A stretch of DNA of 64,000 nt, from positions 1 to 64,000 of the forward strand of contig RDOF01000005.1 of assembly GCA_011365025.1 (NCBI GenBank). Reading direction: 5' to 3'. The notes beneath the pieces were generated by a model. It searched no databases and was not told the origin of the DNA. It saw nothing but the letters and a program-made list of their open reading frames with translations. Positions 1-64,000 of this stretch are shown one piece after another. The translations under genes were made by a program, and so were the position numbers. The first letter of the stretch is position 1. Each line of letters begins with the position of its first letter. Origin of the DNA: Candidatus Thorarchaeota archaeon (GTDB taxonomy: Archaea > Asgardarchaeota > Thorarchaeia > Thorarchaeales > Thorarchaeaceae).

Positions 1-707
1 GTAATCTCTTCGCCCTCCTCGAAGTCATCCATGCTAACACCCATCTCCTTCAGAATAGCTTCTTGGATTGCCAGCTTATCTATCTCCTCAATGGCCACAC
101 CAGTGACGACCTTGACAAGAAGCTCAGCCTCATTGAGCGGAATGAACTTCCCTTCTGTTTCTGCTGCAATCTTTTGGAATGTCTTGACAGCATTCTGATA
201 ATTCTGAATCTCTGGGAAGCATCCGACAGTGTGGATGACAATTCCTTTCTCGTAGGCCTTTTTGATCTCTTCTTGCCACTTTATCCCACTTGGGGGACCC
301 TTAGGCCAACGGTCGCCTGCTTCTACGCCGTGAGGCGGTGCGTCCCCTATCAGAATCATTACCTTAGCGGCATCACGAAGGTATTCCATTCGGTTCGCCA
401 CATTCAAGGCGTCCGACACAGCCTCAGGACCATCCCCGCCGCCTGAGGCACTCATGCTTCTGATGTTGTTCTCAATCTTCTCAGTGTCAGAACTGAGTTC
501 GAACTTCTGGGTCACAAAGGTGCTTTCCTCAGGAGGGTGGTCTCGATATGAAACGAGCCCAACGCGGAGCCGTTTGCACAACTCCTCCTTCTTGATTGTG
601 CGAATGATTTCGAGTATCTTTCTTTTGGCATTGTCTATGTACGGCCCCATTGAACCTGTATTATCCACTACAAAGACCATGTCTAATTGTCCTAGTTTCT
701 CTGACAT
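1..707 (-). CDS. VWA domain protein, C-terminus outside window
   Basis: The minus strand reads openly from an ATG at 707 to the window edge, about 235 residues, so the C-terminus is missing. The N-terminus holds a von Willebrand factor A fold with a MIDAS-type motif, DNTGSMG, near residue 14. It is followed by the strand-helix pattern of the family (VGLVSYRDHPP, then AAKVMILIGDAPPHG). VWA domains of this kind bind a divalent metal and mediate protein contacts; this looks cytosolic because no signal peptide or membrane segment is visible. An AGGT-type SD lies just before the ATG. No partner such as a MoxR ATPase is in view. The fold is confident; the role is unknown. Confidence 0.85.
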   Translation of the reverse strand, partial: MSEKLGQLDMVFVVDNTGSMGPYIDNAKRKILEIIRTIKKEELCKRLRVGLVSYRDHPPEESTFVTQKFELSSDTEKIENNIRSMSASGGGDGPEAVSDALNVANRMEYLRDAAKVMILIGDAPPHGVEAGDRWPKGPPSGIKWQEEIKKAYEKGIVIHTVGCFPEIQNYQNAVKTFQKIAAETEGKFIPLNEAELLVKVVTGVAIEEIDKLAIQEAILKEMGVSMDDFEEGEEI

Positions 708-873
708 TGTCACTACCTTGCACCGGCATGCTTCTTTTAGCCTAATAATGTCTTAGTAGATTTACAGAAACTAAAGAAGGCCATCATTTCCGGAGTTTGC
801 GTATCTATTCCTTATATTCTGATTAAGAAGAACATCCGAAATCTACATAGACGATGTTCCCCATGAATACGGC

Positions 874-1419
874 ATGCTAGATTTCGTTGTGGGGTATGAT
901 TTTGAGGAGTTCAAAAAATACTACAAGTCACTGGGCGACCTTCACAAATTCTACATCAAGCGCACCTCTCGAGGTCCAAGAGAATTCAAGCTAGGTGATG
1001 ATGAGAGGTTTCATGTTGAGAATGACATTAGGCATTTGATTATCTGGATTGATTCAGGTGAGATTGTAGGTCACTGTATTTGGCATGAAACAAGCACCGA
1101 CGAGATGACTCCAGGCGACCCAGTAGATGATGATTACAAGGATACTTTAAGGGGTCTCTATGGGGGACAAAAGGGCAACCTAGTGGAACTGCACGAGCTC
1201 TGGTTGCGTACAAAACACAGAGGAAAGGGGTATGGTCACCAATTCTTTGACTTCTTCGAAGACTTTGTAGCTGAGAGGGGGTTCGATGGTATCATACACT
1301 ACTCCGATCACCCAGCAGTCTTAGAACTCTGTAGAAAGCGCGGCTACAAAGAGGCATTCCTTGAGAGTTCGGGATGGTATGTTTTTACTCTGGAAATTCT
1401 CTCTTATCAAACAAAATAA
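874..1419 (+). CDS. GNAT family N-acetyltransferase
   Basis: A 181-residue protein with a GNAT core in its second half. The acetyl-CoA pyrophosphate-binding segment is visible as LRTKHRGKGYGHQFF (around residues 108-122), followed by the C-terminal strand and helix with HPAVLELCRKRGYKEA. Such enzymes move an acetyl group from acetyl-CoA to an amine; the substrate cannot be read. The N-terminal half (residues 1-60) is acidic and helical and is not typical of the minimal domain. A TATA-like stretch (TTATATT, near 812) lies about 60 bases upstream. It is a single gene with space on both sides. Confidence 0.85.
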   Translation: MLDFVVGYDFEEFKKYYKSLGDLHKFYIKRTSRGPREFKLGDDERFHVENDIRHLIIWIDSGEIVGHCIWHETSTDEMTPGDPVDDDYKDTLRGLYGGQKGNLVELHELWLRTKHRGKGYGHQFFDFFEDFVAERGFDGIIHYSDHPAVLELCRKRGYKEAFLESSGWYVFTLEILSYQTK

Positions 1420-1567
1420 CTCCGGTCTTCGTACAGCAATTTAGAATAGAAGCGAATGGCTAATTTCCAGCGTGAGATGTGGGAACTCATGCGTCAAAGG
1501 GCTTTCTTAAGAGAGGAGGGTAATTGTCTGAAGAGCAAGCAATTCCCTTTGAAATAGCACCAGCAGT

Positions 1568-2563
1568 ATGGTGACTCTAGTGAAGATATGTATCAATATT
1601 GAACCGCAGTTGGGATATACCTACGAGGACATTGTGATACTGGCAAAAGCAGCAGAAGATGCAGGGTTCTACAGATTCTCAGTTTCAGATCATTTCTTTA
1701 GTTATGTGAAAGGCACAGAGATGCTGTCTCATGAGGCTTGGACAACTATTGCGTTACTCACACCCCAGACTGAACGGATTGTTCTGGGAACGCAGATGAC
1801 ATGTCAGTCCTATAGGAATCCAGCACTTCTGGCAAAAATAGTGGCAAGTCTTGACAATGCATCCAATGGAAGAATGGATTTAGGAATCGGAGCCGGGTGG
1901 AAGGAATCCGAATACGAGGCCTATGGCTATCCATTTCCATCTGCCAAAACGAGAGTCCTGCAGCTTAGAGAAGCCCTACAAATAATCAATCTTCTTTGGA
2001 CCGAGGAGCGACCTAGTTTCGAGGGTGAGTTTTACAGAATCAAGGAAACCATGTTTCAGCCAAAGCCAATACAGAAGCCCCGAGTCCCAATCTGGATTGG
2101 CACAATGAAAGGGAATGCACCGATGATGGAAGAAACCGCCGCCAGATATGCGGATGGGGTGGATTTCCATGGAGAAGACCCAACTGAGTATGCTCAGAAG
2201 ATGGAGAATGTTAAGGCAGCCTGCGATAGGGTTGGACGTGATTTTCAGGAGTTACAATGGTCACTTAGTCCAACCGCAATAGTTCTCGGCGAAGATGAGG
2301 AGGATTACAGAAAACGAAAACAGGAGGTCGTGAAGGAAGAGTGGACGCAGAAAATCTTGGACGACCCAATGAAGGAAAAATGGCTAGAAGCCGCCGTTTC
2401 CAAAGAGCTTGCCGGACCGCCCGATGTAGTGATTGAGAAGTTATCTGAGTATAAGGGTAAAGTCGACATTGTGACCATGGGACTCCCCTACATTGGAAAC
2501 CTACGAGAGAACGGATTGGAAACGATCAGAATCCTGAAGGAGCATATTGCTCCCAAATTGTGA
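1568..2563 (+). CDS. LLM-class F420-type oxidoreductase
   Basis: A 331-residue TIM-barrel protein of the luciferase-like monooxygenase family, which in archaea generally uses coenzyme F420 or flavin to reduce or oxidise small molecules. Family signatures are clear: an N-terminal VKICINIEPQLGY strand, SVSDHFF, RIVLGTQMTCQSYRNPALLAK, ASNGRMDLGIGAGWKESEYEAYG, and FQPKPIQKPRVPIWIGT. Length fits the family. The start is uncertain: the ATG at 1568 has no clear SD, and a GTG at 1580 would match the usual N-terminus better. A second member of the family lies at 13047-13895. The substrate is unknown. Confidence 0.88.
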   Translation: MVTLVKICINIEPQLGYTYEDIVILAKAAEDAGFYRFSVSDHFFSYVKGTEMLSHEAWTTIALLTPQTERIVLGTQMTCQSYRNPALLAKIVASLDNASNGRMDLGIGAGWKESEYEAYGYPFPSAKTRVLQLREALQIINLLWTEERPSFEGEFYRIKETMFQPKPIQKPRVPIWIGTMKGNAPMMEETAARYADGVDFHGEDPTEYAQKMENVKAACDRVGRDFQELQWSLSPTAIVLGEDEEDYRKRKQEVVKEEWTQKILDDPMKEKWLEAAVSKELAGPPDVVIEKLSEYKGKVDIVTMGLPYIGNLRENGLETIRILKEHIAPKL

Positions 2564-2622
2564 TTCTTCACGTAACACAATTTGACCGCCCATAGTAGTC
2601 AGAATTTAATCCAAATCATTGT

Positions 2623-4362
2623 CTATGAGTTGCTCATACTTGGTGCCGTCCTATGTTCAGGTCCAATTTCGGGAGGCTTGGGCTCCTTCTGTAGGAAACC
2701 AGTCGCATTGGCTTCCTGAATTGATATAGGTACAGATGCAACAAGTGCAATAAGCAGCACGCCAATATTGTGTCCAAACATGTCTAGTCCAATGAGGACA
2801 AATCCTGTCAATGCAGCTAGAGAAAGCATGAACATAATGCCAGACGTGCGCATTGCACTAGGGCCATTGTCTTTGCCAGATCTTAGGAAGTCACCTAAAT
2901 CTGCAATGATTCTGAAAGTCAAACTGAGAAGGGCAAAAAGGATAGCTGCAATGGCTGAGCCCATGATGGTGAAGTAGAACAAAGCGTGTCGATGAAGGAA
3001 CACACTTGAAACCTGATTCAGAACCGCACCCATCGACGGATTCATTGGAAGTATGAGCAGCAGAATGATTACTGACAGCAGGAAGTCAGAAAGAGCCTCG
3101 ACACGATGACGCTGCTTCAGAAAGGACTTCTGATGTCCTCTTGTGAGTACATAGAATTTCACACCAATATATAGAAGTGCAAGAAGAAGGCTGCCGGCAT
3201 ATGTCCACAGAACAATGAGGAGGACTCCAATTCCCCTTGTAATGATGAATTCCAAAAACATTGAAGCATTGGCTATTAACAAGAGAGCAGTCCCAATTAT
3301 TGCAACAGACGCGTAGAATTGCGAAACACGTCGAATGATGCGTATGCTTGCCTTCTTAGCCTCGACCATGATTACTTCCATACTAGCGCTATCAACGGTT
3401 TCACTGGGAGAGTAGTAATCTGTCTCCACCCAGAGGTTCTCCAGATTGATGACTATCTGAAATATGATGTATGGACTCACCAAGAACGCAACTAACGAGA
3501 GAAACAGTGTGATTGGAGTTGAGTTGGATATCCAAGCTCCGAATACTAACTGGCTTGTCACGTCGAGCAACCACAGAATTGGAGCATCAAGTAGAATCTC
3601 ATACTTCGCAAAGCTTGCAGGATCCTTATCTCCCAGACGTTGAAATCCCAGGATGGCTCTGCAGCCAAACAGCAGAATGAGAGGATATCCAATCATAAAG
3701 GAATAGCCTACCGGCGCTGGAAGAATAAATATCAGAGAAAAAAGCAAGAAGGCCGCCACGCTTAGGAAGCTGTCCAAGTAGGCCAATTTGCCTCCAAATC
3801 GAATTGATGCGTTTTCTGGAAAAGTAGCACCTCGATGCCAAAAAGCCCACTCACGATAAGTTCGATCATAAGGAATCAGGCCCTTTTGCCTCTGTTTTCG
3901 AAGGAATGCTCCAAATACAAGAAGCACTGTGGAAACTTGGATAAGAGGAATTAGAAGAGAAACGTAAAGCAAAGGAGGATAGAGGAAGAGAGAGCCCAAC
4001 CAGAACGCAATTGAAAAGAGGACTGCAAGTTTCGCCGCTTTGCCAAATGCTGCAGAATAGCTTGAAGGAACTCCTACTCGAGCCAAATCCTTTTCTCGTG
4101 CTGATGGGCCCTTCGCAGGAGCTTCTATCCTTTCAGGAAACATGGAGTAGGTATATTCAGCTGCAACCTCCGATGGAGCGCCAAAGCGTGCTACAACCTT
4201 CTTGGCAGACTGCATGTTCATCTCTCCCCCGGAGATATCCTCAGCCGCAGCAATCATTACTGTACGGAGTTCCGCAATGATCTCGTCAGCAATGGACTCA
4301 TCCAAATGATCGCTGACCATGGCCAGATAGGCATCAATGATATGCTCTGGACCATCAGTCAT
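2623..4362 (-). CDS. HAAS-type multi-spanning membrane protein paired with PadR
   Basis: About 579 residues. I start it at the ATG at 4362 because this overlaps the PadR stop as ATGA, which marks translational coupling; the longer frame from 4416 would run back into PadR. Residues 1-80 form a soluble helical domain like HAAS/DUF1700 (IIDAYLAMVSDHLDES, then SAKKVVARFGAPSEVAAEY), a domain known to occur next to PadR regulators. The rest has about twelve hydrophobic helices. HAAS proteins are thought to act as partners or sensors for the adjacent PadR. What it transports or senses is not visible. Confidence 0.8.
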   Translation of the reverse strand: MTDGPEHIIDAYLAMVSDHLDESIADEIIAELRTVMIAAAEDISGGEMNMQSAKKVVARFGAPSEVAAEYTYSMFPERIEAPAKGPSAREKDLARVGVPSSYSAAFGKAAKLAVLFSIAFWLGSLFLYPPLLYVSLLIPLIQVSTVLLVFGAFLRKQRQKGLIPYDRTYREWAFWHRGATFPENASIRFGGKLAYLDSFLSVAAFLLFSLIFILPAPVGYSFMIGYPLILLFGCRAILGFQRLGDKDPASFAKYEILLDAPILWLLDVTSQLVFGAWISNSTPITLFLSLVAFLVSPYIIFQIVINLENLWVETDYYSPSETVDSASMEVIMVEAKKASIRIIRRVSQFYASVAIIGTALLLIANASMFLEFIITRGIGVLLIVLWTYAGSLLLALLYIGVKFYVLTRGHQKSFLKQRHRVEALSDFLLSVIILLLILPMNPSMGAVLNQVSSVFLHRHALFYFTIMGSAIAAILFALLSLTFRIIADLGDFLRSGKDNGPSAMRTSGIMFMLSLAALTGFVLIGLDMFGHNIGVLLIALVASVPISIQEANATGFLQKEPKPPEIGPEHRTAPSMSNS

Positions 4363-4736
4363 AAGAGACCTGCCTCCTTTATCAATTTCATAAGTTGCTC
4401 GTTCAAATCCTTCCATGATTCAACCATCCTTCGCAAAACTGCTCTACCTTCTCGCGTCATAAAATACAGGCGGCGTCGTTTGCCAGACGAGGACGACCAC
4501 CGACCCTCCAGCAATCCTCTCTTCTCTAACCTCCTCAGTAGAGGATAGGTGGTGCTTGGTTCCACCTGAAGAGCCTCATACTCTTCTTCGCTAAGTTTCT
4601 TCATGATGTCGTAACCCCAAGACTCACCATCTTGGATTATTGCAAGAATAGCCAGCGACAGGGCACCACGACGAATCTCCAAAGACCATCGTTCATACTC
4701 CAATTCTGGATGACCGGAATCATTACCTTGTGTCAT
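4359..4736 (-). CDS. PadR family transcriptional regulator
   Basis: 125 residues with a winged-helix domain. The pattern RRGALSLAILAIIQDGESWGYDI, EPSTTYPLLRRLEKRGLL and the beta-wing GKRRRLYFMTREG is diagnostic of PadR. The C-terminus is a dimerisation helix. PadR proteins repress their own operon and neighbours and respond to small molecules or membrane stress. The stop overlaps the start of the membrane protein by four bases, so the two are co-translated. The upstream region carries two inverted repeats and a TATA box (listed separately), consistent with autoregulation and control of the divergent gene at 4890. Confidence 0.92.
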   Translation of the reverse strand: MTQGNDSGHPELEYERWSLEIRRGALSLAILAIIQDGESWGYDIMKKLSEEEYEALQVEPSTTYPLLRRLEKRGLLEGRWSSSSGKRRRLYFMTREGRAVLRRMVESWKDLNEQLMKLIKEAGLL

Positions 4737-4758
4737 GGTTGACCATTCCTGCAGGCTT

Positions 4759-4770
4759 GTGATGCATCAC
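4759..4770. promoter_or_regulatory. Perfect 12-bp palindrome, candidate operator
   Basis: GTGATGCATCAC is its own reverse complement. It lies 23 bases upstream of the padR start, inside the shared padR/4890 intergenic region. A dimeric winged-helix protein could bind it; no binding data are available from sequence alone. Confidence 0.45.
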
Positions 4771-4772
4771 TG

Positions 4773-4794
4773 ATACTATGCACCACGATAGTAT
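4773..4794. promoter_or_regulatory. Candidate PadR operator (7-8-7 inverted repeat)
   Basis: ATACTAT and ATAGTAT are perfect inverted arms separated by eight bases, the spacing seen in known PadR operators. The site sits just downstream of a TATA-like box for padR, so binding would block initiation. It is embedded in two imperfect direct copies of TATGCnnCACGATA at 4777-4790 and 4792-4805. Confidence 0.55.
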
Positions 4795-4800
4795 GCGGCA

Positions 4801-4812
4801 CGATATATACTT
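4801..4812. promoter_or_regulatory. Shared TATA-like element, divergent promoter
   Basis: GATATATAC gives a TATA-like box on both strands between padR (start at 4736) and the plus-strand gene at 4890. It is placed about 20-30 bases upstream of plausible start sites in both directions, so one region could serve both promoters. Confidence 0.45.
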
Positions 4813-4889
4813 TATGCACATCCTATCGAGCCCCTAATGACTCATGATTTATCAGTTGGAACGCATTCCAAAATTGGCAGGTGTCATAA

Positions 4890-5579
4890 ATGAAAACGAT
4901 AGGAGAGCCGGAAACCAAAGACCTCATCCTAGTGCACATAGCGTTCAGCATTATCTGCATTGTTGCTTTTTTGATGCCGCTTCCTGCAGAGATTGGCCTC
5001 CGACTTTTCATCCTAGTGGTGGTCTACAATGTTCTGATTCCTCTATCGGCATACGTTCGAAAGCATTTGAATTGGATTCCACTATGGGGATTCTCATTCA
5101 TTCTAAGTGTATTCATGGTTATACCAGACTGGTATCTTGCAGACGTCCTTGGTGCGTTGGTATTCCCACCAGATGGATTTCCCAAGATAGGAGCCGTTTC
5201 AAGCTACATGGCTGGGCTGTGGGCAATCCCCATTTTCATCATTCTCTTTGTGGGCAATGAGATGAGAAGCAGAAAGTCCGAGAAATGGGGATATCTAGCC
5301 GTTTCTCTCTTGTCCCTTCTAATCTTTCTAGTAGCAGAAGAAACAATGTGGATGTTGCCTTCGTGGTATGCTGTTGGAGTGACGATGATTGGCCACGTGG
5401 CAATCTACATCATAATGCCGGAAATTCTACTCGGAGTCTCTACACTCATGTGCTATCTCAATGTGAGGAATCGCTCGTACATCTGGTGGGTGTTTGGAGC
5501 ATTTGCGGTCATGGTATTCTATATGGGAAATGCTTCATTCTTCTATTTCCTAATAGAGAGGATCATTCTTGGCGCGTAG
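4890..5579 (+). CDS. Integral membrane protein, function unknown
   Basis: 229 residues with about seven hydrophobic helices beginning near residue 13 (LVHIAFSIICIVAFLM) and ending near the C-terminus (FAVMVFYMGNASFFYFLIERI). It has no signal peptidase site and no catalytic motif that I recognise. Polar or charged residues within helices (AEETMWMLPSW, HVAIYIIMPE) could line a site. It is divergent from the padR/HAAS pair and shares its promoter region, so it may belong to the same response. It ends nine bases before the convergent NAD+ synthetase. Confidence 0.75.
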   Translation: MKTIGEPETKDLILVHIAFSIICIVAFLMPLPAEIGLRLFILVVVYNVLIPLSAYVRKHLNWIPLWGFSFILSVFMVIPDWYLADVLGALVFPPDGFPKIGAVSSYMAGLWAIPIFIILFVGNEMRSRKSEKWGYLAVSLLSLLIFLVAEETMWMLPSWYAVGVTMIGHVAIYIIMPEILLGVSTLMCYLNVRNRSYIWWVFGAFAVMVFYMGNASFFYFLIERIILGA

Positions 5580-5588
5580 ACAGATGGA

Positions 5589-7256
5589 TTAGCCGGGATG
5601 TTCGTTCACTATTGGCATCTTCCACCCAGTTCCGAAGGCTTTGCGTGTGATCCTAATGCAGGGCGGTGCTTGCCAACGTTTGTATTCGGCGCGGCGCACT
5701 CGGTCATAGACATCCTTCACAACCTCTGGGGAATATCCCATTTCGATGAGCTCGGCACGGCCCCGTCGGTTCTCGATAATTTCATCTACCATGGGACTAA
5801 CGATGTCAAAATCAAAGGGGTCATACTGGTCAGGCTTTAACTCAGCAGATGGCTTCTTCTCGATGGACCCTCTAGGGATTATCTCGCGGCCGGCTTGTTT
5901 ATTGTACCACTTCGACAGGGCGTAAACCTGGAGCTTGCTTACGTCGCCAATGACCCCAACTCCTCCAGTCATATCACCATAGAGTGTACAGTAGCCAAGC
6001 GCCAGTTCCGTCTTGTTCCCCGTATTGAGAACGAGAATCCTGAGGTCTCTGAAACGATTTGATATGTCCATGAGGATATTACCCCTGACCCGGGGTTGGA
6101 TGTTCTCATTGGCAACGGGATCATCGTCCCTTTGGCTCAGCTCATGAAGCGACCTAAGCTCGTTCAGAACCCCCCCTGTTGATGTATGGAACTGATCTAC
6201 AATCTCTTGAATCGGGACCTTCACGAAATGAATTCCAAGGCTTTCGGCAAGGAGCTTAGCATCCGATATACTGTGGTCGCTCGAGAACTTGGAGGGCATG
6301 CTTATACCAATAACATTCTCGGGACCGAGAGCTTCAGCCGCGATGCATGCAGTCAGAGAGGAGTCTATACCTCCACTTAAGCCAAGCACGGCACGCTGAA
6401 ATCCAGTCTTTCTGAAGTAATCACGAATCCCAAGAACCAGAGCATTGAAGATCTCACCTTGCTTATCATAAGGAGGCCTGGCGATTTCCGGAGATGACAT
6501 TGTTTCGGGATTTAGCTCGGTAATGATCAGGTCTTCTTCAAAGTCTTCGCCCGTGGCAATCACACTGCCATCAGGGCCGATAGCCACACTTTGCCCAGAG
6601 AACACTAATTCGTCTTGGCCCCCAACGAGATTTGTCAGGAATATTGGAACTCTGTTGGCCACAGCGCGGTCTCGCACTTCTTCCTCACGCTTGAATCGTT
6701 TCCCTGCATAGAAGGGGGATGCGGAGATGTTTAGGATTAGTTGGGCTCCACGATTCACCAGAAGGTCAGTGACCTTGATATCATACTCGTCATCCCAGAG
6801 GTCCTCGCAAATCTGTACTCCGGCCTTGATACTTCGGGACCCCACTTCCAAATCAATCGGCCTAATTTCATCAATACCTGACGGGGTGAAGTATCTGGCC
6901 TCGTCGAACACGTCGTATGTAGGTAGGAGTGTCTTGTGTACGATACGAAGGATGGATTCGTTCTGGATGATGGCGGCTGCATTGAAGAGATCCTCGTCAT
7001 CGAAGTCAACAAAGCCAACAACTGCGGTAATCCCGGGGGTGTTTGAAACAACTCGATTCAACGCTGCTCTGTTTGCATCCAGAAAGGACTGCTCAAGGAG
7101 AAGGTCCTGTGGAGGATAGCCAGCAATTGCCATCTCAGGAAATGTGACAATATTTGCACCTGCTTCTTTTGCCCTCGCAATGTAATCCAGTATCTTCTGC
7201 GCATTGCCCGAAAAATCACCGACGGTAGGATTGATTTGAGCCATAGCTATCTTCAT
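5589..7256 (-). CDS. nadE: Glutamine-dependent NAD+ synthetase
   Basis: 555 residues in two domains. The N-terminal nitrilase-type glutaminase (about 1-260) shows the Glu-Lys-Cys triad: E41 in FPEMAIAGYPP, K108 in VHKTLLPTYD and C150 in GVQICEDLWDD. The C-terminal synthetase (about 265-545) has the ATP-pyrophosphatase loop SGGIDSS at 294-300 and further family motifs (LVLNTGNKTELALGYCTLYGD). It makes NAD+ from deamido-NAD+, ATP and ammonia taken from glutamine, in the cytosol. Length matches two-domain NadE. The start overlaps the stop of the small gene at 7253-7516 as ATGA, suggesting an operon. Confidence 0.96.
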   Translation of the reverse strand: MKIAMAQINPTVGDFSGNAQKILDYIARAKEAGANIVTFPEMAIAGYPPQDLLLEQSFLDANRAALNRVVSNTPGITAVVGFVDFDDEDLFNAAAIIQNESILRIVHKTLLPTYDVFDEARYFTPSGIDEIRPIDLEVGSRSIKAGVQICEDLWDDEYDIKVTDLLVNRGAQLILNISASPFYAGKRFKREEEVRDRAVANRVPIFLTNLVGGQDELVFSGQSVAIGPDGSVIATGEDFEEDLIITELNPETMSSPEIARPPYDKQGEIFNALVLGIRDYFRKTGFQRAVLGLSGGIDSSLTACIAAEALGPENVIGISMPSKFSSDHSISDAKLLAESLGIHFVKVPIQEIVDQFHTSTGGVLNELRSLHELSQRDDDPVANENIQPRVRGNILMDISNRFRDLRILVLNTGNKTELALGYCTLYGDMTGGVGVIGDVSKLQVYALSKWYNKQAGREIIPRGSIEKKPSAELKPDQYDPFDFDIVSPMVDEIIENRRGRAELIEMGYSPEVVKDVYDRVRRAEYKRWQAPPCIRITRKAFGTGWKMPIVNEHPG

Positions 7257-7516
7257 GGGAACCCACTATCCTCAGGCGGCGTATTGCTGAAAAAAGCCTT
7301 TTGTGCTGTTGCCTTGTAGCAAATCTTGCCGCAGGGGAGGGAAACAGGGCAAGATAATGTGAGGAATCCTTGGTAGAAACAGGCAGGCTTGAGTGGCGGC
7401 TTGAAGCCAATATTCTCAGAATCGTCAATCAATGCCGCAAGGGGCGTTCCTGCGGCATACCGGCAAGCATCTGCAAATAGCTCCTTGGAATTCCTCTCTC
7501 CATACTGGATAAACAT
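7253..7516 (-). CDS. Small Cys-containing protein upstream of nadE
   Basis: 87 residues, not recognised. It carries five cysteines (residues 18, 46, 56, 62, 66), the last two as CGKIC, and a Pro-rich middle (FKPPLKPACFYQ). Its stop overlaps the nadE ATG by four bases (ATGA), and its codon use resembles its neighbours, which argues that it is a real co-translated gene rather than a chance frame. No SD is obvious at its ATG, so it may be leaderless. It might bind metal; that is a guess from the cysteines only. Confidence 0.5.
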   Translation of the reverse strand: MFIQYGERNSKELFADACRYAAGTPLAALIDDSENIGFKPPLKPACFYQGFLTLSCPVSLPCGKICYKATAQKAFFSNTPPEDSGFP

Positions 7517-7661
7517 ATTATCCCTGTATCATCCTTATCGATGATTCAACCTGCAAAGATTGATTGTGTTATCTTGGATTCATTCAAGTTTGCGTTCCAG
7601 TTCGTTCTTGCTAAGAAAGAAAGCCTCTTAGGACTTGTTGGATCTTGGTCCATGATTTCCA

Positions 7662-9602
7662 ATGAAGGCGCGGCACCTGTACTTGGTACCAATAATTGCA
7701 ATTCTTATTGTGCCAAATACCGGTGTCTCTCTAGCACTTGTATTGAATAGCGATGGAGGTCGCATGACTCCAAACACGAGAAGTGCGGTCTATGCAAGTG
7801 ACTTGGCAGAGGACATCTATGATGCCGTGTCCTTGATATCGTATCGTGACTACATTATCAAGCTGACCGAGAACGGCTCAAGGACTGCCTTCTCTGAAGT
7901 TAATTCGCTGGCAGCACAATGGATAGCATCAGAACTCGAGGTGGTATCAGAAGGGCGTATCGAGGTTGAAACCCTCGGTGGGTATAACAACATTGTAGGA
8001 AGGCTGCCCGGAATCAGGCCAGAGCAAGGTCCAGCTTTCGCCGTTGGAGGGCATTACGACACTGTCGCAGATGCACCAGGCGCTAATGATGATGGTGCCG
8101 GGGTAGCAGCTGCTCTCGAGCTGGCACGAGTAATGAGTCAGCACGTTTGGCCGCTTGACATTTACTTCTGCTTTTGGAATGCCGAGGAAATAGGCTTACT
8201 CGGCAGTCAGCAAGTTGTCCCCTTGTTCGTCGAGGAGGAGATCGATTTTCTGGCTTACTTCAATGTCGATATGCTCCTCTGGGAGAATCCATATGCGGCA
8301 CCGGACGAGCGAGTGCTAATGGTCTATCGAACGGAGAATGCATTGTTTCATGATGCCCAATACTGGGCAGATATGACTCGTGTTATGAACAACAACTTCG
8401 ACAGTCCAGTCATCAAACCAATACCACAGACATCCTTTCCTTATTGGTATCAGTCCGACCACTTCAGCTTCGTTCAGGAGGGATACTTGGGAGCCCTCTT
8501 TGCCTTCGAATCAGGCAGCAGCTATGATACTGCATTTCATACATCCTTGGACACATGGGATAATCCAAATTATAACTATGACCTTGCAACCGATGCTGTT
8601 GCAAGTATAGGTGCAACGATGGCCTTTGCCATGGGAAGAACTCCGGGCCAGAGTACTCATACCAGGTATGAAAAGACAATTGAGGCAGGGGCCACGCAGG
8701 AGATTCTCTTCGAGAGCTCCATTGAAACACCTATTGAAGTTAGAGGCATCTGGGAGGGTACAGCAGACCTCAGTGCTGAGCTGCGAAACCCAATGGACCA
8801 AATAGTAACTGAGAATTCTGTCACTGGTGCCGATGATGCAGGAATGAGCTTGATTTCTAGCAGCGTTGAGGACCTCGGACTCCACACAGTTGCCATTACG
8901 AACAACGGTGGTATCACTCTTACCCTTGAGATTGTGCTATCGTACAGCGAGGACATAGAGGGCAATGGAGTTCCAGACCACGAAGAGGACTTCTTTAACA
9001 GGTGGGATGTCGACTCGGATGAGGATGGTATCAGTGATGCCGACGAGATTTTCATGGGGCTTAATAGATATGACCCGGACGAAGACGAAGATGGTATCGG
9101 AGATTATGAGGAAGTCTTTGTTTACGGCACGGACCCCAAGCAAGCAGATTCGGATTTTGATGGCATGCCAGACCCCTATGAAATTAAATATGGATTCAAC
9201 CCATCCAATGCATCGGACGCTTCTGCAGACTCCGATGGAGACACGCTGACCAACCTCTTTGAGTATGGAGTCGGAACAAATCCGATCCTACCGGATTCAG
9301 ATTTCGACAATCTCGATGACTACAGCGAATTGTTTGTCTATTTTACAAATGCGTTGAGTAACGATACCGACCTAGACCAAATGCCCGACAATTTCGAAGT
9401 TGAATACGGACTTGACCCACTTGTGGATGACGCAGGATTGGACGCGGATGGAGATGGAATGACGAACCTCCAGGAATACTTGGGTGGAACCAATCCACAA
9501 TTCTCGGAGGCGGCATATAGAACCGCTCTGCTCAAAGGGATGGTTGGTGTTCTTACCCTCATAATCATAGTCGCCTGTGTTCTTGCCAGAAGAAAGGCTT
9601 GA
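7662..9602 (+). CDS. Membrane-anchored M28 metallopeptidase with calcium-binding repeats
   Basis: 646 residues, exported. Residues 1-28 are a signal peptide or N-terminal anchor. The M28 (aminopeptidase Y/S-type) domain spans about 60-330 with all metal ligands and catalytic residues visible: H131 in GGHYDTV, D143 in GANDDGAG, E175/E176 in NAEEIGLLGS, D203 in NVDML and a His in AFHTSLDTWDN. A beta-rich domain follows. About residues 440-610 hold repeated DxDxDG-type loops (DSDEDGISDADE, DADGDGMTNLQEY), as in type 3 thrombospondin repeats. A C-terminal helix (GVLTLIIIVACVLA) followed by RRK anchors it. It likely trims peptides outside the cell. Confidence 0.92.
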   Translation: MKARHLYLVPIIAILIVPNTGVSLALVLNSDGGRMTPNTRSAVYASDLAEDIYDAVSLISYRDYIIKLTENGSRTAFSEVNSLAAQWIASELEVVSEGRIEVETLGGYNNIVGRLPGIRPEQGPAFAVGGHYDTVADAPGANDDGAGVAAALELARVMSQHVWPLDIYFCFWNAEEIGLLGSQQVVPLFVEEEIDFLAYFNVDMLLWENPYAAPDERVLMVYRTENALFHDAQYWADMTRVMNNNFDSPVIKPIPQTSFPYWYQSDHFSFVQEGYLGALFAFESGSSYDTAFHTSLDTWDNPNYNYDLATDAVASIGATMAFAMGRTPGQSTHTRYEKTIEAGATQEILFESSIETPIEVRGIWEGTADLSAELRNPMDQIVTENSVTGADDAGMSLISSSVEDLGLHTVAITNNGGITLTLEIVLSYSEDIEGNGVPDHEEDFFNRWDVDSDEDGISDADEIFMGLNRYDPDEDEDGIGDYEEVFVYGTDPKQADSDFDGMPDPYEIKYGFNPSNASDASADSDGDTLTNLFEYGVGTNPILPDSDFDNLDDYSELFVYFTNALSNDTDLDQMPDNFEVEYGLDPLVDDAGLDADGDGMTNLQEYLGGTNPQFSEAAYRTALLKGMVGVLTLIIIVACVLARRKA

Positions 9603-9605
9603 GGA

Positions 9606-9878
9606 CTACTCCATATCTTCCTTCCGTGTGATCTTGAAGACAACGGGGTTTTTGGGATCGGGACAACATATCTCAGTTACATCTGGATCTTTGTCCCAGG
9701 GGAAACTTCCGCCTGACCGCATTGCAACAATATAGGGGTAGAGAGAATGATAGGCGGCTGTGCAGATGCCTCTGCAATCGTCTGTTGTGGAAAATTTATC
9801 GCCGACCTTATGGCCATGATTACACGTACCAGATTCCAGGATATTCACTACTTCAATCTCGAGTCTGTGCCAGGGCAT
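9606..9878 (-). CDS. TIGR04076 family protein
   Basis: 90 residues from the ATG at 9878, chosen over the upstream GTG because GAGGTGA lies five bases before it. The family pattern is clear: a short beta strand, then GTCNHGHKVGDKF, CRGICTAAYHSLYPYIVAMRSGG, and the C-terminal ICCPDPKNPVVFKI. TIGR04076 proteins are small, conserved across archaea and anaerobes, Cys/His-rich and uncharacterised; metal binding is likely. It converges on the M28 peptidase with only three bases between them. Confidence 0.88.
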   Translation of the reverse strand: MPWHRLEIEVVNILESGTCNHGHKVGDKFSTTDDCRGICTAAYHSLYPYIVAMRSGGSFPWDKDPDVTEICCPDPKNPVVFKITRKEDME

Positions 9879-9923
9879 TCTTGTCACCTCGGTGAATTGG
9901 TTCCTATGACGTGCCCCAGCGAT

Positions 9924-10229
9924 TTATGAATGCTCTGGAGAACTCGCTTTTTTCTTGAGGCGAATTATCTGTGGCTTCTTGCCAGGAACTCTCTCAATTA
10001 TGCCACGCGCTTCAAGGTCCAACTTCACGGTTGTATAATACCACCCAATTGAGCCCCTGAAATCGCCAAGTAGTCGCTTCTTCACTTCCTCACGCAATTG
10101 CATGTAATCGATTTGGTCCACTCTTGTCAACACCTCAAGGATAGCCTTGCGCATCATTGTGTATTTGTCCAGCTCAATATTCACGCCTTCTTTTCCAGTC
10201 GGATGCTGCGTGAGGATTCGTTCGGTCAT
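9924..10229 (-). CDS. DUF6958-like winged-helix protein
   Basis: 101 residues. The order of elements, YTMMRKAILEVL, then LREEVKKRL, then GWYYTTVKLDLEARGIIERV with a basic tail, matches the small DUF6958-type family, which has a winged-helix-like layout. DNA binding is possible given the Lys/Arg-rich C-terminus (RLKKKA) but has not been shown. It lies 46 bases upstream of the TIGR04076 gene on the same strand and may be co-transcribed. Confidence 0.7.
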   Translation of the reverse strand: MTERILTQHPTGKEGVNIELDKYTMMRKAILEVLTRVDQIDYMQLREEVKKRLLGDFRGSIGWYYTTVKLDLEARGIIERVPGKKPQIIRLKKKASSPEHS

Positions 10230-10330
10230 TTGAGAATCTACGCTCCCATACAGAAAGCTAGCTTGCTATTCTTTTAATTGCATGGAACAGAGCAGATGCC
10301 AACGGGAAAAAATCACACTGGAGGATTATC

Positions 10331-10999
10331 CTAGGAGGAGGTTTCACCCTCGCGTCCGACAAGATCCCTCATCATTTTAGATGCAAGTCTGTACGCTTCA
10401 TCAGCAGGTGCTGTATCACATTCACCTTCTTCTGGCATGTCCACGATAATCTTGCTGAAAATTTCTTTGTGTTCGGATATTGACGCTCGCATTCCATGGA
10501 TGTGAAGGATGGATTCACATGCGTGGTTCCTCACCAAATAGTCTGGGTCGAGAATGGCTTCAAAGAGAGCGTCGATGACCTGCTTTGTTGGATAATAGCG
10601 GAGTGACATTGCGGCATCAAGCCGTGAGTATGGGCTTGGATCTTCTTTCAAAACACGGATAATCTCGGGAACGTAATCCAGTGTATCTTCAATGGCACAG
10701 AGAGCTTTTGCGGCTTCGATTCTCATTTTGCCATAGCCCTTACGCAGCTGCTCTTTCAATGCGGGTATTGCTGCTCTAGATTCCAGCTCGCGTAACCCCA
10801 TGGCCGCCCAGTAGCTACCCTCTTCCATTGCTTCAAGGAGGATTCGCTCTGCTTCCTCTCGCTCCAGACCCTCCAAAGCCCGAACAACCGTGGGGTCAAT
10901 CCCGTCGTGCCACATCATATACGGGTCGCCAAAGAAAGTTTCCATGAATCGATTCCAAGCAGTACTTGGCATGAGTGGGCGTCTGTTATTCGCAGTCAT
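10331..10999 (-). CDS. HEAT-repeat protein
   Basis: 222 residues, mostly paired helices. At least four HEAT-like repeats are visible between residues 35 and 160, for example SRAAIPALKEQLRKGYGKMRIEAAKAL, then YVPEIIRVLKEDPSPYSRLDAAMSL, then VIDALFEAILDPDYLVRNHACESIL. HEAT arrays form curved scaffolds for protein contacts, or phycobilin-lyase-like folds. There is no catalytic motif, signal peptide or membrane helix, so it is probably a cytosolic adaptor. The partner is unknown. Confidence 0.82.
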   Translation of the reverse strand: MTANNRRPLMPSTAWNRFMETFFGDPYMMWHDGIDPTVVRALEGLEREEAERILLEAMEEGSYWAAMGLRELESRAAIPALKEQLRKGYGKMRIEAAKALCAIEDTLDYVPEIIRVLKEDPSPYSRLDAAMSLRYYPTKQVIDALFEAILDPDYLVRNHACESILHIHGMRASISEHKEIFSKIIVDMPEEGECDTAPADEAYRLASKMMRDLVGREGETSS

Positions 11000-11082
11000 A
11001 AGAGTTGTCCGTTTTGGCTCTCTGGGTCTTGAAGTTTATATGCGCAGAAGCAATGTCCTAACACGAATACGGGGGTTTTCAA

Positions 11083-11757
11083 TTGGCACGACGAGTTGCG
11101 CCATTTCTTCTTGCTTTAGGAATTCTGATTCTCCTCGGAAGCTCTGCTGTTGCCGTGAGCAATCAGGACTTGTTTTGGGGAGTAGAAGAGGATGACCGGC
11201 ATGGATACTCGTTTAGGTACGAGGACTATATCAACCAAGAATACTCACTCAGACATGACTTCTTCTTCATAGTCGATTCGTTGCCTGATATCCCAGCGAG
11301 TATTTTGAATGTAACCCCAATGGATTTTGCTGCATTCCCAGTTTTGGATTACTTTTACAGTAACGGGACTGAAGCAGACTATTGGTATGCGCACCTTCCT
11401 CCAATGATCGTTCCGGTTGGAAATTGGACGCTATGGACATCTCTCTTTGAGGCAATGGAGCCCGACAATCCTCTGACCGAAATCGCCGTGCAGGTTGAAG
11501 ATGAATCTTCAACATGGAGCTATGTGTATAGCTCGACGACGGACCTCCATTCTGAAATGGGTCAAGCCAGCTATGACAAGGAAACAGGCATCCTCGCTGA
11601 TTTCCTTTGGTCGGGATACAGTGAAGGAGAGAAATACTTCGAATATGAGGTTCACTTGCTTGGACGCGGACTTACTCCTGAGATAATCATCGCAATAGTA
11701 GGTGGCGGGGCCGTTCTAGCACTGGTAATCATTCTGGCAATTAGAAGGAAGGCCTAG
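11083..11757 (+). CDS. Exported surface protein with C-terminal anchor
   Basis: 224 residues starting at TTG. A signal peptide (residues 1-23, ARRVAPFLLALGILILLGSSAVAV) is followed by a beta-rich ectodomain and a C-terminal helix (IIIAIVGGGAVLALVIILAI) ending in RRKA. This is the same anchoring layout as the M28 peptidase. The ectodomain shares motifs with the convergent gene at 11754-12365: VDSLPDI against VDALPDL, and IVPVGNWTLWT against IVPIGNWTYLT. The two are therefore paralogs arranged tail to tail, with stops overlapping on CTAG. The function is unknown. Confidence 0.78.
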   Translation: MARRVAPFLLALGILILLGSSAVAVSNQDLFWGVEEDDRHGYSFRYEDYINQEYSLRHDFFFIVDSLPDIPASILNVTPMDFAAFPVLDYFYSNGTEADYWYAHLPPMIVPVGNWTLWTSLFEAMEPDNPLTEIAVQVEDESSTWSYVYSSTTDLHSEMGQASYDKETGILADFLWSGYSEGEKYFEYEVHLLGRGLTPEIIIAIVGGGAVLALVIILAIRRKA

Positions 11758-12365
11758 ATCCTCCGGCCGCGTGCAATTGGATACCTTTGCCAAAGCAGAA
11801 TAATCACGGAAAAGACAACGATTAGAGCTACGCTAACTCCCAAAAGAAGGGGACCCAGAGTACCTTCCCTTACTATATGAATATCCCCGTAGACTAAATT
11901 GCCATCATAGATTTGGATATGCATCAAATTGGGAACACCATCAGATTTGCTAATCTCAACATGAATCACCCATAGCATATTCAAGACATATGTGCTTACT
12001 TCCAAGCCCCACACCATTATGGTGTCGATGATATGGCCTGAAACATAGCTGGCCAACTGAGGGGTCATTTCGGTGGTGAGATATGTCCAATTTCCAATAG
12101 GAACGATCAGAAAGGATGTGGAATAGTCTACTAAACCAAAATGAGAACCGTTGGCCCAATAGAAAGATGCGATAGCAATCGGAAAGACGACATACGGACT
12201 AAAGGGCTCATCCAAATCGGGAAGAGCATCCACCTGAACGTATACAGACCCAGAGAAAGGCTCACCTGCAAAATCAGCTTGGAGAGTATAGTTGAAACGG
12301 TCTCCCACTCGAACACCCCATTCGAGTCCGAAATTCCCGCAAATGACAACCCGTGGAAGCAGCAT
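11754..12365 (-). CDS. Exported surface protein, paralog of 11083-11757
   Basis: 203 residues from the ATG at 12365. The ectodomain (VDALPDL, FYWANGSHFG, IVPIGNWTYLTTEM) matches its convergent neighbour, and a C-terminal helix (LLLGVSVALIVVFSVIILLW) with RYPIARGRR anchors it. The ATG leaves only a stub of a signal peptide (MLLPRVVICG). The frame is open upstream to a TGA and would encode NRQFRAVGIAFILI, a proper signal peptide, but contains no ATG, GTG or TTG; a CTG at about 12407 is the only near-start. Either a rare start codon is used or a mutation has removed the start. Confidence 0.7.
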   Translation of the reverse strand: MLLPRVVICGNFGLEWGVRVGDRFNYTLQADFAGEPFSGSVYVQVDALPDLDEPFSPYVVFPIAIASFYWANGSHFGLVDYSTSFLIVPIGNWTYLTTEMTPQLASYVSGHIIDTIMVWGLEVSTYVLNMLWVIHVEISKSDGVPNLMHIQIYDGNLVYGDIHIVREGTLGPLLLGVSVALIVVFSVIILLWQRYPIARGRRI

Positions 12366-12652
12366 AATTAGAATGAATGCGATGCCAACCGCTCGAAATT
12401 GCCGATTCAGACTTCGTCACTCCGCTGAAAGTATGATAACATTAGTTGGTTGAATGTTCATAAAAAGCTCCTTGAATAACAGGAATTAGAAGAGAAAGAG
12501 AAGAACGCGGCAGCGGTTGGAGTTGGCAATACGACGAGCAACACGAAATAATTGCAGAACGAATTGCTCCGCTGCCACATCCACAAATACTCTGTGGCAA
12601 AGGAATGATGTGGTTTAGCTCGGAATTGGTGAGTCTCAAAGTTCAATATTGT

Positions 12653-13036
12653 ATGAGCCAAGAGAAAGACCTGCTATACAACTATAAGGATGAGATACAA
12701 AATAGAAACAAGCGAAAAGGCATCGAGTGGGAGTCTGTGGACATGGATAGAAAACAGATTCGGATTGTGTACCATGAGAATCCGCAATTGATAGTGGATG
12801 CGGTAGTTTATGATGCTGAGAAAAGCACTTACGAAATCAGGTTCATCCATCCGAACCATCACGCAGAAGTTGGGAGCGTGGCAGACCTTCAAAGAGATGT
12901 CCAATTCGACGACCCGCTCCTTCTGAAGGACTGGCATGCCTTTATGAACGCTCTACAAATGCTCCCTGATCAATACCTTCGCTCCCTTGATGTAATCATC
13001 CTAACAAAGACAGGCGAAGTGATGAAGGAGGAGTAG
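12653..13036 (+). CDS. Conserved-looking hypothetical protein
   Basis: 127 residues if the internal ATG at 12653 is used (MSQEKDLLYNYKDE); the frame is open back to 12605. It has a mixed alpha/beta composition with charged N-terminal helices, a beta region (QIRIVYHENPQLIVDAVVY, YEIRFIHPNHHAEVG) and a helical end. There is no signal peptide, membrane helix or motif that I recognise. It converges with the oxidoreductase at 13047, leaving ten bases. Probably a small cytosolic protein. Confidence 0.6.
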   Translation: MSQEKDLLYNYKDEIQNRNKRKGIEWESVDMDRKQIRIVYHENPQLIVDAVVYDAEKSTYEIRFIHPNHHAEVGSVADLQRDVQFDDPLLLKDWHAFMNALQMLPDQYLRSLDVIILTKTGEVMKEE

Positions 13037-13046
13037 GCAAGCTGCC

Positions 13047-13895
13047 CTAAACATCGGGTGGTCCGACTCGGATGCGTTCCAACAGGAAATCCACATCTGC
13101 ACGGAGGGAGTGAATATCTTCAAGCCACCAAGTGATTCCGGTCTCAAGCCATGGAGCCATAATCCTTCTATCTTCCGAGGCAGCTCCTGATGTTTCGCCG
13201 CATACAACAACATCGAAGTTCTCAAGTGACCCACGTTCCGTTTCTACTATTTTGACAATATCCTTGACATTGGAAGGAGTCAAAGCCTCGGGCCACCGGG
13301 AGTGCACTGGCGCAACTCCTTCATATTGCGCCGCTCGACGGAATGGTGCCTTATGTGGCCAGCCGCCTCCTACCCATATCGGTATGCCGGATTTCTTATA
13401 CGGCTTCGGGAGAAAGGTCATTTCCTTTAGTTGGTAATGCCTGCCATCAAATGAGAATGGCTCTCCTGACCACAAACCTCGGAGTATCTGAAGGCCCTCA
13501 TCTAGCTTCTCAGCTCGTACCTTAGCATTGGTTTCTTCGCCAAATGCAGAGTACTCTGGATTGGGAGGCTCACCAATACCAACTCCCAAAATCAGGCGCC
13601 CTTTGGACAGGTGGTCAAGAGTAACTGCCTCCCTTGCGACCTTCCAAGGACGCCTTCGTGGAATTGGCGTGATTAGAGTCCCGAATTGAAGTTTCTTGGT
13701 GTTGCAGGCAATTGCAGCTAATGCAATCCATGGATCAACAAAGGGCAGGACGGTCCCATCAGTGAATACCAGCAAGTGGTCCCATAGAAACATGCCATCC
13801 CACCCATTATCCTCAACCTCTATTGCAAGATTAACTAGAAACTCAACATCTCCAAAGAATCCAAAGTTGGGAAGATTAATGCCAAACTTCAACAC
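13047..13895 (-). CDS. LLM-class F420-type oxidoreductase
   Basis: 282 residues, a second luciferase-like TIM-barrel enzyme. Signatures are MLKFGINLPNFGFFG at the N-terminus, DGMFLWDHL, KLQFGTLITPIPRRRPWKVAREAVTLD, SKGRLILGVGIG and FLPKPYKKSGIPIWVGG. It is shorter than the 331-residue paralog at 1568, mainly toward the C-terminus, but the barrel strands seem to be present. Family members use F420 or flavin; the substrate is not identifiable. It stands alone with convergent and divergent neighbours. Confidence 0.87.
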   Translation of the reverse strand: MLKFGINLPNFGFFGDVEFLVNLAIEVEDNGWDGMFLWDHLLVFTDGTVLPFVDPWIALAAIACNTKKLQFGTLITPIPRRRPWKVAREAVTLDHLSKGRLILGVGIGEPPNPEYSAFGEETNAKVRAEKLDEGLQILRGLWSGEPFSFDGRHYQLKEMTFLPKPYKKSGIPIWVGGGWPHKAPFRRAAQYEGVAPVHSRWPEALTPSNVKDIVKIVETERGSLENFDVVVCGETSGAASEDRRIMAPWLETGITWWLEDIHSLRADVDFLLERIRVGPPDV

Positions 13896-14030
13896 GAATC
13901 ACCGATAGGGGGAATCCGTTGAATGCGCGATAAGTAGGTTATACTCGGATTTGCCGAGCTTTATCAAATTCATCAAGCGGAAAAGCGTGTAAATACAAGA
14001 GCTAGCTAGCACGAAGCAGTACATGCAATT

Positions 14031-14261
14031 TCATAGAAGTCGGATGAGTTCATCGCGAATTAGAACCCTGTAACCTTCGGATGTGACTCTTACCTTTGCC
14101 TCCAAATGGAAAACCTCACAAAATCGCAAAGCATTTTCTACATCTTTCATATCATCCGTCTTCTCCAAGATGACCGACCAGCTGGTGGAATCATAGCCAA
14201 TTGCTGAATCAATTGCACGCACCTTCTTATTGCATGCATTATCAGAACAGCCGTTTGTCAT
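14031..14261 (-). CDS. Small hypothetical protein
   Basis: 76 residues with an alpha/beta pattern: two cysteines near the start (GCSDNAC), a strand (WSVILEKTDD), a helix (MKDVENALRFCEVFHLEA) and a C-terminal strand and helix (KVRVTSEGYRVLIRDELIRLL). Composition and codon use look like a genuine gene. No family recognised. Confidence 0.5.
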   Translation of the reverse strand: MTNGCSDNACNKKVRAIDSAIGYDSTSWSVILEKTDDMKDVENALRFCEVFHLEAKVRVTSEGYRVLIRDELIRLL

Positions 14262-14484
14262 TTGTTGAAAACTCCGAAGTATATTGCAGGATTGCTGCGG
14301 CCGAAAGTTGTAGGCTTTTTAGTGGTTTTGGTGTAGCTGTTCATTTGGTCGAATTGTATTCGAAACAGCAGAGCCCATTTCAGTGAAAGCATGCCAACAC
14401 AACATGCATCCTTGACGCAGAGTGGATTTTCAATTCCGCCAAGCTTATGAGTTCCAAATGCAGTTCGTTCAACTGGTCAGGATA

Positions 14485-14820
14485 ATGAGCGCAAAGGAGT
14501 GGTTTGAGCAAGGGAGAAATTCCGTGGAGTCGGGCAAGCTGGAGAAGGCCATTGAGGAGTTTAATCAAGCAACGGCATTGGAGCCTACTTCATTCAAAGC
14601 ATGGTGGGCTTTGGGAAGCGTGTGCAACTTATTTGCCACAGAGATTGAAGCCACCGGGGACTACGCCCGTGCAAACATGTACAAGATAAAGGCAGCTTAC
14701 TCCTTTGACAGGGCAGTTCGAGCCGACCCTAGCCACCCGGATGCAGAGCAAGCCAAGGCTTATGCGGATACAATTCGTAGAGCTCAGAAACGTAAGAAGG
14801 ACGAGGGCCTTATTCAATAA
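14485..14820 (+). CDS. TPR-repeat protein
   Basis: 111 residues from the ATG at 14485; the frame is open to 14422 but the domain begins here (SAKEWFEQGRNSVESGKLEKAIEEFNQATALEPTSF split over two helices). A second, longer repeat follows (ARANMYKIKAAYSFDRAVRADPSHPDAEQ), then a basic C-terminal tail (RRAQKRKKDE). TPRs mediate protein contacts. Very short for the family, probably only two to three helical hairpins. Confidence 0.72.
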   Translation: MSAKEWFEQGRNSVESGKLEKAIEEFNQATALEPTSFKAWWALGSVCNLFATEIEATGDYARANMYKIKAAYSFDRAVRADPSHPDAEQAKAYADTIRRAQKRKKDEGLIQ

Positions 14821-14844
14821 TCGTTTCTATCAGGAGGGCGTGGC

Positions 14845-15303
14845 TCAATGCTTCCATGTTATCAGATGCATGAGACCATTAGGAGTATTGAAGCCCTCCG
14901 AGGCGTAGAAATCTCTTGCCTTCGTTGAAGCGTGTAACAGAAGGAGACCTATTCCTTCGTCCTTGCTAAGGCTTATGATATGCTCTAGCAGTGCGTGACC
15001 GTACCCCCTTCCACGATACTCAGGATTGATGTACATGTTGGATACATATCCACAGAGACCGGTCTTTTGATGAGCCATTGGTGGAACTCGGAATAGGCTT
15101 AGCCCACAACCACCAATAACTTCGCCATTTAGTTCCACCAAGAAATAGCGGTACTCCTTCTTCCAGTCCGTCATGAGAAAGGCCTTAGTCAGCCGAGCGG
15201 TTTCTTCAACAAACTCATCTGATTCGCCCATGGCTTCAAACATACCAAGTCGATGATGCAAAATCCATTGCGCATCGACCTCTGTTGCCTCCCTAATCAT
15301 CAT
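14845..15303 (-). CDS. GNAT family N-acetyltransferase
   Basis: 152 residues covering a complete GNAT domain. It begins MIREATEVDAQWILHHR, continues through the beta-4 strand (YVSNMYINPEYRGRGYGHALLEHI, where RGRGYG is the acetyl-CoA loop) and ends with LLLHASTKARDFYASEGF. The substrate is unknown; the layout resembles small amine or ribosomal-protein-type acetyltransferases. It converges with the TPR gene. Confidence 0.87.
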   Translation of the reverse strand: MMIREATEVDAQWILHHRLGMFEAMGESDEFVEETARLTKAFLMTDWKKEYRYFLVELNGEVIGGCGLSLFRVPPMAHQKTGLCGYVSNMYINPEYRGRGYGHALLEHIISLSKDEGIGLLLLHASTKARDFYASEGFNTPNGLMHLITWKH

Positions 15304-15396
15304 GGTGATTGCCTTATAGGCGCCAGCAAAATCACCATTTTAAAGTATGCAAATTGCCAAATCGAATCATTTGGCTATGGGGATTACTCGCTTTCT

Positions 15397-15594
15397 CTAT
15401 TGCTTTAGCATGGAAATGACTGATTCCTTGTCGACCTGCATTCCTCGTCCCTTGGCTAGCTCCTGAAGAGGATAGACCATGCAGCAACCTTGGCACTTGA
15501 TTGCAGAATAGATGACAGAACCTCCGACAACGTCCATCTTGTGAATCGTCATCTTCCATTCTCCACTACCGCACATCTCACATACAACTGTCAT
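15397..15594 (-). CDS. Small zinc-ribbon-like protein
   Basis: 65 residues. Two knuckles, CEMCG near residue 5 and CQGCC near residue 34, spaced as in a rubredoxin-like or zinc-ribbon fold. A short C-terminal helix follows. Probably binds one zinc; nucleic-acid or protein binding is possible. It lies between a GNAT gene and an MBL-fold gene on the same strand. Confidence 0.65.
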   Translation of the reverse strand: MTVVCEMCGSGEWKMTIHKMDVVGGSVIYSAIKCQGCCMVYPLQELAKGRGMQVDKESVISMLKQ

Positions 15595-15715
15595 ACTTCA
15601 AACTGGACATCTTGGAAAATAAAGTATGGCAATCAATGGATTGCGGTCGTATTTTGCCCCATGCAAATTGACAGGGAAGGTCGAGCTGCATCTTTTGGAT
15701 TGGCGGTGGATTCTG

Positions 15716-16387
15716 CTATTCCAATGTATACTCCTCTCCTTCACCAAGAATAATCGCCTTGGTTGAAGACCTACTCTCAACATTATTCTTGAATACATGC
15801 GGGTCCGCATCTTTAAGATGCATTGGAATTGCCACTTTCGGATTAATCAGAATAGCAGCTTCAGAGGCCTCCTCGATATCCATTGTATAGGTGTCGCCGC
15901 TGGGTAGTAACGCGACGTCAATTTCACCGAGAACCTCCATCTGAGGTATCAAATCGGTGTCACCTGCATGATAGATTCTCTTCCCATCGATTGTGATTAT
16001 ATAGCCAACACCAAACCCTTCTGGATGAAAGGGCTCACCATTAGGGCGGACCCGTTTCACATTGTAGGCCTTGACAGCCCTTACCTTGACACCGCCCGAG
16101 ATCTCCATAAACTCTCCTGCCTTCATATCCCAAACAATGCCAGCCTTGCCAATAACATCCTTGCAATTCGCAGGTGCAATAATTGGAGAACCCAATTTGC
16201 GTATCTTCTTGAGTAGGCCAGGGTCGCAATGGTCCTCGTGCTTATGTGTCACCAAGATAATATCTGCAGGTTCGAAATGCTTTGCCTTCAGTTTCGTGTA
16301 CTTCGTTGAGGGATCAATGTAGATGGTCTGGTTTCCAGCTTTAATCTGGAAGCTTGCGTGTGCTATGCATTTTATGGTAATTCCCAA
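15716..16387 (-). CDS. MBL-fold metal-dependent hydrolase (UPF0173-like)
   Basis: 223 residues if started at the TTG at 16387, which gives the usual N-terminus (GITIKCIAHASFQIK) and has GGTGA five bases upstream; the frame is open to an ATG at 16441. Metallo-beta-lactamase motifs are present: THKHEDHCDP (HxHxDH, two-metal site), a later Asp in YHAGDTDLI, and a C-terminal His in AIPMHLKD. UPF0173-type proteins are small cytosolic hydrolases of unknown substrate, widespread in archaea. Confidence 0.85.
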   Translation of the reverse strand: MGITIKCIAHASFQIKAGNQTIYIDPSTKYTKLKAKHFEPADIILVTHKHEDHCDPGLLKKIRKLGSPIIAPANCKDVIGKAGIVWDMKAGEFMEISGGVKVRAVKAYNVKRVRPNGEPFHPEGFGVGYIITIDGKRIYHAGDTDLIPQMEVLGEIDVALLPSGDTYTMDIEEASEAAILINPKVAIPMHLKDADPHVFKNNVESRSSTKAIILGEGEEYTLE

Positions 16388-16530
16388 GTAATTCACCGTA
16401 GAAAGCCATGCGCAACGGTGTATATGTCTTTTATCTAGCAAGGAATGTCTGGTTGGGTATCAGATGACATTTTCTTAGCCAAAGAATAGCCTTATACCAT
16501 GTGGGATTTTCGACCATGCCGGTCGTCATT

Positions 16531-17313
16531 ATGCTCCGAGAAATCAGTCTAGAGAGATGGAACTCGATAAGACATCTGTTTGACTCACATACTATGCTGC
16601 GCGCTGTCATTCGTCAATGCGCACAACTGGGAATAGGCACCTTGGAAGTGGATGATAGCAAATCCCCCTCTGTTGCGCTGTACTCAATTCCAATGATGAG
16701 TTTCCTTGCTGGGGATAGCACAAGGGATTCAGCAATTTCCTTGGTTGAATCAGTCCCTCCCCTCTCAATTACAGTTGCACCAGACTCTGGATGGAGCGTC
16801 CTGATTCAGGACTTGTGGGGGCAAAAGGCGAGAGTTCAGCATCGAACACGACTGGACCCAACCAGGCTAGATGTCGAGCATATTCGGGCATTAAAGAAAG
16901 AACTACCGGAAGGATACGAACTACATGAGCTTGATCTTGACTCGGCACGTCAAATCACTCATGAATACAAGAAGCAGATTGAGGTCTACTTCCGCTCAGT
17001 AGAGGGCCTTTTGGAAAAAGGAATCGGATATTGCGTTAAGCGTGAAGGGAAACTGGCTAGTCTTGCCTATACCCCGTTTCCCTTCATCGATGAGTTCGAG
17101 ATACAGGTCTTCACTGAGAATTCTTTAGAGCACAGAAGAAAAGGACTGGCCACTGCTGTCTGCGCAGCACTGATTGAGCACGGCCTTGAGAATGGATTAG
17201 TTCCCCATTGGGATGCAGCTAACCCGCCCTCAGTTGGATTGGCACTGAAGTTGGGGTATACGAATCCCATACCCTATGATGTATACTACTATCTACCCGA
17301 GATGAAGGAATGA
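16531..17313 (+). CDS. GNAT-type acetyltransferase, long form
   Basis: About 260 residues. The C-terminal half is a GNAT domain: IGYCVKREGKLASLAYTPF (central strands), then LEHRRKGLATAVCAALIEHGLENGLVPHWDAANPPSVGLALKLGY, typical of the PF12746/FR47-like subgroup. The N-terminal half is a separate alpha/beta region often found in that subgroup. The frame opens at a GTG at 16501 with ATGs at 16516 and 16531; a TATA-like CTTATACC near 16490 would place transcription start around 16515, so I favour 16531. The TPR gene follows 59 bases later. Confidence 0.75.
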   Translation: MLREISLERWNSIRHLFDSHTMLRAVIRQCAQLGIGTLEVDDSKSPSVALYSIPMMSFLAGDSTRDSAISLVESVPPLSITVAPDSGWSVLIQDLWGQKARVQHRTRLDPTRLDVEHIRALKKELPEGYELHELDLDSARQITHEYKKQIEVYFRSVEGLLEKGIGYCVKREGKLASLAYTPFPFIDEFEIQVFTENSLEHRRKGLATAVCAALIEHGLENGLVPHWDAANPPSVGLALKLGYTNPIPYDVYYYLPEMKE

Positions 17314-17372
17314 GGCTAGCATTGAGCTAGCAATCTTTTTCTCATGGCGGTCACCTGGCTCAGTGAAACTTC

Positions 17373-18329
17373 ATGATTAGAGAGACTAAGCGAATACAGC
17401 CATACTTAGCGGATGATGGAGACTATGTCATGCTGGTGGATTTCATTCTTCAGGCGGCACCCCTTCTTCATCAGGGCTTCATACCGGATAGTGTGTGGTC
17501 CGACAGGGAAACCGAGTCGATCCCCTATGTGTCGGATGTCACTCGCTTCAACTACGGCAATACTCAGGCAGGTATCAGGATTATCCACAGGAAAGGCTAT
17601 GAACCGAAGGCAGGGGGTCATGTGGAGGATGAGGTCATTGCAACGTGTTATGGGCTTCCGGAGGACTCCTCTTTGGAGCTGAGAACGCACAGGTATTACC
17701 ATGACCCAAGATTCGTAGAGATTCAGGTCGCTGGACAAGAGAAGGCGGTGAGCGGCATTCTCGAGAGATTCAGCTCCCACTTCAATAATGAAGCAAAACC
17801 AGACGCCTCCGAAGTTACGAGGTTACTGAGAATCGCACGGTCTGCAGTCAGAGTACACGCGTGGAGAGCCGCGGAAATGAATAGCATCGAAGCGCTCAGA
17901 GGGGATCCCTTGAATGACGAGGCACTAATGTATCTTGGAATTGCCAGAGCTGCACAAGGCTTTGAGCCTGAAGGAGAAACCCACTTGTTGGCATCACTTA
18001 CGCTTAACCCGAAGAATTCTGATGCCTACTACAACCTCGGCCTTCTTGCTTTGAAACAAGGCAGAAGTCTATTCGCCACCGACTGCTTTGAACATGGGCT
18101 CTCAATTGATCCTTCAAATCATGCTCTTCTGTTTCAGTATGGAAGAGCGCTAGAGAGAATCGGAAGGTTGCAGGATGCGCTTCAAGCCCATCAGCAGTGT
18201 GTCCTACAAAGTCCAAACCCGGGCCAGCTATGGGGATTCACAGGCATGGACTTCACTGGAGAGGCAAAAGAAGCAATTGAACGAATTGAAATGGCCATCA
18301 GAGAGGATAGTAACCAAACGCAGTACTAG
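17373..18329 (+). CDS. TPR-repeat protein
   Basis: 318 residues. The N-terminal 140 residues are an alpha/beta domain that I do not recognise (FNYGNTQAGIRIIHRKGYEP, TCYGLPEDSSLELRTHRYYHD). From about residue 150 to 300 there are four to five TPR motifs, such as DAYYNLGLLALKQGRSLFATD and ALLFQYGRALERIGRLQDAL. It is likely a cytosolic adaptor. It follows the acetyltransferase closely and may share its transcript. A 14-bp palindrome lies just after its stop. Confidence 0.78.
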   Translation: MIRETKRIQPYLADDGDYVMLVDFILQAAPLLHQGFIPDSVWSDRETESIPYVSDVTRFNYGNTQAGIRIIHRKGYEPKAGGHVEDEVIATCYGLPEDSSLELRTHRYYHDPRFVEIQVAGQEKAVSGILERFSSHFNNEAKPDASEVTRLLRIARSAVRVHAWRAAEMNSIEALRGDPLNDEALMYLGIARAAQGFEPEGETHLLASLTLNPKNSDAYYNLGLLALKQGRSLFATDCFEHGLSIDPSNHALLFQYGRALERIGRLQDALQAHQQCVLQSPNPGQLWGFTGMDFTGEAKEAIERIEMAIREDSNQTQY

Positions 18330-18332
18330 ACC

Positions 18333-18346
18333 ACTCGAGCTCGAGT
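18333..18346. terminator. 14-bp perfect palindrome between convergent genes
   Basis: ACTCGAGCTCGAGT is self-complementary and sits four bases past the TPR stop, facing the convergent gene ending at 18376. A bidirectional termination role is plausible from position alone; there is no clear T tract. Confidence 0.35.
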
Positions 18347-18375
18347 CAGGAAACCGCAAGCTCATTCAGAAGAGC

Positions 18376-19116
18376 CTAGCCAGACCACATTGACCGGTAG
18401 ATTTCTTCGGGCGGATCCATCTCAACGACAGTGTCATTATCGGTACTCCACGAATCAATCTGCCCGGCCCAACTGGGTTGCAGGTCAACGCGCTGGCGCA
18501 AGTACACTTGTACCCAGTCGTGTGGTGCAATCATAACATGCCATGCAAGCTCCATCTCCCAGTGACTTGATTTGAATAGATAGTGACCCACTATCAGAAT
18601 GCCCGCACCGTTATGAATGGGAGTCCAATCAGTGGTTTCATTTATGCCAAATGTGGGGTAGTGGGTCGCAAGATAATCGACAAATACATCTCGCTTCTCA
18701 ATAACCTGAGCCAACTCCTCAAAGGTCCAGTTTAGAACACTGAGAAAGGCAATATCTTGCGCCATGAAGCCATCAGAAGAAAGGGTCACTTCAACCTCGA
18801 TGCACAAATCGATATGACTTGAATTCGGGTAAAGGAATACCTCTAGTAGCGGAGTATCAGGCCAGTATGTGAAATTTGCCGGTATTGATACATTAGTGTG
18901 AATGGCCACCTCATGATTATCTAGAGGCCTTGTAGAATCAATTTCAACAAGGAACCACCCGATTTCCCCAGGGCTTGTACTAATCGAATTGGGGACAAAA
19001 TCAATCTCCAAACTGTCAGCAGGGGCATTAGTATAGATTAACACAGCTGCAGAAGCGCAAAGAATTGTAATGAGAACTAGCACAAAGCCAAGCAGCCTAC
19101 GATTTGATCCAGTCAT
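18376..19116 (-). CDS. Exported protein with N-terminal anchor
   Basis: 246 residues. One N-terminal hydrophobic helix (LLGFVLVLITILCASAAVLIY) after a short basic start acts as signal peptide or anchor. The rest is a polar ectodomain: a beta-sandwich-like first half (IGWFLVEIDSTRPLDNHEVAIH) and a second half rich in Trp (SSHWEMELAWHVMIAPHDWVQVYLRQRVD). Several N-x-S/T sites suggest glycosylation outside the cell. No family recognised, and it lacks the C-terminal anchor of its neighbours. Confidence 0.68.
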   Translation of the reverse strand: MTGSNRRLLGFVLVLITILCASAAVLIYTNAPADSLEIDFVPNSISTSPGEIGWFLVEIDSTRPLDNHEVAIHTNVSIPANFTYWPDTPLLEVFLYPNSSHIDLCIEVEVTLSSDGFMAQDIAFLSVLNWTFEELAQVIEKRDVFVDYLATHYPTFGINETTDWTPIHNGAGILIVGHYLFKSSHWEMELAWHVMIAPHDWVQVYLRQRVDLQPSWAGQIDSWSTDNDTVVEMDPPEEIYRSMWSG

Positions 19117-19252
19117 CCCAACTCACGCATCAATAATTGAATCATTAGTTTAAAGAGATTGGGAACTAAGTAAAAAATCTGAAAGCGAATCCAGTAGTGG
19201 TTGCTCAGAGATATTTCGAAACACAAGGCAAGTGATGCTCTAAACACACCCA

Positions 19253-20116
19253 TTAGAAGATTAGTGATGCTTTACTATCCCATCTGGTGTAAAGCCGACC
19301 ATCAGGCTGTAAGATTAGGTAGCGTGGACTTTCCTGTTCCTCGGAAACCATGCAATCATCATTCCATACAATGCTCATGCCGTGAGCATCATATTTCCAC
19401 ACTCCAAACGGGAGAAGTTCTAGCCGCCTATAGGATTCGGTCATCCTGAAACTCTCAGCAAACTCGTCATATCTCATCGAAGCATAATCTTCTGCGCCGT
19501 AGAGTTTCTTGAAGGACACCTGGTCGGGCTTCCATAGCGTTGCCAATTGATCTACTATATAGTCCAAGGAGAAAGCATCAAACCAACGAGTCATAGCTAT
19601 CGAGAGTCGGAGGGTGAATCCCTTGGATTGGATAATCTTAGATAGCAAGAGTGGGTCGTGCTCATATTTCGCAGGTACCCTCATTATCTCGATTATTTTT
19701 TCCTTGTCAAGCGCAGGTATAGAGAGGGAAATGACTCGGACACCCAAATTGTAAAGCTGGTCCAGTTTCTCCTCAGTGAGACCGACGCCGCTCGTTTGGA
19801 CCTCCGCGTGTGCGAGCCAAGGGGTGACCATGTTGAGGATATCCATAACATCTTCAACATAGCTCATGTTGAGCGTCGGTTCACCATGACTCGTAATCAT
19901 GACTGATTCTACTCTATCAGCTGCATACCTGAGCCTCCGTCTCACTTCTCTCGACCAATGCTCATGGTCGCTTCTCCATGTAGTCTTGAATTTCGTGGCA
20001 TGCTGCCTGTACACGCAGAATCTGCATTCATTCATGCATCCTGCAGGAACAGCAATTTGAAGCGATCCAATCATTGTGTTGGTATTCCTCAAGCATGCAT
20101 ACAGTAAGTAGTGCAT
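19253..20116 (-). CDS. Radical SAM protein
   Basis: 287 residues. The cluster motif CMNECRFC (C27, C31, C34: CxxxCxxC) binds a 4Fe-4S cluster that cleaves S-adenosylmethionine. Other family strands are seen: SVMITSHGEPTLN (GGEP-like), EVQTSGVGL and RVISLSIPALD. An internal Met at residue 15 (20074) could be the true start. There is no SPASM-type C-terminal cysteine cluster, and the C-terminus is short (ESPRYLILQPDGRLYTRW). The substrate is unknown. It stands alone between a surface protein and the LRR gene. Confidence 0.85.
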   Translation of the reverse strand: MHYLLYACLRNTNTMIGSLQIAVPAGCMNECRFCVYRQHATKFKTTWRSDHEHWSREVRRRLRYAADRVESVMITSHGEPTLNMSYVEDVMDILNMVTPWLAHAEVQTSGVGLTEEKLDQLYNLGVRVISLSIPALDKEKIIEIMRVPAKYEHDPLLLSKIIQSKGFTLRLSIAMTRWFDAFSLDYIVDQLATLWKPDQVSFKKLYGAEDYASMRYDEFAESFRMTESYRRLELLPFGVWKYDAHGMSIVWNDDCMVSEEQESPRYLILQPDGRLYTRWDSKASLIF

Positions 20117-20290
20117 TTAATGCTCTGAATGAGTCAAGTATTGCCAGTGGATGAATTCAGCGGCCAAATTAGCCCGAGGACTGGAATCCAGTGATACCAA
20201 AGCCTGTCACATTTGAGGAGAACAGCATCTTGTTTCAGAATCCCGGTTATGTGTTGCAGTACAGAAACATGGCTAGCCTGATATCAACGA

Positions 20291-21118
20291 TTAAAGCTCC
20301 GTAATAACCTCCAATTTTTCACAGCCCTCCAGTGGACTCAAATCTACGGATTCCAAAGGATTATCGAATAAATAGACCAGTTCCAAGTCTGCGCAACCAC
20401 TCAACGGTGACAAGTCAACAGACCTTAGCTGGTTTCCAGAGAGATCAAGCCGCTTCAGCCTAGTGCATGAATGAAGCGGACCCAAATCAATCTCTTGAAA
20501 TCCATTGGAACACAAGTCAAGGTGCATTAGAACTCTGCATGTTTCCAAAGGTCCTAGATCAATCTGGCTCAACTGGTTATTGCCTAGCCATAGCGATTCC
20601 AAGTTTATGCATGTTTCCAAGGGAGTCAAATCGATTCGTTTCAATTGGTTTGTGCTGAGAAGGAGTGTATGGAGCGAAGTGCAGGCACTCACGGCTGTCA
20701 AATCCAAATTCTGTAATTGATTCTCACGCAGATCCAGTTCGGATAAGCCGGCACATGTGCCAAGAGGAGTCAAATCAATCGCCTCTAATTCGTTTTGTTG
20801 GAGGTCTAGCATCCATAGGCTAGTACAAGAGAGTAAAGGCGAGAGGTCAATTTGACGGAGTCTGTTTTCGGATATCCAGATGGACTGCAAACCTGTGCTT
20901 TCGTGAAGAGATGACAAGTCAACATTCCGTAGTGAATTCTTAGATAGTACAATTGTCTTCAGATTGATGCTCTTTGTCAGCGGGGACAAATCAACGTGCA
21001 GTAGGCTTCGTTCCCACAAATCGATGACATCACTATCCTTGCTGAACTCGAATGTGTACTCCTTGTTATATGGGCCAATTCCCTTGATCACGATGATGTC
21101 ATCAGGTTCGTAGAGCAT
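20291..21118 (-). CDS. Leucine-rich-repeat protein
   Basis: 275 residues, almost all LRRs. About nine to ten repeats of 24 residues follow the pattern L..IDLSPL..C..L..L.L..N.L, for example EAIDLTPLGTCAGLSELDL followed by QNLDLTAVSACTSLHTLLL. The constant IDL-SPL segment and a conserved Cys per repeat make the array very regular, suggesting recent expansion. The first 35 residues are a small strand-rich cap (DDIIVIKGIGPYNKEYTFEF). No signal peptide or anchor, so cytosolic. LRR proteins mediate protein contacts; partner unknown. Confidence 0.85.
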   Translation of the reverse strand: MLYEPDDIIVIKGIGPYNKEYTFEFSKDSDVIDLWERSLLHVDLSPLTKSINLKTIVLSKNSLRNVDLSSLHESTGLQSIWISENRLRQIDLSPLLSCTSLWMLDLQQNELEAIDLTPLGTCAGLSELDLRENQLQNLDLTAVSACTSLHTLLLSTNQLKRIDLTPLETCINLESLWLGNNQLSQIDLGPLETCRVLMHLDLCSNGFQEIDLGPLHSCTRLKRLDLSGNQLRSVDLSPLSGCADLELVYLFDNPLESVDLSPLEGCEKLEVITEL

Positions 21119-21469
21119 AGTGAGTCGCTTTGAGAGGGGATTGTTGACCGATAAATACTAGCTCCTTTGGGAAGATATGATAACAGTCAGGATTTGTATA
21201 GAAGAAATAAGAGCTCATCTTGCTATGGCCCTGTTGCCGGCCCAAAATGCAATCAAAATGACATTGCATATGTTTATCAGCAAATAGTCAGAGGGATTTG
21301 GGCAAGGCGAATGCTAGTACATGAAGTGTTACAACCAAGGCATCAATATCACTGAGCAGAGAGTTCTGTTCAAAGACATCGATATTCAGCCCGCTTTTCT
21401 TCCTCCCGTTTGTCTTTTGCCTATGGTTGGTATTGCATTCGAATCCCTGCTGGGAAGGGAGGTGATATA

Positions 21470-21589
21470 GTGGGCAGACATAACAATTCTAGTGGACGAA
21501 AACACAGGAATCATAATGGAAGGAAAAATACGAATCATCGTATACACCTGATTGAAGACACTACAGGGAATGGTTGGGCAGGTGTTTAG
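21470..21589 (+). CDS. Possible 39-residue basic microprotein
   Basis: A GTG at 21470 is preceded by GGGAGGTGAT at 21457-21466, one of the best SD matches in the window, with four bases between. The frame encodes 39 residues rich in Arg, His, Asn and Lys (GRHNNSSGRKHRNHNGRKN, then a short LIEDTTGNGWAGV tail). The composition suggests nucleic-acid binding. It is too short to be certain; the SD, the charge pattern and the hairpin 25 bases downstream are the arguments for it. Confidence 0.4.
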   Translation: MGRHNNSSGRKHRNHNGRKNTNHRIHLIEDTTGNGWAGV

Positions 21590-21613
21590 TTCACACCTCT
21601 AGCAACTTTCGTA

Positions 21614-21648
21614 TGGGAAACCACATGGATAAGACATGGGGTTTCCTA
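21614..21648 (+). terminator. Strong hairpin downstream of the microprotein frame
   Basis: GGAAACCACATG (21616-21627) pairs with CATGGGGTTTCC (21635-21646) with one mismatch and a seven-base loop; a G-U and a U-A pair extend it. It lies 25 bases after the stop at 21589. It could terminate that transcript or be a structured RNA; the downstream T tract is weak (TGTTTTATC). Confidence 0.45.
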
Positions 21649-21864
21649 GATGTTTTATCAGGGAATTGCCTCTTCTTTTCGCTGATTCATTCTAGTCGGG
21701 TTCCTGTCTGATTTCCCTTTGAACAAGGCGATTCTTCGTCAGAATCAAGAAATGAAGGTTCCGTGGTGTGCATGTGAATCTGTGAGAAAAAAAAGGGAGG
21801 CGGTTGCCAGTCGACAACCAATCCGATATGTCTTGATACAGTAAGGCCTCTACAAATGTGAATC

Positions 21865-23097
21865 CTATCTCTCGACTTCGATTTCCTCCAATGTCTTACC
21901 CTTAGTTTCGAGGGGTTTGCCTATGAATGCCAAGAGAGGCACAATCATCAGTATACCAGCAATGACCCAGAACATATCCATTAGAGGAAATGCTGTTAGG
22001 AGCGCCGATGCAAAGAGCGGCCCCACCACATATCCAAGTCGAGCACCAGTTACGCACACACCAATGCTGGTGGACCGAATCTCCGTTGGAAATATCTCAG
22101 CAAGATACACGTAAATCCAAGCTAGGACCATTGCCATGAAGAAGAACATACCCCAGTAGAAGTAGGAGATTTGCATCAGTCCCAAACCAATGTAACAGAT
22201 TGCTGAACCAAGAGAACCCAAAATCAGCACAATGTTTCTTCCTCCCTTGTCAAGAAGAACCCCTGAGATGAGTGCACTGACAGGAAGCAGTAATCCAGCA
22301 ACCGTTAGAAGGGAGGTCCACTCGTCAGGGGACATACCTTGAATCGTTGTGAAGAAGTAGCCGCCCCATGATGTGGCAATTTTGAAGGAGATTGTCCATG
22401 CCAAGTAGACGACGGTTGCAATTGCGATGTATTTGTAATCGGCACGATTCAGCTTCTTCAGCGCCTCGACTACGCCAAGTTTTTTCCCTCGCGCTTCATG
22501 AGAATCAGTCCATCTCTGAGGATCCTTCATGAAGAACAAAAGGACAAGGAGCACAATCATGAGAAAGAACATTACGCCATAGCCCCAACGCCAATCAGTT
22601 GCGTAGATTATCCGATTACCGAGTATTGCGTATAGTGGAATAACTCCAATGAGAAACGCGAGGCTTCCATATAGGCCGCGCTTCTCTGCAGGGGCTTCTT
22701 CTGAAACAGGAACTTCCCATAGATTCGAAGTAGTACCCATTATTACAATTGAATACAACAGCAGAAAGATGAAGACATCCGTTGACAGGTATACAATAAG
22801 AATCGTTGGAATTCCCATGACCACAGTCAAGAGCATCATTCCTTTTCTCCGGCCAAAGGCATCAGCGAACCAGCCAATGAAGAAGACGCCAAACACGATG
22901 ATGCCAAAGGCTCCTTGCCAGAGGGCAAAGTTCTCGGCCGTCAATCCGAACTCTGCTATTGCCAATGGAAAAGCGGTGGCCTCTATTAGCGAAAGCCAGC
23001 TATCCATGTTGCTCACGAGACCCATTACAACCACCAAGAAGATAATGTATCTCGTGGGCCTGACCTGCATCGATGCAGGAGTTTCACTTACGTTCAT
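21865..23097 (-). CDS. MFS transporter, sugar-porter-like
   Basis: 410 residues with about twelve transmembrane helices, the standard major facilitator size. Signatures include GWFADAFGRRKGM (loop 2-3 motif), VPVSEEAPAEKRGLYGS (after helix 4), LAEIFPTEIRSTSIGVCVTGARLG (loop 8-9 and helix 10) and the C-terminal PLETKGKTLEEIE, close to the PETKGxxLEEI ending of the sugar-porter branch. It moves a small solute across the cytoplasmic membrane by proton or solute coupling; the substrate could be a sugar or an aromatic acid. The ATG is preceded by GAGGAGAG. Confidence 0.88.
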   Translation of the reverse strand: MNVSETPASMQVRPTRYIIFLVVVMGLVSNMDSWLSLIEATAFPLAIAEFGLTAENFALWQGAFGIIVFGVFFIGWFADAFGRRKGMMLLTVVMGIPTILIVYLSTDVFIFLLLYSIVIMGTTSNLWEVPVSEEAPAEKRGLYGSLAFLIGVIPLYAILGNRIIYATDWRWGYGVMFFLMIVLLVLLFFMKDPQRWTDSHEARGKKLGVVEALKKLNRADYKYIAIATVVYLAWTISFKIATSWGGYFFTTIQGMSPDEWTSLLTVAGLLLPVSALISGVLLDKGGRNIVLILGSLGSAICYIGLGLMQISYFYWGMFFFMAMVLAWIYVYLAEIFPTEIRSTSIGVCVTGARLGYVVGPLFASALLTAFPLMDMFWVIAGILMIVPLLAFIGKPLETKGKTLEEIEVER

Positions 23098-23225
23098 TTT
23101 TCTCTCCTCTTCGCGAATTTTCTTGAACAGGCACGTATTGCAGGCAGGTATTTGTATCTTCTTACAAGTGGATATTTGCGCAAAGCTAATCCTTCATGAA
23201 CTCAAAATCTGCGTCGCATGGCGGC

Positions 23226-23399
23226 CTACATTCTTATGTAGGCAGTTTCCAAATGGCCTATAGCACGAGAGTAGTCGCCTAGCTCAACTAGTTTCTCTCC
23301 CGGAATCATATTTGCTTGAAGATCATTGGGTGTATACTTTAGAATGCCTTCTGGCCGCTGGACAGTTATGCAGCTTGGAATAGGGATTTTCCCACTCAT
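23226..23399 (-). CDS. Small hypothetical protein
   Basis: 57 residues from the ATG at 23399 (the frame is open to 23432). It reads SGKIPIPSCITVQRPEG, a short middle, then GDYSRAIGHLETAYIRM, which resembles a single TPR-like helix pair. GGCGAGGCGC precedes the ATG. It lies upstream of the MFS gene on the same strand. Coding potential is plausible but not proven. Confidence 0.35.
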   Translation of the reverse strand: MSGKIPIPSCITVQRPEGILKYTPNDLQANMIPGEKLVELGDYSRAIGHLETAYIRM

Positions 23400-23540
23400 G
23401 CGCCTCGCCCCCAGCCACATGGAGGATGCCATTCCAAATAAGCCTAATGGCTAGCCGGAATCTACAGAACAACGGGAAACGGGGCCTTCACAGCTGAATA
23501 GAGGCCCACCGTATTTGCGAGATTACTGTGATAGATGCTT

Positions 23541-24530
23541 CTAACCCTTTATCGCTTCTTCTTCGCGTTTGCGACGCTCCTTCTCCAAATCATCAATGCG
23601 CTTCTTCTTGGCATCTTCTGCTTTGCTTATTCGTTTCTCCACATCCTTAATTCGTTTCTCTGCATTCGATAGTTCCTTCTTCCGACGGTCTTCCGCGCTC
23701 TTGTGCTCCTTCTTCGCCTGATCATATTCCTTCTTTGCAAGATTCAACTCTCGCTGTAATCCCTCAAAATGTGTGCGCTTGGTTTCGGCAACAGAGTGGT
23801 ATCGACCAACCTCATCATCAAGACGAGAATGCAATTTGCCAAACTCAGAATTGAGCTGCTGCAGTTCTATAGTATATGCCTTGATATCTGATTCAATCGT
23901 CCTAATCTTCTCGTCTCTTGCGATTTCATCTGCTTCCTCAGTGATTGCCGAAGAAGCAACTGGAGGAGTGTAATCGCCTATTATTGGCTCTTCGGGAGGC
24001 GGAGGTGCTGGCTTTTCAAATGGCTCTTCAATCTCATCTTCGACTTCGGACTCCTCCAGAATCGGAGGCTCTTCAATCTCGCCAACAAAGTCCTCCTCAA
24101 GTGCTTCCACTTCTTCTGCTTCCACTGCAGATACATCTTCTTCGGCTTTGGATTGCGCCTCTGCAGCTCTAACTCTCTCGAGTATGTCCTTGACAACTTC
24201 TCGACCTCTCTCATGGTCTAGGATTTCGGGCTCAGAGGGAGCAGCTTCTTCTTCGAATTCTTCATCTTCGGAGGATTCAGCCTCCTCGAAGGCTTCGTCT
24301 TCCTCTACTTCGATTTCCTCAGATTCCTCTACATGAAGTGTGGATTCACTTGGCTGTTCCACATAGCTCTTATCTGACGCAACAGATTCCTCATGAATTG
24401 GTGCGGGCTCGGGAGCCTCAACGGGTTCTGGCGTAGATTCCTCTGGTTTCTTTACGAGGGATGCACCGCAACGAGTGCAGTACTTCCTCGTTACATCATT
24501 TGCTCTTCCGCATTTTGGGCATGTTTTCAA
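23541..24530 (-). CDS. Zinc-ribbon, acidic linker and coiled-coil protein
   Basis: 329 residues in three parts. Residues 1-30 are a zinc ribbon (CPKCGRANDVTRKYCTRCG). Residues 30-195 are a long, very acidic low-complexity linker rich in Glu, Ser and Pro. Residues 200-329 form a continuous coiled coil (DIKAYTIELQQLNSEFGKLH onward) that becomes strongly basic (KDVEKRISKAEDAKKKR). No signal or membrane helix. This architecture suits a cytosolic scaffold or tether; the partner is unknown. Confidence 0.78.
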   Translation of the reverse strand: MKTCPKCGRANDVTRKYCTRCGASLVKKPEESTPEPVEAPEPAPIHEESVASDKSYVEQPSESTLHVEESEEIEVEEDEAFEEAESSEDEEFEEEAAPSEPEILDHERGREVVKDILERVRAAEAQSKAEEDVSAVEAEEVEALEEDFVGEIEEPPILEESEVEDEIEEPFEKPAPPPPEEPIIGDYTPPVASSAITEEADEIARDEKIRTIESDIKAYTIELQQLNSEFGKLHSRLDDEVGRYHSVAETKRTHFEGLQRELNLAKKEYDQAKKEHKSAEDRRKKELSNAEKRIKDVEKRISKAEDAKKKRIDDLEKERRKREEEAIKG

Positions 24531-24781
24531 ATTCCTACAACTCCTATAAGCGGTACTGACCCCCAGTACTATGAATAATCCTTAGATATACATTTGGCGT
24601 ATCCAGTCGGACCACAGATAATCCCACGCTCACGAGTTACAACAGCAACTATTCGTTTCGCCTCTGCTTCAATGCATCAAGTTTTATCGACATGTTCTCT
24701 GCAGGCTCAAAACACACGAGAACTCGGATCGAGCTGATTGCTGTCTAGAGTACTATCCTTACACTTCTTGGAGATGAGAAA

Positions 24782-25345
24782 TTGAAGAACGAACCCAGAA
24801 GAATTTGTGGGATTGTGGGTAGTCCACGACGAAATGGAAATACGGAGATTCTGGTCGATGAGATTCTGAACGCTGCTAAAGAAGAGGGAGCCCTCGTAAA
24901 CAAGGCCATCCTGAGCAAGCTGGATATTTCGCCTTGCAGAGCATGTGACGTTTGTAGGAAAACTGGGAAATGTGTGCAGCAAGATGATATGACTGAGCTT
25001 TCCGACCTGCTAGAGAAATCAGATGTTTTGGTTCTGGGCACTCCAGTGTACTGGTGGGGACCAACTGCTCAATTCAAGGCCTTTCTAGATCGATGGTATG
25101 GAATCTACAATCGTGGAATATTCAAGGAAAAAGAAACGGTTCTTGTTATACCCTTGGAATCAAAGAATGAGTCTGTCTACAAGCCAATTCATGACATGTT
25201 CATAAGCATCATGGAGTATTTGCAGATGATTCATGCTGCAACAGTACTAGCGCCTGGGGTTTACGAAAGAGGAGAAGTACGGCAGCATCCGGAAATCATC
25301 GATTACGCCAGAGAGATTGGTACTAAGTTAGCACAAGTGAAGTAG
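24782..25345 (+). CDS. Flavodoxin-family NAD(P)H-dependent FMN reductase
   Basis: 187 residues starting at TTG. It has the FMN phosphate loop GSPRRNGNTEIL near residue 13, a Cys-rich segment CRACDVCRKTGKC at about residues 53-65 as in iron-sulfur flavoproteins, and the GTPVYWWGPTAQFKAFLDRW segment that lines the flavin. Such enzymes reduce quinones or other acceptors or carry an Fe-S cluster. The Cys spacing (CxxCxxCx4C) resembles the Isf family, though cluster binding is inferred. A single gene in a divergent arrangement with the zinc-ribbon gene. Confidence 0.86.
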   Translation: MKNEPRRICGIVGSPRRNGNTEILVDEILNAAKEEGALVNKAILSKLDISPCRACDVCRKTGKCVQQDDMTELSDLLEKSDVLVLGTPVYWWGPTAQFKAFLDRWYGIYNRGIFKEKETVLVIPLESKNESVYKPIHDMFISIMEYLQMIHAATVLAPGVYERGEVRQHPEIIDYAREIGTKLAQVK

Positions 25346-25437
25346 TGTCCCCATCTTGCTCTTCCTATAGAAATACAGGCAAATGACTGATGAGAAACCG
25401 TGCTTGAACCGCCCATTCAAGCTGGAAATGGATCAGG

Positions 25438-25534
25438 TCAGCCAATACGACATAGTCCTTCTGCGATGCCCATCTTGGCTCTCCGTTCCATCATCCTAAC
25501 CTCCTTTCCTTATAGCACGTACGGCTGTATTTGT
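25438..25534 (-). pseudogene. Truncated promoter and 5' end copied from the 32.4-kb gene
   Basis: On the minus strand an AAAGGAGGT SD and an ATG at 25494 begin MMERRAKMGIAEGLCRIG and stop after 18 codons. This matches the start of the intact 68-residue gene at 32232-32438 (MERRAKMNIVEGACLI). The similarity continues upstream into the promoter (CTGTATTTGTGATTCC here against CTATATTTGTCATTCC there). The rest of the gene is missing. It therefore looks like a partial duplicate that lost its coding part, in the 325-base gap between the flavoprotein and dehydrogenase genes. Confidence 0.6.
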
Positions 25535-25670
25535 GATTCCCTCAGTTCGATTGAAAAAAGGAAGGCGAATTTCTCGATTATATGCCTAGGAAATATCTAC
25601 AGATGAAAGAGCTTGAGCTGACTCTTGCCAGTTCAGATAGATGCACCGATTTCATTGACTTGAAATTGCC

Positions 25671-26852
25671 TCATTCATAGGCCATCTCAAAGATTTCCAG
25701 GGCCTCTTTCTCTTCGATTTTGCTCAGTGCGCCAACATTTCCAAATTCGGCCGTCTTTTCTGCCAAATACTTCAGTTTGTCCTTTTCAACACCCGCATCT
25801 TTCAGACACGTGGGTATTTTCAGACTCTGAATGAAATCGGTCAGTTTGACGATACCCTCTTCCGCGGCTTCAAAATCATCACTATTGACGACATCAAAGA
25901 CATTCCTCGCAAATGCTGCAAACATGTGGATGTGTTCGGGGGCATTTCTGATTGTGTATCTCATCCAAGAAGGAGTCAACACAGCCAGTGTCACACCATG
26001 CGTCATGTCGTATAGGCTTGACAATTCATGACCCATTTTGTGGATTGGAAAAGTGACCTTTGACTTTCCTAATGTGAACTGAGACCCTCCCAGAGCCATG
26101 CTGCTGGCCCACATTATGTTCGCTCGGGCATCGTAATCATCTGGATTCTTTAGAACCAATGGAGCGTTTTTTATCACAGCTCTCATCAAGCCTTCGTTCA
26201 TTCTGTCTTGGACTTCAGTAGAAGAATCTGAACTGAAATAGCACTCTATCGCATGGTTGAGAGCATCAAAACAGCCTGCCATCGAGTGCTTCTCAGGAAC
26301 TGAGTATGTGTAGGTTGGGTCCAAAATGGAGAACTTCGGGAATAATAAGGGGCTTGTAATTGTGAATTTTTTCTGATTTTCGCCTATAGAAATAACCCCT
26401 ATCATATTCAATTCGCTACCAGTTCCGGCCATGGTTAGAACCGAACCCAAAGGAGCAGCTTCCTCGATCTCTCTCTTCCATTCGTCCATCAAATCAACAA
26501 CATCCCCGCTATAAGGAACCCCTGCTGCGATTGCCTTGCAAGAATCTATAACGGAGCCGCCTCCAACGCCCAAAATGAAATCTAGGTTATTGGCTCTATA
26601 AAGCTCAATCCCTCGTTTTACGTCCTCAACTCGAGGATTTGGTTTGATGCCGCCACACTCAGTAAATTCGATATTGCCTTTTCTTAACTCATCAACGACC
26701 GCTTGATAGATTCCATTTCTCTTGATGCTTCCGCCTCCGTACACTAAGAGGACCTTGGCACCTCCATTTTCCTTGATTGCAGAGGCCAGATTCGCGATTT
26801 GGCCTTTCCCGAAATAGATCTTTGGGGGTATGTTGTAAACGAAGTTCTCCAT
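25671..26852 (-). CDS. Iron-containing alcohol dehydrogenase (BdhA/YqhD-like)
   Basis: 393 residues from the ATG at 26852, chosen because CAGGTGA lies eight bases upstream and the family starts here (MENFVYNIPPKIYFGKGQI); the frame is open to 26912. NAD(P)-binding GVGGGSVIDSCKAIA, GTGSELNMIGVIS and metal ligands in GCFDALNHAIECYFS and MTHGVTLAV are seen. It oxidises primary alcohols or reduces aldehydes with Fe2+ or Zn2+ at the active site. Similar to NADPH-dependent butanol dehydrogenases. Upstream is the AT-rich promoter region of the divergent membrane protein. Confidence 0.92.
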   Translation of the reverse strand: MENFVYNIPPKIYFGKGQIANLASAIKENGGAKVLLVYGGGSIKRNGIYQAVVDELRKGNIEFTECGGIKPNPRVEDVKRGIELYRANNLDFILGVGGGSVIDSCKAIAAGVPYSGDVVDLMDEWKREIEEAAPLGSVLTMAGTGSELNMIGVISIGENQKKFTITSPLLFPKFSILDPTYTYSVPEKHSMAGCFDALNHAIECYFSSDSSTEVQDRMNEGLMRAVIKNAPLVLKNPDDYDARANIMWASSMALGGSQFTLGKSKVTFPIHKMGHELSSLYDMTHGVTLAVLTPSWMRYTIRNAPEHIHMFAAFARNVFDVVNSDDFEAAEEGIVKLTDFIQSLKIPTCLKDAGVEKDKLKYLAEKTAEFGNVGALSKIEEKEALEIFEMAYE

Positions 26853-27056
26853 CTCATATTTCACCTGTTTCCTATGAAGCTGCGCAAGTATCAAACTGTG
26901 ACATAATTTCAATTGGACGAGGCAAAGCCAAGAATCAACTTAAATAGTTGGGGATTGAGGGGCAAGAAAAATGCGGTTTCATGGACAGACACGTCCAGAA
27001 ACATGACACGCGCCGCCCGGATTATCTTCGCAGTTGCAGTGCAGGGTAATTGGACA

Positions 27057-27135
27057 GATTCGTTTTTATTCAATTATTAATTATATTAAAAAATCTTTTT
27101 AAGCAAGTTCTGTACATCTAATCATTCGAATGATT
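27057..27135 (+). promoter_or_regulatory. AT-rich promoter with 16-bp perfect palindrome
   Basis: A TATA-like stretch (TTATATTAAAAAATC, about 27076-27090) is followed by AATCATTCGAATGATT at 27120-27135, a perfect 16-bp palindrome. The palindrome lies 25 bases before the ATG at 27161 and near the expected start site, so it is a good operator candidate. This AT content is unlike the surrounding DNA. Confidence 0.5.
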
Positions 27136-27160
27136 GGTATTCGAGTTGAGGAGTGAGAGT

Positions 27161-28210
27161 ATGGAAACGCTGGATTCTGATTCTGTATCAGATATGAACA
27201 AGAAATCTGTGAAATATGTCTTGCTAGCTGTCTTTGTCCTCGCTATTGCAGCCCAATTGTATATCCTTATCAACTTCCCTTTCACGGGATTCTTCCCACT
27301 ATTGATATACGTGGCTGCTGTCAACTCCATGATGATTGTCGCTCTCGTAACAATTGGCCTAGAGATAAGAAGTAGTGCTGGAATTCGGACAACATCGGCC
27401 ACCATCAGTTCTGCTCCTACAGCTCCAGTGAGACCTTCAGGCTCCAAAGCAGTCATCCTAGTGATGCTGCTGTTGATTGTAGCAGGCATTATCCAGCCCC
27501 TATACGTCCTATTGGATCCAGCTGCGAATGTTTCTATCTCTGCCTTGATGGAAATTGCCCTGGCGTTAGCTGGAATCCTAATCCTGACATTGTCAGGACG
27601 ACGGAGAATACAGCAGCGCACTGTACAGACTCCACTCGAACCTACTCCTGTGGTTCTTACTCCGGATGCTGGCCTCGCGATAACTTCTATGGAACCTATC
27701 TACAGGTCAAGCCGCACGACGAAAGTGACCTCGATCATTCAAGTCCTCCTGGCCATATTTGGGTTATTCATCATTCTTACACAGGAGTTTGCATATTTCA
27801 CGGTACGTTATGATGTCGATCCAACACCCTATAATCGAACATATGGAATCTATTTCAGTGATGTGTCCAGTATTGCCATCATGGCGGCCCTTGTCTTTCT
27901 TCTGATTGCCTACTGTGGCTTCAGGGTCGGCCTAGCACATTCAGCCAAGATTGCAGCGAGGTACGCAAAAACGACCGTGATTCTTGGTGTGTTTCTCGTA
28001 CTGCTATCAGGTCCGATCGGGAGTTCTTGCCATGGATATGCTTGGTGGCACGTCAACTATTATGGAGGTAGCCTCTGGAACTACTGGGCAGGCACGGGCC
28101 TTTTAACTCTGTACATTGCGTGGCTAATTTTCCTACTCACTGGCCTGGCGTCTTGGGCACTGATACGTCGTGCCGCTCGGCGCAATGCCGTAAAATCTAG
28201 TCAAGGCTAG
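27161..28210 (+). CDS. Integral membrane protein, function unknown
   Basis: 349 residues from the ATG at 27161, which has GGAGTGA upstream; a longer frame opens at a TTG at 27134 inside the palindrome. About eight transmembrane helices. The middle loop (residues 150-190) is polar, with RRRIQQRTVQTPLEPTP. A late segment GSSCHGYAWWHVNYYGGSLWNYWAG is Trp/His-rich and may face outside. No known motif. Likely regulated through the palindrome just upstream. Confidence 0.72.
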   Translation: METLDSDSVSDMNKKSVKYVLLAVFVLAIAAQLYILINFPFTGFFPLLIYVAAVNSMMIVALVTIGLEIRSSAGIRTTSATISSAPTAPVRPSGSKAVILVMLLLIVAGIIQPLYVLLDPAANVSISALMEIALALAGILILTLSGRRRIQQRTVQTPLEPTPVVLTPDAGLAITSMEPIYRSSRTTKVTSIIQVLLAIFGLFIILTQEFAYFTVRYDVDPTPYNRTYGIYFSDVSSIAIMAALVFLLIAYCGFRVGLAHSAKIAARYAKTTVILGVFLVLLSGPIGSSCHGYAWWHVNYYGGSLWNYWAGTGLLTLYIAWLIFLLTGLASWALIRRAARRNAVKSSQG

Positions 28211-28527
28211 AGAAACAAGTATCAAGGGCCGTGCGCGGCGATGAGGCTTGACTTATCGTTTCCACCCTCCTCTGTTCCTCCCCTTTGTCTAGTATATTAG
28301 ACATTCCTTTAGTGCACAGCTGCCGATGGCTAGCGCCGCCATAATGCGTATTAGGTGGAAGCGATAGGGATATTGCAGTTGCTCAAACGAGTTGAAGAAG
28401 GGAGCAGCAGCAGAGCCAGTAGTGATGCATGGGCACAGGCAATATCTGTTTGCATGCTTTAGCATTGAAGACCAATTACATTCTTCGTTTGGATGGCATC
28501 AGTGAGCATGGTTAGGAGGATTGGAGC
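28211..28527. other. Intergenic region with one inverted repeat
   Basis: 317 bases without a gene. GTCTAGTATATTAGAC at 28287-28302 is a near-perfect inverted repeat around a TATA-like core. A strong SD (AGGAGGATTGGAGC) ends the region just before the SBBP gene. Nothing else is recognisable. Confidence 0.4.
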
Positions 28528-28863
28528 ATGCAAAGGTCCTACTCTGCTGTGGTCGCGTTAGCATTACTTTTCCTCGTTGGCACTCTTGTGCCATCACTCC
28601 CAACGGTAGTCCAGTCCGTTTCGCGCGAGGCTGCGCCTGGACCGACAAACGCCGTAGTCGAGGACACAGAACAGGGAGATGTGAAACTGAACACGGTGCA
28701 CTTCTCGCCCTCAGTATCGTCTGAGGAGGGGATCTACTATGTTGCTCGGAGAGGTGTTGACACTATTGCCTATTTTGGAGAGTCAGAGGTCTGGTATGTC
28801 GTCGGTGACACTCTGCTTCATCTTGACTTCCCAGGTAGTGCCTCAAGGACTACTCAATCCTGA
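28528..28863 (+). CDS. SBBP propeller protein, N-terminal fragment before a frameshift
   Basis: 111 codons with a strong SD (TAGGAGGATTGG). It encodes a signal peptide (QRSYSAVVALALLFLVGTLV) and the first part of the leader domain typical of SBBP proteins (IYYVARRGVDTIAYFGESEVWYVVGD). It then reads out of frame into RTTQS and a stop at 28861. The continuation lies in another frame, beginning near 28839-28860 with LKYTDIYPGIDLKYR. One gene has therefore been split by a small indel, either a genuine mutation or a sequencing/assembly error. Confidence 0.7.
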   Translation: MQRSYSAVVALALLFLVGTLVPSLPTVVQSVSREAAPGPTNAVVEDTEQGDVKLNTVHFSPSVSSEEGIYYVARRGVDTIAYFGESEVWYVVGDTLLHLDFPGSASRTTQS

Positions 28864-28919
28864 AGTATACAGATATCTACCCTGGCATAGACCTGAAGTA
28901 CAGGATTCTCGATAGTAAC

Positions 28920-30734
28920 TTGAAATATGAGTTCGTCGTAGCGCCCTATGCGAACCCATCACTGATACAACTAAGGTACCCTGACGCAGACCTCGTTGAG
29001 GTGCACAAGGACACTGTCACCATCTCAAAGAATGGTTTCACTGTCGCTGATACCGGACTCATGTCTTTCCAAGAGGGCGGCAGGGCATGCATTGTCAACT
29101 CTGCATTCCACTCTCTTGACTCGGGCACAATAGCACTGTCTATCGGTCAGCATGACTCATCCTGCGTGCTTGTCATTGACCCCCTGATTCTCGTCAGTAG
29201 TACATTCCTCGGCGGATCTGGTGATGATATTGCACTCAATATCGCTGTCGAGAGCGGCTATGTCTATGTTACAGGTATCACTGGTTCTGTCAATTTTCCG
29301 CCCAAGAGTGCCGACGATTATGCATTAGGGGGAATAACCGATTGCTATGTAGTCAAGTACTCAACGAATCTTAGCTCCGTTATTTACAGTACGTACCTTG
29401 GCGGTTCGGATAGCGATGAAGGGCGCGCAATCGCGGTGTATAATGGCTTTGCTTATGTAACGGGAATAACCAACTCGTCCGACTTCCCTGTTGAAAACGC
29501 CTTTAAAGACCACTATCTGGGCGGCGACCGTGACTGCTACGTCACTAAGCTTGCGGCTAACGGTCAGGCACTTATCTATAGCACATTCATGGGAGGAAAC
29601 GGAACTGACATTGCAACAGGTATAGCGGTACAAAGCGGATATGCCTACATCACAGGCTATACGACATCTACTAATTTTCTCACCGTGAATCCATATCAAC
29701 AGTACAAGAAAGGACCCTGGGACAGCTTCTTGACTAAGTTCGCGACAGATGGTCAGTCTCTGGTTTACAGCACATACCTTGGAGGAAGCGGAAACGAGCT
29801 TGCATATGACATCGCTGTTGAAGCCGGTAAAGCCTACTTGATAGGAATTACCAATTCAACAATCGATTTTCCCACAATTCCCACAGAGAATGCATTTCAG
29901 AGTAACTACCAAGCAGGACCCATCGATGGCTTCGTGACCAAGTTCACGAGCGAAGGACAGGACCTTGAATACAGCACCTACCTTGGAGGTGGGGGAACAG
30001 AATATCCATGGGCAATTGCTGTTGAGAGTGGCTATGCCTATGTCGTTGGCCAAACGAGTTCATTGGATTTCCCAACACTTAATGCCTACGACTCCACCCT
30101 CGATGGACCAGGTGATGGTTTTGTAGTAAAATTATCGTATGATGGCTTGACTCTGGAGTATGGCACTTTTCTTGGAGGATCATCAGGTGAAGCTGTATGG
30201 TCGATTGCAGTGGAGGACGGGTTGGCATATGTTGCAGGACACACATGGTCATCGGATTTCCCCACAGTCGATGCACTGGACTCTTCGTATAATGGGGGTG
30301 CAGACTGCTTTGTCGCAGTGCTGGCTGCTGAAGGAAAATCGCTCATCCATAGCACATTCCTAGGTGCATCCGGCAATGAACACATAAGTGCCATCACCGT
30401 GGAGGATGACTATATCTATGTTGGCGGTTACACAGATTCGATCGACTTTCCCACTGAGGCTGGATGCGACTCGACGCACAATGGTGCCAAGGACTGCTTC
30501 GTGGCTATGATTTGTCATCAGGCGGCCACAACGACTACAACAACGGATCTCGGTCAGATGCAGCTACGACTCGCCGCAACCGGAGCCGCAGCAACGGTGA
30601 TATTCGGTGTATTTGGCTTTGCATTCAAGTCAGATATGCTGGAGAAGAAGAGGTACAAAGGTGCTATCTGTGTGTTTGCTCTGCTAGTGTTCGTAGCCGC
30701 TTCCTATTACCTTTGGACATATCTTCTGCCATGA
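28920..30734 (+). CDS. Seven-repeat SBBP beta-propeller protein, membrane-anchored
   Basis: 604 codons from the first TTG, but protein similarity extends upstream in this frame to about 28839, joining the N-terminal fragment at 28528. After the leader domain come seven SBBP repeats of about 63 residues, each beginning like YSTYLGGSGNE and containing AYVTGITNSSDFPT and DCFVTKL. Seven blades fit one closed beta-propeller. A TTTTTT linker and two C-terminal hydrophobic helices anchor it to the membrane. Probably an extracellular binding or structural protein. The frameshift means it is intact only if corrected or decoded. Confidence 0.8.
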   Translation: MKYEFVVAPYANPSLIQLRYPDADLVEVHKDTVTISKNGFTVADTGLMSFQEGGRACIVNSAFHSLDSGTIALSIGQHDSSCVLVIDPLILVSSTFLGGSGDDIALNIAVESGYVYVTGITGSVNFPPKSADDYALGGITDCYVVKYSTNLSSVIYSTYLGGSDSDEGRAIAVYNGFAYVTGITNSSDFPVENAFKDHYLGGDRDCYVTKLAANGQALIYSTFMGGNGTDIATGIAVQSGYAYITGYTTSTNFLTVNPYQQYKKGPWDSFLTKFATDGQSLVYSTYLGGSGNELAYDIAVEAGKAYLIGITNSTIDFPTIPTENAFQSNYQAGPIDGFVTKFTSEGQDLEYSTYLGGGGTEYPWAIAVESGYAYVVGQTSSLDFPTLNAYDSTLDGPGDGFVVKLSYDGLTLEYGTFLGGSSGEAVWSIAVEDGLAYVAGHTWSSDFPTVDALDSSYNGGADCFVAVLAAEGKSLIHSTFLGASGNEHISAITVEDDYIYVGGYTDSIDFPTEAGCDSTHNGAKDCFVAMICHQAATTTTTTDLGQMQLRLAATGAAATVIFGVFGFAFKSDMLEKKRYKGAICVFALLVFVAASYYLWTYLLP

Positions 30735-30957
30735 TCAGTTGAAGCCCTCAGGAGCGACGCTGGATACATATCCAGGAAATGGGTCATTTTCCTGAGCCAC
30801 CTGGAGAGAGCAATCAAGAAGAAACGAATGCTCTCTCCGGTACTCGAGAGTAGCCTTCGAAGTCGAAATGTGAACACATGATTTCGCAACTCAAACTCAA
30901 CAAGTTCCTCTGGCGTGCAAGAGAAACGAATTGGAAGTTTGTTGAAAAACGGAAGAA

Positions 30958-30985
30958 GAGCTGGCTGTCAACTGACTCCCAGCTC
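30958..30985 (-). terminator. Hairpin terminator of relic copy C
   Basis: On the minus strand GAGCTGG and CCAGCTC form a seven-base stem with an internal GTCA/TGAC pairing, followed by a T-rich run (TTCTTCCGTTTTTC). It lies just downstream of the relic at 31001-31041 and of the gene ending at 31053. Confidence 0.55.
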
Positions 30986-31000
30986 GCAGTATTCAAGGCC

Positions 31001-31041
31001 ACCTCATCGTCTTGATCTGTTCGTGGACGGGCGCGCAGAGT
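31001..31041 (-). pseudogene. Relic copy C of the DUF35 gene 3' end
   Basis: The minus strand encodes MKELCAPVHEQIKTMR, closely matching the C-terminus of the intact DUF35 gene (MKVLCAPVYEWVKSMK, 35492-36157). No upstream DUF35 sequence remains. It directly follows the stop of the membrane protein at 31053. Confidence 0.6.
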
Positions 31042-31052
31042 TCCTTCATGCG

Positions 31053-31418
31053 CTATTCCTCTTCAGCGATTGCTTCGTCGCCAGACCAGAGTGTCGTTAA
31101 TGCCCAGAGCACAATCATTGCAAAAGGCAGGTCAAGTAGCCCAAATGGATGAATGTGAGGCGCAACCGCCAAGGTAACGACTGATATGAAAATACCAAGG
31201 AGAATCCCGTTTCTCCTCTTCTTAGCAACTAGGTAGCCTGTCCCAATTCTGAAGGCTCCATACATTGCTCCAATCAGGGCCCAGAAAGCAGCATCCTCAG
31301 ATAGGCTCACGGGAATGAGTTCTGGCGGAAGTAAGAACATCGACATGGCAAGAATCTCAATGATGCCATGGACGAAGAGAGCGCTAGATGATATCTTGAT
31401 GTATGTAGATTTCTCCAT
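31053..31418 (-). CDS. Small four-helix membrane protein
   Basis: 121 residues with four hydrophobic helices (ALFVHGIIEILAMSMFLL, then AAFWALIGAMYGAFRIGTGYL, GILLGIFISVVTLAVA and LPFAMIVLWALTTLW) and an acidic tail (GDEAIAEEE). The ATG has a textbook SD (TTAGGAGGAAAAG). No motif recognised. Its stop is immediately followed by a decayed DUF35 C-terminus and hairpin, so it may have gained that 3' end by recombination. Confidence 0.7.
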   Translation of the reverse strand: MEKSTYIKISSSALFVHGIIEILAMSMFLLPPELIPVSLSEDAAFWALIGAMYGAFRIGTGYLVAKKRRNGILLGIFISVVTLAVAPHIHPFGLLDLPFAMIVLWALTTLWSGDEAIAEEE

Positions 31419-31739
31419 CTTCTTTTCCTCCTAAGGGGTATGCGAAGAAGTCTAATGTGTCATATCATTCCGGTGAATTGCGTGGGGCCTATGTTGCATA
31501 TGAACACTCCCCATTGTGTAAGAAGAGGCTAATTCTGGTCTTATACCGTCAAGAATCATGTCTGGGCATTGCCTCGTCTATTGGCTCTCATCTTATTGGT
31601 TCTCATCTTATTCAGAAACTACTGCACTTGGACGAACAGGAAGTTCGTCACGCAGACAAAGGTTACTCAGAAATGAGGAGTAGAATGCTTATAATCTCCC
31701 ACTGACAAGGGATAATCAATCCTTTGAACGTGGTAGACC
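31419..31739. repeat. Intergenic region with short direct and inverted repeats
   Basis: 321 bases without a convincing gene. ATTGG-TCTCATCTT occurs twice in tandem at about 31578-31608 (copies differ by one base). GACGAAC-AGGAA-GTTCGTC at 31631-31649 is a perfect seven-base hairpin. An 82-codon frame across the region has no SD and no domain pattern. Confidence 0.4.
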
Positions 31740-32210
31740 ATGGAAGACGTAACTGAACCTGACGAAGGGCATAGAAAGGAGAGTAAGCAAGAAGCAAGAT
31801 ACAAAATAACGAACATGGCCCTAGTGCTGGTTCTTGTCTACAACATGATACCCATGGCCTATTCTTTTGCCAGCCTACGTTTCGATATTTTCGCGATGAT
31901 AGTTCCCATGATTTTTCTTATCATTGATGTCATAATGATACTTGGCCTACTACTATATAGGAAGCACGAGAAAGAGATTATCCCATATTACCTCTTTATT
32001 CTTTCAGGACTGATTTTATCAATACTAGATATCCAAAGTCTGATTATTGTGGGAGACCAAGTGAAACCTTTCTTCTTCAGTCTATCTATCCCCATATTTT
32101 TCGTTGGCGTAGTATTGATGCTAAACAAATGGGAGCACGAAAAACCGCTCAATGAGTCTGACAACAACAGTCCTCATGCTATAGAGTCTCATTCTGGAGA
32201 GGACCTCTAA
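31740..32210 (+). CDS. Small membrane protein, function unknown
   Basis: 156 residues. A charged N-terminus (EDVTEPDEGHRKESKQEAR) is followed by four hydrophobic helices (residues 25-130) and an acidic, Ser/Asn-rich tail. No family recognised. It is the plus-strand member of a group of short membrane proteins in this unstable stretch. Confidence 0.6.
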   Translation: MEDVTEPDEGHRKESKQEARYKITNMALVLVLVYNMIPMAYSFASLRFDIFAMIVPMIFLIIDVIMILGLLLYRKHEKEIIPYYLFILSGLILSILDIQSLIIVGDQVKPFFFSLSIPIFFVGVVLMLNKWEHEKPLNESDNNSPHAIESHSGEDL

Positions 32211-32231
32211 ATCAGGCCGAGAAGGAATTTC

Positions 32232-32438
32232 TCAAGGTTGTATATTCATAGTCCTCCGTGTGTACACTATGAAGCCTAGCCCCAGAATGAGTGACAACAC
32301 TCCAAAGAATGTCCAATATAGAGAAGGTCCCTGAATATCTGTCAAATCCAAATTCGGCCCCCATATAATCAGAATGATGATTCCTGCAACTATTAGACAT
32401 GCTCCTTCTACAATGTTCATCTTGGCTCTTCGTTCCAT
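32232..32438 (-). CDS. Two-helix small membrane protein
   Basis: 68 residues from the ATG at 32438, a start supported by the conserved Met in the partial duplicate at 25491. After MERRAKM two hydrophobic helices follow (EGACLIVAGIIILIIWG and LYWTFFGVLSLILGLGFIVY) with a basic end (TRRTMN). The frame is open to a TTG at 32450. Function unknown. Its promoter and first 17 codons are copied near 25.5 kb. Confidence 0.65.
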   Translation of the reverse strand: MERRAKMNIVEGACLIVAGIIILIIWGPNLDLTDIQGPSLYWTFFGVLSLILGLGFIVYTRRTMNIQP

Positions 32439-32511
32439 AATCCTGACCAACCCCCATTAAGCCATTTTCAACTATATTTGTCATTCCTAAGCTTGATGGA
32501 AAATGAGAGTG

Positions 32512-32540
32512 GAGCTGGCAGCGGAATGTGCTGCCACCTC
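32512..32540 (-). terminator. Hairpin terminator of relic copy E
   Basis: On the minus strand GAGGTGGCAGC pairs with GCTGCCAGCTC over eleven positions with one mismatch and a seven-base loop, followed by a T-rich segment (CTCATTTTCC). It lies 16 bases downstream of the relic at 32556. Confidence 0.55.
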
Positions 32541-32555
32541 ATTCATTGTGTGCAA

Positions 32556-32583
32556 CTATTTCATGGTCTTGACCCATTCGAAA
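32556..32583 (-). pseudogene. Relic copy E of the DUF35 gene 3' end
   Basis: The minus strand encodes FEWVKTMK and a stop, matching the last residues of the intact DUF35 protein (YEWVKSMK). Nothing of the gene remains upstream; a plus-strand methyltransferase begins at 32653. Confidence 0.5.
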
Positions 32584-32652
32584 TTCCTCGATTTACGTTG
32601 TTCGAAGGATTGATGTCTAGGAAGAATCCAAAATCCCTTGAGGCAACCTTAG

Positions 32653-33438
32653 TTGATAGCAGACATACCTGATGGACTTAGAGGGTCTGGTGCAATCGAA
32701 GTCGGAGAAAAACTCGGAACCATCTCTGGCGGAGACATCCTTGATGTAGGGACAGAAGAGGGGGACTTCATTAACACGTTGATGAAAACTCTGGGGGGAT
32801 ACAATTCATTCGTAGGAATAGACATCTCAGCAGATGACTTGAGGAAAGCAAGAGAGCAATTCAAAGACGCTCCAGTGGATATGATGGAAATGAATGCTGA
32901 AAAGATGTCATTTCCAGACAATCATTTTGATACGGTGTGCATCTCGTATTCAATCCATCACTTGGAGAATATTGACGCTGTACTAGCTGAGATGCATCGC
33001 GTGTTGAAACCCGGAGGCAATTTCATTATCCAAGAATTGTATTCTGATGGAGAACAGACTGAAGCTCAGCGTTTGGACAGGGATGTGCATAATCTGAATG
33101 TAAGGATCGATACCATCTTAGGCATCCCTCATTTCGAGGCTTTAACTCGTCAGAGATTGAAAGACTCAGTCAACAAGATTGGTCTGAGTGCTGTAGAAAT
33201 TTATGAGTCCTCATGGCCTGTCAAATGCCTATTCTGTGAAGATGCATCCGATTGTGAAAAGCCACTCAGAAAGGAGAATGTCGACTTAGTAATAAAGGAG
33301 GTTGATGCTGATTTGGCTCGAATAATTGATCATCCGTCTTATGATGAATTAAGAGAAGAGGGAGAATCAATCAAAGAGAAAGTCAAAGTTACAGGGTCAT
33401 CTGCAGCATCAGTGATGTATTTCTTCGGAACTAAGTAG
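32653..33438 (+). CDS. Class I SAM-dependent methyltransferase
   Basis: 261 residues starting at TTG. The Rossmann-type methyltransferase core is clear: ILDVGTEEGDFINTL (motif I, with Thr-Glu in place of the usual Gly-Cys-Gly), FVGIDISADDLRKA, MNAEKMSFPDNHFDTV, SYSIHHL and RVLKPGGNFIIQE. The C-terminal part (residues 170-261) is helical with four cysteines (CLFCEDASDCEKP) and may hold the acceptor site. Substrate unknown. No partner gene is in the same direction nearby. Confidence 0.87.
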   Translation: MIADIPDGLRGSGAIEVGEKLGTISGGDILDVGTEEGDFINTLMKTLGGYNSFVGIDISADDLRKAREQFKDAPVDMMEMNAEKMSFPDNHFDTVCISYSIHHLENIDAVLAEMHRVLKPGGNFIIQELYSDGEQTEAQRLDRDVHNLNVRIDTILGIPHFEALTRQRLKDSVNKIGLSAVEIYESSWPVKCLFCEDASDCEKPLRKENVDLVIKEVDADLARIIDHPSYDELREEGESIKEKVKVTGSSAASVMYFFGTK

Positions 33439-33553
33439 GGTCAAGATGAAACCCAAGCCAGTGCTTCTAAGGTTTCATGCCATGAGTTGCATGAATTTCT
33501 CTAGCATGGAAAAGATACAGAGTGGGCTTTTGAAGAAGAATAAGGGAGAGAAG

Positions 33554-33573
33554 GGGAAGAGATCCATCTTCCC
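33554..33573 (-). terminator. Hairpin terminator of relic copy D
   Basis: On the minus strand GGGAAGA and TCTTCCC form a perfect seven-base stem with a six-base loop, flanked by GAG/CTC and followed by a pyrimidine-rich run (CTTCTCTCCCTTATTCTTC). It lies 17 bases downstream of the relic at 33591. Confidence 0.5.
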
Positions 33574-33590
33574 GCTCGTTCAGTATGGAA

Positions 33591-33608
33591 TCACTTCATC
33601 GTTTTGAG
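33591..33608 (-). pseudogene. Relic copy D of the DUF35 gene 3' end
   Basis: Only LKTMK and a stop can be read on the minus strand, the shortest of the copies. On its own it would be unconvincing; the matching hairpin at the same spacing supports it. Confidence 0.35.
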
Positions 33609-33679
33609 GCGTCCATCCCAAATTACTCAAGTTTAAGTGAGGACTATAATTTCATTTTTGCCCTAGAGGTGGAAATATC

Positions 33680-34564
33680 TTGAACAGGGGGTCTGAACCA
33701 TCTTCGGAAGCAAGCATAGTAACAAATAACAAATCGATAAAGAATGGATTACTATTCATCCTCTTCACAGGCGCAAGTTTTCTTGCATTCAATATTGGAG
33801 GATACAACAATTTCATTCCCTCTGAATTGAGACTAGTCGTGAGGATAATCGTAGCTAGTATTCTGTTTCTATCAACCATTATTCTCTACAAGACAGAGAG
33901 AAGCTGGAACAAGTACTGGCAGATATCATATGCATTGCTAATATCATCAGTTGGATTAGTTCTTGCAGGATTCTTCGGAAATTGGCACACACTCATCCCA
34001 GGACTTTCGTTAAGTACTGTCGAAGGAGTTTCTATTGCAAAGGTAGCAGAGGTTATCCCTATAGTTGTTACAATTCTCATTGGCACATGGTTGGTTGAAA
34101 GAGATTTCACTCCAATCTTCTTACGTGGAGGAGATCTCAATAAGACTTTGAAAACAGGTCTTATCGTTTCCCCTGTTGCGCTGATACCATTTTTTGCACT
34201 TGGCGGATTGGGTCTCTCTGTCGGTCTAGATGTGATTTTCGCATGGTTGCCTTGGATGTGCATTTTTGGTTTTAGCAATGCATTCATGGAAGAACTGATG
34301 GTCAGGGGTTTATTCCTGAAGAAGTATAATGCAATGTTTGGGAAAAATATATCACTACTTCTAACATCGGTGATTTTTGCATTGCTCCATCAGGCAATTA
34401 TCGAGTATACGGACCCTGTAACATTTACAATCTTTTTACTAGTCACGTTTCTCTTGGGCATATCATGGGGATACGTTATGCAGAAATCTGATAGTATCTG
34501 GGGTGCAGTTCTGGCCCATGCAATTGCGGACATGCTTTTCATCATTACAGTATTTGGAGTATGA
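33680..34564 (+). CDS. CPBP family intramembrane metalloprotease
   Basis: 294 residues starting at TTG with GAGGTG nine bases upstream. About eight transmembrane helices. The CPBP (CAAX prenyl protease/bacteriocin-processing) motifs lie in the last third: MEELMVRGLFL (EExxxR), FALLHQAI (FxxxH) and LAHAIADML (HxxxD). These form a membrane-embedded metal site. Such proteins trim prenylated CAAX proteins, handle bacteriocin immunity or have unknown targets; no CAAX substrate is visible here. Confidence 0.88.
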   Translation: MNRGSEPSSEASIVTNNKSIKNGLLFILFTGASFLAFNIGGYNNFIPSELRLVVRIIVASILFLSTIILYKTERSWNKYWQISYALLISSVGLVLAGFFGNWHTLIPGLSLSTVEGVSIAKVAEVIPIVVTILIGTWLVERDFTPIFLRGGDLNKTLKTGLIVSPVALIPFFALGGLGLSVGLDVIFAWLPWMCIFGFSNAFMEELMVRGLFLKKYNAMFGKNISLLLTSVIFALLHQAIIEYTDPVTFTIFLLVTFLLGISWGYVMQKSDSIWGAVLAHAIADMLFIITVFGV

Positions 34565-34586
34565 TTTACAGAAAAAGAAGAAGAGT

Positions 34587-34612
34587 GAGCTGGAGTCAGT
34601 AACTCCCAACTC
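34587..34612 (-). terminator. Hairpin terminator of relic copy B
   Basis: On the minus strand GAGTTGGGAGT pairs with ACTCCAGCTC (one bulge, two wobble pairs), followed by CTCTTCTTCTTTTTC. It follows the relic at 34627 and lies downstream of the minus-strand DinB-like gene. Confidence 0.55.
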
Positions 34613-34626
34613 ATTTTCATTCGGAG

Positions 34627-34677
34627 TTATTTCATCGTCTTGACCCATTCGTAGACTTGAGCAGAGTTTCTTCATGC
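34627..34677 (-). pseudogene. Relic copy B of the DUF35 gene 3' end, frameshifted
   Basis: The minus strand encodes MKKLC in one frame and YEWVKTMK-stop in another, so a small deletion separates two matches to the intact C-terminus (MKVLCAPVYEWVKSMK). It lies directly downstream of the DinB-like gene ending at 34744. Confidence 0.6.
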
Positions 34678-34743
34678 CAAGCATCATACTCTTTCTGAGG
34701 AGGAGTTCATTCCTGGCGACCAGCATGGTATAACCTGAGGATT

Positions 34744-35244
34744 TCAATCGTTCAGGGGAACACCATAGTATGTCCTCATACTTACAGGAGCACCTGCAAG
34801 TTTCAGGTACATCCACAACTGCATTTTGTGCATTGCTAGATGAGTTGTGATCTCCGGGATATAATGAGCCCAACTCTTTGGTGGCCCTTCTAGATCGAAT
34901 GGCTTCAGACTGTTCTCCGTAAGCTGATCGTCGGAGAGCTTTGAAATGAATTCATGAATAGTCTCCATCCCTTTGTCATAGAGTGCAAGCAGTTCATCAA
35001 TCGTGTCCCTACGAAGCTCCTTTTCCATTGCATGGACTTCTTCAAAGTCATCGAATTGCATTGAGCAGAACTTTAGGTCAATTGTTGGGATTTCAGCCAA
35101 ATGATTCATCAAATCAATCAAAGAACGCATTTCATCTGAGGGTTTGAAATTAAGATCAGAACCTATAGCGGCCGCCATGACAAATCTAGTTTGACGACTC
35201 TCGTGATCTATCATATCTAGTAGTATCTTACAAACTGGACCCAT
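34744..35244 (-). CDS. DinB-like four-helix protein
   Basis: 166 residues from the Met at 35244, which aligns exactly with the start of the paralog at 50240; the frame is open to 35286. A four-helix bundle with DinB-type His residues: MNHLAEIP in the second helix and the C-terminal HYIPEITTHLAMHKMQLW. The last 35 residues are almost the same as in the paralog (MHKMQLWMYLKLAGA). DinB/YfiT proteins bind divalent metal and often act as thiol-dependent transferases; the reaction here is unknown. Confidence 0.78.
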   Translation of the reverse strand: MGPVCKILLDMIDHESRQTRFVMAAAIGSDLNFKPSDEMRSLIDLMNHLAEIPTIDLKFCSMQFDDFEEVHAMEKELRRDTIDELLALYDKGMETIHEFISKLSDDQLTENSLKPFDLEGPPKSWAHYIPEITTHLAMHKMQLWMYLKLAGAPVSMRTYYGVPLND

Positions 35245-35437
35245 GTCTAGTACCATGCGACTACAAACCGAACAGGTACTTGACAATTACGCTCGTTTTG
35301 TGCGAGAGTAGTTGATGTAGCATTTTCAATCAAATCAGCGAGTGTCCTCAATGCCCAACCATCCAGATTTGGCCGTTAGAATGCCGCTTGTTACTGGGGC
35401 CGAGGAAGAAAAAGATACCAAGTGGAAATTTGACTGG

Positions 35438-35478
35438 AAAAAATTGGTTGAGCGGAGGAGTATTGTACTCCTCAGCTC
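35438..35478 (-). terminator. Intrinsic-like terminator of the thiolase-DUF35 operon
   Basis: On the minus strand GAGCTGAGGAGTA pairs with TACTCCTCCGCTC (13 positions, one mismatch, three-base loop at 35463-35465), then a run of six T at 35443-35438. It lies 14 bases after the DUF35 stop. The relic copies elsewhere carry the same arrangement. Confidence 0.7.
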
Positions 35479-35491
35479 CTTCATCCCGAAG

Positions 35492-36157
35492 TTACTTCAT
35501 CGACTTGACCCATTCGTATACGGGTGCACAGAGGACCTTCATGCGCTCCTTCTCTTCGTTCATGGGTCCTGGCTTCCAGTCATCGGCTGGCTCGAACCAC
35601 CAATCGGTGACGGTGCCCTGCCGCTCCTTCTTTGGCTTCCAGACCACCTTCACTGGCATGCCATACTCAGCATCCCAGGGGTCTAATCCCCTAAGCTCGT
35701 TGGCAATCGCAGTCTTGTAGCCATCGACGATGACGTAGGCTAGAACGAAGGGCAGACGCTTCAGAGAGCTCTTTCCGCTCCATCCTGCAATGGTGAAGGT
35801 ATGGACAATGCCTTTTTCCTCTAGCTTGATCCAATCGCTCTTCTCAAGATTGCAATCAAGGTTCCAGCAGTTGACTCTTGGCGGGAAGAACTTGTCCTTG
35901 CACTTTGGACACCGGGTGCCCCAGAACTCGCCATCGACAAAGCCCTTACCAAGCTTGGAAACCTCCGCATACTTCCAGTAGTATAGCTGGTCGTAGTGAA
36001 GATAGACCTTGAACTGCTCCTCCTTGCTGTCCCAGTCGTAGCCCATGAAACCGATACCGGTCTCTTTGACATCGCCACGGAACTCATCCGAGTGCTTATC
36101 GTCCCACTCGACATCGTTGTGTCCGGGAATCTTGTGCATTCTCTTGTCCTTGGTCAT
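35492..36157 (-). CDS. DUF35 (zinc-ribbon plus OB-fold) acyl-CoA-binding protein
   Basis: 221 residues. A long N-terminal extension is followed by the DUF35 domain: a zinc ribbon (CPKCKDKFFPPRVNCWNLDC, about residues 98-117) and an OB fold (GIVHTFTIAGWSGKSSLKRLPFVLAYVIVDG). DUF35 proteins partner with thiolases; in the archaeal acetoacetyl-CoA thiolase/HMG-CoA synthase complex the DUF35 subunit bridges and holds CoA. Here it begins two bases after the thiolase stop, so the pair is co-translated. Its C-terminus (MKVLCAPVYEWVKSMK) is the source of the relics between 31 and 34.7 kb. Confidence 0.9.
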   Translation of the reverse strand: MTKDKRMHKIPGHNDVEWDDKHSDEFRGDVKETGIGFMGYDWDSKEEQFKVYLHYDQLYYWKYAEVSKLGKGFVDGEFWGTRCPKCKDKFFPPRVNCWNLDCNLEKSDWIKLEEKGIVHTFTIAGWSGKSSLKRLPFVLAYVIVDGYKTAIANELRGLDPWDAEYGMPVKVVWKPKKERQGTVTDWWFEPADDWKPGPMNEEKERMKVLCAPVYEWVKSMK

Positions 36158-36159
36158 CT

Positions 36160-37437
36160 CTATGGCCTCCTCAGAATGAAGTTCGAGATACTAGTTCCAG
36201 TACCCGCATGTGAATTGACAAGACCTGTGTTTGCGTCCTTGACGTAGGTCTTGGAGCTCAAGTGCTTCTTCGGCGCGGTGTCATTGAGATGCATCATACA
36301 CTCGACAGCGCTCATGATCCCGGTGGCTCCGACAGGGTGGCCGTACCCCATCAAACCACCTCCCACATTGGTAGGAACTTCACCATCAAGGAATGACTGC
36401 TTGTCGCGCATGAACTCCTTGACATTCTCAGTGGTGCACCAATGGAGTGCCTTGTAGATTTGGACCTCTGAGGAGCTAAAGGCGTCGTGAATCTCAGCAA
36501 CGTCAATCTCCTTGGCGGCACGCTTGTACTCGATACCAGCCATGTCATAGGCGTCCTCGCCGGACTTCCTGCAGGCACCAAACTCGGTCATGTCGGGGTA
36601 ACCTTTTCCATACAACTCATTCCAACCAGGGAAGTCAATACGGTCTCCGGCCCGAATGGTACAGGAGCTAAGGCCAGCACCTGCAATCTCAACATAGGTG
36701 TCCGGAGCATGCTTCTTTGCCCACTCCTCGCTAGTGACGAGAGCGAAGGCACCACCACGGCTCATCAGGCAGCAGTCCAGCTTCTTGAGCGGGTAGCTGA
36801 TGAGACGGCTCTCCATGACATCGTCGACAGTGAGCTCCTTCTTGTAGTAGGGCGACTCTGGATTTGTATAGTCGCTCCTGTAGAACTGCGCCTTTGGGTT
36901 GTCTGCTGCATAGTTCCTGTTCTTCATTGCAGCAAGGGCGAAGTCCTCCTCGGTGAGGCCGTTCTCTTTCATGAATTTGTACGCCATTGCCGCATAGTAA
37001 ATGGGATAGATGCCGCCTGCCAGTGCCTCGTACCTTGTGTCTGAGGCCAGGGCGATGAACTCGCTACCCTGCGATTGGGTGACGTTGTCCATGGTTTCCC
37101 AGCCGTAGACACCGACGACATCGAAGAGCCCAGATTTTATCGCCATGAAGGCACCGTAGAGGGCTGAGCCTCCGGTATTTCCACCGTTCTCTATTCGCAC
37201 GTGGGGCAGTCCGACTAACCCAAGGTGATCATGTACGACCCACTCTGGGCACAGCTGCTTACCGAAGTGTACTGAGAAATGCGAATATACCATAAACTGC
37301 AGGTCTCTGAGCGTAAAATCAGGAATGTCCTGTTGCAGTTCCACAATACAATTAGCAGCCATTGCCTCTGGCGTTATATGCATGGGGTAGTCGAAGGGAG
37401 TTGCACTGCCACCTGCGATGCACACTTTTCGACTCAT
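36160..37437 (-). CDS. Thiolase-superfamily protein lacking the usual nucleophilic Cys
   Basis: 425 residues of the SCP2-type thiolase group. Conserved regions include VRIENGGNTGGSALYGAF, SRGGAFALVTSEEWAKK, EIHDAFSSSE and NVGGGLMGYGHPVGATGIM (the GHP His). The segment that normally reads N-x-C-A-S-G has no Cys here (ENGGNTGG), and none lies nearby. The C-terminal region HAGTGTSISNFIL also lacks the second Cys. It therefore may not form the acyl-Cys intermediate; it could bind acyl-CoA, act as an aldol-type partner or have another nucleophile. It is the first gene of a two-gene operon with DUF35. Confidence 0.85.
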   Translation of the reverse strand: MSRKVCIAGGSATPFDYPMHITPEAMAANCIVELQQDIPDFTLRDLQFMVYSHFSVHFGKQLCPEWVVHDHLGLVGLPHVRIENGGNTGGSALYGAFMAIKSGLFDVVGVYGWETMDNVTQSQGSEFIALASDTRYEALAGGIYPIYYAAMAYKFMKENGLTEEDFALAAMKNRNYAADNPKAQFYRSDYTNPESPYYKKELTVDDVMESRLISYPLKKLDCCLMSRGGAFALVTSEEWAKKHAPDTYVEIAGAGLSSCTIRAGDRIDFPGWNELYGKGYPDMTEFGACRKSGEDAYDMAGIEYKRAAKEIDVAEIHDAFSSSEVQIYKALHWCTTENVKEFMRDKQSFLDGEVPTNVGGGLMGYGHPVGATGIMSAVECMMHLNDTAPKKHLSSKTYVKDANTGLVNSHAGTGTSISNFILRRP

Positions 37438-37553
37438 TGTAAATCACGTGATCCTTGCTCTTCCGCCCTATATTGAGCGGTTGAACCTAAAGCAGCCCGA
37501 CTTATACTGGTACTTAACAGCTTCGGCTGCAGAACAAAGGCAATGGGTTTGAG

Positions 37554-39179
37554 TTAGCCATTTGCTGTCGCAGCCCGACTGCCTTGAACTCTTACGACCA
37601 GATAAATGAAACAGAGAACTAGGATGCCAAAGGGAATGCTGAGTAATAGTATCTGCATCCATCTGGGCAGATACGCTATGAAAGAAGGAGGACCGCCACC
37701 TGGACTACTGAGAATAGGGAGGACAAAAAGCAAGACGAAAATGACTAGCTCAAGTTGGGCGAGACGCCACAGAGCCTTCTGAAGCTTCATTCCGGAACTA
37801 TCGATGCCCAAGAATGATTTGCCTTCGTCATGCAGTCTTCTGAGTTCACTCAAGAACCCGAGGATTATGATATTGAAGAGAGGAAAGAAGCCCAGCAGAA
37901 GAATCTGATAGTCGGGCAGGAAAGGAGTATGCTGAAACCCGAAGACGATGAAGAAGTCGTTATGATAGAGTGAAGAAGCACTAGTGTGACCAGCCACAAC
38001 CAGTTTCTGCTGAGAATCAAATATCATGCCACAAGGCTCTGACATTGTGCGCAGAAGAAGAAAATCATACCATTCCAGATTACCAGAAGAATCGCAGCTC
38101 AAAATAAGCGTTTGAGGAGCTTGAGGGCCTTCGAAGCTGGGAGTGAAGATTCTGGTAACTGGGGCAGCCACTATCAGGCTCTCAACTCTGCCAAAACCAA
38201 TTATGTGCTCACTCCCATTCATGCAGAATCCCTGAATCCAGATGCGATAATACTCACCAACATCCAGAGTGCATCCGCCAAGCCCTCCGTCATCATACCT
38301 GTAGCGAGTTACTTGATTATATCCTCGCCAAGATGCTGTTGCAGTCACGAATTCATCTTCATTCGTTTCGAAACCGGTCCAGATGAGAGATGATGTGCGG
38401 TTCCATCGAGGAGTACCACTGACATCAAAGGCAGCTATGTAGAAACCCTTGTACTCATCATCAAATCCGGTCAATTCGGCTTCTACCTCGTAGATGCCGC
38501 CGGATATGATAATCCCTTCGTTGGAACTCAGCCACATTGTTGTGACATCAGTGCCATTCGAATCAGAAGGACCACTCCATGTTGTTCGCCACAGCTCACT
38601 TCCAGATGAATTTAGCGCCGCGATAAGAGACTCATGACCAGATGCAATGAGACTACCAGCTACGACAATGTTGTCAGTCTCAATATCAACCGCTAGTCCA
38701 AAATAATCGGAGTATGGAGGCCACCAGTGCCATTTGTACTTTATACCGGAGAACTCCGCTTGCCAAATGAACTCTCCTTCAGGATTGAGTTTCATCACGA
38801 GTCCGGTGACGCTTTCCTGATTAAAGCCGGAAACTCCAGCAAGAACAATGTTGTCCAAGGAGTCAACTTCGACTCCGACGATCATATCATATCGCGAAAT
38901 ATTCCATGTCTTTGTCCATTCCATCTGCCCGGAAGCGGAGGCCTTAACCATGTGGAACTCTGAAGATGCAGTATCATCTACCATTCGGCCTCCCACGACT
39001 ATGATACTTCCCTTGCTGTCCATAGCCATGTCACGGGCGATATCATTGTACGGAGAGCTGAAGATTACTTCTCTCTCACTCCGTGGGGGCTCAAGAAGAA
39101 CCGGGAAGTCAGTGATGAGCAATGCACTGAAAGCTAACAGTGTTGCAAGCAGTATGAGATAGACAGTAGCTCTCCTCAT
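37554..39179 (-). CDS. Membrane-anchored beta-propeller-like surface protein
   Basis: About 541 residues from the ATG at 39179 (MRRATVYLILLATLLAF is the signal/anchor helix); the frame opens at 39194. The ectodomain carries repeats such as DIARDMAMDSKGSIIVVGG, DMIVGVEVDSLDNIVLAGV and YFGLAVDIETDNIVVAGS. They resemble the SBBP/delta-60-type propeller blades of the gene at 28.5 kb but are more diverged. Three C-terminal hydrophobic segments (around residues 445-535) anchor it. Probably an extracellular binding protein; ligand unknown. Confidence 0.72.
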   Translation of the reverse strand: MRRATVYLILLATLLAFSALLITDFPVLLEPPRSEREVIFSSPYNDIARDMAMDSKGSIIVVGGRMVDDTASSEFHMVKASASGQMEWTKTWNISRYDMIVGVEVDSLDNIVLAGVSGFNQESVTGLVMKLNPEGEFIWQAEFSGIKYKWHWWPPYSDYFGLAVDIETDNIVVAGSLIASGHESLIAALNSSGSELWRTTWSGPSDSNGTDVTTMWLSSNEGIIISGGIYEVEAELTGFDDEYKGFYIAAFDVSGTPRWNRTSSLIWTGFETNEDEFVTATASWRGYNQVTRYRYDDGGLGGCTLDVGEYYRIWIQGFCMNGSEHIIGFGRVESLIVAAPVTRIFTPSFEGPQAPQTLILSCDSSGNLEWYDFLLLRTMSEPCGMIFDSQQKLVVAGHTSASSLYHNDFFIVFGFQHTPFLPDYQILLLGFFPLFNIIILGFLSELRRLHDEGKSFLGIDSSGMKLQKALWRLAQLELVIFVLLFVLPILSSPGGGPPSFIAYLPRWMQILLLSIPFGILVLCFIYLVVRVQGSRAATANG

Positions 39180-39352
39180 ATGAATCCATAACATCGTATC
39201 CTTTCGGAGATAAGAACTATTGGCTCAGAAATGATAACATTGAAGCTGAAAACAACGGTACCTGGCAGCTTCGCCTACCCAATGCCACGACATGATGGAA
39301 ACATCGAGTGCTTTGTCGCCAATACATAAATCGGGTTTGCAAGTGGAATGTG

Positions 39353-39886
39353 ATGATGAGAATGAGTGTTGCAGAATTGGTCAAGAGCCTTGCAGCATCC
39401 ACTAGAGCTTGGCGTGAAAGAGCTCTTCGGGGCCTGCAAGAGGAAGGATGCAGTGATTTGTCATATCGGCCCAGATCAGGAATGTCAGCCGTGGGATGGG
39501 TTCTTGCTCATCAAGCTGCAGCGTATGACTACATATTGAATATGTTGCTCAAAGGCAATCCCCCCAAACATCCCGAGCTCTTTTACAAGTACAGAGGGGA
39601 TAGCGAGGACAAGGGGGACTGGGCGGGACATTCACTCCAAGAGATAAATGACTACTACAACTCAACTGAGAAGGACTTCCTCGAATGGGCAGAGAAGCTT
39701 TCTGACAAGGAAATCAGCATTGCTCTTGAAGAACCAAGAATTCCGGAGTTCTTCCGCGGGATGCGAGTTGTCGATGTGATTGCATTTACTTTTGCACATT
39801 TGAATCATCACAACGGGCATCTTAGCGCAATCAGGGGGGACTGGTGCAGGCGTCAGGATGAGTCGGTTGATGCTGTTAACCAATAG
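39353..39886 (+). CDS. DinB-superfamily protein
   Basis: About 177 residues; the ATGs at 39353, 39356 and 39362 are all possible starts. A four-helix DinB fold: GWVLAHQAAAYDYIL (first metal His in AHQ) and a C-terminal FAHLNHHNGHLSAI with the usual His pair. The middle holds HPELFYKYRGDSEDKGDWAG, characteristic of larger DinB proteins. It is only distantly related to the two close DinB paralogs at 34744 and 50240. Function unknown; probably metal- and thiol-dependent. Confidence 0.8.
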   Translation: MMRMSVAELVKSLAASTRAWRERALRGLQEEGCSDLSYRPRSGMSAVGWVLAHQAAAYDYILNMLLKGNPPKHPELFYKYRGDSEDKGDWAGHSLQEINDYYNSTEKDFLEWAEKLSDKEISIALEEPRIPEFFRGMRVVDVIAFTFAHLNHHNGHLSAIRGDWCRRQDESVDAVNQ

Positions 39887-39998
39887 CCTCAGAATGAATT
39901 CGATTGGCACCTTCCAGTTAGATATTCAAAAAACAGAATCCAAGACATGCAGATTCCCTGCGAAGGGAGTGCATGCCTGGATATTATGAGGTAAGGAA

Positions 39999-40772
39999 CT
40001 ACACAGCTTTGGCGTTGGCTCTGACAATCTCTTCGATTTTGTCGAGCTTTGTTTGGATATCAGGGTCCTTGATGTTAACGACAATCGACACATCGAGGTC
40101 GGCCATCTGCTGGTTGCCTTTCTTGTCTACGTAAGGCACATCGACCTTGTAGTTGACTCGGTCATTTTGCTTTGCCCTGAATCCCTTGGCTTCTTGTTCA
40201 ATCTCGTAGCCACCCTTGATGGGGTACAGAACACCGTAGTTCACCATCTGGAAACCTGAGTCCGTGATAGACTGTGTAATCTGTTCCATGATGGACTTGT
40301 TGTACATATAGCTACCAAGCTGTATCAGACTCAAGAAGGCGAACACGCCGCCTCCGCTCACCCTTGCTTTCTTGGCCTCTTGAACGCCGGTGGCAATGAC
40401 ACGATAGTTCGACACGAAAACGTTTCCCTTAATCACTGACTTGCCGGTCTCAACCCAGCTATCGTGCGCAATTACTGCAAACTCTTCACCTGGCAACTTG
40501 CAGAAGTTCTCCACGAAGAATATCTCGTATTCAGAGAGCTTGGAGGGGTCTCTTGCCCGCATTATCTTGTCGAAAAGGATGTACGCCTTCTCCGAGAAGG
40601 CTGCTGGGTCAACGAGAATAGCGTCCCTCATTATCTCGCCAAAGGCTTGAAACTCGGAACGGTCGATCTTTCTGAAGTCGTCCATTAGCTTCTTGCCAAC
40701 GTCGCCGGATTTTCCCTTGTTCATTTTTTCCATTACTTCTCTTCTTAGCTTCTCGAAGTCTACTTTGCCCAT
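39999..40772 (-). CDS. PH/GRAM-like domain protein, function unknown
   Basis: 257 residues from the ATG at 40772, which has GAGGT eight bases upstream. Residues 1-95 are helical and charged. From about 95 to 190 there is a run of strands (GEEFAVIAHDSWV, KSVIKGNVFVSNYRVIATG) that resembles a PH/GRAM-like fold, though I cannot confirm it. The C-terminus (YVDKKGNQQMADLDVSIVV) is a further beta region with a closing helix. No membrane helix. It shares a 31-bp upstream element with the zinc-ribbon gene at 41013. Confidence 0.65.
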   Translation of the reverse strand: MGKVDFEKLRREVMEKMNKGKSGDVGKKLMDDFRKIDRSEFQAFGEIMRDAILVDPAAFSEKAYILFDKIMRARDPSKLSEYEIFFVENFCKLPGEEFAVIAHDSWVETGKSVIKGNVFVSNYRVIATGVQEAKKARVSGGGVFAFLSLIQLGSYMYNKSIMEQITQSITDSGFQMVNYGVLYPIKGGYEIEQEAKGFRAKQNDRVNYKVDVPYVDKKGNQQMADLDVSIVVNIKDPDIQTKLDKIEEIVRANAKAV

Positions 40773-40824
40773 TTCTAAAAACCTCACTTGAGCGAATTAC
40801 CAAATTCAACTATTCTGCGGGTAT

Positions 40825-40855
40825 TTGATATTAAGGGTTGTTTGGACATGCTCAA
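40825..40855 (-). promoter_or_regulatory. Promoter repeat, copy 1
   Basis: 31 bases matching 41297-41327 at 28 positions, including ATTAAGGGTTGTTTGGAC without mismatch (plus-strand reading). Read toward the gene, it gives CCCTTAATATC, a TATA-like box, 53 bases before the ATG at 40772. Confidence 0.55.
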
Positions 40856-41012
40856 AGGCGAATTACATCTGAAACAGATTCCCGAAGAGGAACGAGTTTT
40901 GCATGTCTATCATTGCCACAGAGGGGTTTTTGGCATACAAGCAGGAACAACACCTTCTCGCATATCGATATTCAATTGGGCATACCTCACAAGGGTCTGC
41001 TTCCCATGAAAC

Positions 41013-41255
41013 TCATTTCCGATCCACAAAGAGGTCAATGGACTTGTGGTAGGTTTGGCCACAATTCTCACATTTAACCAATTCTCGAAGATTCCGAGCC
41101 ACATGTTCTCCGGTGTCAGTGCAGCGATAGTACTCTGCGATATACTCAGACAGGGTTGACCTACAGCGGGGACACGACTTGTCTTGTGCACTCGGAGGAA
41201 AGTCCTCATACTTCTTTGCCTCCCGGGGTTCATACCAAATTCTAAAATCACTCAT
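41013..41255 (-). CDS. Small zinc-ribbon protein
   Basis: 80 residues from the ATG at 41255, which has AAGGAGTGA upstream; the frame is open to 41327 across the promoter repeat. It has two knuckles: CPRCRSTLSEY near residue 27 and CENCGQTYH near residue 62, with a third Cys (YYRC) between. Probably binds zinc; could contact nucleic acid or protein. It shares a promoter element with the PH-like gene, so the two may respond to the same signal. Confidence 0.7.
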   Translation of the reverse strand: MSDFRIWYEPREAKKYEDFPPSAQDKSCPRCRSTLSEYIAEYYRCTDTGEHVARNLRELVKCENCGQTYHKSIDLFVDRK

Positions 41256-41296
41256 ATGGCGCTCACTCCTTCTCTCCAACGTACTGGTCCGTATAA

Positions 41297-41327
41297 TTGA
41301 AATTAAGGGTTGTTTGGACGTTCTCAA
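41297..41327 (-). promoter_or_regulatory. Promoter repeat, copy 2
   Basis: The second copy of the 31-bp element, 42 bases before the ATG at 41255. Read toward the gene: GTCCAAACAACCCTTAAT, then TTCAATTATACGG. The same orientation and similar distance in both copies argue for a shared promoter or operator rather than a chance repeat. Confidence 0.55.
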
Positions 41328-41378
41328 CGGGTGCGAGTCAATTGGAACATCTTCTCCAACTTCGTGGACATTTGCGCC

Positions 41379-41924
41379 TCAAGGCAGAAATACCCCTGGA
41401 TCAGGATGTTGCTGGCAACTGGCTGTTAGATTGGCCAACATGAAATGCTTCATGTATGACCCGCTTCTGAAGTAGAATACAAAGGACTTCTTTTCCTTCT
41501 TCAATCCAATGTAAGGCGATATCAATAGTCGTCCTCTTTCGTCCTCAGAACGGTTATTGCACGCGGCGACTATTACCGCGCAGGAAGAAAGCACGAATAC
41601 CAAGAACCCAATCCCACGAACCCAAGCATCAATAATTCCCGACAAGAACAATGCAATTATGATTCCCTCAAGTACCAGCAATGTCCAAAGCTCGACGGCT
41701 TTTCTCTTCTCGATTTTGCGCTGGAGTTCTCTCAGCAGAGGGGTAGATGCATCAATACACTTTGGGCAAAGGAAGAGAACCAGTTCAAGGGACATGATTG
41801 TCATGATTCCCGTGACTGATATGAAGGGCAAGTGTTTCTCGCTGTGAGCAATGCTGTATCGTGTAAGCTGAGCGTTCTGGATACCACATCCAAGACATGC
41901 TTCTGGCCAGGTCACAATATCCAT
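41379..41924 (-). CDS. Zinc-finger membrane protein
   Basis: 181 residues. The N-terminus has CLGCGIQNAQLTRY (residues 10-23) and a later CPKC (about 53-56), together a likely zinc site facing the cytosol. Two hydrophobic helices lie at about 83-120 (LWTLLVLEGIIIALFLSGII, GIGFLVFVLSSCAVIVAAC). The C-terminal 60 residues are soluble. The motif CxxCGxxNAQ is shared with the larger protein at 58492, suggesting a family. Function unknown. Confidence 0.68.
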   Translation of the reverse strand: MDIVTWPEACLGCGIQNAQLTRYSIAHSEKHLPFISVTGIMTIMSLELVLFLCPKCIDASTPLLRELQRKIEKRKAVELWTLLVLEGIIIALFLSGIIDAWVRGIGFLVFVLSSCAVIVAACNNRSEDERGRLLISPYIGLKKEKKSFVFYFRSGSYMKHFMLANLTASCQQHPDPGVFLP

Positions 41925-42177
41925 TGTCCAAACCCCGCATCATCCCTTTGGCACATGATCTTATTCATTCTTTAGATGAGCCCATAGCAGTGCGGGAACG
42001 TGATTCGAGGCCAGTTTAATATCTTTAGTTTCTCCACAAGCAGGCACCTCCAAACGCACTCCTTTTCGAGTTAGATTGTGGTAATCATGCACGCTTTGCT
42101 ATTTTTTCTGAAACCAATTCTATATTACCAGATATGTTTGTTTAGCCATATGCTGGACTCCAGCGCGAGGTGCTTCT

Positions 42178-42483
42178 TTGAACGACCAAGAACTGCGTGT
42201 GAAACTCTATGAATATCGCGGGGAAACATCTGTTTTTATCGATGCTGAAATTAATGACGAAGGAAGCCTTGTCCTATCAGGACAGGATGTGGGAGAGGCA
42301 CCAGAGAAGCACTTCGGCGATTCAGATTATGAATACTGGGTGGTCGTGAAAGAAGAGCAAAAGGATAGGGTCATCCTCGCACTCATCGAGAAAACCTATG
42401 GCGGCAACTCCAAGGCGGTATCCGAATTTATGGACCTGATGAAGTCAAAGGGAATTCCCTACGAGTTTGATACTTGGGTATAG
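42178..42483 (+). CDS. Conserved hypothetical protein
   Basis: 101 residues starting at TTG. The sequence (LYEYRGETSVFIDAEINDEG, GDSDYEYWVVVKEEQKDRVILALIEKTYGG) has the look of a small conserved alpha/beta protein found in many bacteria and archaea, with a DSDYEYW signature and a C-terminal helix-strand. I do not know a function. It stands alone. Confidence 0.7.
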   Translation: MNDQELRVKLYEYRGETSVFIDAEINDEGSLVLSGQDVGEAPEKHFGDSDYEYWVVVKEEQKDRVILALIEKTYGGNSKAVSEFMDLMKSKGIPYEFDTWV

Positions 42484-42778
42484 TTCGCTGTTGGTCACCA
42501 TTTAGCAATTAAAGCAGTGATGGCACATTCCATGGAGGGCCAACTAATGGGTTAACTTCGCGCCATTGTCGCTAGATAGCAACCACAATTAATAATGGAA
42601 CACTCATGCCACCAACAAGCAAACGCCCCTTCGCCTGACCTCAAAGTTAATCAAGCCTGTAATGCGAGGCGGGCCGTCTTCACTTAGATTTCCGATTCTT
42701 TCCATCACTCTGAACACATTTTGAGTGAAGGGATTTGCGAGCATAGATTCGTATGTTTGCTGTAAACGGATAGATAAT

Positions 42779-44722
42779 ATGTCAGTTTCCGTCCAAATAC
42801 TGCGATTTGTCTTGAGAGCCAGCCCGAACCGGAATATCCCGATTCTCAGCCTATTGCTCCTTCTTATCCTTGGCAGTTCAATGCCGGTGGATGCATCAAT
42901 CCTTGCCAACACCCCCGGAGAATTCGTCCATTGGTATGAAGGAAGCGTCTTCGATATCATTCCTGATGACGGATGGCTGCCCTTTTATGCACTTACGGAT
43001 ATTCCCTACTCCCTCCCACTAAGAGGCTTTGTTGGCAGCAACAGGAACTACTTCTTGGACCTCGGAGCCCTGGATTGGCTCTCAGACTGGATCGAGTTCT
43101 ATTATCACTGGGAGGTCAATGACTTCGAAGTAGGCATCCATTACGATGACCTTGATGGGCAGCTCGCCTACCTCTTTGAAACAACTACTGATAGGCTATC
43201 GAAACCACAGTCTAATGTTGACATCGATAGAAACTACTCGGCAGTAGACTATGTAAGATTCCTCGAACCGCCCTACGAGGTGTTCATACCCCTCATTGTT
43301 ATGTATGGTCTAAATGAAACCTATGATGAAGAAGGGATCAAGGAGTGGGTCATCCATCAAGAGGTTGTAGAAGATGCCTTGAATGAGGCATTTCCGCTAA
43401 TAACTTGGGAAACGGAGCTATATTGGTTTGGGTATGATGAGGTACCATCCTTTGCGGAGTTGATGGATGAGAAACTTGGGGACGAAGGTATCCTCATTGA
43501 TGATGACTACCTTACAAGGTGCGATGAAATCATTCATGGAATCATTTCTGAAAATCCGAAGTATGCCAGCCATGATTTCGTTCTGCCCGCTTTGATAATG
43601 TTGCAGGACTACACGCTTTTCTCAGAGGGATATGGAATGGCAGTTGGCGGGCTTGGAAGGCTATCTTCAGCATATCCCGAAGTCAATTCATGGTGCCTTA
43701 ATGGGAGAAACGTGTACTCTTACTTCTTTGCCGGAGACCCTGATAGACCAAGGACATCAATCACATCCACAGTAATTCACGAGTTGGGGCATTGTGTTGG
43801 GCAGACTGACATTCACTCAACATACGGATGGTTCGCTGCAGCATCAAGCATGTCTGTAATGTGCGCATACCAGCAGCCAGCATGTTTTGATAGGTTTGAC
43901 ATGGATCTGATTCTGAATGGCCAAGCCCTCCAGCTGTGGGGCAAATACATAGATGAGATTGCCTACTTGAGAGGCTTTTCCTTGACTAGCTCTCAGCAGT
44001 CGGAATTGAACGCGCTTGAGATGAGTTTACGCCAGACCCCATACTTGCTTGTGGAGTCAAACGCCGCCGGACTGAAAGCGCTGTTCTATCAGGCGCAAAC
44101 AATACTTGACCAAGTTTCATCAGAAACAGCACACTCCAGAAAAACCGATAATTGGTCTGAGGAGGCTCCAGCGCTTGATATCCAGATCGATTGGATTATT
44201 GGCCCTGGATTACCTGATAGCGGAGGAGTCAGGGACGAATTGCAAAGCACTCTAGAGGCTGTGAGAGAAATCACGCTCTTCACGAATACCACGCTGCCTG
44301 CACCAAGGTACAATGCAAGCATCAGCGTGCATGCGACCGATGATGAGTATAATGAGCTGATGTACAGCTATTGGCGGAGTCAGCTGGCAGAGTCGCAGAC
44401 AAGCAATTTCAATGAGGACCGATTGCCTTCAGACGCCTTCATATCTTGGCCTCGTGATAACATCTTCCAAGTTCAGGCAGGCTATGCACTTGAAGGATCT
44501 CTCGCAGACCAATGGCTGGTTGACAATCCCTATACGGCAGGTGTTGAGAGCAAGATACACTACAGGTTCTACATTTTCAACATGGCAGACATGGAGATTC
44601 CGCCAAGTGGATATGAGGACCCAATTGCTGTACTAGTGGGAGGCGGCTTGTGCGTTGCACTGGGAGTAATTGCCATAGTTGCCCTCAGAAGAAGGCGGAG
44701 CCTATCATCCCAGCCAGATTAG
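42779..44722 (+). CDS. Membrane-anchored HExxH metallopeptidase
   Basis: About 647 residues from the ATG at 42779; the frame opens at 42725, but the signal helix (IPILSLLLLLILGSSMPVDA) begins about 20 residues after this start. The zinc motif VIHELGHCVGQTD lies at about residues 332-344. The next His (DIHSTYGW) could complete a site, but the third ligand is not certain. A C-terminal helix (AVLVGGGLCVALGVIAIVAL) followed by RRRRS anchors it outside the cell. It has no close match that I can name. It converges on the sulfotransferase-like gene with 14 bases between. Confidence 0.8.
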   Translation: MSVSVQILRFVLRASPNRNIPILSLLLLLILGSSMPVDASILANTPGEFVHWYEGSVFDIIPDDGWLPFYALTDIPYSLPLRGFVGSNRNYFLDLGALDWLSDWIEFYYHWEVNDFEVGIHYDDLDGQLAYLFETTTDRLSKPQSNVDIDRNYSAVDYVRFLEPPYEVFIPLIVMYGLNETYDEEGIKEWVIHQEVVEDALNEAFPLITWETELYWFGYDEVPSFAELMDEKLGDEGILIDDDYLTRCDEIIHGIISENPKYASHDFVLPALIMLQDYTLFSEGYGMAVGGLGRLSSAYPEVNSWCLNGRNVYSYFFAGDPDRPRTSITSTVIHELGHCVGQTDIHSTYGWFAAASSMSVMCAYQQPACFDRFDMDLILNGQALQLWGKYIDEIAYLRGFSLTSSQQSELNALEMSLRQTPYLLVESNAAGLKALFYQAQTILDQVSSETAHSRKTDNWSEEAPALDIQIDWIIGPGLPDSGGVRDELQSTLEAVREITLFTNTTLPAPRYNASISVHATDDEYNELMYSYWRSQLAESQTSNFNEDRLPSDAFISWPRDNIFQVQAGYALEGSLADQWLVDNPYTAGVESKIHYRFYIFNMADMEIPPSGYEDPIAVLVGGGLCVALGVIAIVALRRRRSLSSQPD

Positions 44723-44736
44723 TGCAGGAGTTATCT

Positions 44737-46809
44737 CTAGAGAGCACTATGCGTACGTTTGTATCGATAGACTAGCACAAGAATCACAGGGACCGCCACA
44801 AGTGTTGTTCCTAGGAGCAGAATTCCTGGGTCTAGGAGGATTGGCACTCCAGGAACTACTCCATGTAGCAAAACGGTTACAGACAACCCATCATCATTCT
44901 CGATAATGAGCTGCAGATAGCTTATAGCTGCTGAAAGGTCCGTGAGTGAAACCTCCAAATTCGTGCTTTGCCAGTAGGGGAGGAATTGGATTGCCTGACT
45001 ATGAATTGGGCTGCCATCAGCGAGTACCGTGAGCATTCCGGCTGAAGGAGAGTCCTGCTTGAAGCAATTCCATGTCGACAAATTCAGATGTAGCGTCCCT
45101 GACGAAAGATCTACATCTTGGTCATGGATATCAACCAGAGGAGCCTCATAGAAACGTTCCAATCTATGTGCCCAGTAGTAGGTATCATTGTGCCCAGGAA
45201 TCTGCACCTCCCACGCAATCTCACCCTCCGGAGTCACTTCTGTAATGATAACGGGGTCTCTTACTCCCTGAACCATAGCCTTGTCACCAAAGGTGCCAAT
45301 GGTGTTTCCATTGGGAAGTCGGTCTGCGTCTCCACCCGATTCCGGGAAGTAGTAGGTGAGGTTCTCAGCAGTCCAAGACCAAGTTTCTCTCATGATATTA
45401 CTGCCCTCATCAATCTCAAACTCAACCATTCGGGAGAACCCAGTAGCATTATCAAGGCTCATAGTGGAAGGTTCAGAGGGATTGTACAGATTGTTATCGT
45501 AGATGATGAACTGGTTTGGACCGATCTTCTCTAGGGAGTGAGGATGATGAAATATAGTATCAACCTCATGACCGGTCTTGTTTAGAACTGAGAACTCTCC
45601 CCATCGACCTGCAGACCACAGAATTTCCTTGGTGGCCTTGTCAATCTTCAAAATTGTATCGATATTCCTAACGTTGAGGTAAATTGCATCTTCAGCTTTA
45701 TCCCAAACAAAGCTATTAGAATGCATCCAATCGGCTCCGGCCCGGAAAGTTTCGTTCAAGCCCAAACTGGTATGGATTGTGGAGTTGAAGGGGAATTCAT
45801 CTCGACCATCCCATTGCCAGAGAAGGGTCCCATTCGCCGAGTATTCTGAAAGGAGATCATATAGGACATATCGTTCATCCCAGACTTCCTCGGAGTAATC
45901 GTTCTCCAGAATCAGATATGTGTTGGTTGCAGGATTATAGTCGAAGTCGTGGTGGCCACCGGGCACTGGCAGGGTCTCAATGACATCAGTTTCGAAATTC
46001 CAAAGCTCCAACGTGCCCCCTGCAGCACCCATCAAAACCGTGGTTGAATTGATGAATTCATGAACCCAATGTTGCGTCTCGGCTCGCCTAGCAACCAGCT
46101 GGCCGGCGCTATTAATAATCACAACACTCCCAACACCAAATGACACCGAGTCGTTCGTGATTATGGCCTCTGTACAGGGAAATAGAGTAAGCCCAGGAAT
46201 GTAGGAACCAGGGTTGTCTTCAGTAACCATGAATTCAAGAATGCCAGAGCTTTGAACCGGAGAAGTATCCATAATGGTAGCGGCGAAGAGTGACACTAGT
46301 TGATTTACGCGGACCGCATCACCGAGCGGCCCAGTGAAGTCAAGATCACCATCCTGAAATGCACGAACTGCTGTTATTTCGAACTTGAGTATTCGAACAA
46401 GCGTGTCGAAGTTCATACTGGCGGCAATGTCAGACTCAGAAGGAGGCGACAGGCCAGTCTGAAGCGTCATCTCATCATTCTGTGTTATGAACCAAAAGTA
46501 GCCTTCATCAGTGATGTGGAAGACAACCACTTTGGACCAGTCTTGAATAAGCTCCTTAACAGCAGGAGAGTGATCAGCTATGTACTGGGAGAGAGTGAGA
46601 AGCTTATCAACATCCTCCCATGAGAAGGTACCGGTTTCCAGTTTCTGCTTTAATTCTATTTTGATGCCGATAATCTCCGAAGGAGCATCATCCAAACTAA
46701 AAGCTTCGGGAGGCGGTGGATTCAGAAGATTCACCAGAAAAGCAGCCAACGGGATAGTAACTAAGAGAAGGATTACTAGAGCTACAAGGCCCTTTCTTCT
46801 CCGGTTCAT
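44737..46809 (-). CDS. Arylsulfotransferase (ASST)-like exported protein
   Basis: 690 residues. An N-terminal helix (RRRKGLVALVILLLVTIPLAAFLV) and a C-terminal one (LLGTTLVAVPVILVLVYRYKR) bracket a large ectodomain. The C-terminal half is an ASST-type propeller: HDFDYNPATNTYLIL, ADWMHSNSFVWDKAEDAIYL, KATKEILWSAGRWGEF, HHPHSLEKIGPNQFIIYDN and ADRLPNGNTIGTFGD. ASST transfers sulfate between phenolic compounds through a His. Which His would be catalytic here I cannot say. The N-terminal 190 residues are an unrelated domain. It is unusual in an archaeon. Confidence 0.8.
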   Translation of the reverse strand: MNRRRKGLVALVILLLVTIPLAAFLVNLLNPPPPEAFSLDDAPSEIIGIKIELKQKLETGTFSWEDVDKLLTLSQYIADHSPAVKELIQDWSKVVVFHITDEGYFWFITQNDEMTLQTGLSPPSESDIAASMNFDTLVRILKFEITAVRAFQDGDLDFTGPLGDAVRVNQLVSLFAATIMDTSPVQSSGILEFMVTEDNPGSYIPGLTLFPCTEAIITNDSVSFGVGSVVIINSAGQLVARRAETQHWVHEFINSTTVLMGAAGGTLELWNFETDVIETLPVPGGHHDFDYNPATNTYLILENDYSEEVWDERYVLYDLLSEYSANGTLLWQWDGRDEFPFNSTIHTSLGLNETFRAGADWMHSNSFVWDKAEDAIYLNVRNIDTILKIDKATKEILWSAGRWGEFSVLNKTGHEVDTIFHHPHSLEKIGPNQFIIYDNNLYNPSEPSTMSLDNATGFSRMVEFEIDEGSNIMRETWSWTAENLTYYFPESGGDADRLPNGNTIGTFGDKAMVQGVRDPVIITEVTPEGEIAWEVQIPGHNDTYYWAHRLERFYEAPLVDIHDQDVDLSSGTLHLNLSTWNCFKQDSPSAGMLTVLADGSPIHSQAIQFLPYWQSTNLEVSLTDLSAAISYLQLIIENDDGLSVTVLLHGVVPGVPILLDPGILLLGTTLVAVPVILVLVYRYKRTHSAL

Positions 46810-46958
46810 GATACTGGTTCAGTGTATGCGCTATAATAATCTTCGGAGAAGAAGGCCCAGCCTGCAGCTATTGAAGAGGGAGTAGGGCGTTCACGGTTCC
46901 AGAAAAAACAGGATTTAAATTAGCGTTAGGTGGAACCAGCTCATAGGGATTAGCCTTG

Positions 46959-47612
46959 ATGAAGCGACTGTTCTTAATTGGTGCACTCGTGACTCTTATT
47001 GCGGGCGCACTCACCATTGTACTTGCCCTTACGGTTACAGAATTTGACGACTGGATTATGGTCTATTCGATAACCGGAGCAGTAATTGCGCTACTAGGAA
47101 TTCTAATGCTTGTTACTGGATACACAACGCCGGTGGTCGCTCAGTCCAAGGAGGGATTCATGGCGGGCGTTCTGCTGATTATAGGAAGCGTTATTGCAGT
47201 CATTGGTCCTTTTCTAACTGATTTTGTTGGGCCTGCGATAACACTTGGCGGCGCCGTGCTCGTACTATTCGGCATGCTGGCGTGGTCATGTTTCTGTTGT
47301 CAGGGAAGTGGGAAAGCTCGGAGGAAAATCTTGGGAATTGCATCAGCCCATGAGCGCATCTCCGTGTCCGAGATAGCAAAGATTGCTCAAATTGAGGAGA
47401 GCATCGTACGTGATACTATCTACGACGCCCTAGGGAAGAGAGAGATTCATGGAAGAATGGAGGGAACTGTCTTTATCCGGACTGCTCCCAGCTCAACCGC
47501 CTATGTAGGAAGACCTGCTGGTGATGCGAAGGTGCTGGTGATTTGCCCATATTGTGGAGCCAAAACCGAACAAGGACTCACTAAGTGCCAGAATTGTCAG
47601 GCAGACCTATAG
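46959..47612 (+). CDS. 4-TM, winged-helix, zinc-ribbon protein
   Basis: 217 residues. Four hydrophobic helices (residues 5-110) are followed by a winged helix (GIASAHERISVSEIAKIAQI, DTIYDALGKREIHGRMEGTVFI) and a C-terminal zinc ribbon (CPYCGAKTEQGLTKCQNC). The wing pattern L-x-x-x-E-I-H-G-x-x-x-x-x-V-F-I resembles PCI/ESCRT or DDRGK winged helices, which suggests a membrane-linked protein-contact role rather than DNA binding. That is inference. A TATA-like box (TTTAAATTA near 46914) lies upstream. A hairpin follows the stop. Confidence 0.78.
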   Translation: MKRLFLIGALVTLIAGALTIVLALTVTEFDDWIMVYSITGAVIALLGILMLVTGYTTPVVAQSKEGFMAGVLLIIGSVIAVIGPFLTDFVGPAITLGGAVLVLFGMLAWSCFCCQGSGKARRKILGIASAHERISVSEIAKIAQIEESIVRDTIYDALGKREIHGRMEGTVFIRTAPSSTAYVGRPAGDAKVLVICPYCGAKTEQGLTKCQNCQADL

Positions 47613-47614
47613 AC

Positions 47615-47632
47615 GAGGGCGGCTTCGCCCTC
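47615..47632 (+). terminator. Hairpin after the 46959 gene
   Basis: GAGGGCG and CGCCCTC form a perfect seven-base GC-rich stem with a four-base loop, two bases after the stop, followed by ACAACTTTCC. The T tract is short. Confidence 0.55.
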
Positions 47633-47803
47633 ACAACTTTCCGGAATCGGGACTTCAGAGGCAGATTTAACTAAACTTAAGTGGAACGAGTCTCCGACAT
47701 CATTTATATTCAGGTATTGCGGGACAAATGTCAAGAATAAAGACCCATTCTTTGCTTTTATATTATGCAATGGGGTGCAAGGAAGGAGGAGTGCCGCCTC
47801 GCG

Positions 47804-49204
47804 ATGGATAAAGATACTCAAAGAATTGTAGTAAGCCTTGGACTGGTACTAGTACCAAGCTACTTATTCATTCAAGGCAGTCCACCTTGGGATACGCCTT
47901 CTGCTGCGACGGTGTACTATTCCGTTCTTGCGCTCCTCTGTATAACAATGGCGGCAAGTGCTGTAAGTCGAAATAGGATGGAAGCGTCTCCGGCCTATTC
48001 AATGCTCGTAGCAGGGATAGTATATGCGGTAGTTATTTTCGCTGGGGCAGCAATCTTTTACAAACTGATAGAGAACGAAACTGTGATTCATGTTCAGACA
48101 GCGGGCATCTTCCTGAATCTTGTTGCGTTCGCCACAACGGGGTTGACAATGGCATCATTCAGCCGCCTTGAGGCATCACCTCCAAAAGAGGGGTCTCTCT
48201 GGTACAAATCATACCCAGGACCTCTAATCGCACTGGCTGGAGTTGTTTTCTTTGGTCTTATGATGGTTGTTTCAAGACAGGTCCTTGATCAGTATGCATT
48301 CCTAATTCCAGGCTACATTTGCGGAGGGATTGCACTTGTGAGCTATCTCTTTGCAGGAATCCAGATCATTAGACAGAAACGAACCCCCATGTCGAGTGAG
48401 CATAGGCGTCTGGCTTTGGCATTCTTTCTCCTGGCAGCGGCTACGGTGAATCATATAGTCATTCTGCCTCAACCCACGTCGATGTGGGTACTCTCAGTCA
48501 TTCTCCTCGGCTTGGCCTTTATTTACTCAAATGTAGGAATAGGATTAACCTTTCTAAGGGAAATTGGCGTTGATGACAGGACTTCTTACTTCGTTACAAT
48601 CCTGGTGAGTATCCTTGTCGTTGTACCATTCATACTTTCCTTCTTAATTGAAGCGATTGCCCTAGTTGAGAGCATCGTTTCTTATGGAGCAACGCTTCTT
48701 ATTCACGCTCTTGCAGCCATGCTTGCAGGAGCATCCGCCTTTGCATTCCATACTCGACTAAAATACCGCCAATACCCGGGGCAGCTGCAGATTGTGTTTC
48801 TTCTCATATTCTGGGCAGTAGCAGAGTTTGCCATCGTATTCTACGGTATTTTCAAAGGGATATCCTTGGACGCAGAGTGGCTAGTACCATACATTTGTGG
48901 GTGCATCGTGTCGGCGGTTGCTCTTTCCTTTGCAGTACGAAGAACGCTGAAACCTTCAGCACCACCCGAGAGAAGGACTTTGTACTATTTCATGGTTATA
49001 GTGGCGTCTATTCTAATCATTATGATTGGCGAGATCATACGCCCTCTCGTTGTTCAAGAAGGTCTTGGAATTGCAGCAGGCATCCTTGGCTCAGCCATGA
49101 TCATTGGACTTGGAGCCATTTCTCTATACGCGCTCCTCACATTCATCTTGGTGCTCATAGCGGCGGCTGGAGGTGAACTTCTGGGTTATCGTGTCGATAC
49201 TTAA
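47804..49204 (+). CDS. Polytopic membrane protein, possible sensor
   Basis: 466 residues from the ATG at 47804. The frame opens at 47765, but a TATA-like TTTTATATTATG (47755-47766) would place transcription start after that ATG. About fourteen hydrophobic helices, with short loops and no catalytic motif. The two halves may be duplicated seven-helix units. It overlaps the start of the histidine-kinase-like gene by 32 bases, so the two are co-expressed. It could be the sensing part for that protein; function is otherwise unknown. Confidence 0.7.
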   Translation: MDKDTQRIVVSLGLVLVPSYLFIQGSPPWDTPSAATVYYSVLALLCITMAASAVSRNRMEASPAYSMLVAGIVYAVVIFAGAAIFYKLIENETVIHVQTAGIFLNLVAFATTGLTMASFSRLEASPPKEGSLWYKSYPGPLIALAGVVFFGLMMVVSRQVLDQYAFLIPGYICGGIALVSYLFAGIQIIRQKRTPMSSEHRRLALAFFLLAAATVNHIVILPQPTSMWVLSVILLGLAFIYSNVGIGLTFLREIGVDDRTSYFVTILVSILVVVPFILSFLIEAIALVESIVSYGATLLIHALAAMLAGASAFAFHTRLKYRQYPGQLQIVFLLIFWAVAEFAIVFYGIFKGISLDAEWLVPYICGCIVSAVALSFAVRRTLKPSAPPERRTLYYFMVIVASILIIMIGEIIRPLVVQEGLGIAAGILGSAMIIGLGAISLYALLTFILVLIAAAGGELLGYRVDT

Positions 49205-50012
49205 GGCCAACTTCAAGATTTGGAGTATTGGATGGTGGAGTGCAGAAGGACTGCTCCTCTCCAGTGTGGTGCTATTCACTCTGTTTCTCCTACGATTTTA
49301 CCTCAAAGAGAGTCAGCAGTCATATGACAAGCAAACAGATGTGATTTCCAAATTCCTTGAAGGTGCCCTTTCAGCCCGTCAGACAAAAGTATTGGATGTT
49401 CTGAGTGAGCTGAGCATGGATTCGAGTATTAGCGAGTCGGGCTTGAAATCAGTTGGTAGTGCGCTTGCAGGGGTTTCACGAGCCAATGAACTAAGCAGGC
49501 ATCTCACGCAGCTCGTCAGCGGCGAACCGTTCCCAACAGAAACTCTTGGACATATGGATTTCATGGATGCCTTCCGTACCGGATTAGTTCGAGCAGGAAT
49601 AATGAATGAGGATGCCGCATCTCTCCTAAAGGTGGGAGGAGAAACACGTAGTTGCACAGTATTTGCCAATGAGCTACTCGTTGACGCTTTCCATAATATT
49701 TTCGAGGCAATCTCTCAGAGAATTGGCAAGACGACCCTAGTAAGTGTGGGTATGGAAAAGCGGGAAGAAGAAACAGGGGCACAGTGCTTCAGCGAGGTCA
49801 TATTAGAGGTATTCTCTGAAGACCCGCACAGTGCCTTGGCATTGCTCAAGAGATACATTGTAGGTGCGTCATTGGACACCGCAGAACTCGCTTTCGCAAG
49901 GCGAGTCGCACGGCTATTCCATGGTGATATCAGCTGGCGAGCAGCAGTATCGTCTGAGAAGACCCTCTTTGTTGCCTTCGAGCTCCGTTTGCTATTGGTT
50001 AGGGAGGAATAG
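49173..50012 (+). CDS. Degenerate histidine-kinase-like protein
   Basis: 279 residues: a membrane helix (residues 24-43), a coiled coil or DHp-like region (about 55-115) and a C-terminal domain reminiscent of HATPase_c. The N-box-like strand and helix (ELLVDAFHNIFEAISQRI) and the end (ARRVARLFHGDISWRA, then KTLFVAFELRLL) match the fold. The phospho-acceptor H-box and the glycine-rich ATP lid are absent. It may be a pseudokinase or a fold match only. It overlaps the upstream membrane-protein gene, a layout like a split sensor. Confidence 0.6.
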   Translation: MNFWVIVSILKANFKIWSIGWWSAEGLLLSSVVLFTLFLLRFYLKESQQSYDKQTDVISKFLEGALSARQTKVLDVLSELSMDSSISESGLKSVGSALAGVSRANELSRHLTQLVSGEPFPTETLGHMDFMDAFRTGLVRAGIMNEDAASLLKVGGETRSCTVFANELLVDAFHNIFEAISQRIGKTTLVSVGMEKREEETGAQCFSEVILEVFSEDPHSALALLKRYIVGASLDTAELAFARRVARLFHGDISWRAAVSSEKTLFVAFELRLLLVREE

Positions 50013-50239
50013 GCATACAGAGATTGAATTTCTTGCTAGCCCCACGTCTATCTGCTATCCGCCTTGTTTCCGCTTTGCAAACATGATTACGATCACTAAT
50101 ATGACGCCGCCGCCTGCACCCAGGCTGCAAGAATCATCTTGCTAAGAAAGCGAAGCCATTAGAAGAAGCCTCGTCGAACATGGCGCATATGGATGAATAC
50201 TTATTTGCACCTCGACCAAGGAGATGGCGGTGAGCAATT

Positions 50240-50740
50240 GTGCCAACCTTCGCAGAAGTCTTAGTAGAAGCTTTCGAACATGAGGCAAAACAGGCTAGAT
50301 TCGTGTTGTCAATAATAGAAGAGGACCAGATGGAGTTCGTCCCCAAGGAAGGAATGCGTTCACTACGAAATGTTGCCAACCACCTAGCCCAGATACCTCG
50401 TCTCGATATCAGTTTCTTCACAAAGGAGATTGAGAAAATCGAACAAGCACAGGAGATGGAAAAGAAACTCACAAGGAATACTCTAAAGGAAATGCTTGAG
50501 GTCTTTGACGATGGGGTTGAATACCTCACCTCGCATTTCGAGAGCATGAGTGACGAGGAGTTTTTCAAGGAGTGCCTGTGTCCCTGCTACTCCCAAGGGC
50601 CTGACAGAAGCTGGGCATACTACCTTCCCGAGATAACAAGTCACATGGTCATGCACAAGATGCAGCTTTGGATGTATCTGAAGCTAGCAGGTGCAGATGT
50701 TAATATGATGACGTACTACGGAATTGGCGGGCAGGGGTAG
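50240..50740 (+). CDS. DinB-like four-helix protein
   Basis: 166 residues starting at GTG with GGAGATGGCGG upstream. It is the close paralog of 34744-35244: both carry FEHEAKQARFV or DHESRQTRFV in helix 1, the VANHLAQIP His, and the C-terminal MHKMQLWMYLKLAGA. DinB-type metal-binding proteins include thiol-dependent transferases and isomerases; the activity here is unknown. It converges on the kinase-aminotransferase fusion with two bases between. Confidence 0.8.
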   Translation: MPTFAEVLVEAFEHEAKQARFVLSIIEEDQMEFVPKEGMRSLRNVANHLAQIPRLDISFFTKEIEKIEQAQEMEKKLTRNTLKEMLEVFDDGVEYLTSHFESMSDEEFFKECLCPCYSQGPDRSWAYYLPEITSHMVMHKMQLWMYLKLAGADVNMMTYYGIGGQG

Positions 50741-50742
50741 TA

Positions 50743-53700
50743 CTACTTTGTAGTGGCGAAACGAACGAAGTCCTCGTGAAGGACTCTTTCAAGTACTCGA
50801 ATCAAGGATTCTGCATTCTCCTTTGAGAATACCAAGGGCGGCTTAATCTTCAGAACATTATCGAAGGGGCCATCCGTACTCAGCAGGACTCCCAATTCCT
50901 TCATCCGATTGGCAACATAAGCCGCTTGATCTGTAGCTGGCTCCAATGTCGCCCGGTCCAAAATCAGCTCCACACCAATGAACAGGCCGAGACCCCGAAC
51001 ATCACCAATAATCGCATGCTTCTGTGAGAGCTCCTTAAGACGGGCCAAAAGGTGGTTGCCTACCTCAAGAGCGTGCTTCTGAAGCTGATGTTTCTCTATG
51101 ACTTCCAGAACTGCCAATCCCGCTGCACATGACACCGGGTTTCCTCCCGTTGTACTGAAGAACTCCATACCATTAGCAAAGGACTCAGCAATCTCTGCTG
51201 TGGTGACAACCGCAGCAAGAGGGTGACCGTTGCCAATTGGCTTGCCCATGGTGACAATATCAGGGACTACCCCTTGAGTTTCGAAACCCCAGAAATGAGT
51301 TCCAACTCGACCAAAGCCCACCTGAACCTCATCCGCAATACACACACCACCGGCACGTTGCACATGAGTAAAGGCATTCTGTAAATAGCCATCGGGAAAA
51401 ACAATCTGACCTCCACATCCCATCAACGATTCAAATATGAAAGCTGCTGGAGCTCTACCATCCCTCTCAAGTTTCTCAATGACTACCTCGAGGTCTCTTG
51501 CATATTTCTCCCCGGCGTCTTCGTCCGAATTCCTGTAAGCTCCCCTGTAGGGGTCAGGCATCCTAACGGCGTGCACAAATGGTGGGGGACCTTTGCCACC
51601 CGGGCCATTGTGCTTGTAAGGGCTTATGTCAACGAGTGTGCCTGTATTTCCGTGGTATGCATTGTCAATAACTATGATATCCTTTCGCCTTGTGTGGGTT
51701 CGTGCAAGGCGCAAGGCGAGTTCGTTTGCCTCGCTTCCGCTATTAACGAAGAAGCACACACGAAGAGGTTCAGGCAGAGTTGAACATAGGTATTGAGCAT
51801 ACTGAACCAGACTCTCGTGCAGATAGCGTGTGTTGGTGTTAAGCACAGCAGCCTGCTCTGCAATTGCCCTAACGACTGCTGGGTGCGAGTGACCAATGTG
51901 CGGAACATTATTTCTTGCATCAAGGTACTGTCGTCCCTCCTCATCGTAGAGGTACTGCTTGTATCCCCGAACTATCTGCAATGGTTCCCTGTAGGAGATG
52001 CTTAGGTTTGAGCAAAAGAGACTCTTCCTGAGCTGCAAGATTTCGCTCTTTGACAGTCTGGTGTCTCTCAACTCGTCCTCGGGTAGCATTAGTATGAGAT
52101 TGGGATTGGGACATACGCTTAACCAGGTTCTTCGATGACTTGGTCGTGCAACGCCAGGAAAATCATCCTTCCAATCGAATATGTCGGCAATAATCTGAAA
52201 ATGTAGATGAGGAGGCCACCCACCATTGGAGGGGGGCGTACCCACCGTCGCGATACGTTCACCCTTCCTGATTCTCTGCTTTGGAGAGAGCTCAGCGAGA
52301 GAAGCCTCACTAAGATGAGCATAGAGTGTGTAGAACCTTAGTCCTGACTCACCAATCTCATGTTCAAGGATTACAGTTGGTCCATTGTCAAAGGGCCCGG
52401 GATTGTTGCCTAAACTATGAACAACTCCATCAAGCGGAGCCAGAATTCCGGTTTCCGGTTCCAAAAATAAGTCCAATGCAGTATGAATCGTCCTTGATTC
52501 AGGCCCCAGATCACTTGTAACTGAATACAGACCACTCTGATACATCAATCGAGCTTCGTTATACCGACCAATCAAGTAGTCTGACCCAGAAACCCGCTTG
52601 AACTCATCGATGACTTGTGCAAAGGATTGGGCAGAGGAAAACACATCTGGGTTACTGATATCCCTACTTCCAATACTTAGGTCAATAACCGCGTGGGGAG
52701 CGCTCCTCAAATTAAATTCAACAAGAGGACCGATTTGAGCTTGATTCTCTAACAGCCAGTTCTCAACCTCTGCACTCCTTGGACATGGAACGAGACCGCA
52801 TGCCTCCCGAAAGAGGTATGACGCAAATCTTGGATGGACTCCCTTAAGCATATCCAATGCAGCCCAAGCCAGCCTTTCACTCACCACAAGGTAGTCGTTC
52901 TCTGGCTCGAGGCTCTTCTGGTGCGCACTCACGCAGACGCTGGTGATTAAGCGACCACAAATAAGGAGGAAGAGAATGTTAAGCTCTTCCTCAGTCAGTG
53001 GGAATTGCGAGTGATAGCCGCTGATAACCAGTGCTGCTGCAGTCAGAGGGTCGCTCTTACCCATGATTGCGTAAGTCGCCGCCACAGCAATTTCGAAGAT
53101 CGTACATGAGTGAACCATGTCTCCAAAATCAAGAAGCCCAAAGCTTCGTTCAGACTCGGAATAGGCATTATCTATAATGATGTTGTAATCATTCCCGTCG
53201 CTGTGGATGACACTATGTCGAAGTGACGGGAGGCAAGGCAGAACCTCGGTTTCAAAGGCAGTCAGGAAGTGGTCAATAACATCTTGCCTTTCCTTTTCCA
53301 CAATCAGATCCTTGTACTTGTGTATCACAGAAGCCGCGTTCTTCATATCCCAGTACAATTCTCGGTGGGACCCTGGGTGAGTGAAATCAGCCAGACAACC
53401 GCTTACTCTTCCCATGAATCTCCCAAGGTCTCGGAGAAGCTCAGGTGAATGAGGATTCGTTCTGGCAAGGAGTCTACCTGACAGATAGGAGAGGAGTCGC
53501 ACGAAGTGACTTTCGCCCTTCGAATCAGGAACAATAGAAATGAACTCGTCAGACTTTGAGGCAATGGGAACGGGACAAGTGACTATCCCCTTCTCGCTAA
53601 TGTGCATCATTGCTTCGTTTTGAAACTCAATAGCACTTCTGTCTTCTGAGGTAGCAGAGATCTTGAGAACAAAGCTCTCACCGGTATCAGTTGTGATTCG

Positions 53701-53823
53701 AAAATTCCTGTCACGTTCGCTAGGAAGTTCTTCCAAAGCGCCCTCTACCCCAAAAAGATCGTAGGCAATTTTGGACGCTTCACCAAGACCAAAGCTTGGA
53801 CGTTCTTCATCTCTATCTAACAA
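50743..53823 (-). CDS. Fusion: APH-type kinase, M23 peptidase-like domain, class III aminotransferase
   Basis: 1026 residues in three domains. Residues 1-350 are an APH/hydroxylysine-kinase-like domain (HSDGNDYN at 207-214; LLDFGD at 230-235). Residues 430-570 are an M23/LytM-like domain (HTALD at 447-451, YAHLS, PPHLHF at 538-542). Residues 600-1020 are a class III PLP aminotransferase ([36 protein letters not shown] with the PLP Lys). In relatives of AGPHD1 and AGXT2L the first and third activities phosphorylate hydroxylysine or ethanolamine and then remove phosphate and ammonia. That is the likely role. Why an M23 fold sits in a cytosolic protein is unclear. Confidence 0.9.
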
Positions 53824-53935
53824 GGGCCAAGTCTCCTATCGTTCCAGCACTTTGACCAATGAGCACTAAACTCTGCCGGAAGGCTACCCGTGAGATAGTT
53901 GGAGAAACATAGGAAACTCGGAAAGAGAATTGGAA

Positions 53936-53976
53936 AGGTCTCACTCTGAGCATGGCATTCACCTTGAGTGAGACCT
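53936..53976. terminator. 10-bp inverted repeat between trpB2 and the fusion gene
   Basis: AGGTCTCACT (53936-53945) and AGTGAGACCT (53967-53976) are perfect inverted arms with a 21-base loop. It lies 21 bases after the trpB2 stop and 113 bases before the fusion start, on the same transcript direction. It could end the trpB2 message or control the fusion gene. Confidence 0.45.
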
Positions 53977-53997
53977 AATGATGAGAGGAGAATCTTG

Positions 53998-55368
53998 TTA
54001 TGCTGTCTGCTCTTTGGCAACCTCTCTACTTCTAACTTCGGACAGGTTTGCATCCTGAACGAGTGCACCGTCCATCAATGCGCCATATGCGTTCATGTCG
54101 AAGTGCCCATGCCCAGAGAGATTGAATACAATGGTAGGAGATTCGCCACTACTCTTGGCCGCTCGCGCCATGTCTATTGCAGCCTTGATTGCATGAGCAG
54201 ACTCAGGAGCTGGAATTACACCCTCTGCTTTGGCAAAGAAAAGGGCCGATTCAAGCACCTCAATCTGCTCATATGCGATTGCACTAATTCGACCTTCATT
54301 GAGTAGAGCGCTAATACTCGGTGCAACCCCATGATATCTCAGTCCGCCAGCATGGATCGGTGGCGGTGTGAAATCCCTGCCCAAGCTGTGCATCTTGATT
54401 AATGGAGTCATCCCAGCAGTGTCGCCAAAATCATACTTGTACTCGCCCTTTGTCATTGATGGACAAGCAGTTGGCTCAACGGCTATGAACTCGGTCGAGG
54501 TAAATCGATTATCAGCCATAAAGGGGTAGGAAATTCCTGCGAAGTTGCTGCCGCCGCCGACGCATCCTATGATGGCATCAGGCACCTTATCAACTCTCTC
54601 AAGTTGAAGGACAACTTCCTGTCCAATGACAGATTGATGAAGCAATACATGGTTTAGCACAGAGCCTATAGTGTACTTTGTGTCCTCATTAGCCATGGTA
54701 TCTTCAAGAGCCTCGCTAATCGCAATGCCCAAGGTTCCGGGATGGTCAGGGCTCTCGGCATTAATTCTTCTGCCGAATTCCGTTCTGTCAGATGGACTTG
54801 GAACTATATTGGCTCCATAAGACCTCATCATTATACCACGATAGGCTTTTTGCTGGTAACTGATTCGCACCATGTACACCATTGCTTTGAGCCCAAAGTG
54901 GGCGCATGATAGTGCCACGGCGCTTCCCCATTGACCTGCGCCAGTTTCGGTGGCCAATCTGGTGATGCCTTCATTCCGTGCATAGAAAGCCTGAGCCAAA
55001 GCGGTGTTGAGCTTATGGCTGCCTGTGGGCGATACATCCTCACGTTTGTAGTAAATGCGTGCCGGAGTATTCAGGGCTTCCTCAAGCCCGACAGCCCTTT
55101 GAAGTGGAGTAGGCCTTCCATACCTCATGTACCCCTCTCGGACTTCTTCGGGTATCGGCACATGTTTGTCCATCGTCACTTCCTGTTTCACACACTCAGC
55201 CGCAAAGATTGCCATCAGGGCATCTGGACCGATAGGCTCTCCGGTCCTTGGATCAAGGGGAGGGGCCAGGGGCTCTTTGAGGTGAGGCAGGATGTTGACG
55301 TAATGCGTTGGTACTTCATCAATATCCAGTAGGATTCTACTTCTTCTAGTCAACTCTGTACTCTCCAT
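53998..55368 (-). CDS. trpB: Tryptophan synthase beta chain, TrpB2 type
   Basis: 456 residues. The PLP lysine is K119 in GSHKLNTA, and the phosphate loop is GCVGGGSNFAG. ETGAGQWGSA, VLNHVLLHQSVIGQE and NLSGHGHFD are standard. The longer N-terminus (to about residue 110) and RIYYKRED mark the TrpB2 group, which often lacks a neighbouring trpA and condenses indole or related substrates with serine or phosphoserine. No trpA or other trp gene is in view, so it may scavenge indole or act on another amino acid. A TATA-like GATATAACC lies just upstream of the ATG. Confidence 0.93.
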   Translation of the reverse strand: MESTELTRRSRILLDIDEVPTHYVNILPHLKEPLAPPLDPRTGEPIGPDALMAIFAAECVKQEVTMDKHVPIPEEVREGYMRYGRPTPLQRAVGLEEALNTPARIYYKREDVSPTGSHKLNTALAQAFYARNEGITRLATETGAGQWGSAVALSCAHFGLKAMVYMVRISYQQKAYRGIMMRSYGANIVPSPSDRTEFGRRINAESPDHPGTLGIAISEALEDTMANEDTKYTIGSVLNHVLLHQSVIGQEVVLQLERVDKVPDAIIGCVGGGSNFAGISYPFMADNRFTSTEFIAVEPTACPSMTKGEYKYDFGDTAGMTPLIKMHSLGRDFTPPPIHAGGLRYHGVAPSISALLNEGRISAIAYEQIEVLESALFFAKAEGVIPAPESAHAIKAAIDMARAAKSSGESPTIVFNLSGHGHFDMNAYGALMDGALVQDANLSEVRSREVAKEQTA

Positions 55369-55675
55369 TATTGGTTATATCAAATGGCCCTCTCCTCTGA
55401 CAAGGAAAGCGAAACAGCTGATTTGGCCTAGGCGCCACTGAACCAGCAATTTCCGGAAAACAAGTCGGTGCTAGCGTTGAGTGTGTGATATATGGAATCT
55501 TTACTAGAAGGGCCTCTCTCGGCCCGCAATCCATTGGTAATAACGCACGCTCATTCTTTCACATCCTTTGGAAAGGGTTGACCATCGCCTTCAAAACCCC
55601 CTAATAAAGATGTTCTTTAATGTACTAAAATGTATATTTCTGTACATCGAACTGCTGCTCTCGTATGGTTATCCA
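55369..55675. other. Intergenic region between trpB2 and the Lrp gene
   Basis: 307 bases without a gene. GGGCC-TCTCTC-GGCCC at 55510-55525 is a GC-rich hairpin that could end the Lrp transcript coming from the right. ATGTAC (55620-55625) and GTACAT (55642-55647) are inverted arms, an operator-like arrangement close to the Lrp stop. Nothing else stands out. Confidence 0.4.
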
Positions 55676-56191
55676 CTAGGGCCTTAGGTTTCTCAGCTCC
55701 AATGTGTCTAAGTACGTATCAAGGGCAAACATCGTGAGCGTTCGTTCCACTGCAGGAATCTCTCTAAGAAAATCGACAATGAATTGGTTCATCTCACTGA
55801 CATCCTTGGTGCGAACTTTTAGCAGGACGTCAAATTCCCCACTCAAGACATGGACCTCCTGAACTAAGGGATGTTTGGCAATCTCTTCGCAGAACTCCCT
55901 TTGAGAGAGTACACCTCTCTGACCGGGTGCGCGATACCTGACCGTCACAAGGATTATGCCAAGAGTGGTTCTTCCTAGTTTTGTGGGATCCACAACTGCA
56001 GTGTACTGCTTAATCACGCCCTCGGTCTTGAGCCGTCTCATTCTCGCGTGAATTGTTGATACACCCTTGTCTATTTCCTTGGCAATGTCCGCAAGGCTCA
56101 TTCTGCCGTCTCGCTGGAGAAGTCTGAGAATCTGGATGTCAGTATCATCAATCTTCGCATCAAGACGAGATGCTGAAGGTTCTTCGGTCAT
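55676..56191 (-). CDS. Lrp/AsnC family transcriptional regulator
   Basis: 171 residues. The N-terminal helix-turn-helix is IDDTDIQILRLLQRDGRMSL followed by DIAKEIDKGVSTIHARMRRLKTEGVI. The C-terminal RAM ligand-binding domain runs from TTLGIILVTVRYRA to the end (VHVLSGEFDVLLKVRTKD). Such proteins sense amino acids and control nitrogen genes. It is divergent from glutamine synthetase with about 100 bases between starts, so GS is the obvious target. Confidence 0.93.
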   Translation of the reverse strand: MTEEPSASRLDAKIDDTDIQILRLLQRDGRMSLADIAKEIDKGVSTIHARMRRLKTEGVIKQYTAVVDPTKLGRTTLGIILVTVRYRAPGQRGVLSQREFCEEIAKHPLVQEVHVLSGEFDVLLKVRTKDVSEMNQFIVDFLREIPAVERTLTMFALDTYLDTLELRNLRP

Positions 56192-56292
56192 AGTGGAATA
56201 TTGTGGAAATAAACTGAAATAAATTCCGTTTTCGGCCGGATAATTTTATACAATATTGAATCTTGACGGAATCTCATGAGAGGTGCACATAT
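56192..56292. promoter_or_regulatory. Divergent Lrp / glutamine synthetase promoter
   Basis: A TATA-like TTTTATAC at about 56244-56251 points toward GS; the expected start site is near 56275 and an SD (AGAGGTG, 56279-56285) follows. Two AATATTG-containing sites, GGAATATTGTGG (56193-56204) and the palindromic CAATATTG (56251-56258), could bind Lrp. The first is next to the Lrp ATG, as expected for autoregulation. Confidence 0.5.
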
Positions 56293-57588
56293 TTGACTTC
56301 ATATCAAGAACCAGAATTTCTCAGGCTGGTCTTTGCGTCAATAACAGGAACCACACACAGCGTAGAGATTGGAGAGGATGGCATTGAAGAAGCCCTAAGA
56401 GAAGGCGCATTCTTTGATGGTTCTTCTGTAAGAGGATACGCCTCAGTGAACTCAAGCGACCTGCTGTTGAAGCCAGCCTTGCGAGATGTCATGCACCTTC
56501 CATGGTCACCTAACGTGGCCGTTATGCCGTGTGGCGTGTTTGATACTTCAGGGAAAATGCATCCCCGAGACCCAAGACGTGCCCTCGGAGGTGTCGCAGA
56601 AAGTGCCTTGGCTAAGGGTCTGAAGCTTGTTGTGGGAAGCGAGCTGGAGTTCTTTCTTGTTCGCAGACTGCATGACAGAACCATTGAGCCGGCTGATTCT
56701 GGAAGCTACTTCGCGACAACGCCCTCTGATGGAGCACTCATGTTGAGAAGAAAAGTGTTCAAAACCCTGAAGGCATTCGGCATTTCGGCCACGACCCATC
56801 ATCATGAGGTAGCACCAGGTCAGCAGGAGATAGGTCTGCGACACACAGATGCGACAGAAGCAGCAGACCATGTCATGATGTCCAAGATGGCTATCGCTGA
56901 GCTGGCTGCAGCAGAGGGGCTCACTGCCACCTTCATGCCAAAGCCCTTTCCGAGAGTCAACGGAAGTGGGATGCACATCCACCTTAGCCTCTGGGACACT
57001 GAATGCAATCAGAACCTCTTTGCAGGTGCCCCTGGGGAGTTGTCAAGTATTGCCAAGTGCTTCGTTGCGGGACTCTTGGAGCATGCCGCTTCATTGGCAG
57101 CAATTGTTGCGCCAACTGTCAACTCCTTCAAGAGGCTCCGGCCGGGATACGAAGCACCTACGCGCATTGCATGGGGCCCCCTGAACAGAACAACCATGAT
57201 TAGGGTGCCTCAATATAATGGGTCGAAAGGTAAGGCGAGAATTGAGTTCCGATGTCCAGACCCATTGTGTAGTCCCCATTTGGCCTTTGCAGCAGTACTG
57301 GCAGCGGGTCTAGACGGTATCGATAAGGCACTTGTTCCACCAGACCCATCAAGAGAAAACCTATTCAAACCGGGACATGAAAGCAAGTCCTTGCCAGAAA
57401 CCTTGGGAGATGCATTAGGAGAACTCTCGAGAGATAGCGTCCTGCGATCTGCTTTGGGCCCCAGCCTTGTGGACACCTATATCGATCTTCGAGAATCTGA
57501 ATGGAGGGAGTATATTGAGCAGCACGCTGGACGAAGCTCTGCAGAAGTCACAGAATGGGAGATATCAAGGTATCTTCTCGCAAACTAG
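56293..57588 (+). CDS. glnA: Glutamine synthetase, type I
   Basis: 431 residues from the TTG at 56293, which has AGAGGTG seven bases upstream; the longer frame to 56263 would begin at or before the expected transcription start. Motifs: FFDGSSVRGYASVNSSDLLL (Asp-50-type loop), GSELEFFLV (metal Glu), HHEVAPGQQEIG, NGSGMHIHLSLW, NSFKRLRPGYEAP and ARIEFRCPDP. It condenses glutamate, ammonia and ATP to glutamine in the cytosol. No adenylylation Tyr motif is seen. With the ammonia-releasing fusion enzyme nearby it fits nitrogen salvage. Confidence 0.93.
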   Translation: MTSYQEPEFLRLVFASITGTTHSVEIGEDGIEEALREGAFFDGSSVRGYASVNSSDLLLKPALRDVMHLPWSPNVAVMPCGVFDTSGKMHPRDPRRALGGVAESALAKGLKLVVGSELEFFLVRRLHDRTIEPADSGSYFATTPSDGALMLRRKVFKTLKAFGISATTHHHEVAPGQQEIGLRHTDATEAADHVMMSKMAIAELAAAEGLTATFMPKPFPRVNGSGMHIHLSLWDTECNQNLFAGAPGELSSIAKCFVAGLLEHAASLAAIVAPTVNSFKRLRPGYEAPTRIAWGPLNRTTMIRVPQYNGSKGKARIEFRCPDPLCSPHLAFAAVLAAGLDGIDKALVPPDPSRENLFKPGHESKSLPETLGDALGELSRDSVLRSALGPSLVDTYIDLRESEWREYIEQHAGRSSAEVTEWEISRYLLAN

Positions 57589-57687
57589 CTTTGATGACGG
57601 TTGTGTTTCACCCTAGGCGCAACTCTCCAAAAGACTTCTTAGACGGATTGAGTAATAATTCCATCAGCACACTCAGAGGAAAATGGA

Positions 57688-58113
57688 ATGACAGGATACG
57701 AGAGTGTAGAGCAATTCAAGGAAATATTCAATGAGTTTTGGAAGAGAGCAAGAGAAGTCACAGAAGTCATGGATAAGATGAAGAAGGAGAAGATTATCGT
57801 TCGATTTGATATTGAACAACCCGATGTCAAGCTCTGGATAAACTTCCGTGACCCCGGACCGGACGGCGAGCTAGGGACTCTGTCTTGGGAATCTGATGTG
57901 GAGCCCAATGTTGCTGTATGGTCACTCTCCCAAACAACCAACAAGTTCTGGCAAGGAAAGCTAAGCACTGCTTCCGCCGTTGCAAAGGGAGAAGTGAAAA
58001 TCTCCGGCTCAGCAATGAAGGCTATTTCACTTGCATCAAAGATCAAACCTTTATTCCCAGTTTATAGAGAGGTTCTAAAGGACCTTGGTTTGAGTCAGTT
58101 TGTAATTGAGTAG
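57688..58113 (+). CDS. SCP2-like sterol-carrier-fold protein
   Basis: 141 residues. A helical N-terminus, central strands (IIVRFDIEQPDVKLWINFRD) and the C-terminal SCP2 pattern (FWQGKLSTASAVAKGEVKISGSAMKAISL split by a short loop). SCP2 folds bind lipids or acyl-CoA. It has GGAAAATGG near the ATG. The DUF1858 gene follows about 100 bases later. Confidence 0.8.
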   Translation: MTGYESVEQFKEIFNEFWKRAREVTEVMDKMKKEKIIVRFDIEQPDVKLWINFRDPGPDGELGTLSWESDVEPNVAVWSLSQTTNKFWQGKLSTASAVAKGEVKISGSAMKAISLASKIKPLFPVYREVLKDLGLSQFVIE

Positions 58114-58214
58114 CGCAGGGAAAAAGTGACCAGATACTAAAACATAAAAGGCGAATTGATTGAGCTTACGACAGAATAATTCACCATAGTTAATATTGGA
58201 AGTAGGTGAACATA

Positions 58215-58424
58215 ATGGCTGAAACAATAACCAAAGAAATGACAATTGCTGAAGTAGTAATGAAGTGGCCACAAACAGCTGGGACCTTCATGGAGTGGGG
58301 TCTACACTGCTATGGATGTGCAGTCGCTAAGTTCGAGAACATCGAACAAGGGGCAGTAGCACATGGCATTGATCCTGAGAAGCTAGTTAAAGCCCTCAAC
58401 GAAACAGTCGAAGCAAAAGCGTAG
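58215..58424 (+). CDS. DUF1858 domain protein
   Basis: 69 residues from the ATG at 58215, chosen because TAGGTGA is six bases upstream. The DUF1858 pattern is complete: TIAEVVMKWPQTAGTFMEWG followed by LHCYGC and a second helix pair. The CxxC pair probably binds an Fe-S cluster or forms a redox disulfide. These proteins often accompany hybrid-cluster or redox enzymes, but none is adjacent here. A strong terminator follows. Confidence 0.87.
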   Translation: MAETITKEMTIAEVVMKWPQTAGTFMEWGLHCYGCAVAKFENIEQGAVAHGIDPEKLVKALNETVEAKA

Positions 58425-58440
58425 ATGCTTCATATGCGAT

Positions 58441-58480
58441 CGGGGGACGAGTTGCCCCCGTTCTTCTGTTCTTATTCTTT
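58441..58480 (+). terminator. Intrinsic-like terminator after the DUF1858 gene
   Basis: CGGGGG (58441-58446) and CCCCCG (58455-58460) form a perfect stem with an eight-base loop, then a T-rich tract (TTCTTCTGTTCTTATTCTTT). It is among the clearest terminators in the window. Confidence 0.72.
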
Positions 58481-58491
58481 CGTCCCGACTA

Positions 58492-59199
58492 TTAATCTGA
58501 ACTCCTAGCTGGGCGGATATTTTCCTTAATTTGCTGCACCCTTTTGTCGAGAGCCCTTATGCCCAGAACAACTGCGTAGAACAAATAAACGCCGACAAGC
58601 GCCAGTAGGACTGCAAATAGCAGTAAATACGTGGACATTGAAGTTGGCAACATTGAAATCATGAAGGAGAAGCCAGAGCCAACGAAGGCCAGAATGGCAA
58701 GGCAGGCGTTCCACCCAATATTCTCAGTGGATCGACAACTAAGAGAGCAATAGGGCCTCATGGCACCGTCGAATAGCCACACTTGAGCATTCTTCATTCC
58801 GCACCAGACGCACGCATATGGCCAAGATTGAGAATCGTCATCAGGGTCCAGGTAGATGTTTCTCTTGTCCTGGTTAGCGTAGCCCACTCCAACCAGATAG
58901 AGCGAGTATCCTCCAAAGGAAAGGAACAGCAAAGCAGGGAGCAGGAGCAATAGCTCATTATCAGAGATGACAAATAGGACCGAAACAACTCCGGCTACCA
59001 GAAGAATCGGTGCATTGCAGAGGTTCTTTCTCAGCTCACCGGCTGCGGTGCATTCTGACGAGCAATATCGGATTGGCATGTAGACAACAGGTCCGTCTGG
59101 TCGCCTTCCACACCAGGCGCATCTGATATCCGTTCCAGCATGGTCGCCCGATTCACGCCACCTCAAATCCAAAACACCTACAGGAAATGAGGCAATCAA
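58492..59199 (-). CDS. Zinc-finger membrane protein with two Cys clusters
   Basis: 235 residues. Two treble-clef-like zinc sites, CAWCGRRPDGPVVYMPIRYC with CSSEC (residues 27-50) and CVWCGMKNAQVWLF with CSLSC (about 129-154), are each followed by a pair of hydrophobic helices. The pattern suggests an internal duplication. CxxCGxxNAQ is shared with the protein at 41379. Probably cytosolic zinc fingers on a membrane base. Function unknown. Confidence 0.72.
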   Translation of the reverse strand: MIASFPVGVLDLRWRESGDHAGTDIRCAWCGRRPDGPVVYMPIRYCSSECTAAGELRKNLCNAPILLVAGVVSVLFVISDNELLLLLPALLFLSFGGYSLYLVGVGYANQDKRNIYLDPDDDSQSWPYACVWCGMKNAQVWLFDGAMRPYCSLSCRSTENIGWNACLAILAFVGSGFSFMISMLPTSMSTYLLLFAVLLALVGVYLFYAVVLGIRALDKRVQQIKENIRPARSSD

Positions 59200-59214
59200 G
59201 AATTTAAAGACGAG

Positions 59215-60069
59215 CTACTCCTCTGTAGGCTTTGTCCGACCATAGAGTCGACCGGTTTCTTCCTCGGTCATTTCAAAGCTGTATTCAGAACTTGGAAAGA
59301 TGCCTTCGCGTACCTCTGAGGAATACTCCTTTACTGCATTTGCAATAGTCTCTCGAATGTTTGCATATCGCTTTACGAACTTCGGCTTGAAGTCCTGAAA
59401 GAGCCCAAGCATATCATGAAGAACTAGCACTTGCCCGTCGCAGTGAGGTCCTGCACCGATTCCTATTGTGGGAATTCCAACAGATTCCGTGATCATCTTG
59501 GCCGTTTCTGAAGGCACAAGTTCGATTACCAGAGAGAATGCTCCTGCCGCCTCAAGCTGCTGTGCTTGCTTTACAAGTTTCTGAGCTGTTTCCGCAGTCT
59601 TGCCCTGAATCCGGTATCCGCCCATCTCAAAAATGGATTGCGGCGTTAGCCCTATGTGGCCCATAACAGGAATTCCCGAATCGACAACAGTGGCAACAAT
59701 GTCCACAACTCTTCCTGCGCCTTCAATCTTTACAGCCTCAGCACCACCTTCTTGAAGCATCAATGCGCAGTTTTCCAAAGCCTGTTCTCCACTAACTTTG
59801 TAGGTCATGAAAGGCATATCGCCAATAATCAATGAATTTGGACGCGCACGAGCAACTGCTGCGCTGTGATGAATGACATCATCAAGAGTGACCGGCACGG
59901 TACTCTCATAGCCCAGGAGGGCATTTCCCACTGAGTCCCCTACAAGAATCATATCAACTCCGCATTCGCTAAGAATGGCGGCAGATGGAGCGTCGTAGGC
60001 AGTAAGCATTACAATCTTCTTGCCTTTCTTCTTCATCTCTCGTATTTTGAAAGTAGTCACTCGAGCCAC
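59215..60069 (-). CDS. panB: 3-methyl-2-oxobutanoate hydroxymethyltransferase
   Basis: 284 residues from the GTG at 60069 (VARVTTFKIREMKKKG); the frame is open to an ATG at 60120, but a TATATATA box lies within that extension, so the shorter form is preferred. Motifs: MLTAYDAPSAAI, LVGDSVGNALLGY (metal Asp), GDMPFMTY, EGGAEAVKIEG (Lys and Glu), GHIGLTPQ, LVIELVPSE and IGIGAGPHCDGQVLVLHD. It makes ketopantoate from ketoisovalerate and methylene-tetrahydropterin for coenzyme A. No panE or other CoA gene is adjacent. Confidence 0.95.
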   Translation of the reverse strand: MARVTTFKIREMKKKGKKIVMLTAYDAPSAAILSECGVDMILVGDSVGNALLGYESTVPVTLDDVIHHSAAVARARPNSLIIGDMPFMTYKVSGEQALENCALMLQEGGAEAVKIEGAGRVVDIVATVVDSGIPVMGHIGLTPQSIFEMGGYRIQGKTAETAQKLVKQAQQLEAAGAFSLVIELVPSETAKMITESVGIPTIGIGAGPHCDGQVLVLHDMLGLFQDFKPKFVKRYANIRETIANAVKEYSSEVREGIFPSSEYSFEMTEEETGRLYGRTKPTEE

Positions 60070-60177
60070 TATGAATTCCCACTTCTTTCTGGTGCAATCA
60101 ATTATATATACAGTTCCCAAATCGAACTCATATTGTATATACTAATTGCTGATTTCGACCATTTTCATCGCACATGC

Positions 60178-63117
60178 CTATAGTGTGACATTCTTGTTTC
60201 TGAGATAACGTTTGTAGAGCTCCATACCGAAGATTGCAGGAAGCGCACATATGATGCAGATAATCCAGTCATAGAGGGTGAGAGGAATGAAAAAGAACTG
60301 GAAGTTTACGATATCCAGTATCTCTTGAGCTAGAGGAACGTACATCAGGAGGAAATGTGCAAGATAGATGAGACCAAGTAGAGGAACATAGCGTATTGTC
60401 CCGGGTTCTCGAAGACTCTGGGAAAGAGGCATGTTGATTCTTCGAATGCTCAAGACCATGGTGCTCTCAACTAGCAGAATGACAGTGAGCAGCATAACGA
60501 CCGCCTTGATACGTGTGTTGATTACAAAGGGAAGGCCTGTGCCAGGATCAATCCATGTAGCATAGAAACCAGCGATATTCTCCTCGAATAGAGGGACTAT
60601 GTTCATCCAGCCAGTCAAGGTAATGAAGAACACTGTTGCTGCCCCGGCAACCATGAGAAGAACATTAAGGGCCATGAAACGAGCCATGGGCTTGGTAATG
60701 ATTTCTTCGCTATCCCGGGGTTTCTCTTCCATAGCCCTTGGTGATACTTTATCAAAGACCAGAGCGAGGCCTGGGAAGGAGTGTGTGGTAACAACCAGAT
60801 AGATGCTCTGCCATGTTGCAAGCAATGAGAAGGGAAGAATAAAGAGAGCACCGAAGAAGAGTATGCTCTCGAAGAGGTTGATAGCGATGTAGAAGTATAT
60901 CATCACTCTGATTTTCGAGAAGAGACCCCTACCCTCATGTACACCAGCCACAATGGACGCAAAGCTGTCATCAGTAATGACGAGGTCGGCGGCTTCCTTG
61001 GCGACATCGGTACCTGTAATGCCCATCGCGATTCCTGCGTCACTCATTGCCAAGGCTAGCGAATCATTCACGCCATCGCCCGTCATTGCAACAACACGTT
61101 GCTGGTCTTGATAGCGTTCCACAATGATTTGCTTGTGATCGGGATCAACTCTTGCAAAAACATTTACTCTAGAGAAATCCTCATCACTAAGGTCGGGAAT
61201 CTCAGAACCTTCTATCACCAAGGAATTGGCGTGGAGAATCCCCAGATTCTCCGCAATTGTCTTTGCCGTTGCTGAAGCATCGCCGGTTATCATTACAACG
61301 TTAATTCCCGCACTATGGCAGGCAGCGACTGCATCCTTCACTCCTTCCCGAGGAGGATCAACTATGCAGGCAAACCCAAGATAGGTAAGCTTTGACTCTG
61401 CGTCCTCGCGGGCGTTCTGACCATGCGGTAATGATTTCATACGCTTCTCGGCCAGAGATATCACTCGAAATCCCTTTGATGCATAGCCGTCAGTCAGAAC
61501 TCGAATACGTTCGGCCACAGTCTTTGTCAGATTCGTCACTTTGTCCCCGTTTCCAATGTGACTGCACCTAGGCAAGAGAACCTCAGTTGCTCCCTTCACA
61601 TAGGAAACAAAACCATCACCCTCATGGCAGATTTTCGACATCCGCTTCAATTCAGACTCGAACGGAAACTCCTCAACGATCTTGTATCGCTCCAGAACCT
61701 GCCACTCACCAATGCCAGTCTTCCGGAAGAATGTTAGCAGGGCCGCATCGGTGGGGTCGCCAAGCGGTATCCAGACAGTTCCTTGGTCCGGCAGTTCCTT
61801 TGTATGGATTTCAGCATCGTTGTTTATTCTGGCGCAAAGAGCCAACCTGTAGAGATTCTTCCATTGGGCAATATCACTGACAAGTGATCGGCCCGCTTTG
61901 TTGGTGCCATCAGAAGGAGAATCCGCCCTGAGTTTGTATATCTCTCCTTCAGGATTGTAGCCAACGCCGGTTACTGTGTATAGATTCTCGGTGTCCCAGC
62001 AATGAACTACAGTCATCGAATTCCTTGTCATAGTACCGGTTTTATCACTGCAAATTACACTAACACGACCAAGGCTTTCAACAGCTGAAAGGTCTCTTAT
62101 GATGACTCCTTTCTTTGCCATTGCCAAGACCCCTGTCAAGAGAACAATAGTTGTCAGCAGGGGTATGTTGATTGGCATGATAGTCATTGCGCTGGTGATT
62201 CCATCTGAAAGATGTCCGGCAACAACATCTGCTGCAAGGTCAATAGGTTCGCCTATCATCAAAGGTTGAACAACTAGCCTCCATAGCACTGATACAGATA
62301 GGAGAACGATAGCTGCAATTCCAAGAAACTTCGCCAGCAAATTGACCTTCTTGCGAAGAGGGATGTCCCCTGTATTGAGTTCACCAAGAGTACCCTGTAT
62401 CTTGCCAATCTCGGTGCGAGGGCCTGTTGTGGTGGTAACAACGCGTGCAGCGCCGGTCGCGACAAAGGTTCCAAAGAACACCATATTACGAAGATCGGTT
62501 AAAGGTGCTCCCTTCTCTGAAACCAACTTCTCGTTCTTTGTGACGGGAACGCTCTCCCCTGTAAGTGATGCTTCATTCGTCGTTAAATTGGAACTACCTA
62601 TTATTCGTGCATCAGCAGGAATTTTATCGCCCTGCTCAAGAATAAGAATGTCCCCCGGGACAATCGCAGTTGGTGTGATATTCATCTCGAAACCATTTCG
62701 GACGACTCGAGCCTCACCTGCGGAGAGCTGCTCGAGCGCTTCTAGTTTCTTCTGAGCTCGAAATTGCTGAAAGATGGCAACAAGGCCGTTAATGATTACG
62801 ATGACAAGCCATGTTATCGCTTGCCCAAACTGATTCTCAGGACCAGGAAAGAAAAGAGCCAGCAAAAGCAAGACTACTGAACTAATGATGTATATGTTAA
62901 TCAGCCAGTTTAGAATCGGTGCTAAGTAGACCTGCCAAAAGGATCCGCGTACTTTTTCAATTGCATTCGGGCCATGTTTCTGAAGGCGAGCTTTGGCTTC
63001 GTTGTCACTTAGCCCCTTGTCGGAATCAACCTCCAGTACCTCAAGAACTTCTTTCAGAGGCATAGCTGGATAGTAAAGGTCTTCGGTGAATGTTTCGGTG
63101 GTTGGTTCCGCGGTCAT
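60178..63117 (-). CDS. P-type cation-transporting ATPase
   Basis: 979 residues with the full P2/P3-type layout: N-terminal cation-ATPase segment (LSDNEAKARLQKHGPNAI), TGES at 186-189 (actuator), DKTGTMT with phosphorylated D358, GDGVNDSLAL (hinge, with Ser-Leu in place of Ala-Pro) and about ten transmembrane helices. The ion-binding helix 4 reads MPINIPLLTTIVL, not the IPEGLPAV of Ca2+ pumps. The transported cation is therefore not predictable; H+, Na+, K+ or Ca2+ are all possible. It is next to the divergent subtilase gene. Confidence 0.93.
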   Translation of the reverse strand: MTAEPTTETFTEDLYYPAMPLKEVLEVLEVDSDKGLSDNEAKARLQKHGPNAIEKVRGSFWQVYLAPILNWLINIYIISSVVLLLLALFFPGPENQFGQAITWLVIVIINGLVAIFQQFRAQKKLEALEQLSAGEARVVRNGFEMNITPTAIVPGDILILEQGDKIPADARIIGSSNLTTNEASLTGESVPVTKNEKLVSEKGAPLTDLRNMVFFGTFVATGAARVVTTTTGPRTEIGKIQGTLGELNTGDIPLRKKVNLLAKFLGIAAIVLLSVSVLWRLVVQPLMIGEPIDLAADVVAGHLSDGITSAMTIMPINIPLLTTIVLLTGVLAMAKKGVIIRDLSAVESLGRVSVICSDKTGTMTRNSMTVVHCWDTENLYTVTGVGYNPEGEIYKLRADSPSDGTNKAGRSLVSDIAQWKNLYRLALCARINNDAEIHTKELPDQGTVWIPLGDPTDAALLTFFRKTGIGEWQVLERYKIVEEFPFESELKRMSKICHEGDGFVSYVKGATEVLLPRCSHIGNGDKVTNLTKTVAERIRVLTDGYASKGFRVISLAEKRMKSLPHGQNAREDAESKLTYLGFACIVDPPREGVKDAVAACHSAGINVVMITGDASATAKTIAENLGILHANSLVIEGSEIPDLSDEDFSRVNVFARVDPDHKQIIVERYQDQQRVVAMTGDGVNDSLALAMSDAGIAMGITGTDVAKEAADLVITDDSFASIVAGVHEGRGLFSKIRVMIYFYIAINLFESILFFGALFILPFSLLATWQSIYLVVTTHSFPGLALVFDKVSPRAMEEKPRDSEEIITKPMARFMALNVLLMVAGAATVFFITLTGWMNIVPLFEENIAGFYATWIDPGTGLPFVINTRIKAVVMLLTVILLVESTMVLSIRRINMPLSQSLREPGTIRYVPLLGLIYLAHFLLMYVPLAQEILDIVNFQFFFIPLTLYDWIICIICALPAIFGMELYKRYLRNKNVTL

Positions 63118-63346
63118 TCAAGTCCCTCGTATGCTTATCCGTCTTGTTGGCTACACTACAGATAAATCAACTTGTAACCAACGGCCGGCCTAGCTCCTTT
63201 AAGGATTCTTCAAGACAGTGCGTCACTTTTGAAGGTTTTCGAACTATTGCTATGCATATTCAAAGGAGCATAATACCTCTGTCGATAGGTTCTTCAGTGT
63301 AACTTGCAAAACCGAAGACAGTAGCTCAAGGAGAGCATTGTATGCG

Positions 63347-64000
63347 ATGAACTCGTACTATGGCACGCCCTATTATAACGGTGGTAAGAAGTCCTCATCG
63401 AGCATCAAAGCAATCGCCGGCGTGATAATCTTCATGCTTATCCTTTCTGGTGGATTAGCGCTTCTAATAAGAACAGATGGAGATAACGGAATTGTTCTCC
63501 CTCCAGCGGACCGGATAAGAGTTGCTGTTCTTGACTCCGGTATTGATATCGACTATAGTATGGAGGGGCGGATTGCAGAGCAGCAGAGTTTCGTCTTGAC
63601 CCAGTATGGGTATTCAGCAAATGATTTGTCGGTTACAGACTCTAATCCCGAGTCTATCCCACATGGCACTGTAGTGGCAAAGACCGTTCTTGCTAGCAGT
63701 CAGAACACAGTAGTCGTTAATGGAAAGGTGTTGGGATCAGAGGGGATTGCTACACCCATCGGCTTGATTGCAGCAATCCATTGGGCGGTCGAGCAGAATT
63801 GCAGCATCATCAACCTAAGTCTCGGCTCGAGTCCCACTTGGGGAGATCCACTGAAGATTGCTGTAGAGTGGGCGTTTGACCACGGCGTGGTGGTGGTAGC
63901 AGCAGGCGGTAATGAGAATGTCGACGACCTACCGGGCACAAGCATCACATCACCTAGCGTATTCTCGAAATGTCTCTCAGTCGCAGCTGTCGATGCCACA
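63347..64000 (+). CDS. Membrane-anchored subtilase (S8), C-terminus outside window
   Basis: 218 residues before the window ends. A short Tyr/Asn-rich N-terminus is followed by a membrane helix (AIAGVIIFMLILSGGLALLI, about residues 22-41) and an S8 domain: catalytic Asp in VAVLDSGIDID (about residue 64) and His in PHGTVVA, then NLSLGSSPTWG and VVVAAGGNEN. The catalytic Ser lies beyond the window. The protease faces outside, tethered by its N-terminal helix. A TTG at 63338 in the same frame is nearer the AAGGAG SD and may be the true start. Confidence 0.85.
   Translation, partial: MNSYYGTPYYNGGKKSSSSIKAIAGVIIFMLILSGGLALLIRTDGDNGIVLPPADRIRVAVLDSGIDIDYSMEGRIAEQQSFVLTQYGYSANDLSVTDSNPESIPHGTVVAKTVLASSQNTVVVNGKVLGSEGIATPIGLIAAIHWAVEQNCSIINLSLGSSPTWGDPLKIAVEWAFDHGVVVVAAGGNENVDDLPGTSITSPSVFSKCLSVAAVDAT

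Follow-up and report, generated by a model that had tools for sequence, protein, structure and literature searches.

Tandem gene gain at the 3' end of a single gene is familiar from the accretion of ICEs, IMEs and CIMEs, in which successive insertions occur at one gene and the gene end is repeated at each boundary. Integron attC sites, in turn, are defined by the paired core sites RYYYAAC and GTTRRRY. The Thorarchaeota belong to the Asgard archaea, a lineage frequently placed close to the origin of complex cells, in which the gain and shuffling of accessory genes are poorly known. Integrons and CALINs have been reported in Asgard archaea (the available part of PMC9668308). For the effector-immunity arrays of the Vibrio T6SS, sequential 3'-end displacement by homology-facilitated illegitimate recombination has been proposed, and the same type of displacement is known through that source from the Rhs loci (PMC5361080, in the part available). 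As described in bacteria, homology on one side can suffice for this recombination to insert unrelated DNA, and circularised linear DNA can also integrate by a single crossover (PMC3240628, from an incomplete text). Here, we describe a locus in which the end of a metabolic gene recurs between accessory genes.

The repeated DUF35 gene end

The stretch of Candidatus Thorarchaeota DNA analysed (64,000 nt, hereafter the window) carries the intact 3' end of a DUF35 gene and five displaced copies of it, all on one strand. The features of the array are as follows:

36160..37437, minus strand: thiolase-like gene, 425 aa, upstream partner of DUF35 (Pfam Thiolase_C_1, E 1.5e-24)
35492..36157, minus strand: intact DUF35 gene (ChsH2 C-terminal OB-fold), 221 aa, source of the repeated 3' end (Pfam PF01796, E 1.9e-6, and relatives)
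35438..35589, minus strand: unit A, the 3' end of the intact gene with stop codon, hairpin and T tract (profile R1, E 3.6e-27)
35411..35431, plus strand: possible short remnant of the C-terminus of the convergent gene Y (KDTKWKF; tblastn with the Y C-terminus, E 4.3, not significant alone)
34744..35286, minus strand: DinB-like gene (Pfam DinB_2, E 3.9e-5; 24.5 bits, just below the Pfam cut-off of 24.8)
34575..34707, minus strand: unit B, displaced copy at the joint of the DinB and CAAX modules (profile E 1.6e-21)
33680..34564, plus strand: CAAX protease (Rce1-like) gene, a module in common with G001 and G031 (Pfam Rce1-like, E 1.7e-16)
33539..33607, minus strand: unit C, displaced copy whose truncation point lies some 17 nt ahead of the stop codon's end (profile E 2.4e-4)
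33472..33531, plus strand: remnant of the gene Y C-terminus with an in-frame stop (tblastn with the Y C-terminus, E 3.2e-5)
32653..33438, plus strand: SAM methyltransferase gene of a family in common with G034, G029 and G006 (Pfam Methyltransf_11, E 3.2e-23)
32500..32592, minus strand: unit D, displaced copy with hairpin (profile E 3.9e-12)
32232..32450, minus strand: small ORF between units D and E, 72 aa, no Pfam family
31740..32210, plus strand: ORF between units D and E, 156 aa, no Pfam family
31053..31418, minus strand: ORF between units D and E, 121 aa, no Pfam family
30946..31074, minus strand: unit E, displaced copy (profile E 4.5e-20)
30884..30949, plus strand: remnant of the gene Y C-terminus (tblastn with the Y C-terminus, E 0.001)
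25603..25721, minus strand: unit F, weak displaced copy where the minus-strand gene at 25671-26912 ends (profile E 2.1e-6)

The copied unit comprises a truncated DUF35 3' end and its terminator, together at some copies with the 3' end of the convergent gene Y; by tblastn, Y remnants adjoin three units of the window, one of them too short to count alone. The genes between the units lie on both strands and had been described as short, but this does not hold for all (294, 261 and 180 aa). There are no tRNAs in the window, and no Rfam families were found over its 25-38 kb interval at E<=0.1.

The repetition of DUF35 gene ends is confirmed. A profile of the DUF35 3' end recovered all four decayed minus-strand copies of the original prediction; the R1 E-values are computed for 64 kb, and units B, D and E and the gene end are rows of the model itself, while unit F is not among them. 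A profile made from intact gene ends only likewise matched B (2e-19), E (4.6e-19), D (1.2e-9) and C (4e-4; all E for 295 kb). Searched with plain blastn, the gene end matched three copies (E 3.3e-8, 7.8e-10 and 0.009) and gave no match to unit C, a weak unit that is nevertheless supported because G034 has its terminator and right side in common. The E-values of the blastn and profile searches rule out chance similarity, and the grounds named earlier for rejecting the prediction do not apply. Other details of the earlier account change as well: unit F is a fifth displaced copy, its left part overlapping the coding end of another gene, and the sequence MKELCAPVHEQIKTMR, previously assigned to copy C, actually sits in unit E. 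The displaced copies are cut-off gene ends that in some cases contain stops or frameshifts, and they are not functional genes. RNAalifold returned no consensus RNA structure for the unit (MAFFT alignment A2), and profile R1 is therefore a sequence-only model.

The loci retrieved hold 59 displaced copies in total, spread over the window and 18 of 47 genomes of the class, a count that includes two neighbouring G023 matches with identical flanks (5978 and 6081), a truncated gene in G010 and copies on the possibly misbinned G004 contigs C30 and C124, and leaves out G002:C204 (E 2.9e-6) and weak matches in G016, G018 and G019. The contigs come from MAGs, in which misbinning or misassembly is possible, and the ORF sets are automatic, spurious frames included. 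At 28 of the 59 copies, the downstream hairpin equals or exceeds 95% of shuffles in stability; the shuffles kept base composition only. Strong genome-wide matches in the class lie nearly all within these arrays (G002:C204 falling outside that assessment), and genomes outside it yielded single matches; the class search, with its stricter filters, scored 65 candidates in each genome and the outside search 13. In those copy-bearing genomes that have the gene, a series of displaced older 3' ends comes after it in the same orientation; no DUF35 gene was detected in 11 of the 18 copy-bearing genomes. In the first loci, most of which include only about 2 kb upstream, the significant copies lie downstream of DUF35 on its own strand, and the freely dispersed element once entertained is not supported. 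G006 has 7.4 kb behind DUF35 without any copy; the loci of G002, G032, G015, G009 and G019 stop within about 1 kb downstream of the gene, so that the absence of copies there says little. One exact pattern of the gene end found no viral carrier in viral_contigs.

A scan of 380 gene ends in 395 kb, each compared with its own locus only, disclosed no second clear case besides DUF35, and a general habit of gene ends is thereby ruled out. Its other matches were the same copies seen from the neighbouring gene, gene paralogs and strong repeats in L011, a Thermoplasmata contig; candidate cases lie in L002 (E 4.5e-9) and L007 (E 7.9e-5).

Copies as apparent joints of gene modules

The gene-end copies sit between unrelated neighbours and mark spots at which gene order differs between genomes. 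Across 21 genome pairs with a neighbour of a displaced copy in common, which are not independent of one another, homology ends at the copy: both neighbours were kept in none, the left being shared in 11 and the right in 10. By comparison, both were kept in 57 of 121 pairs at gene gaps without a copy (Fisher p 1.2e-5), in 8 of 26 at gaps between opposite-strand genes (p 0.006) and, in the strictest control, in 7 of 18 at opposite-strand gaps within arrays (p 0.002). A looser count finds two pairs with both sides shared. In seven chosen pairs, the side held in common has an identity of 0.74-0.87; on the side not shared it is 0.51-0.63, with shuffles at 0.52-0.56. Recombination at the gene end or terminator, as originally suggested, is supported by these breaks in shared gene order.

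Four copies join modules that are separate elsewhere: unit B (DinB and CAAX), G003:3420 (ATC hydrolase and TPR), G027a:4460 (a 240-aa ORF and ATC hydrolase) and G031:4616 (TPR and a Y remnant). Unit B shares its left flank with G029, where the DinB module and the onset of the copy following it correspond, and its right flank with G001 and G031; unit D shares its left flank with G027. Moreover, the junctions of the ATC hydrolase, DinB and TPR modules with a copy are identical in different surroundings, with spacings of 75 nt for TPR (G003 and G031) and 52-53 nt for ATC hydrolase (G003 and G028). Third codon positions account for 11 of 18 differences between G003:3420 and G031:3688, 10 of 17 between G003:3420 and G028:5351, and 8 of 21 between unit B and G029:11506. 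On these sequence comparisons, the displaced copies look like joints between exchangeable gene modules. As for what the modules carry, each of the 23 PADLOC models with a match occurs in at most 4 of 110 ORFs, and defence cargo is accordingly rejected as the rule.

How the array may have grown

Comparison of the copies with resident gene ends bears on their source. Among the 21 copies with a resident gene in the set, the own gene end was the top-scoring match for two and another genome's end scored higher for 19, with many candidates, short stretches and often small margins. The array loci hold no thiolase or 5' DUF35 remnant at E<=1e-3 and only a few internal DUF35 fragments (G031, residues 118-177; G004c, 104-152). 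Simple duplication of the resident gene consequently fits less well. Replacement, the other route put forward originally, is supported for a DUF35 operon in the relatives G023, G034, G035 and G043: these have no canonical DUF35 at E<=1e-40, and distant DUF35 paralogs, accompanied in G023, G034 and G043 by two distant thiolases, are followed by a canonical 3'-end copy, which lies next to them in G023, G035 and G043 and 545 nt away in G034. The best match to an own gene among copies aligned over at least 40 nt is 94% over 50 nt (G005:5354), and a short copy, G001:4335, matches its own gene without a difference along 22 nt. In G005, the copy farthest from the gene is the most similar to it, which contradicts a strict age order with the youngest nearest. 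A long target-site duplication, for its part, predicts a Y remnant growing steadily away from DUF35 and is rejected, as Y matches occur in the window beside units A (weak), C and E, while units B and D have none.

The explanation we favour, with a probability of roughly 0.5, is that the old DUF35 3' end stays behind as a scar when DNA is added there, and that gene and scar then spread by homologous recombination. The locus downstream of the thiolase-DUF35 operon would be the site of new gene addition, at which incoming DNA would join at the DUF35 3' end, DUF35 itself staying intact; the resident's old 3' end and terminator, seen in this arrangement beyond the new gene, would have been left there by that event. 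The first joining of gene and scar was probably a rare illegitimate event anchored by operon homology. Gene and scar could subsequently pass between strains through ordinary homologous recombination: the operon would supply the homology arm on the left, and the scar, by pairing with the DUF35 end of the recipient itself, a short one on the right. The predicted outcome is a chain of accessory genes separated by scars serving as crossover points; their terminator part has probably been retained because transcription of adjacent genes still stops there. This account draws on the 59 copies, the 0 of 21 pairs, the four copies joining modules found apart, the recurring junctions, the foreign top match, often by a small margin, in 19 of 21 cases, the third-position differences and the lack of a PF00589 or PF00239 match on array contigs. 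Against it stand the order in G005, which contradicts a strict youngest-nearest sequence; the lack of any recent insertion with an identical long scar among the copies compared with their own gene; a start within 120 nt of the stop in 54 of 59 displaced copies, a bias that random illegitimate joining does not predict; and scars of 17-100 nt, which are short for homologous recombination.

Alternatively, integrase-driven insertion of small elements or ICE-like islands at the 3' end of DUF35 might have restored the gene end and left attR-like copies, with the elements decaying later in a CIME-like accretion. The intact gene, the repetition of its 3' end behind the insert in one orientation, the clustering of breakpoints near the gene end and the restriction to one gene among the 380 ends scanned within their own loci would all suit such site-specific integration. 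We nonetheless consider it unlikely: no att core is common to the copies, G005:5354 covering -66 to -16 and unit C starting at -17, and in the 17 genomes searched (G035 and G045 left out) neither tyrosine (PF00589) nor serine (PF00239) recombinases matched on array contigs. Neither family occurs in 11 of these genomes, and in five PF00589 matches elsewhere, off the array contigs. An integrase is likewise missing from the 25 most frequent of the 150 Pfam families matched in 110 of 120 listed neighbouring ORFs.

Plain sequential displacement by homology-facilitated illegitimate recombination would make each scar an independent one-sided junction without later cassette-like spread. To this we assign a low probability, as recurrence of the same module-copy junction with different right neighbours (ATC hydrolase, DinB, TPR) is not expected from independent illegitimate junctions, even though the left breakpoints are variable (17 to 160 nt, median 56), the operon was replaced with the old gene end left in G023, G034, G035 and G043, and the Vibrio T6SS arrays offer a published analogy (PMC5361080, as far as available). 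Repeated whole-operon replacement or duplication followed by erosion, with selection retaining only the terminator and adjoining bases, is very improbable: the stable hairpins at 28 of 59 copies and the few internal fragments would accord with it, but thiolase and 5' DUF35 remnants are missing at the above threshold, a short copy can be highly similar (the 94% over 50 nt), and the equal module-copy spacings across genomes imply that erosion is not progressing there.

If, under the favoured account of scar formation and homologous spread, the scars act as crossover points, they would record, in a form that can be read, one gene gain after another at a single site of the chromosome, and the array would be cassette-like yet born of plain recombination at a gene end rather than of an integrase. 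Further, and quite tentatively, Thorarchaeota may possess a gene-cassette system without a dedicated recombinase or encoded site: the 3' end and terminator of a metabolic gene would be the acceptor, each insertion would regenerate it and turn the old one into a portable homology arm, and modules such as toxin-antitoxin pairs, proteases and methyltransferases might circulate between strains via these arms in the manner of integron cassettes. As a simple procedure, the one-sided-homology test could be applied to any genome set in a search for other such acceptor genes.

Comparison with known systems

Like integrons and CALINs, the array has single-gene modules, a short repeated hairpin-capable sequence between them and shared modules in differing orders (the available part of PMC9668308). 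Unlike them, it is without paired attC cores, both core sites occurring on the unit strand in 0 of 68 units against 1.2 expected from shuffles (core sites only; shuffles kept base composition only), and without an adjacent integrase; an IntI tyrosine recombinase is not required of a CALIN, and none matches on the array contigs. Furthermore, integron and CALIN cassettes mostly share one orientation, whereas the array genes are mixed, and the array repeat derives from a coding gene end. With ICE/IME/CIME accretion, the locus shares tandem additions at the 3' end of one gene and the repetition of that end at each boundary; it differs in having no PF00589 or PF00239 match on array contigs and no constant core. 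A dispersed repeat or transposon would occupy many unlinked sites in either orientation, in contrast to the significant copies of the first loci, which lie downstream of DUF35 on its strand. The proposed joining of unrelated DNA via one-sided homology resembles homology-facilitated illegitimate recombination as described in bacteria (PMC3240628, from an incomplete text).

The Vibrio T6SS and Rhs loci likewise have one intact gene at a fixed place followed by displaced older 3' parts, form mosaic arrays and receive new DNA on the 3' side (PMC5361080, in the part available). Here, however, a metabolic OB-fold gene next to a thiolase forms the anchor, the host is an Asgard archaeon, and most repeats consist of 17-120 nt and a terminator. 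Whereas the pieces retained in those loci are functional genes, the thorarchaeal scars are nonfunctional and the cargo between them consists of unrelated accessory genes.

A junction of two convergent gene ends

In the window, the DUF35/OB-fold gene directly follows a thiolase gene and is itself followed, on its own strand, by five truncated copies of its 3' end with the terminator (hairpin and T tract). Of these displaced copies (units B to F, unit A being the intact gene end), a profile made solely from intact gene ends recovers the four decayed ones of the original prediction, units B to E; the weak fifth, unit F, is new:

36160-37437, minus strand: thiolase gene, upstream of the DUF35 gene
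35492-36157, minus strand: DUF35/OB-fold gene
34575-34707, minus strand: displaced copy, unit B
33539-33607, minus strand: displaced copy, unit C
32500-32592, minus strand: displaced copy, unit D
30946-31074, minus strand: displaced copy, unit E
25603-25721, minus strand: displaced copy, unit F (weak, newly found)

Since unit F lies 10 kb from the DUF35 gene, at the end of a gene that we take from its sequence to be alcohol-dehydrogenase-like, the array may extend over a larger part of the window than first reported. The genes between the copies are accessory and lie on both strands, with CAAX proteases, methyltransferases, DinB, TPR and LRR proteins, GNAT acetyltransferases, HepT/nucleotidyltransferase pairs and PIN domains among them; several of these families recur in differing order in the arrays of different genomes. 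Two DinB-like genes on opposite strands, 16 kb apart (34744-35286, minus; 50240-50740, plus), have ends 74% identical over 113 nt.

Remnants of the C-terminus of a second gene, Y, occupy the opposite strand at three of the six window units, that at unit A being too short for significance by itself. In the related genome G032, Y is present at full length (194 aa, no Pfam match) and lies tail to tail with DUF35:

L045:3044-3625, minus strand: full-length gene Y

The repeated unit is thus a junction of the convergent ends of DUF35 and Y, truncated to varying degrees on both sides. Used as a protein query, Y gave 23 matches including itself, of which the two with names that reveal a group are from Odinarchaeota and Promethearchaeota. 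Longer, diverged Y matches occur on other contigs (e.g., G037:C104 and G005:C80).

Distribution among related genomes

Eight of 13 related loci come from MAGs titled Candidatus Thorarchaeota, and matches to a sequence model of the unit (R1) occur in 35 of the 47 genomes of the class to which G001 belongs. Our alignment, from fetched loci, holds 59 displaced copies and nine intact gene ends; five of the copies are in the window and the others in 18 of the 47 class genomes (G001, G003, G004, G005, G010, G023, G024, G025, G027, G028, G029, G030, G031, G034, G035, G037, G043 and G045). Eleven of these 18 have no DUF35 match at E<=1e-40, which MAG incompleteness may explain in some. No further significant copy was found in 9.8 to 17 kb downstream of the gene in G007, G008, G012, G016, G021, G022, G038 and G039, nor any copy in 7.4 kb downstream in G006. 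Under stricter filters, a search of 227 genomes of the phylum gave only single matches outside the class. When 380 gene ends from 395 kb were compared, each with its own locus, no second clear case emerged besides DUF35. One gene end (L007:578-1111) is weakly repeated on the same strand 0.8 kb downstream (1944-1995; 75% over 52 nt, E 7.9e-5), possibly marking a second acceptor gene, or chance. Some assemblies break within the DUF35 3' end (G006 contigs C71/C134, G031 contig C158), as if the population held several near-identical gene ends.

One-sided homology and the route of displacement

If the copies were passive remains and gene order simply drifted, genome pairs that have one neighbour of a copy in common should sometimes share the other as well. 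We compared the 600 nt on either side of each displaced copy (usable for 55 of the 59), counting genome pairs whose flanks were homologous and in register on one side or both. Of 21 such pairs, none shares both sides (11 share the left, 10 the right). By contrast, both sides are kept in 57 of 121 pairs for gene gaps without a copy at the same loci (Fisher p versus copies 1.2e-5), in 44 of 54 for same-strand gaps (2.1e-11), in 8 of 26 for opposite-strand gaps (0.006) and in 7 of 18 for opposite-strand gaps inside arrays (0.002), the pairs in these tests not being independent. A more permissive initial count, in which intact gene ends and short matches were included, gave two pairs sharing both sides, 58 the left only and 50 the right only; many of these reflect the DUF35 gene or short remnants of Y. 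For seven chosen pairs, the homology switch was located at the copy, with identities of 0.74-0.87 on the shared side and 0.51-0.63 on the other, for which shuffles give a baseline of 0.52-0.56. Four copies join two modules (genes lying between copies) that occur apart elsewhere; among the four is window unit B, which joins DinB, as in G029, to CAAX, as in G001 and G031.

The ATC hydrolase, DinB and TPR modules keep a constant junction with the start of the next copy while their right neighbour varies; in four modules (TPR, methyltransferase, HepT and CAAX), the terminator and right side are constant and the left differs. Such constant one-sided junctions are expected when DNA is inserted between DUF35 and that gene's end, provided that the crossover lies within the copied end. 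Third-codon positions hold 11 of 18, 10 of 17 and 8 of 21 differences in three tested copy pairs; the excess in two of these suggests that their ends were still coding when they diverged and were displaced only later. The resident gene end is outscored by that of another genome for 19 of 21 copies, a weak signal given some twenty candidates and short stretches, but one expected if the resident end came with the insert or the gene drifted later. We therefore favour homologous recombination between gene ends and scars (the displaced ends left beyond new genes), which rare illegitimate joining would have begun. The data show the array itself, the one-sided homology and the shared junctions; from them we infer this route, along with a role for RadA and the retention of the terminator.

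Several patterns fit the favoured model poorly: Y remnants are present at some units of the window's array and absent at others, Y-like matches also occur on contigs with no known copy, and the left ends of the copies cluster more tightly than random joining predicts. Measured back from the end of the stop codon, these ends lie at 17 to 160 nt (160 nt being the limit of the alignment); the median is 56 nt and 54 of 59 fall within 120 nt, a variation that rules out one fixed point of crossover. Similarity in G005 is ordered contrary to a nearest-is-youngest rule, and no very recent event was seen among the copies examined.

Whole operons may also have been replaced. In G023, G034, G035 and G043, distant DUF35 paralogs lie upstream of a canonical 3'-end copy, adjoining it in all but G034 (545 nt off), and are accompanied in G023, G034 and G043 by two distant thiolases. 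In G034, the gene upstream of the distant operon shares its family with a gene that lies upstream of the canonical operon of the window, G001 and G002. We read these arrangements as replacement of the operon in situ, the previous gene end remaining as a scar. An internal DUF35 fragment (residues 118-177, 90% identity) lies apart from any 3' end in G031 (L062:15787-15966, minus).

Comparison with known mobile and displacement systems

Recombinases were searched for in 17 genomes (16 of the 18 array genomes and G006). The tyrosine (PF00589) and serine (PF00239) families were each found in five and neither in 11, with no match to either on any array contig; controls were positive in 14 of 14 and 10 of 14 reference genomes, respectively. 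G043 has eight tyrosine-recombinase matches; 12 of the 17 have none.

We found no account of such an array among the search results from open-access journal papers. The DUF35 arrays resemble integron cassette arrays, which PMC9668308 reports from Asgard archaea, but none of the 68 units has both attC cores (the integron recombination site) and the arrays yielded no integrase. They also resemble ICE/CIME accretion, but their copies lack a common core. In its working, the DUF35 array matches a model in PMC5361080 for the effector-immunity arrays of Vibrio T6SS, in which effector genes are displaced one after another; that paper suggests homology-facilitated illegitimate recombination and cites strings of orphaned 3' regions at Rhs loci.
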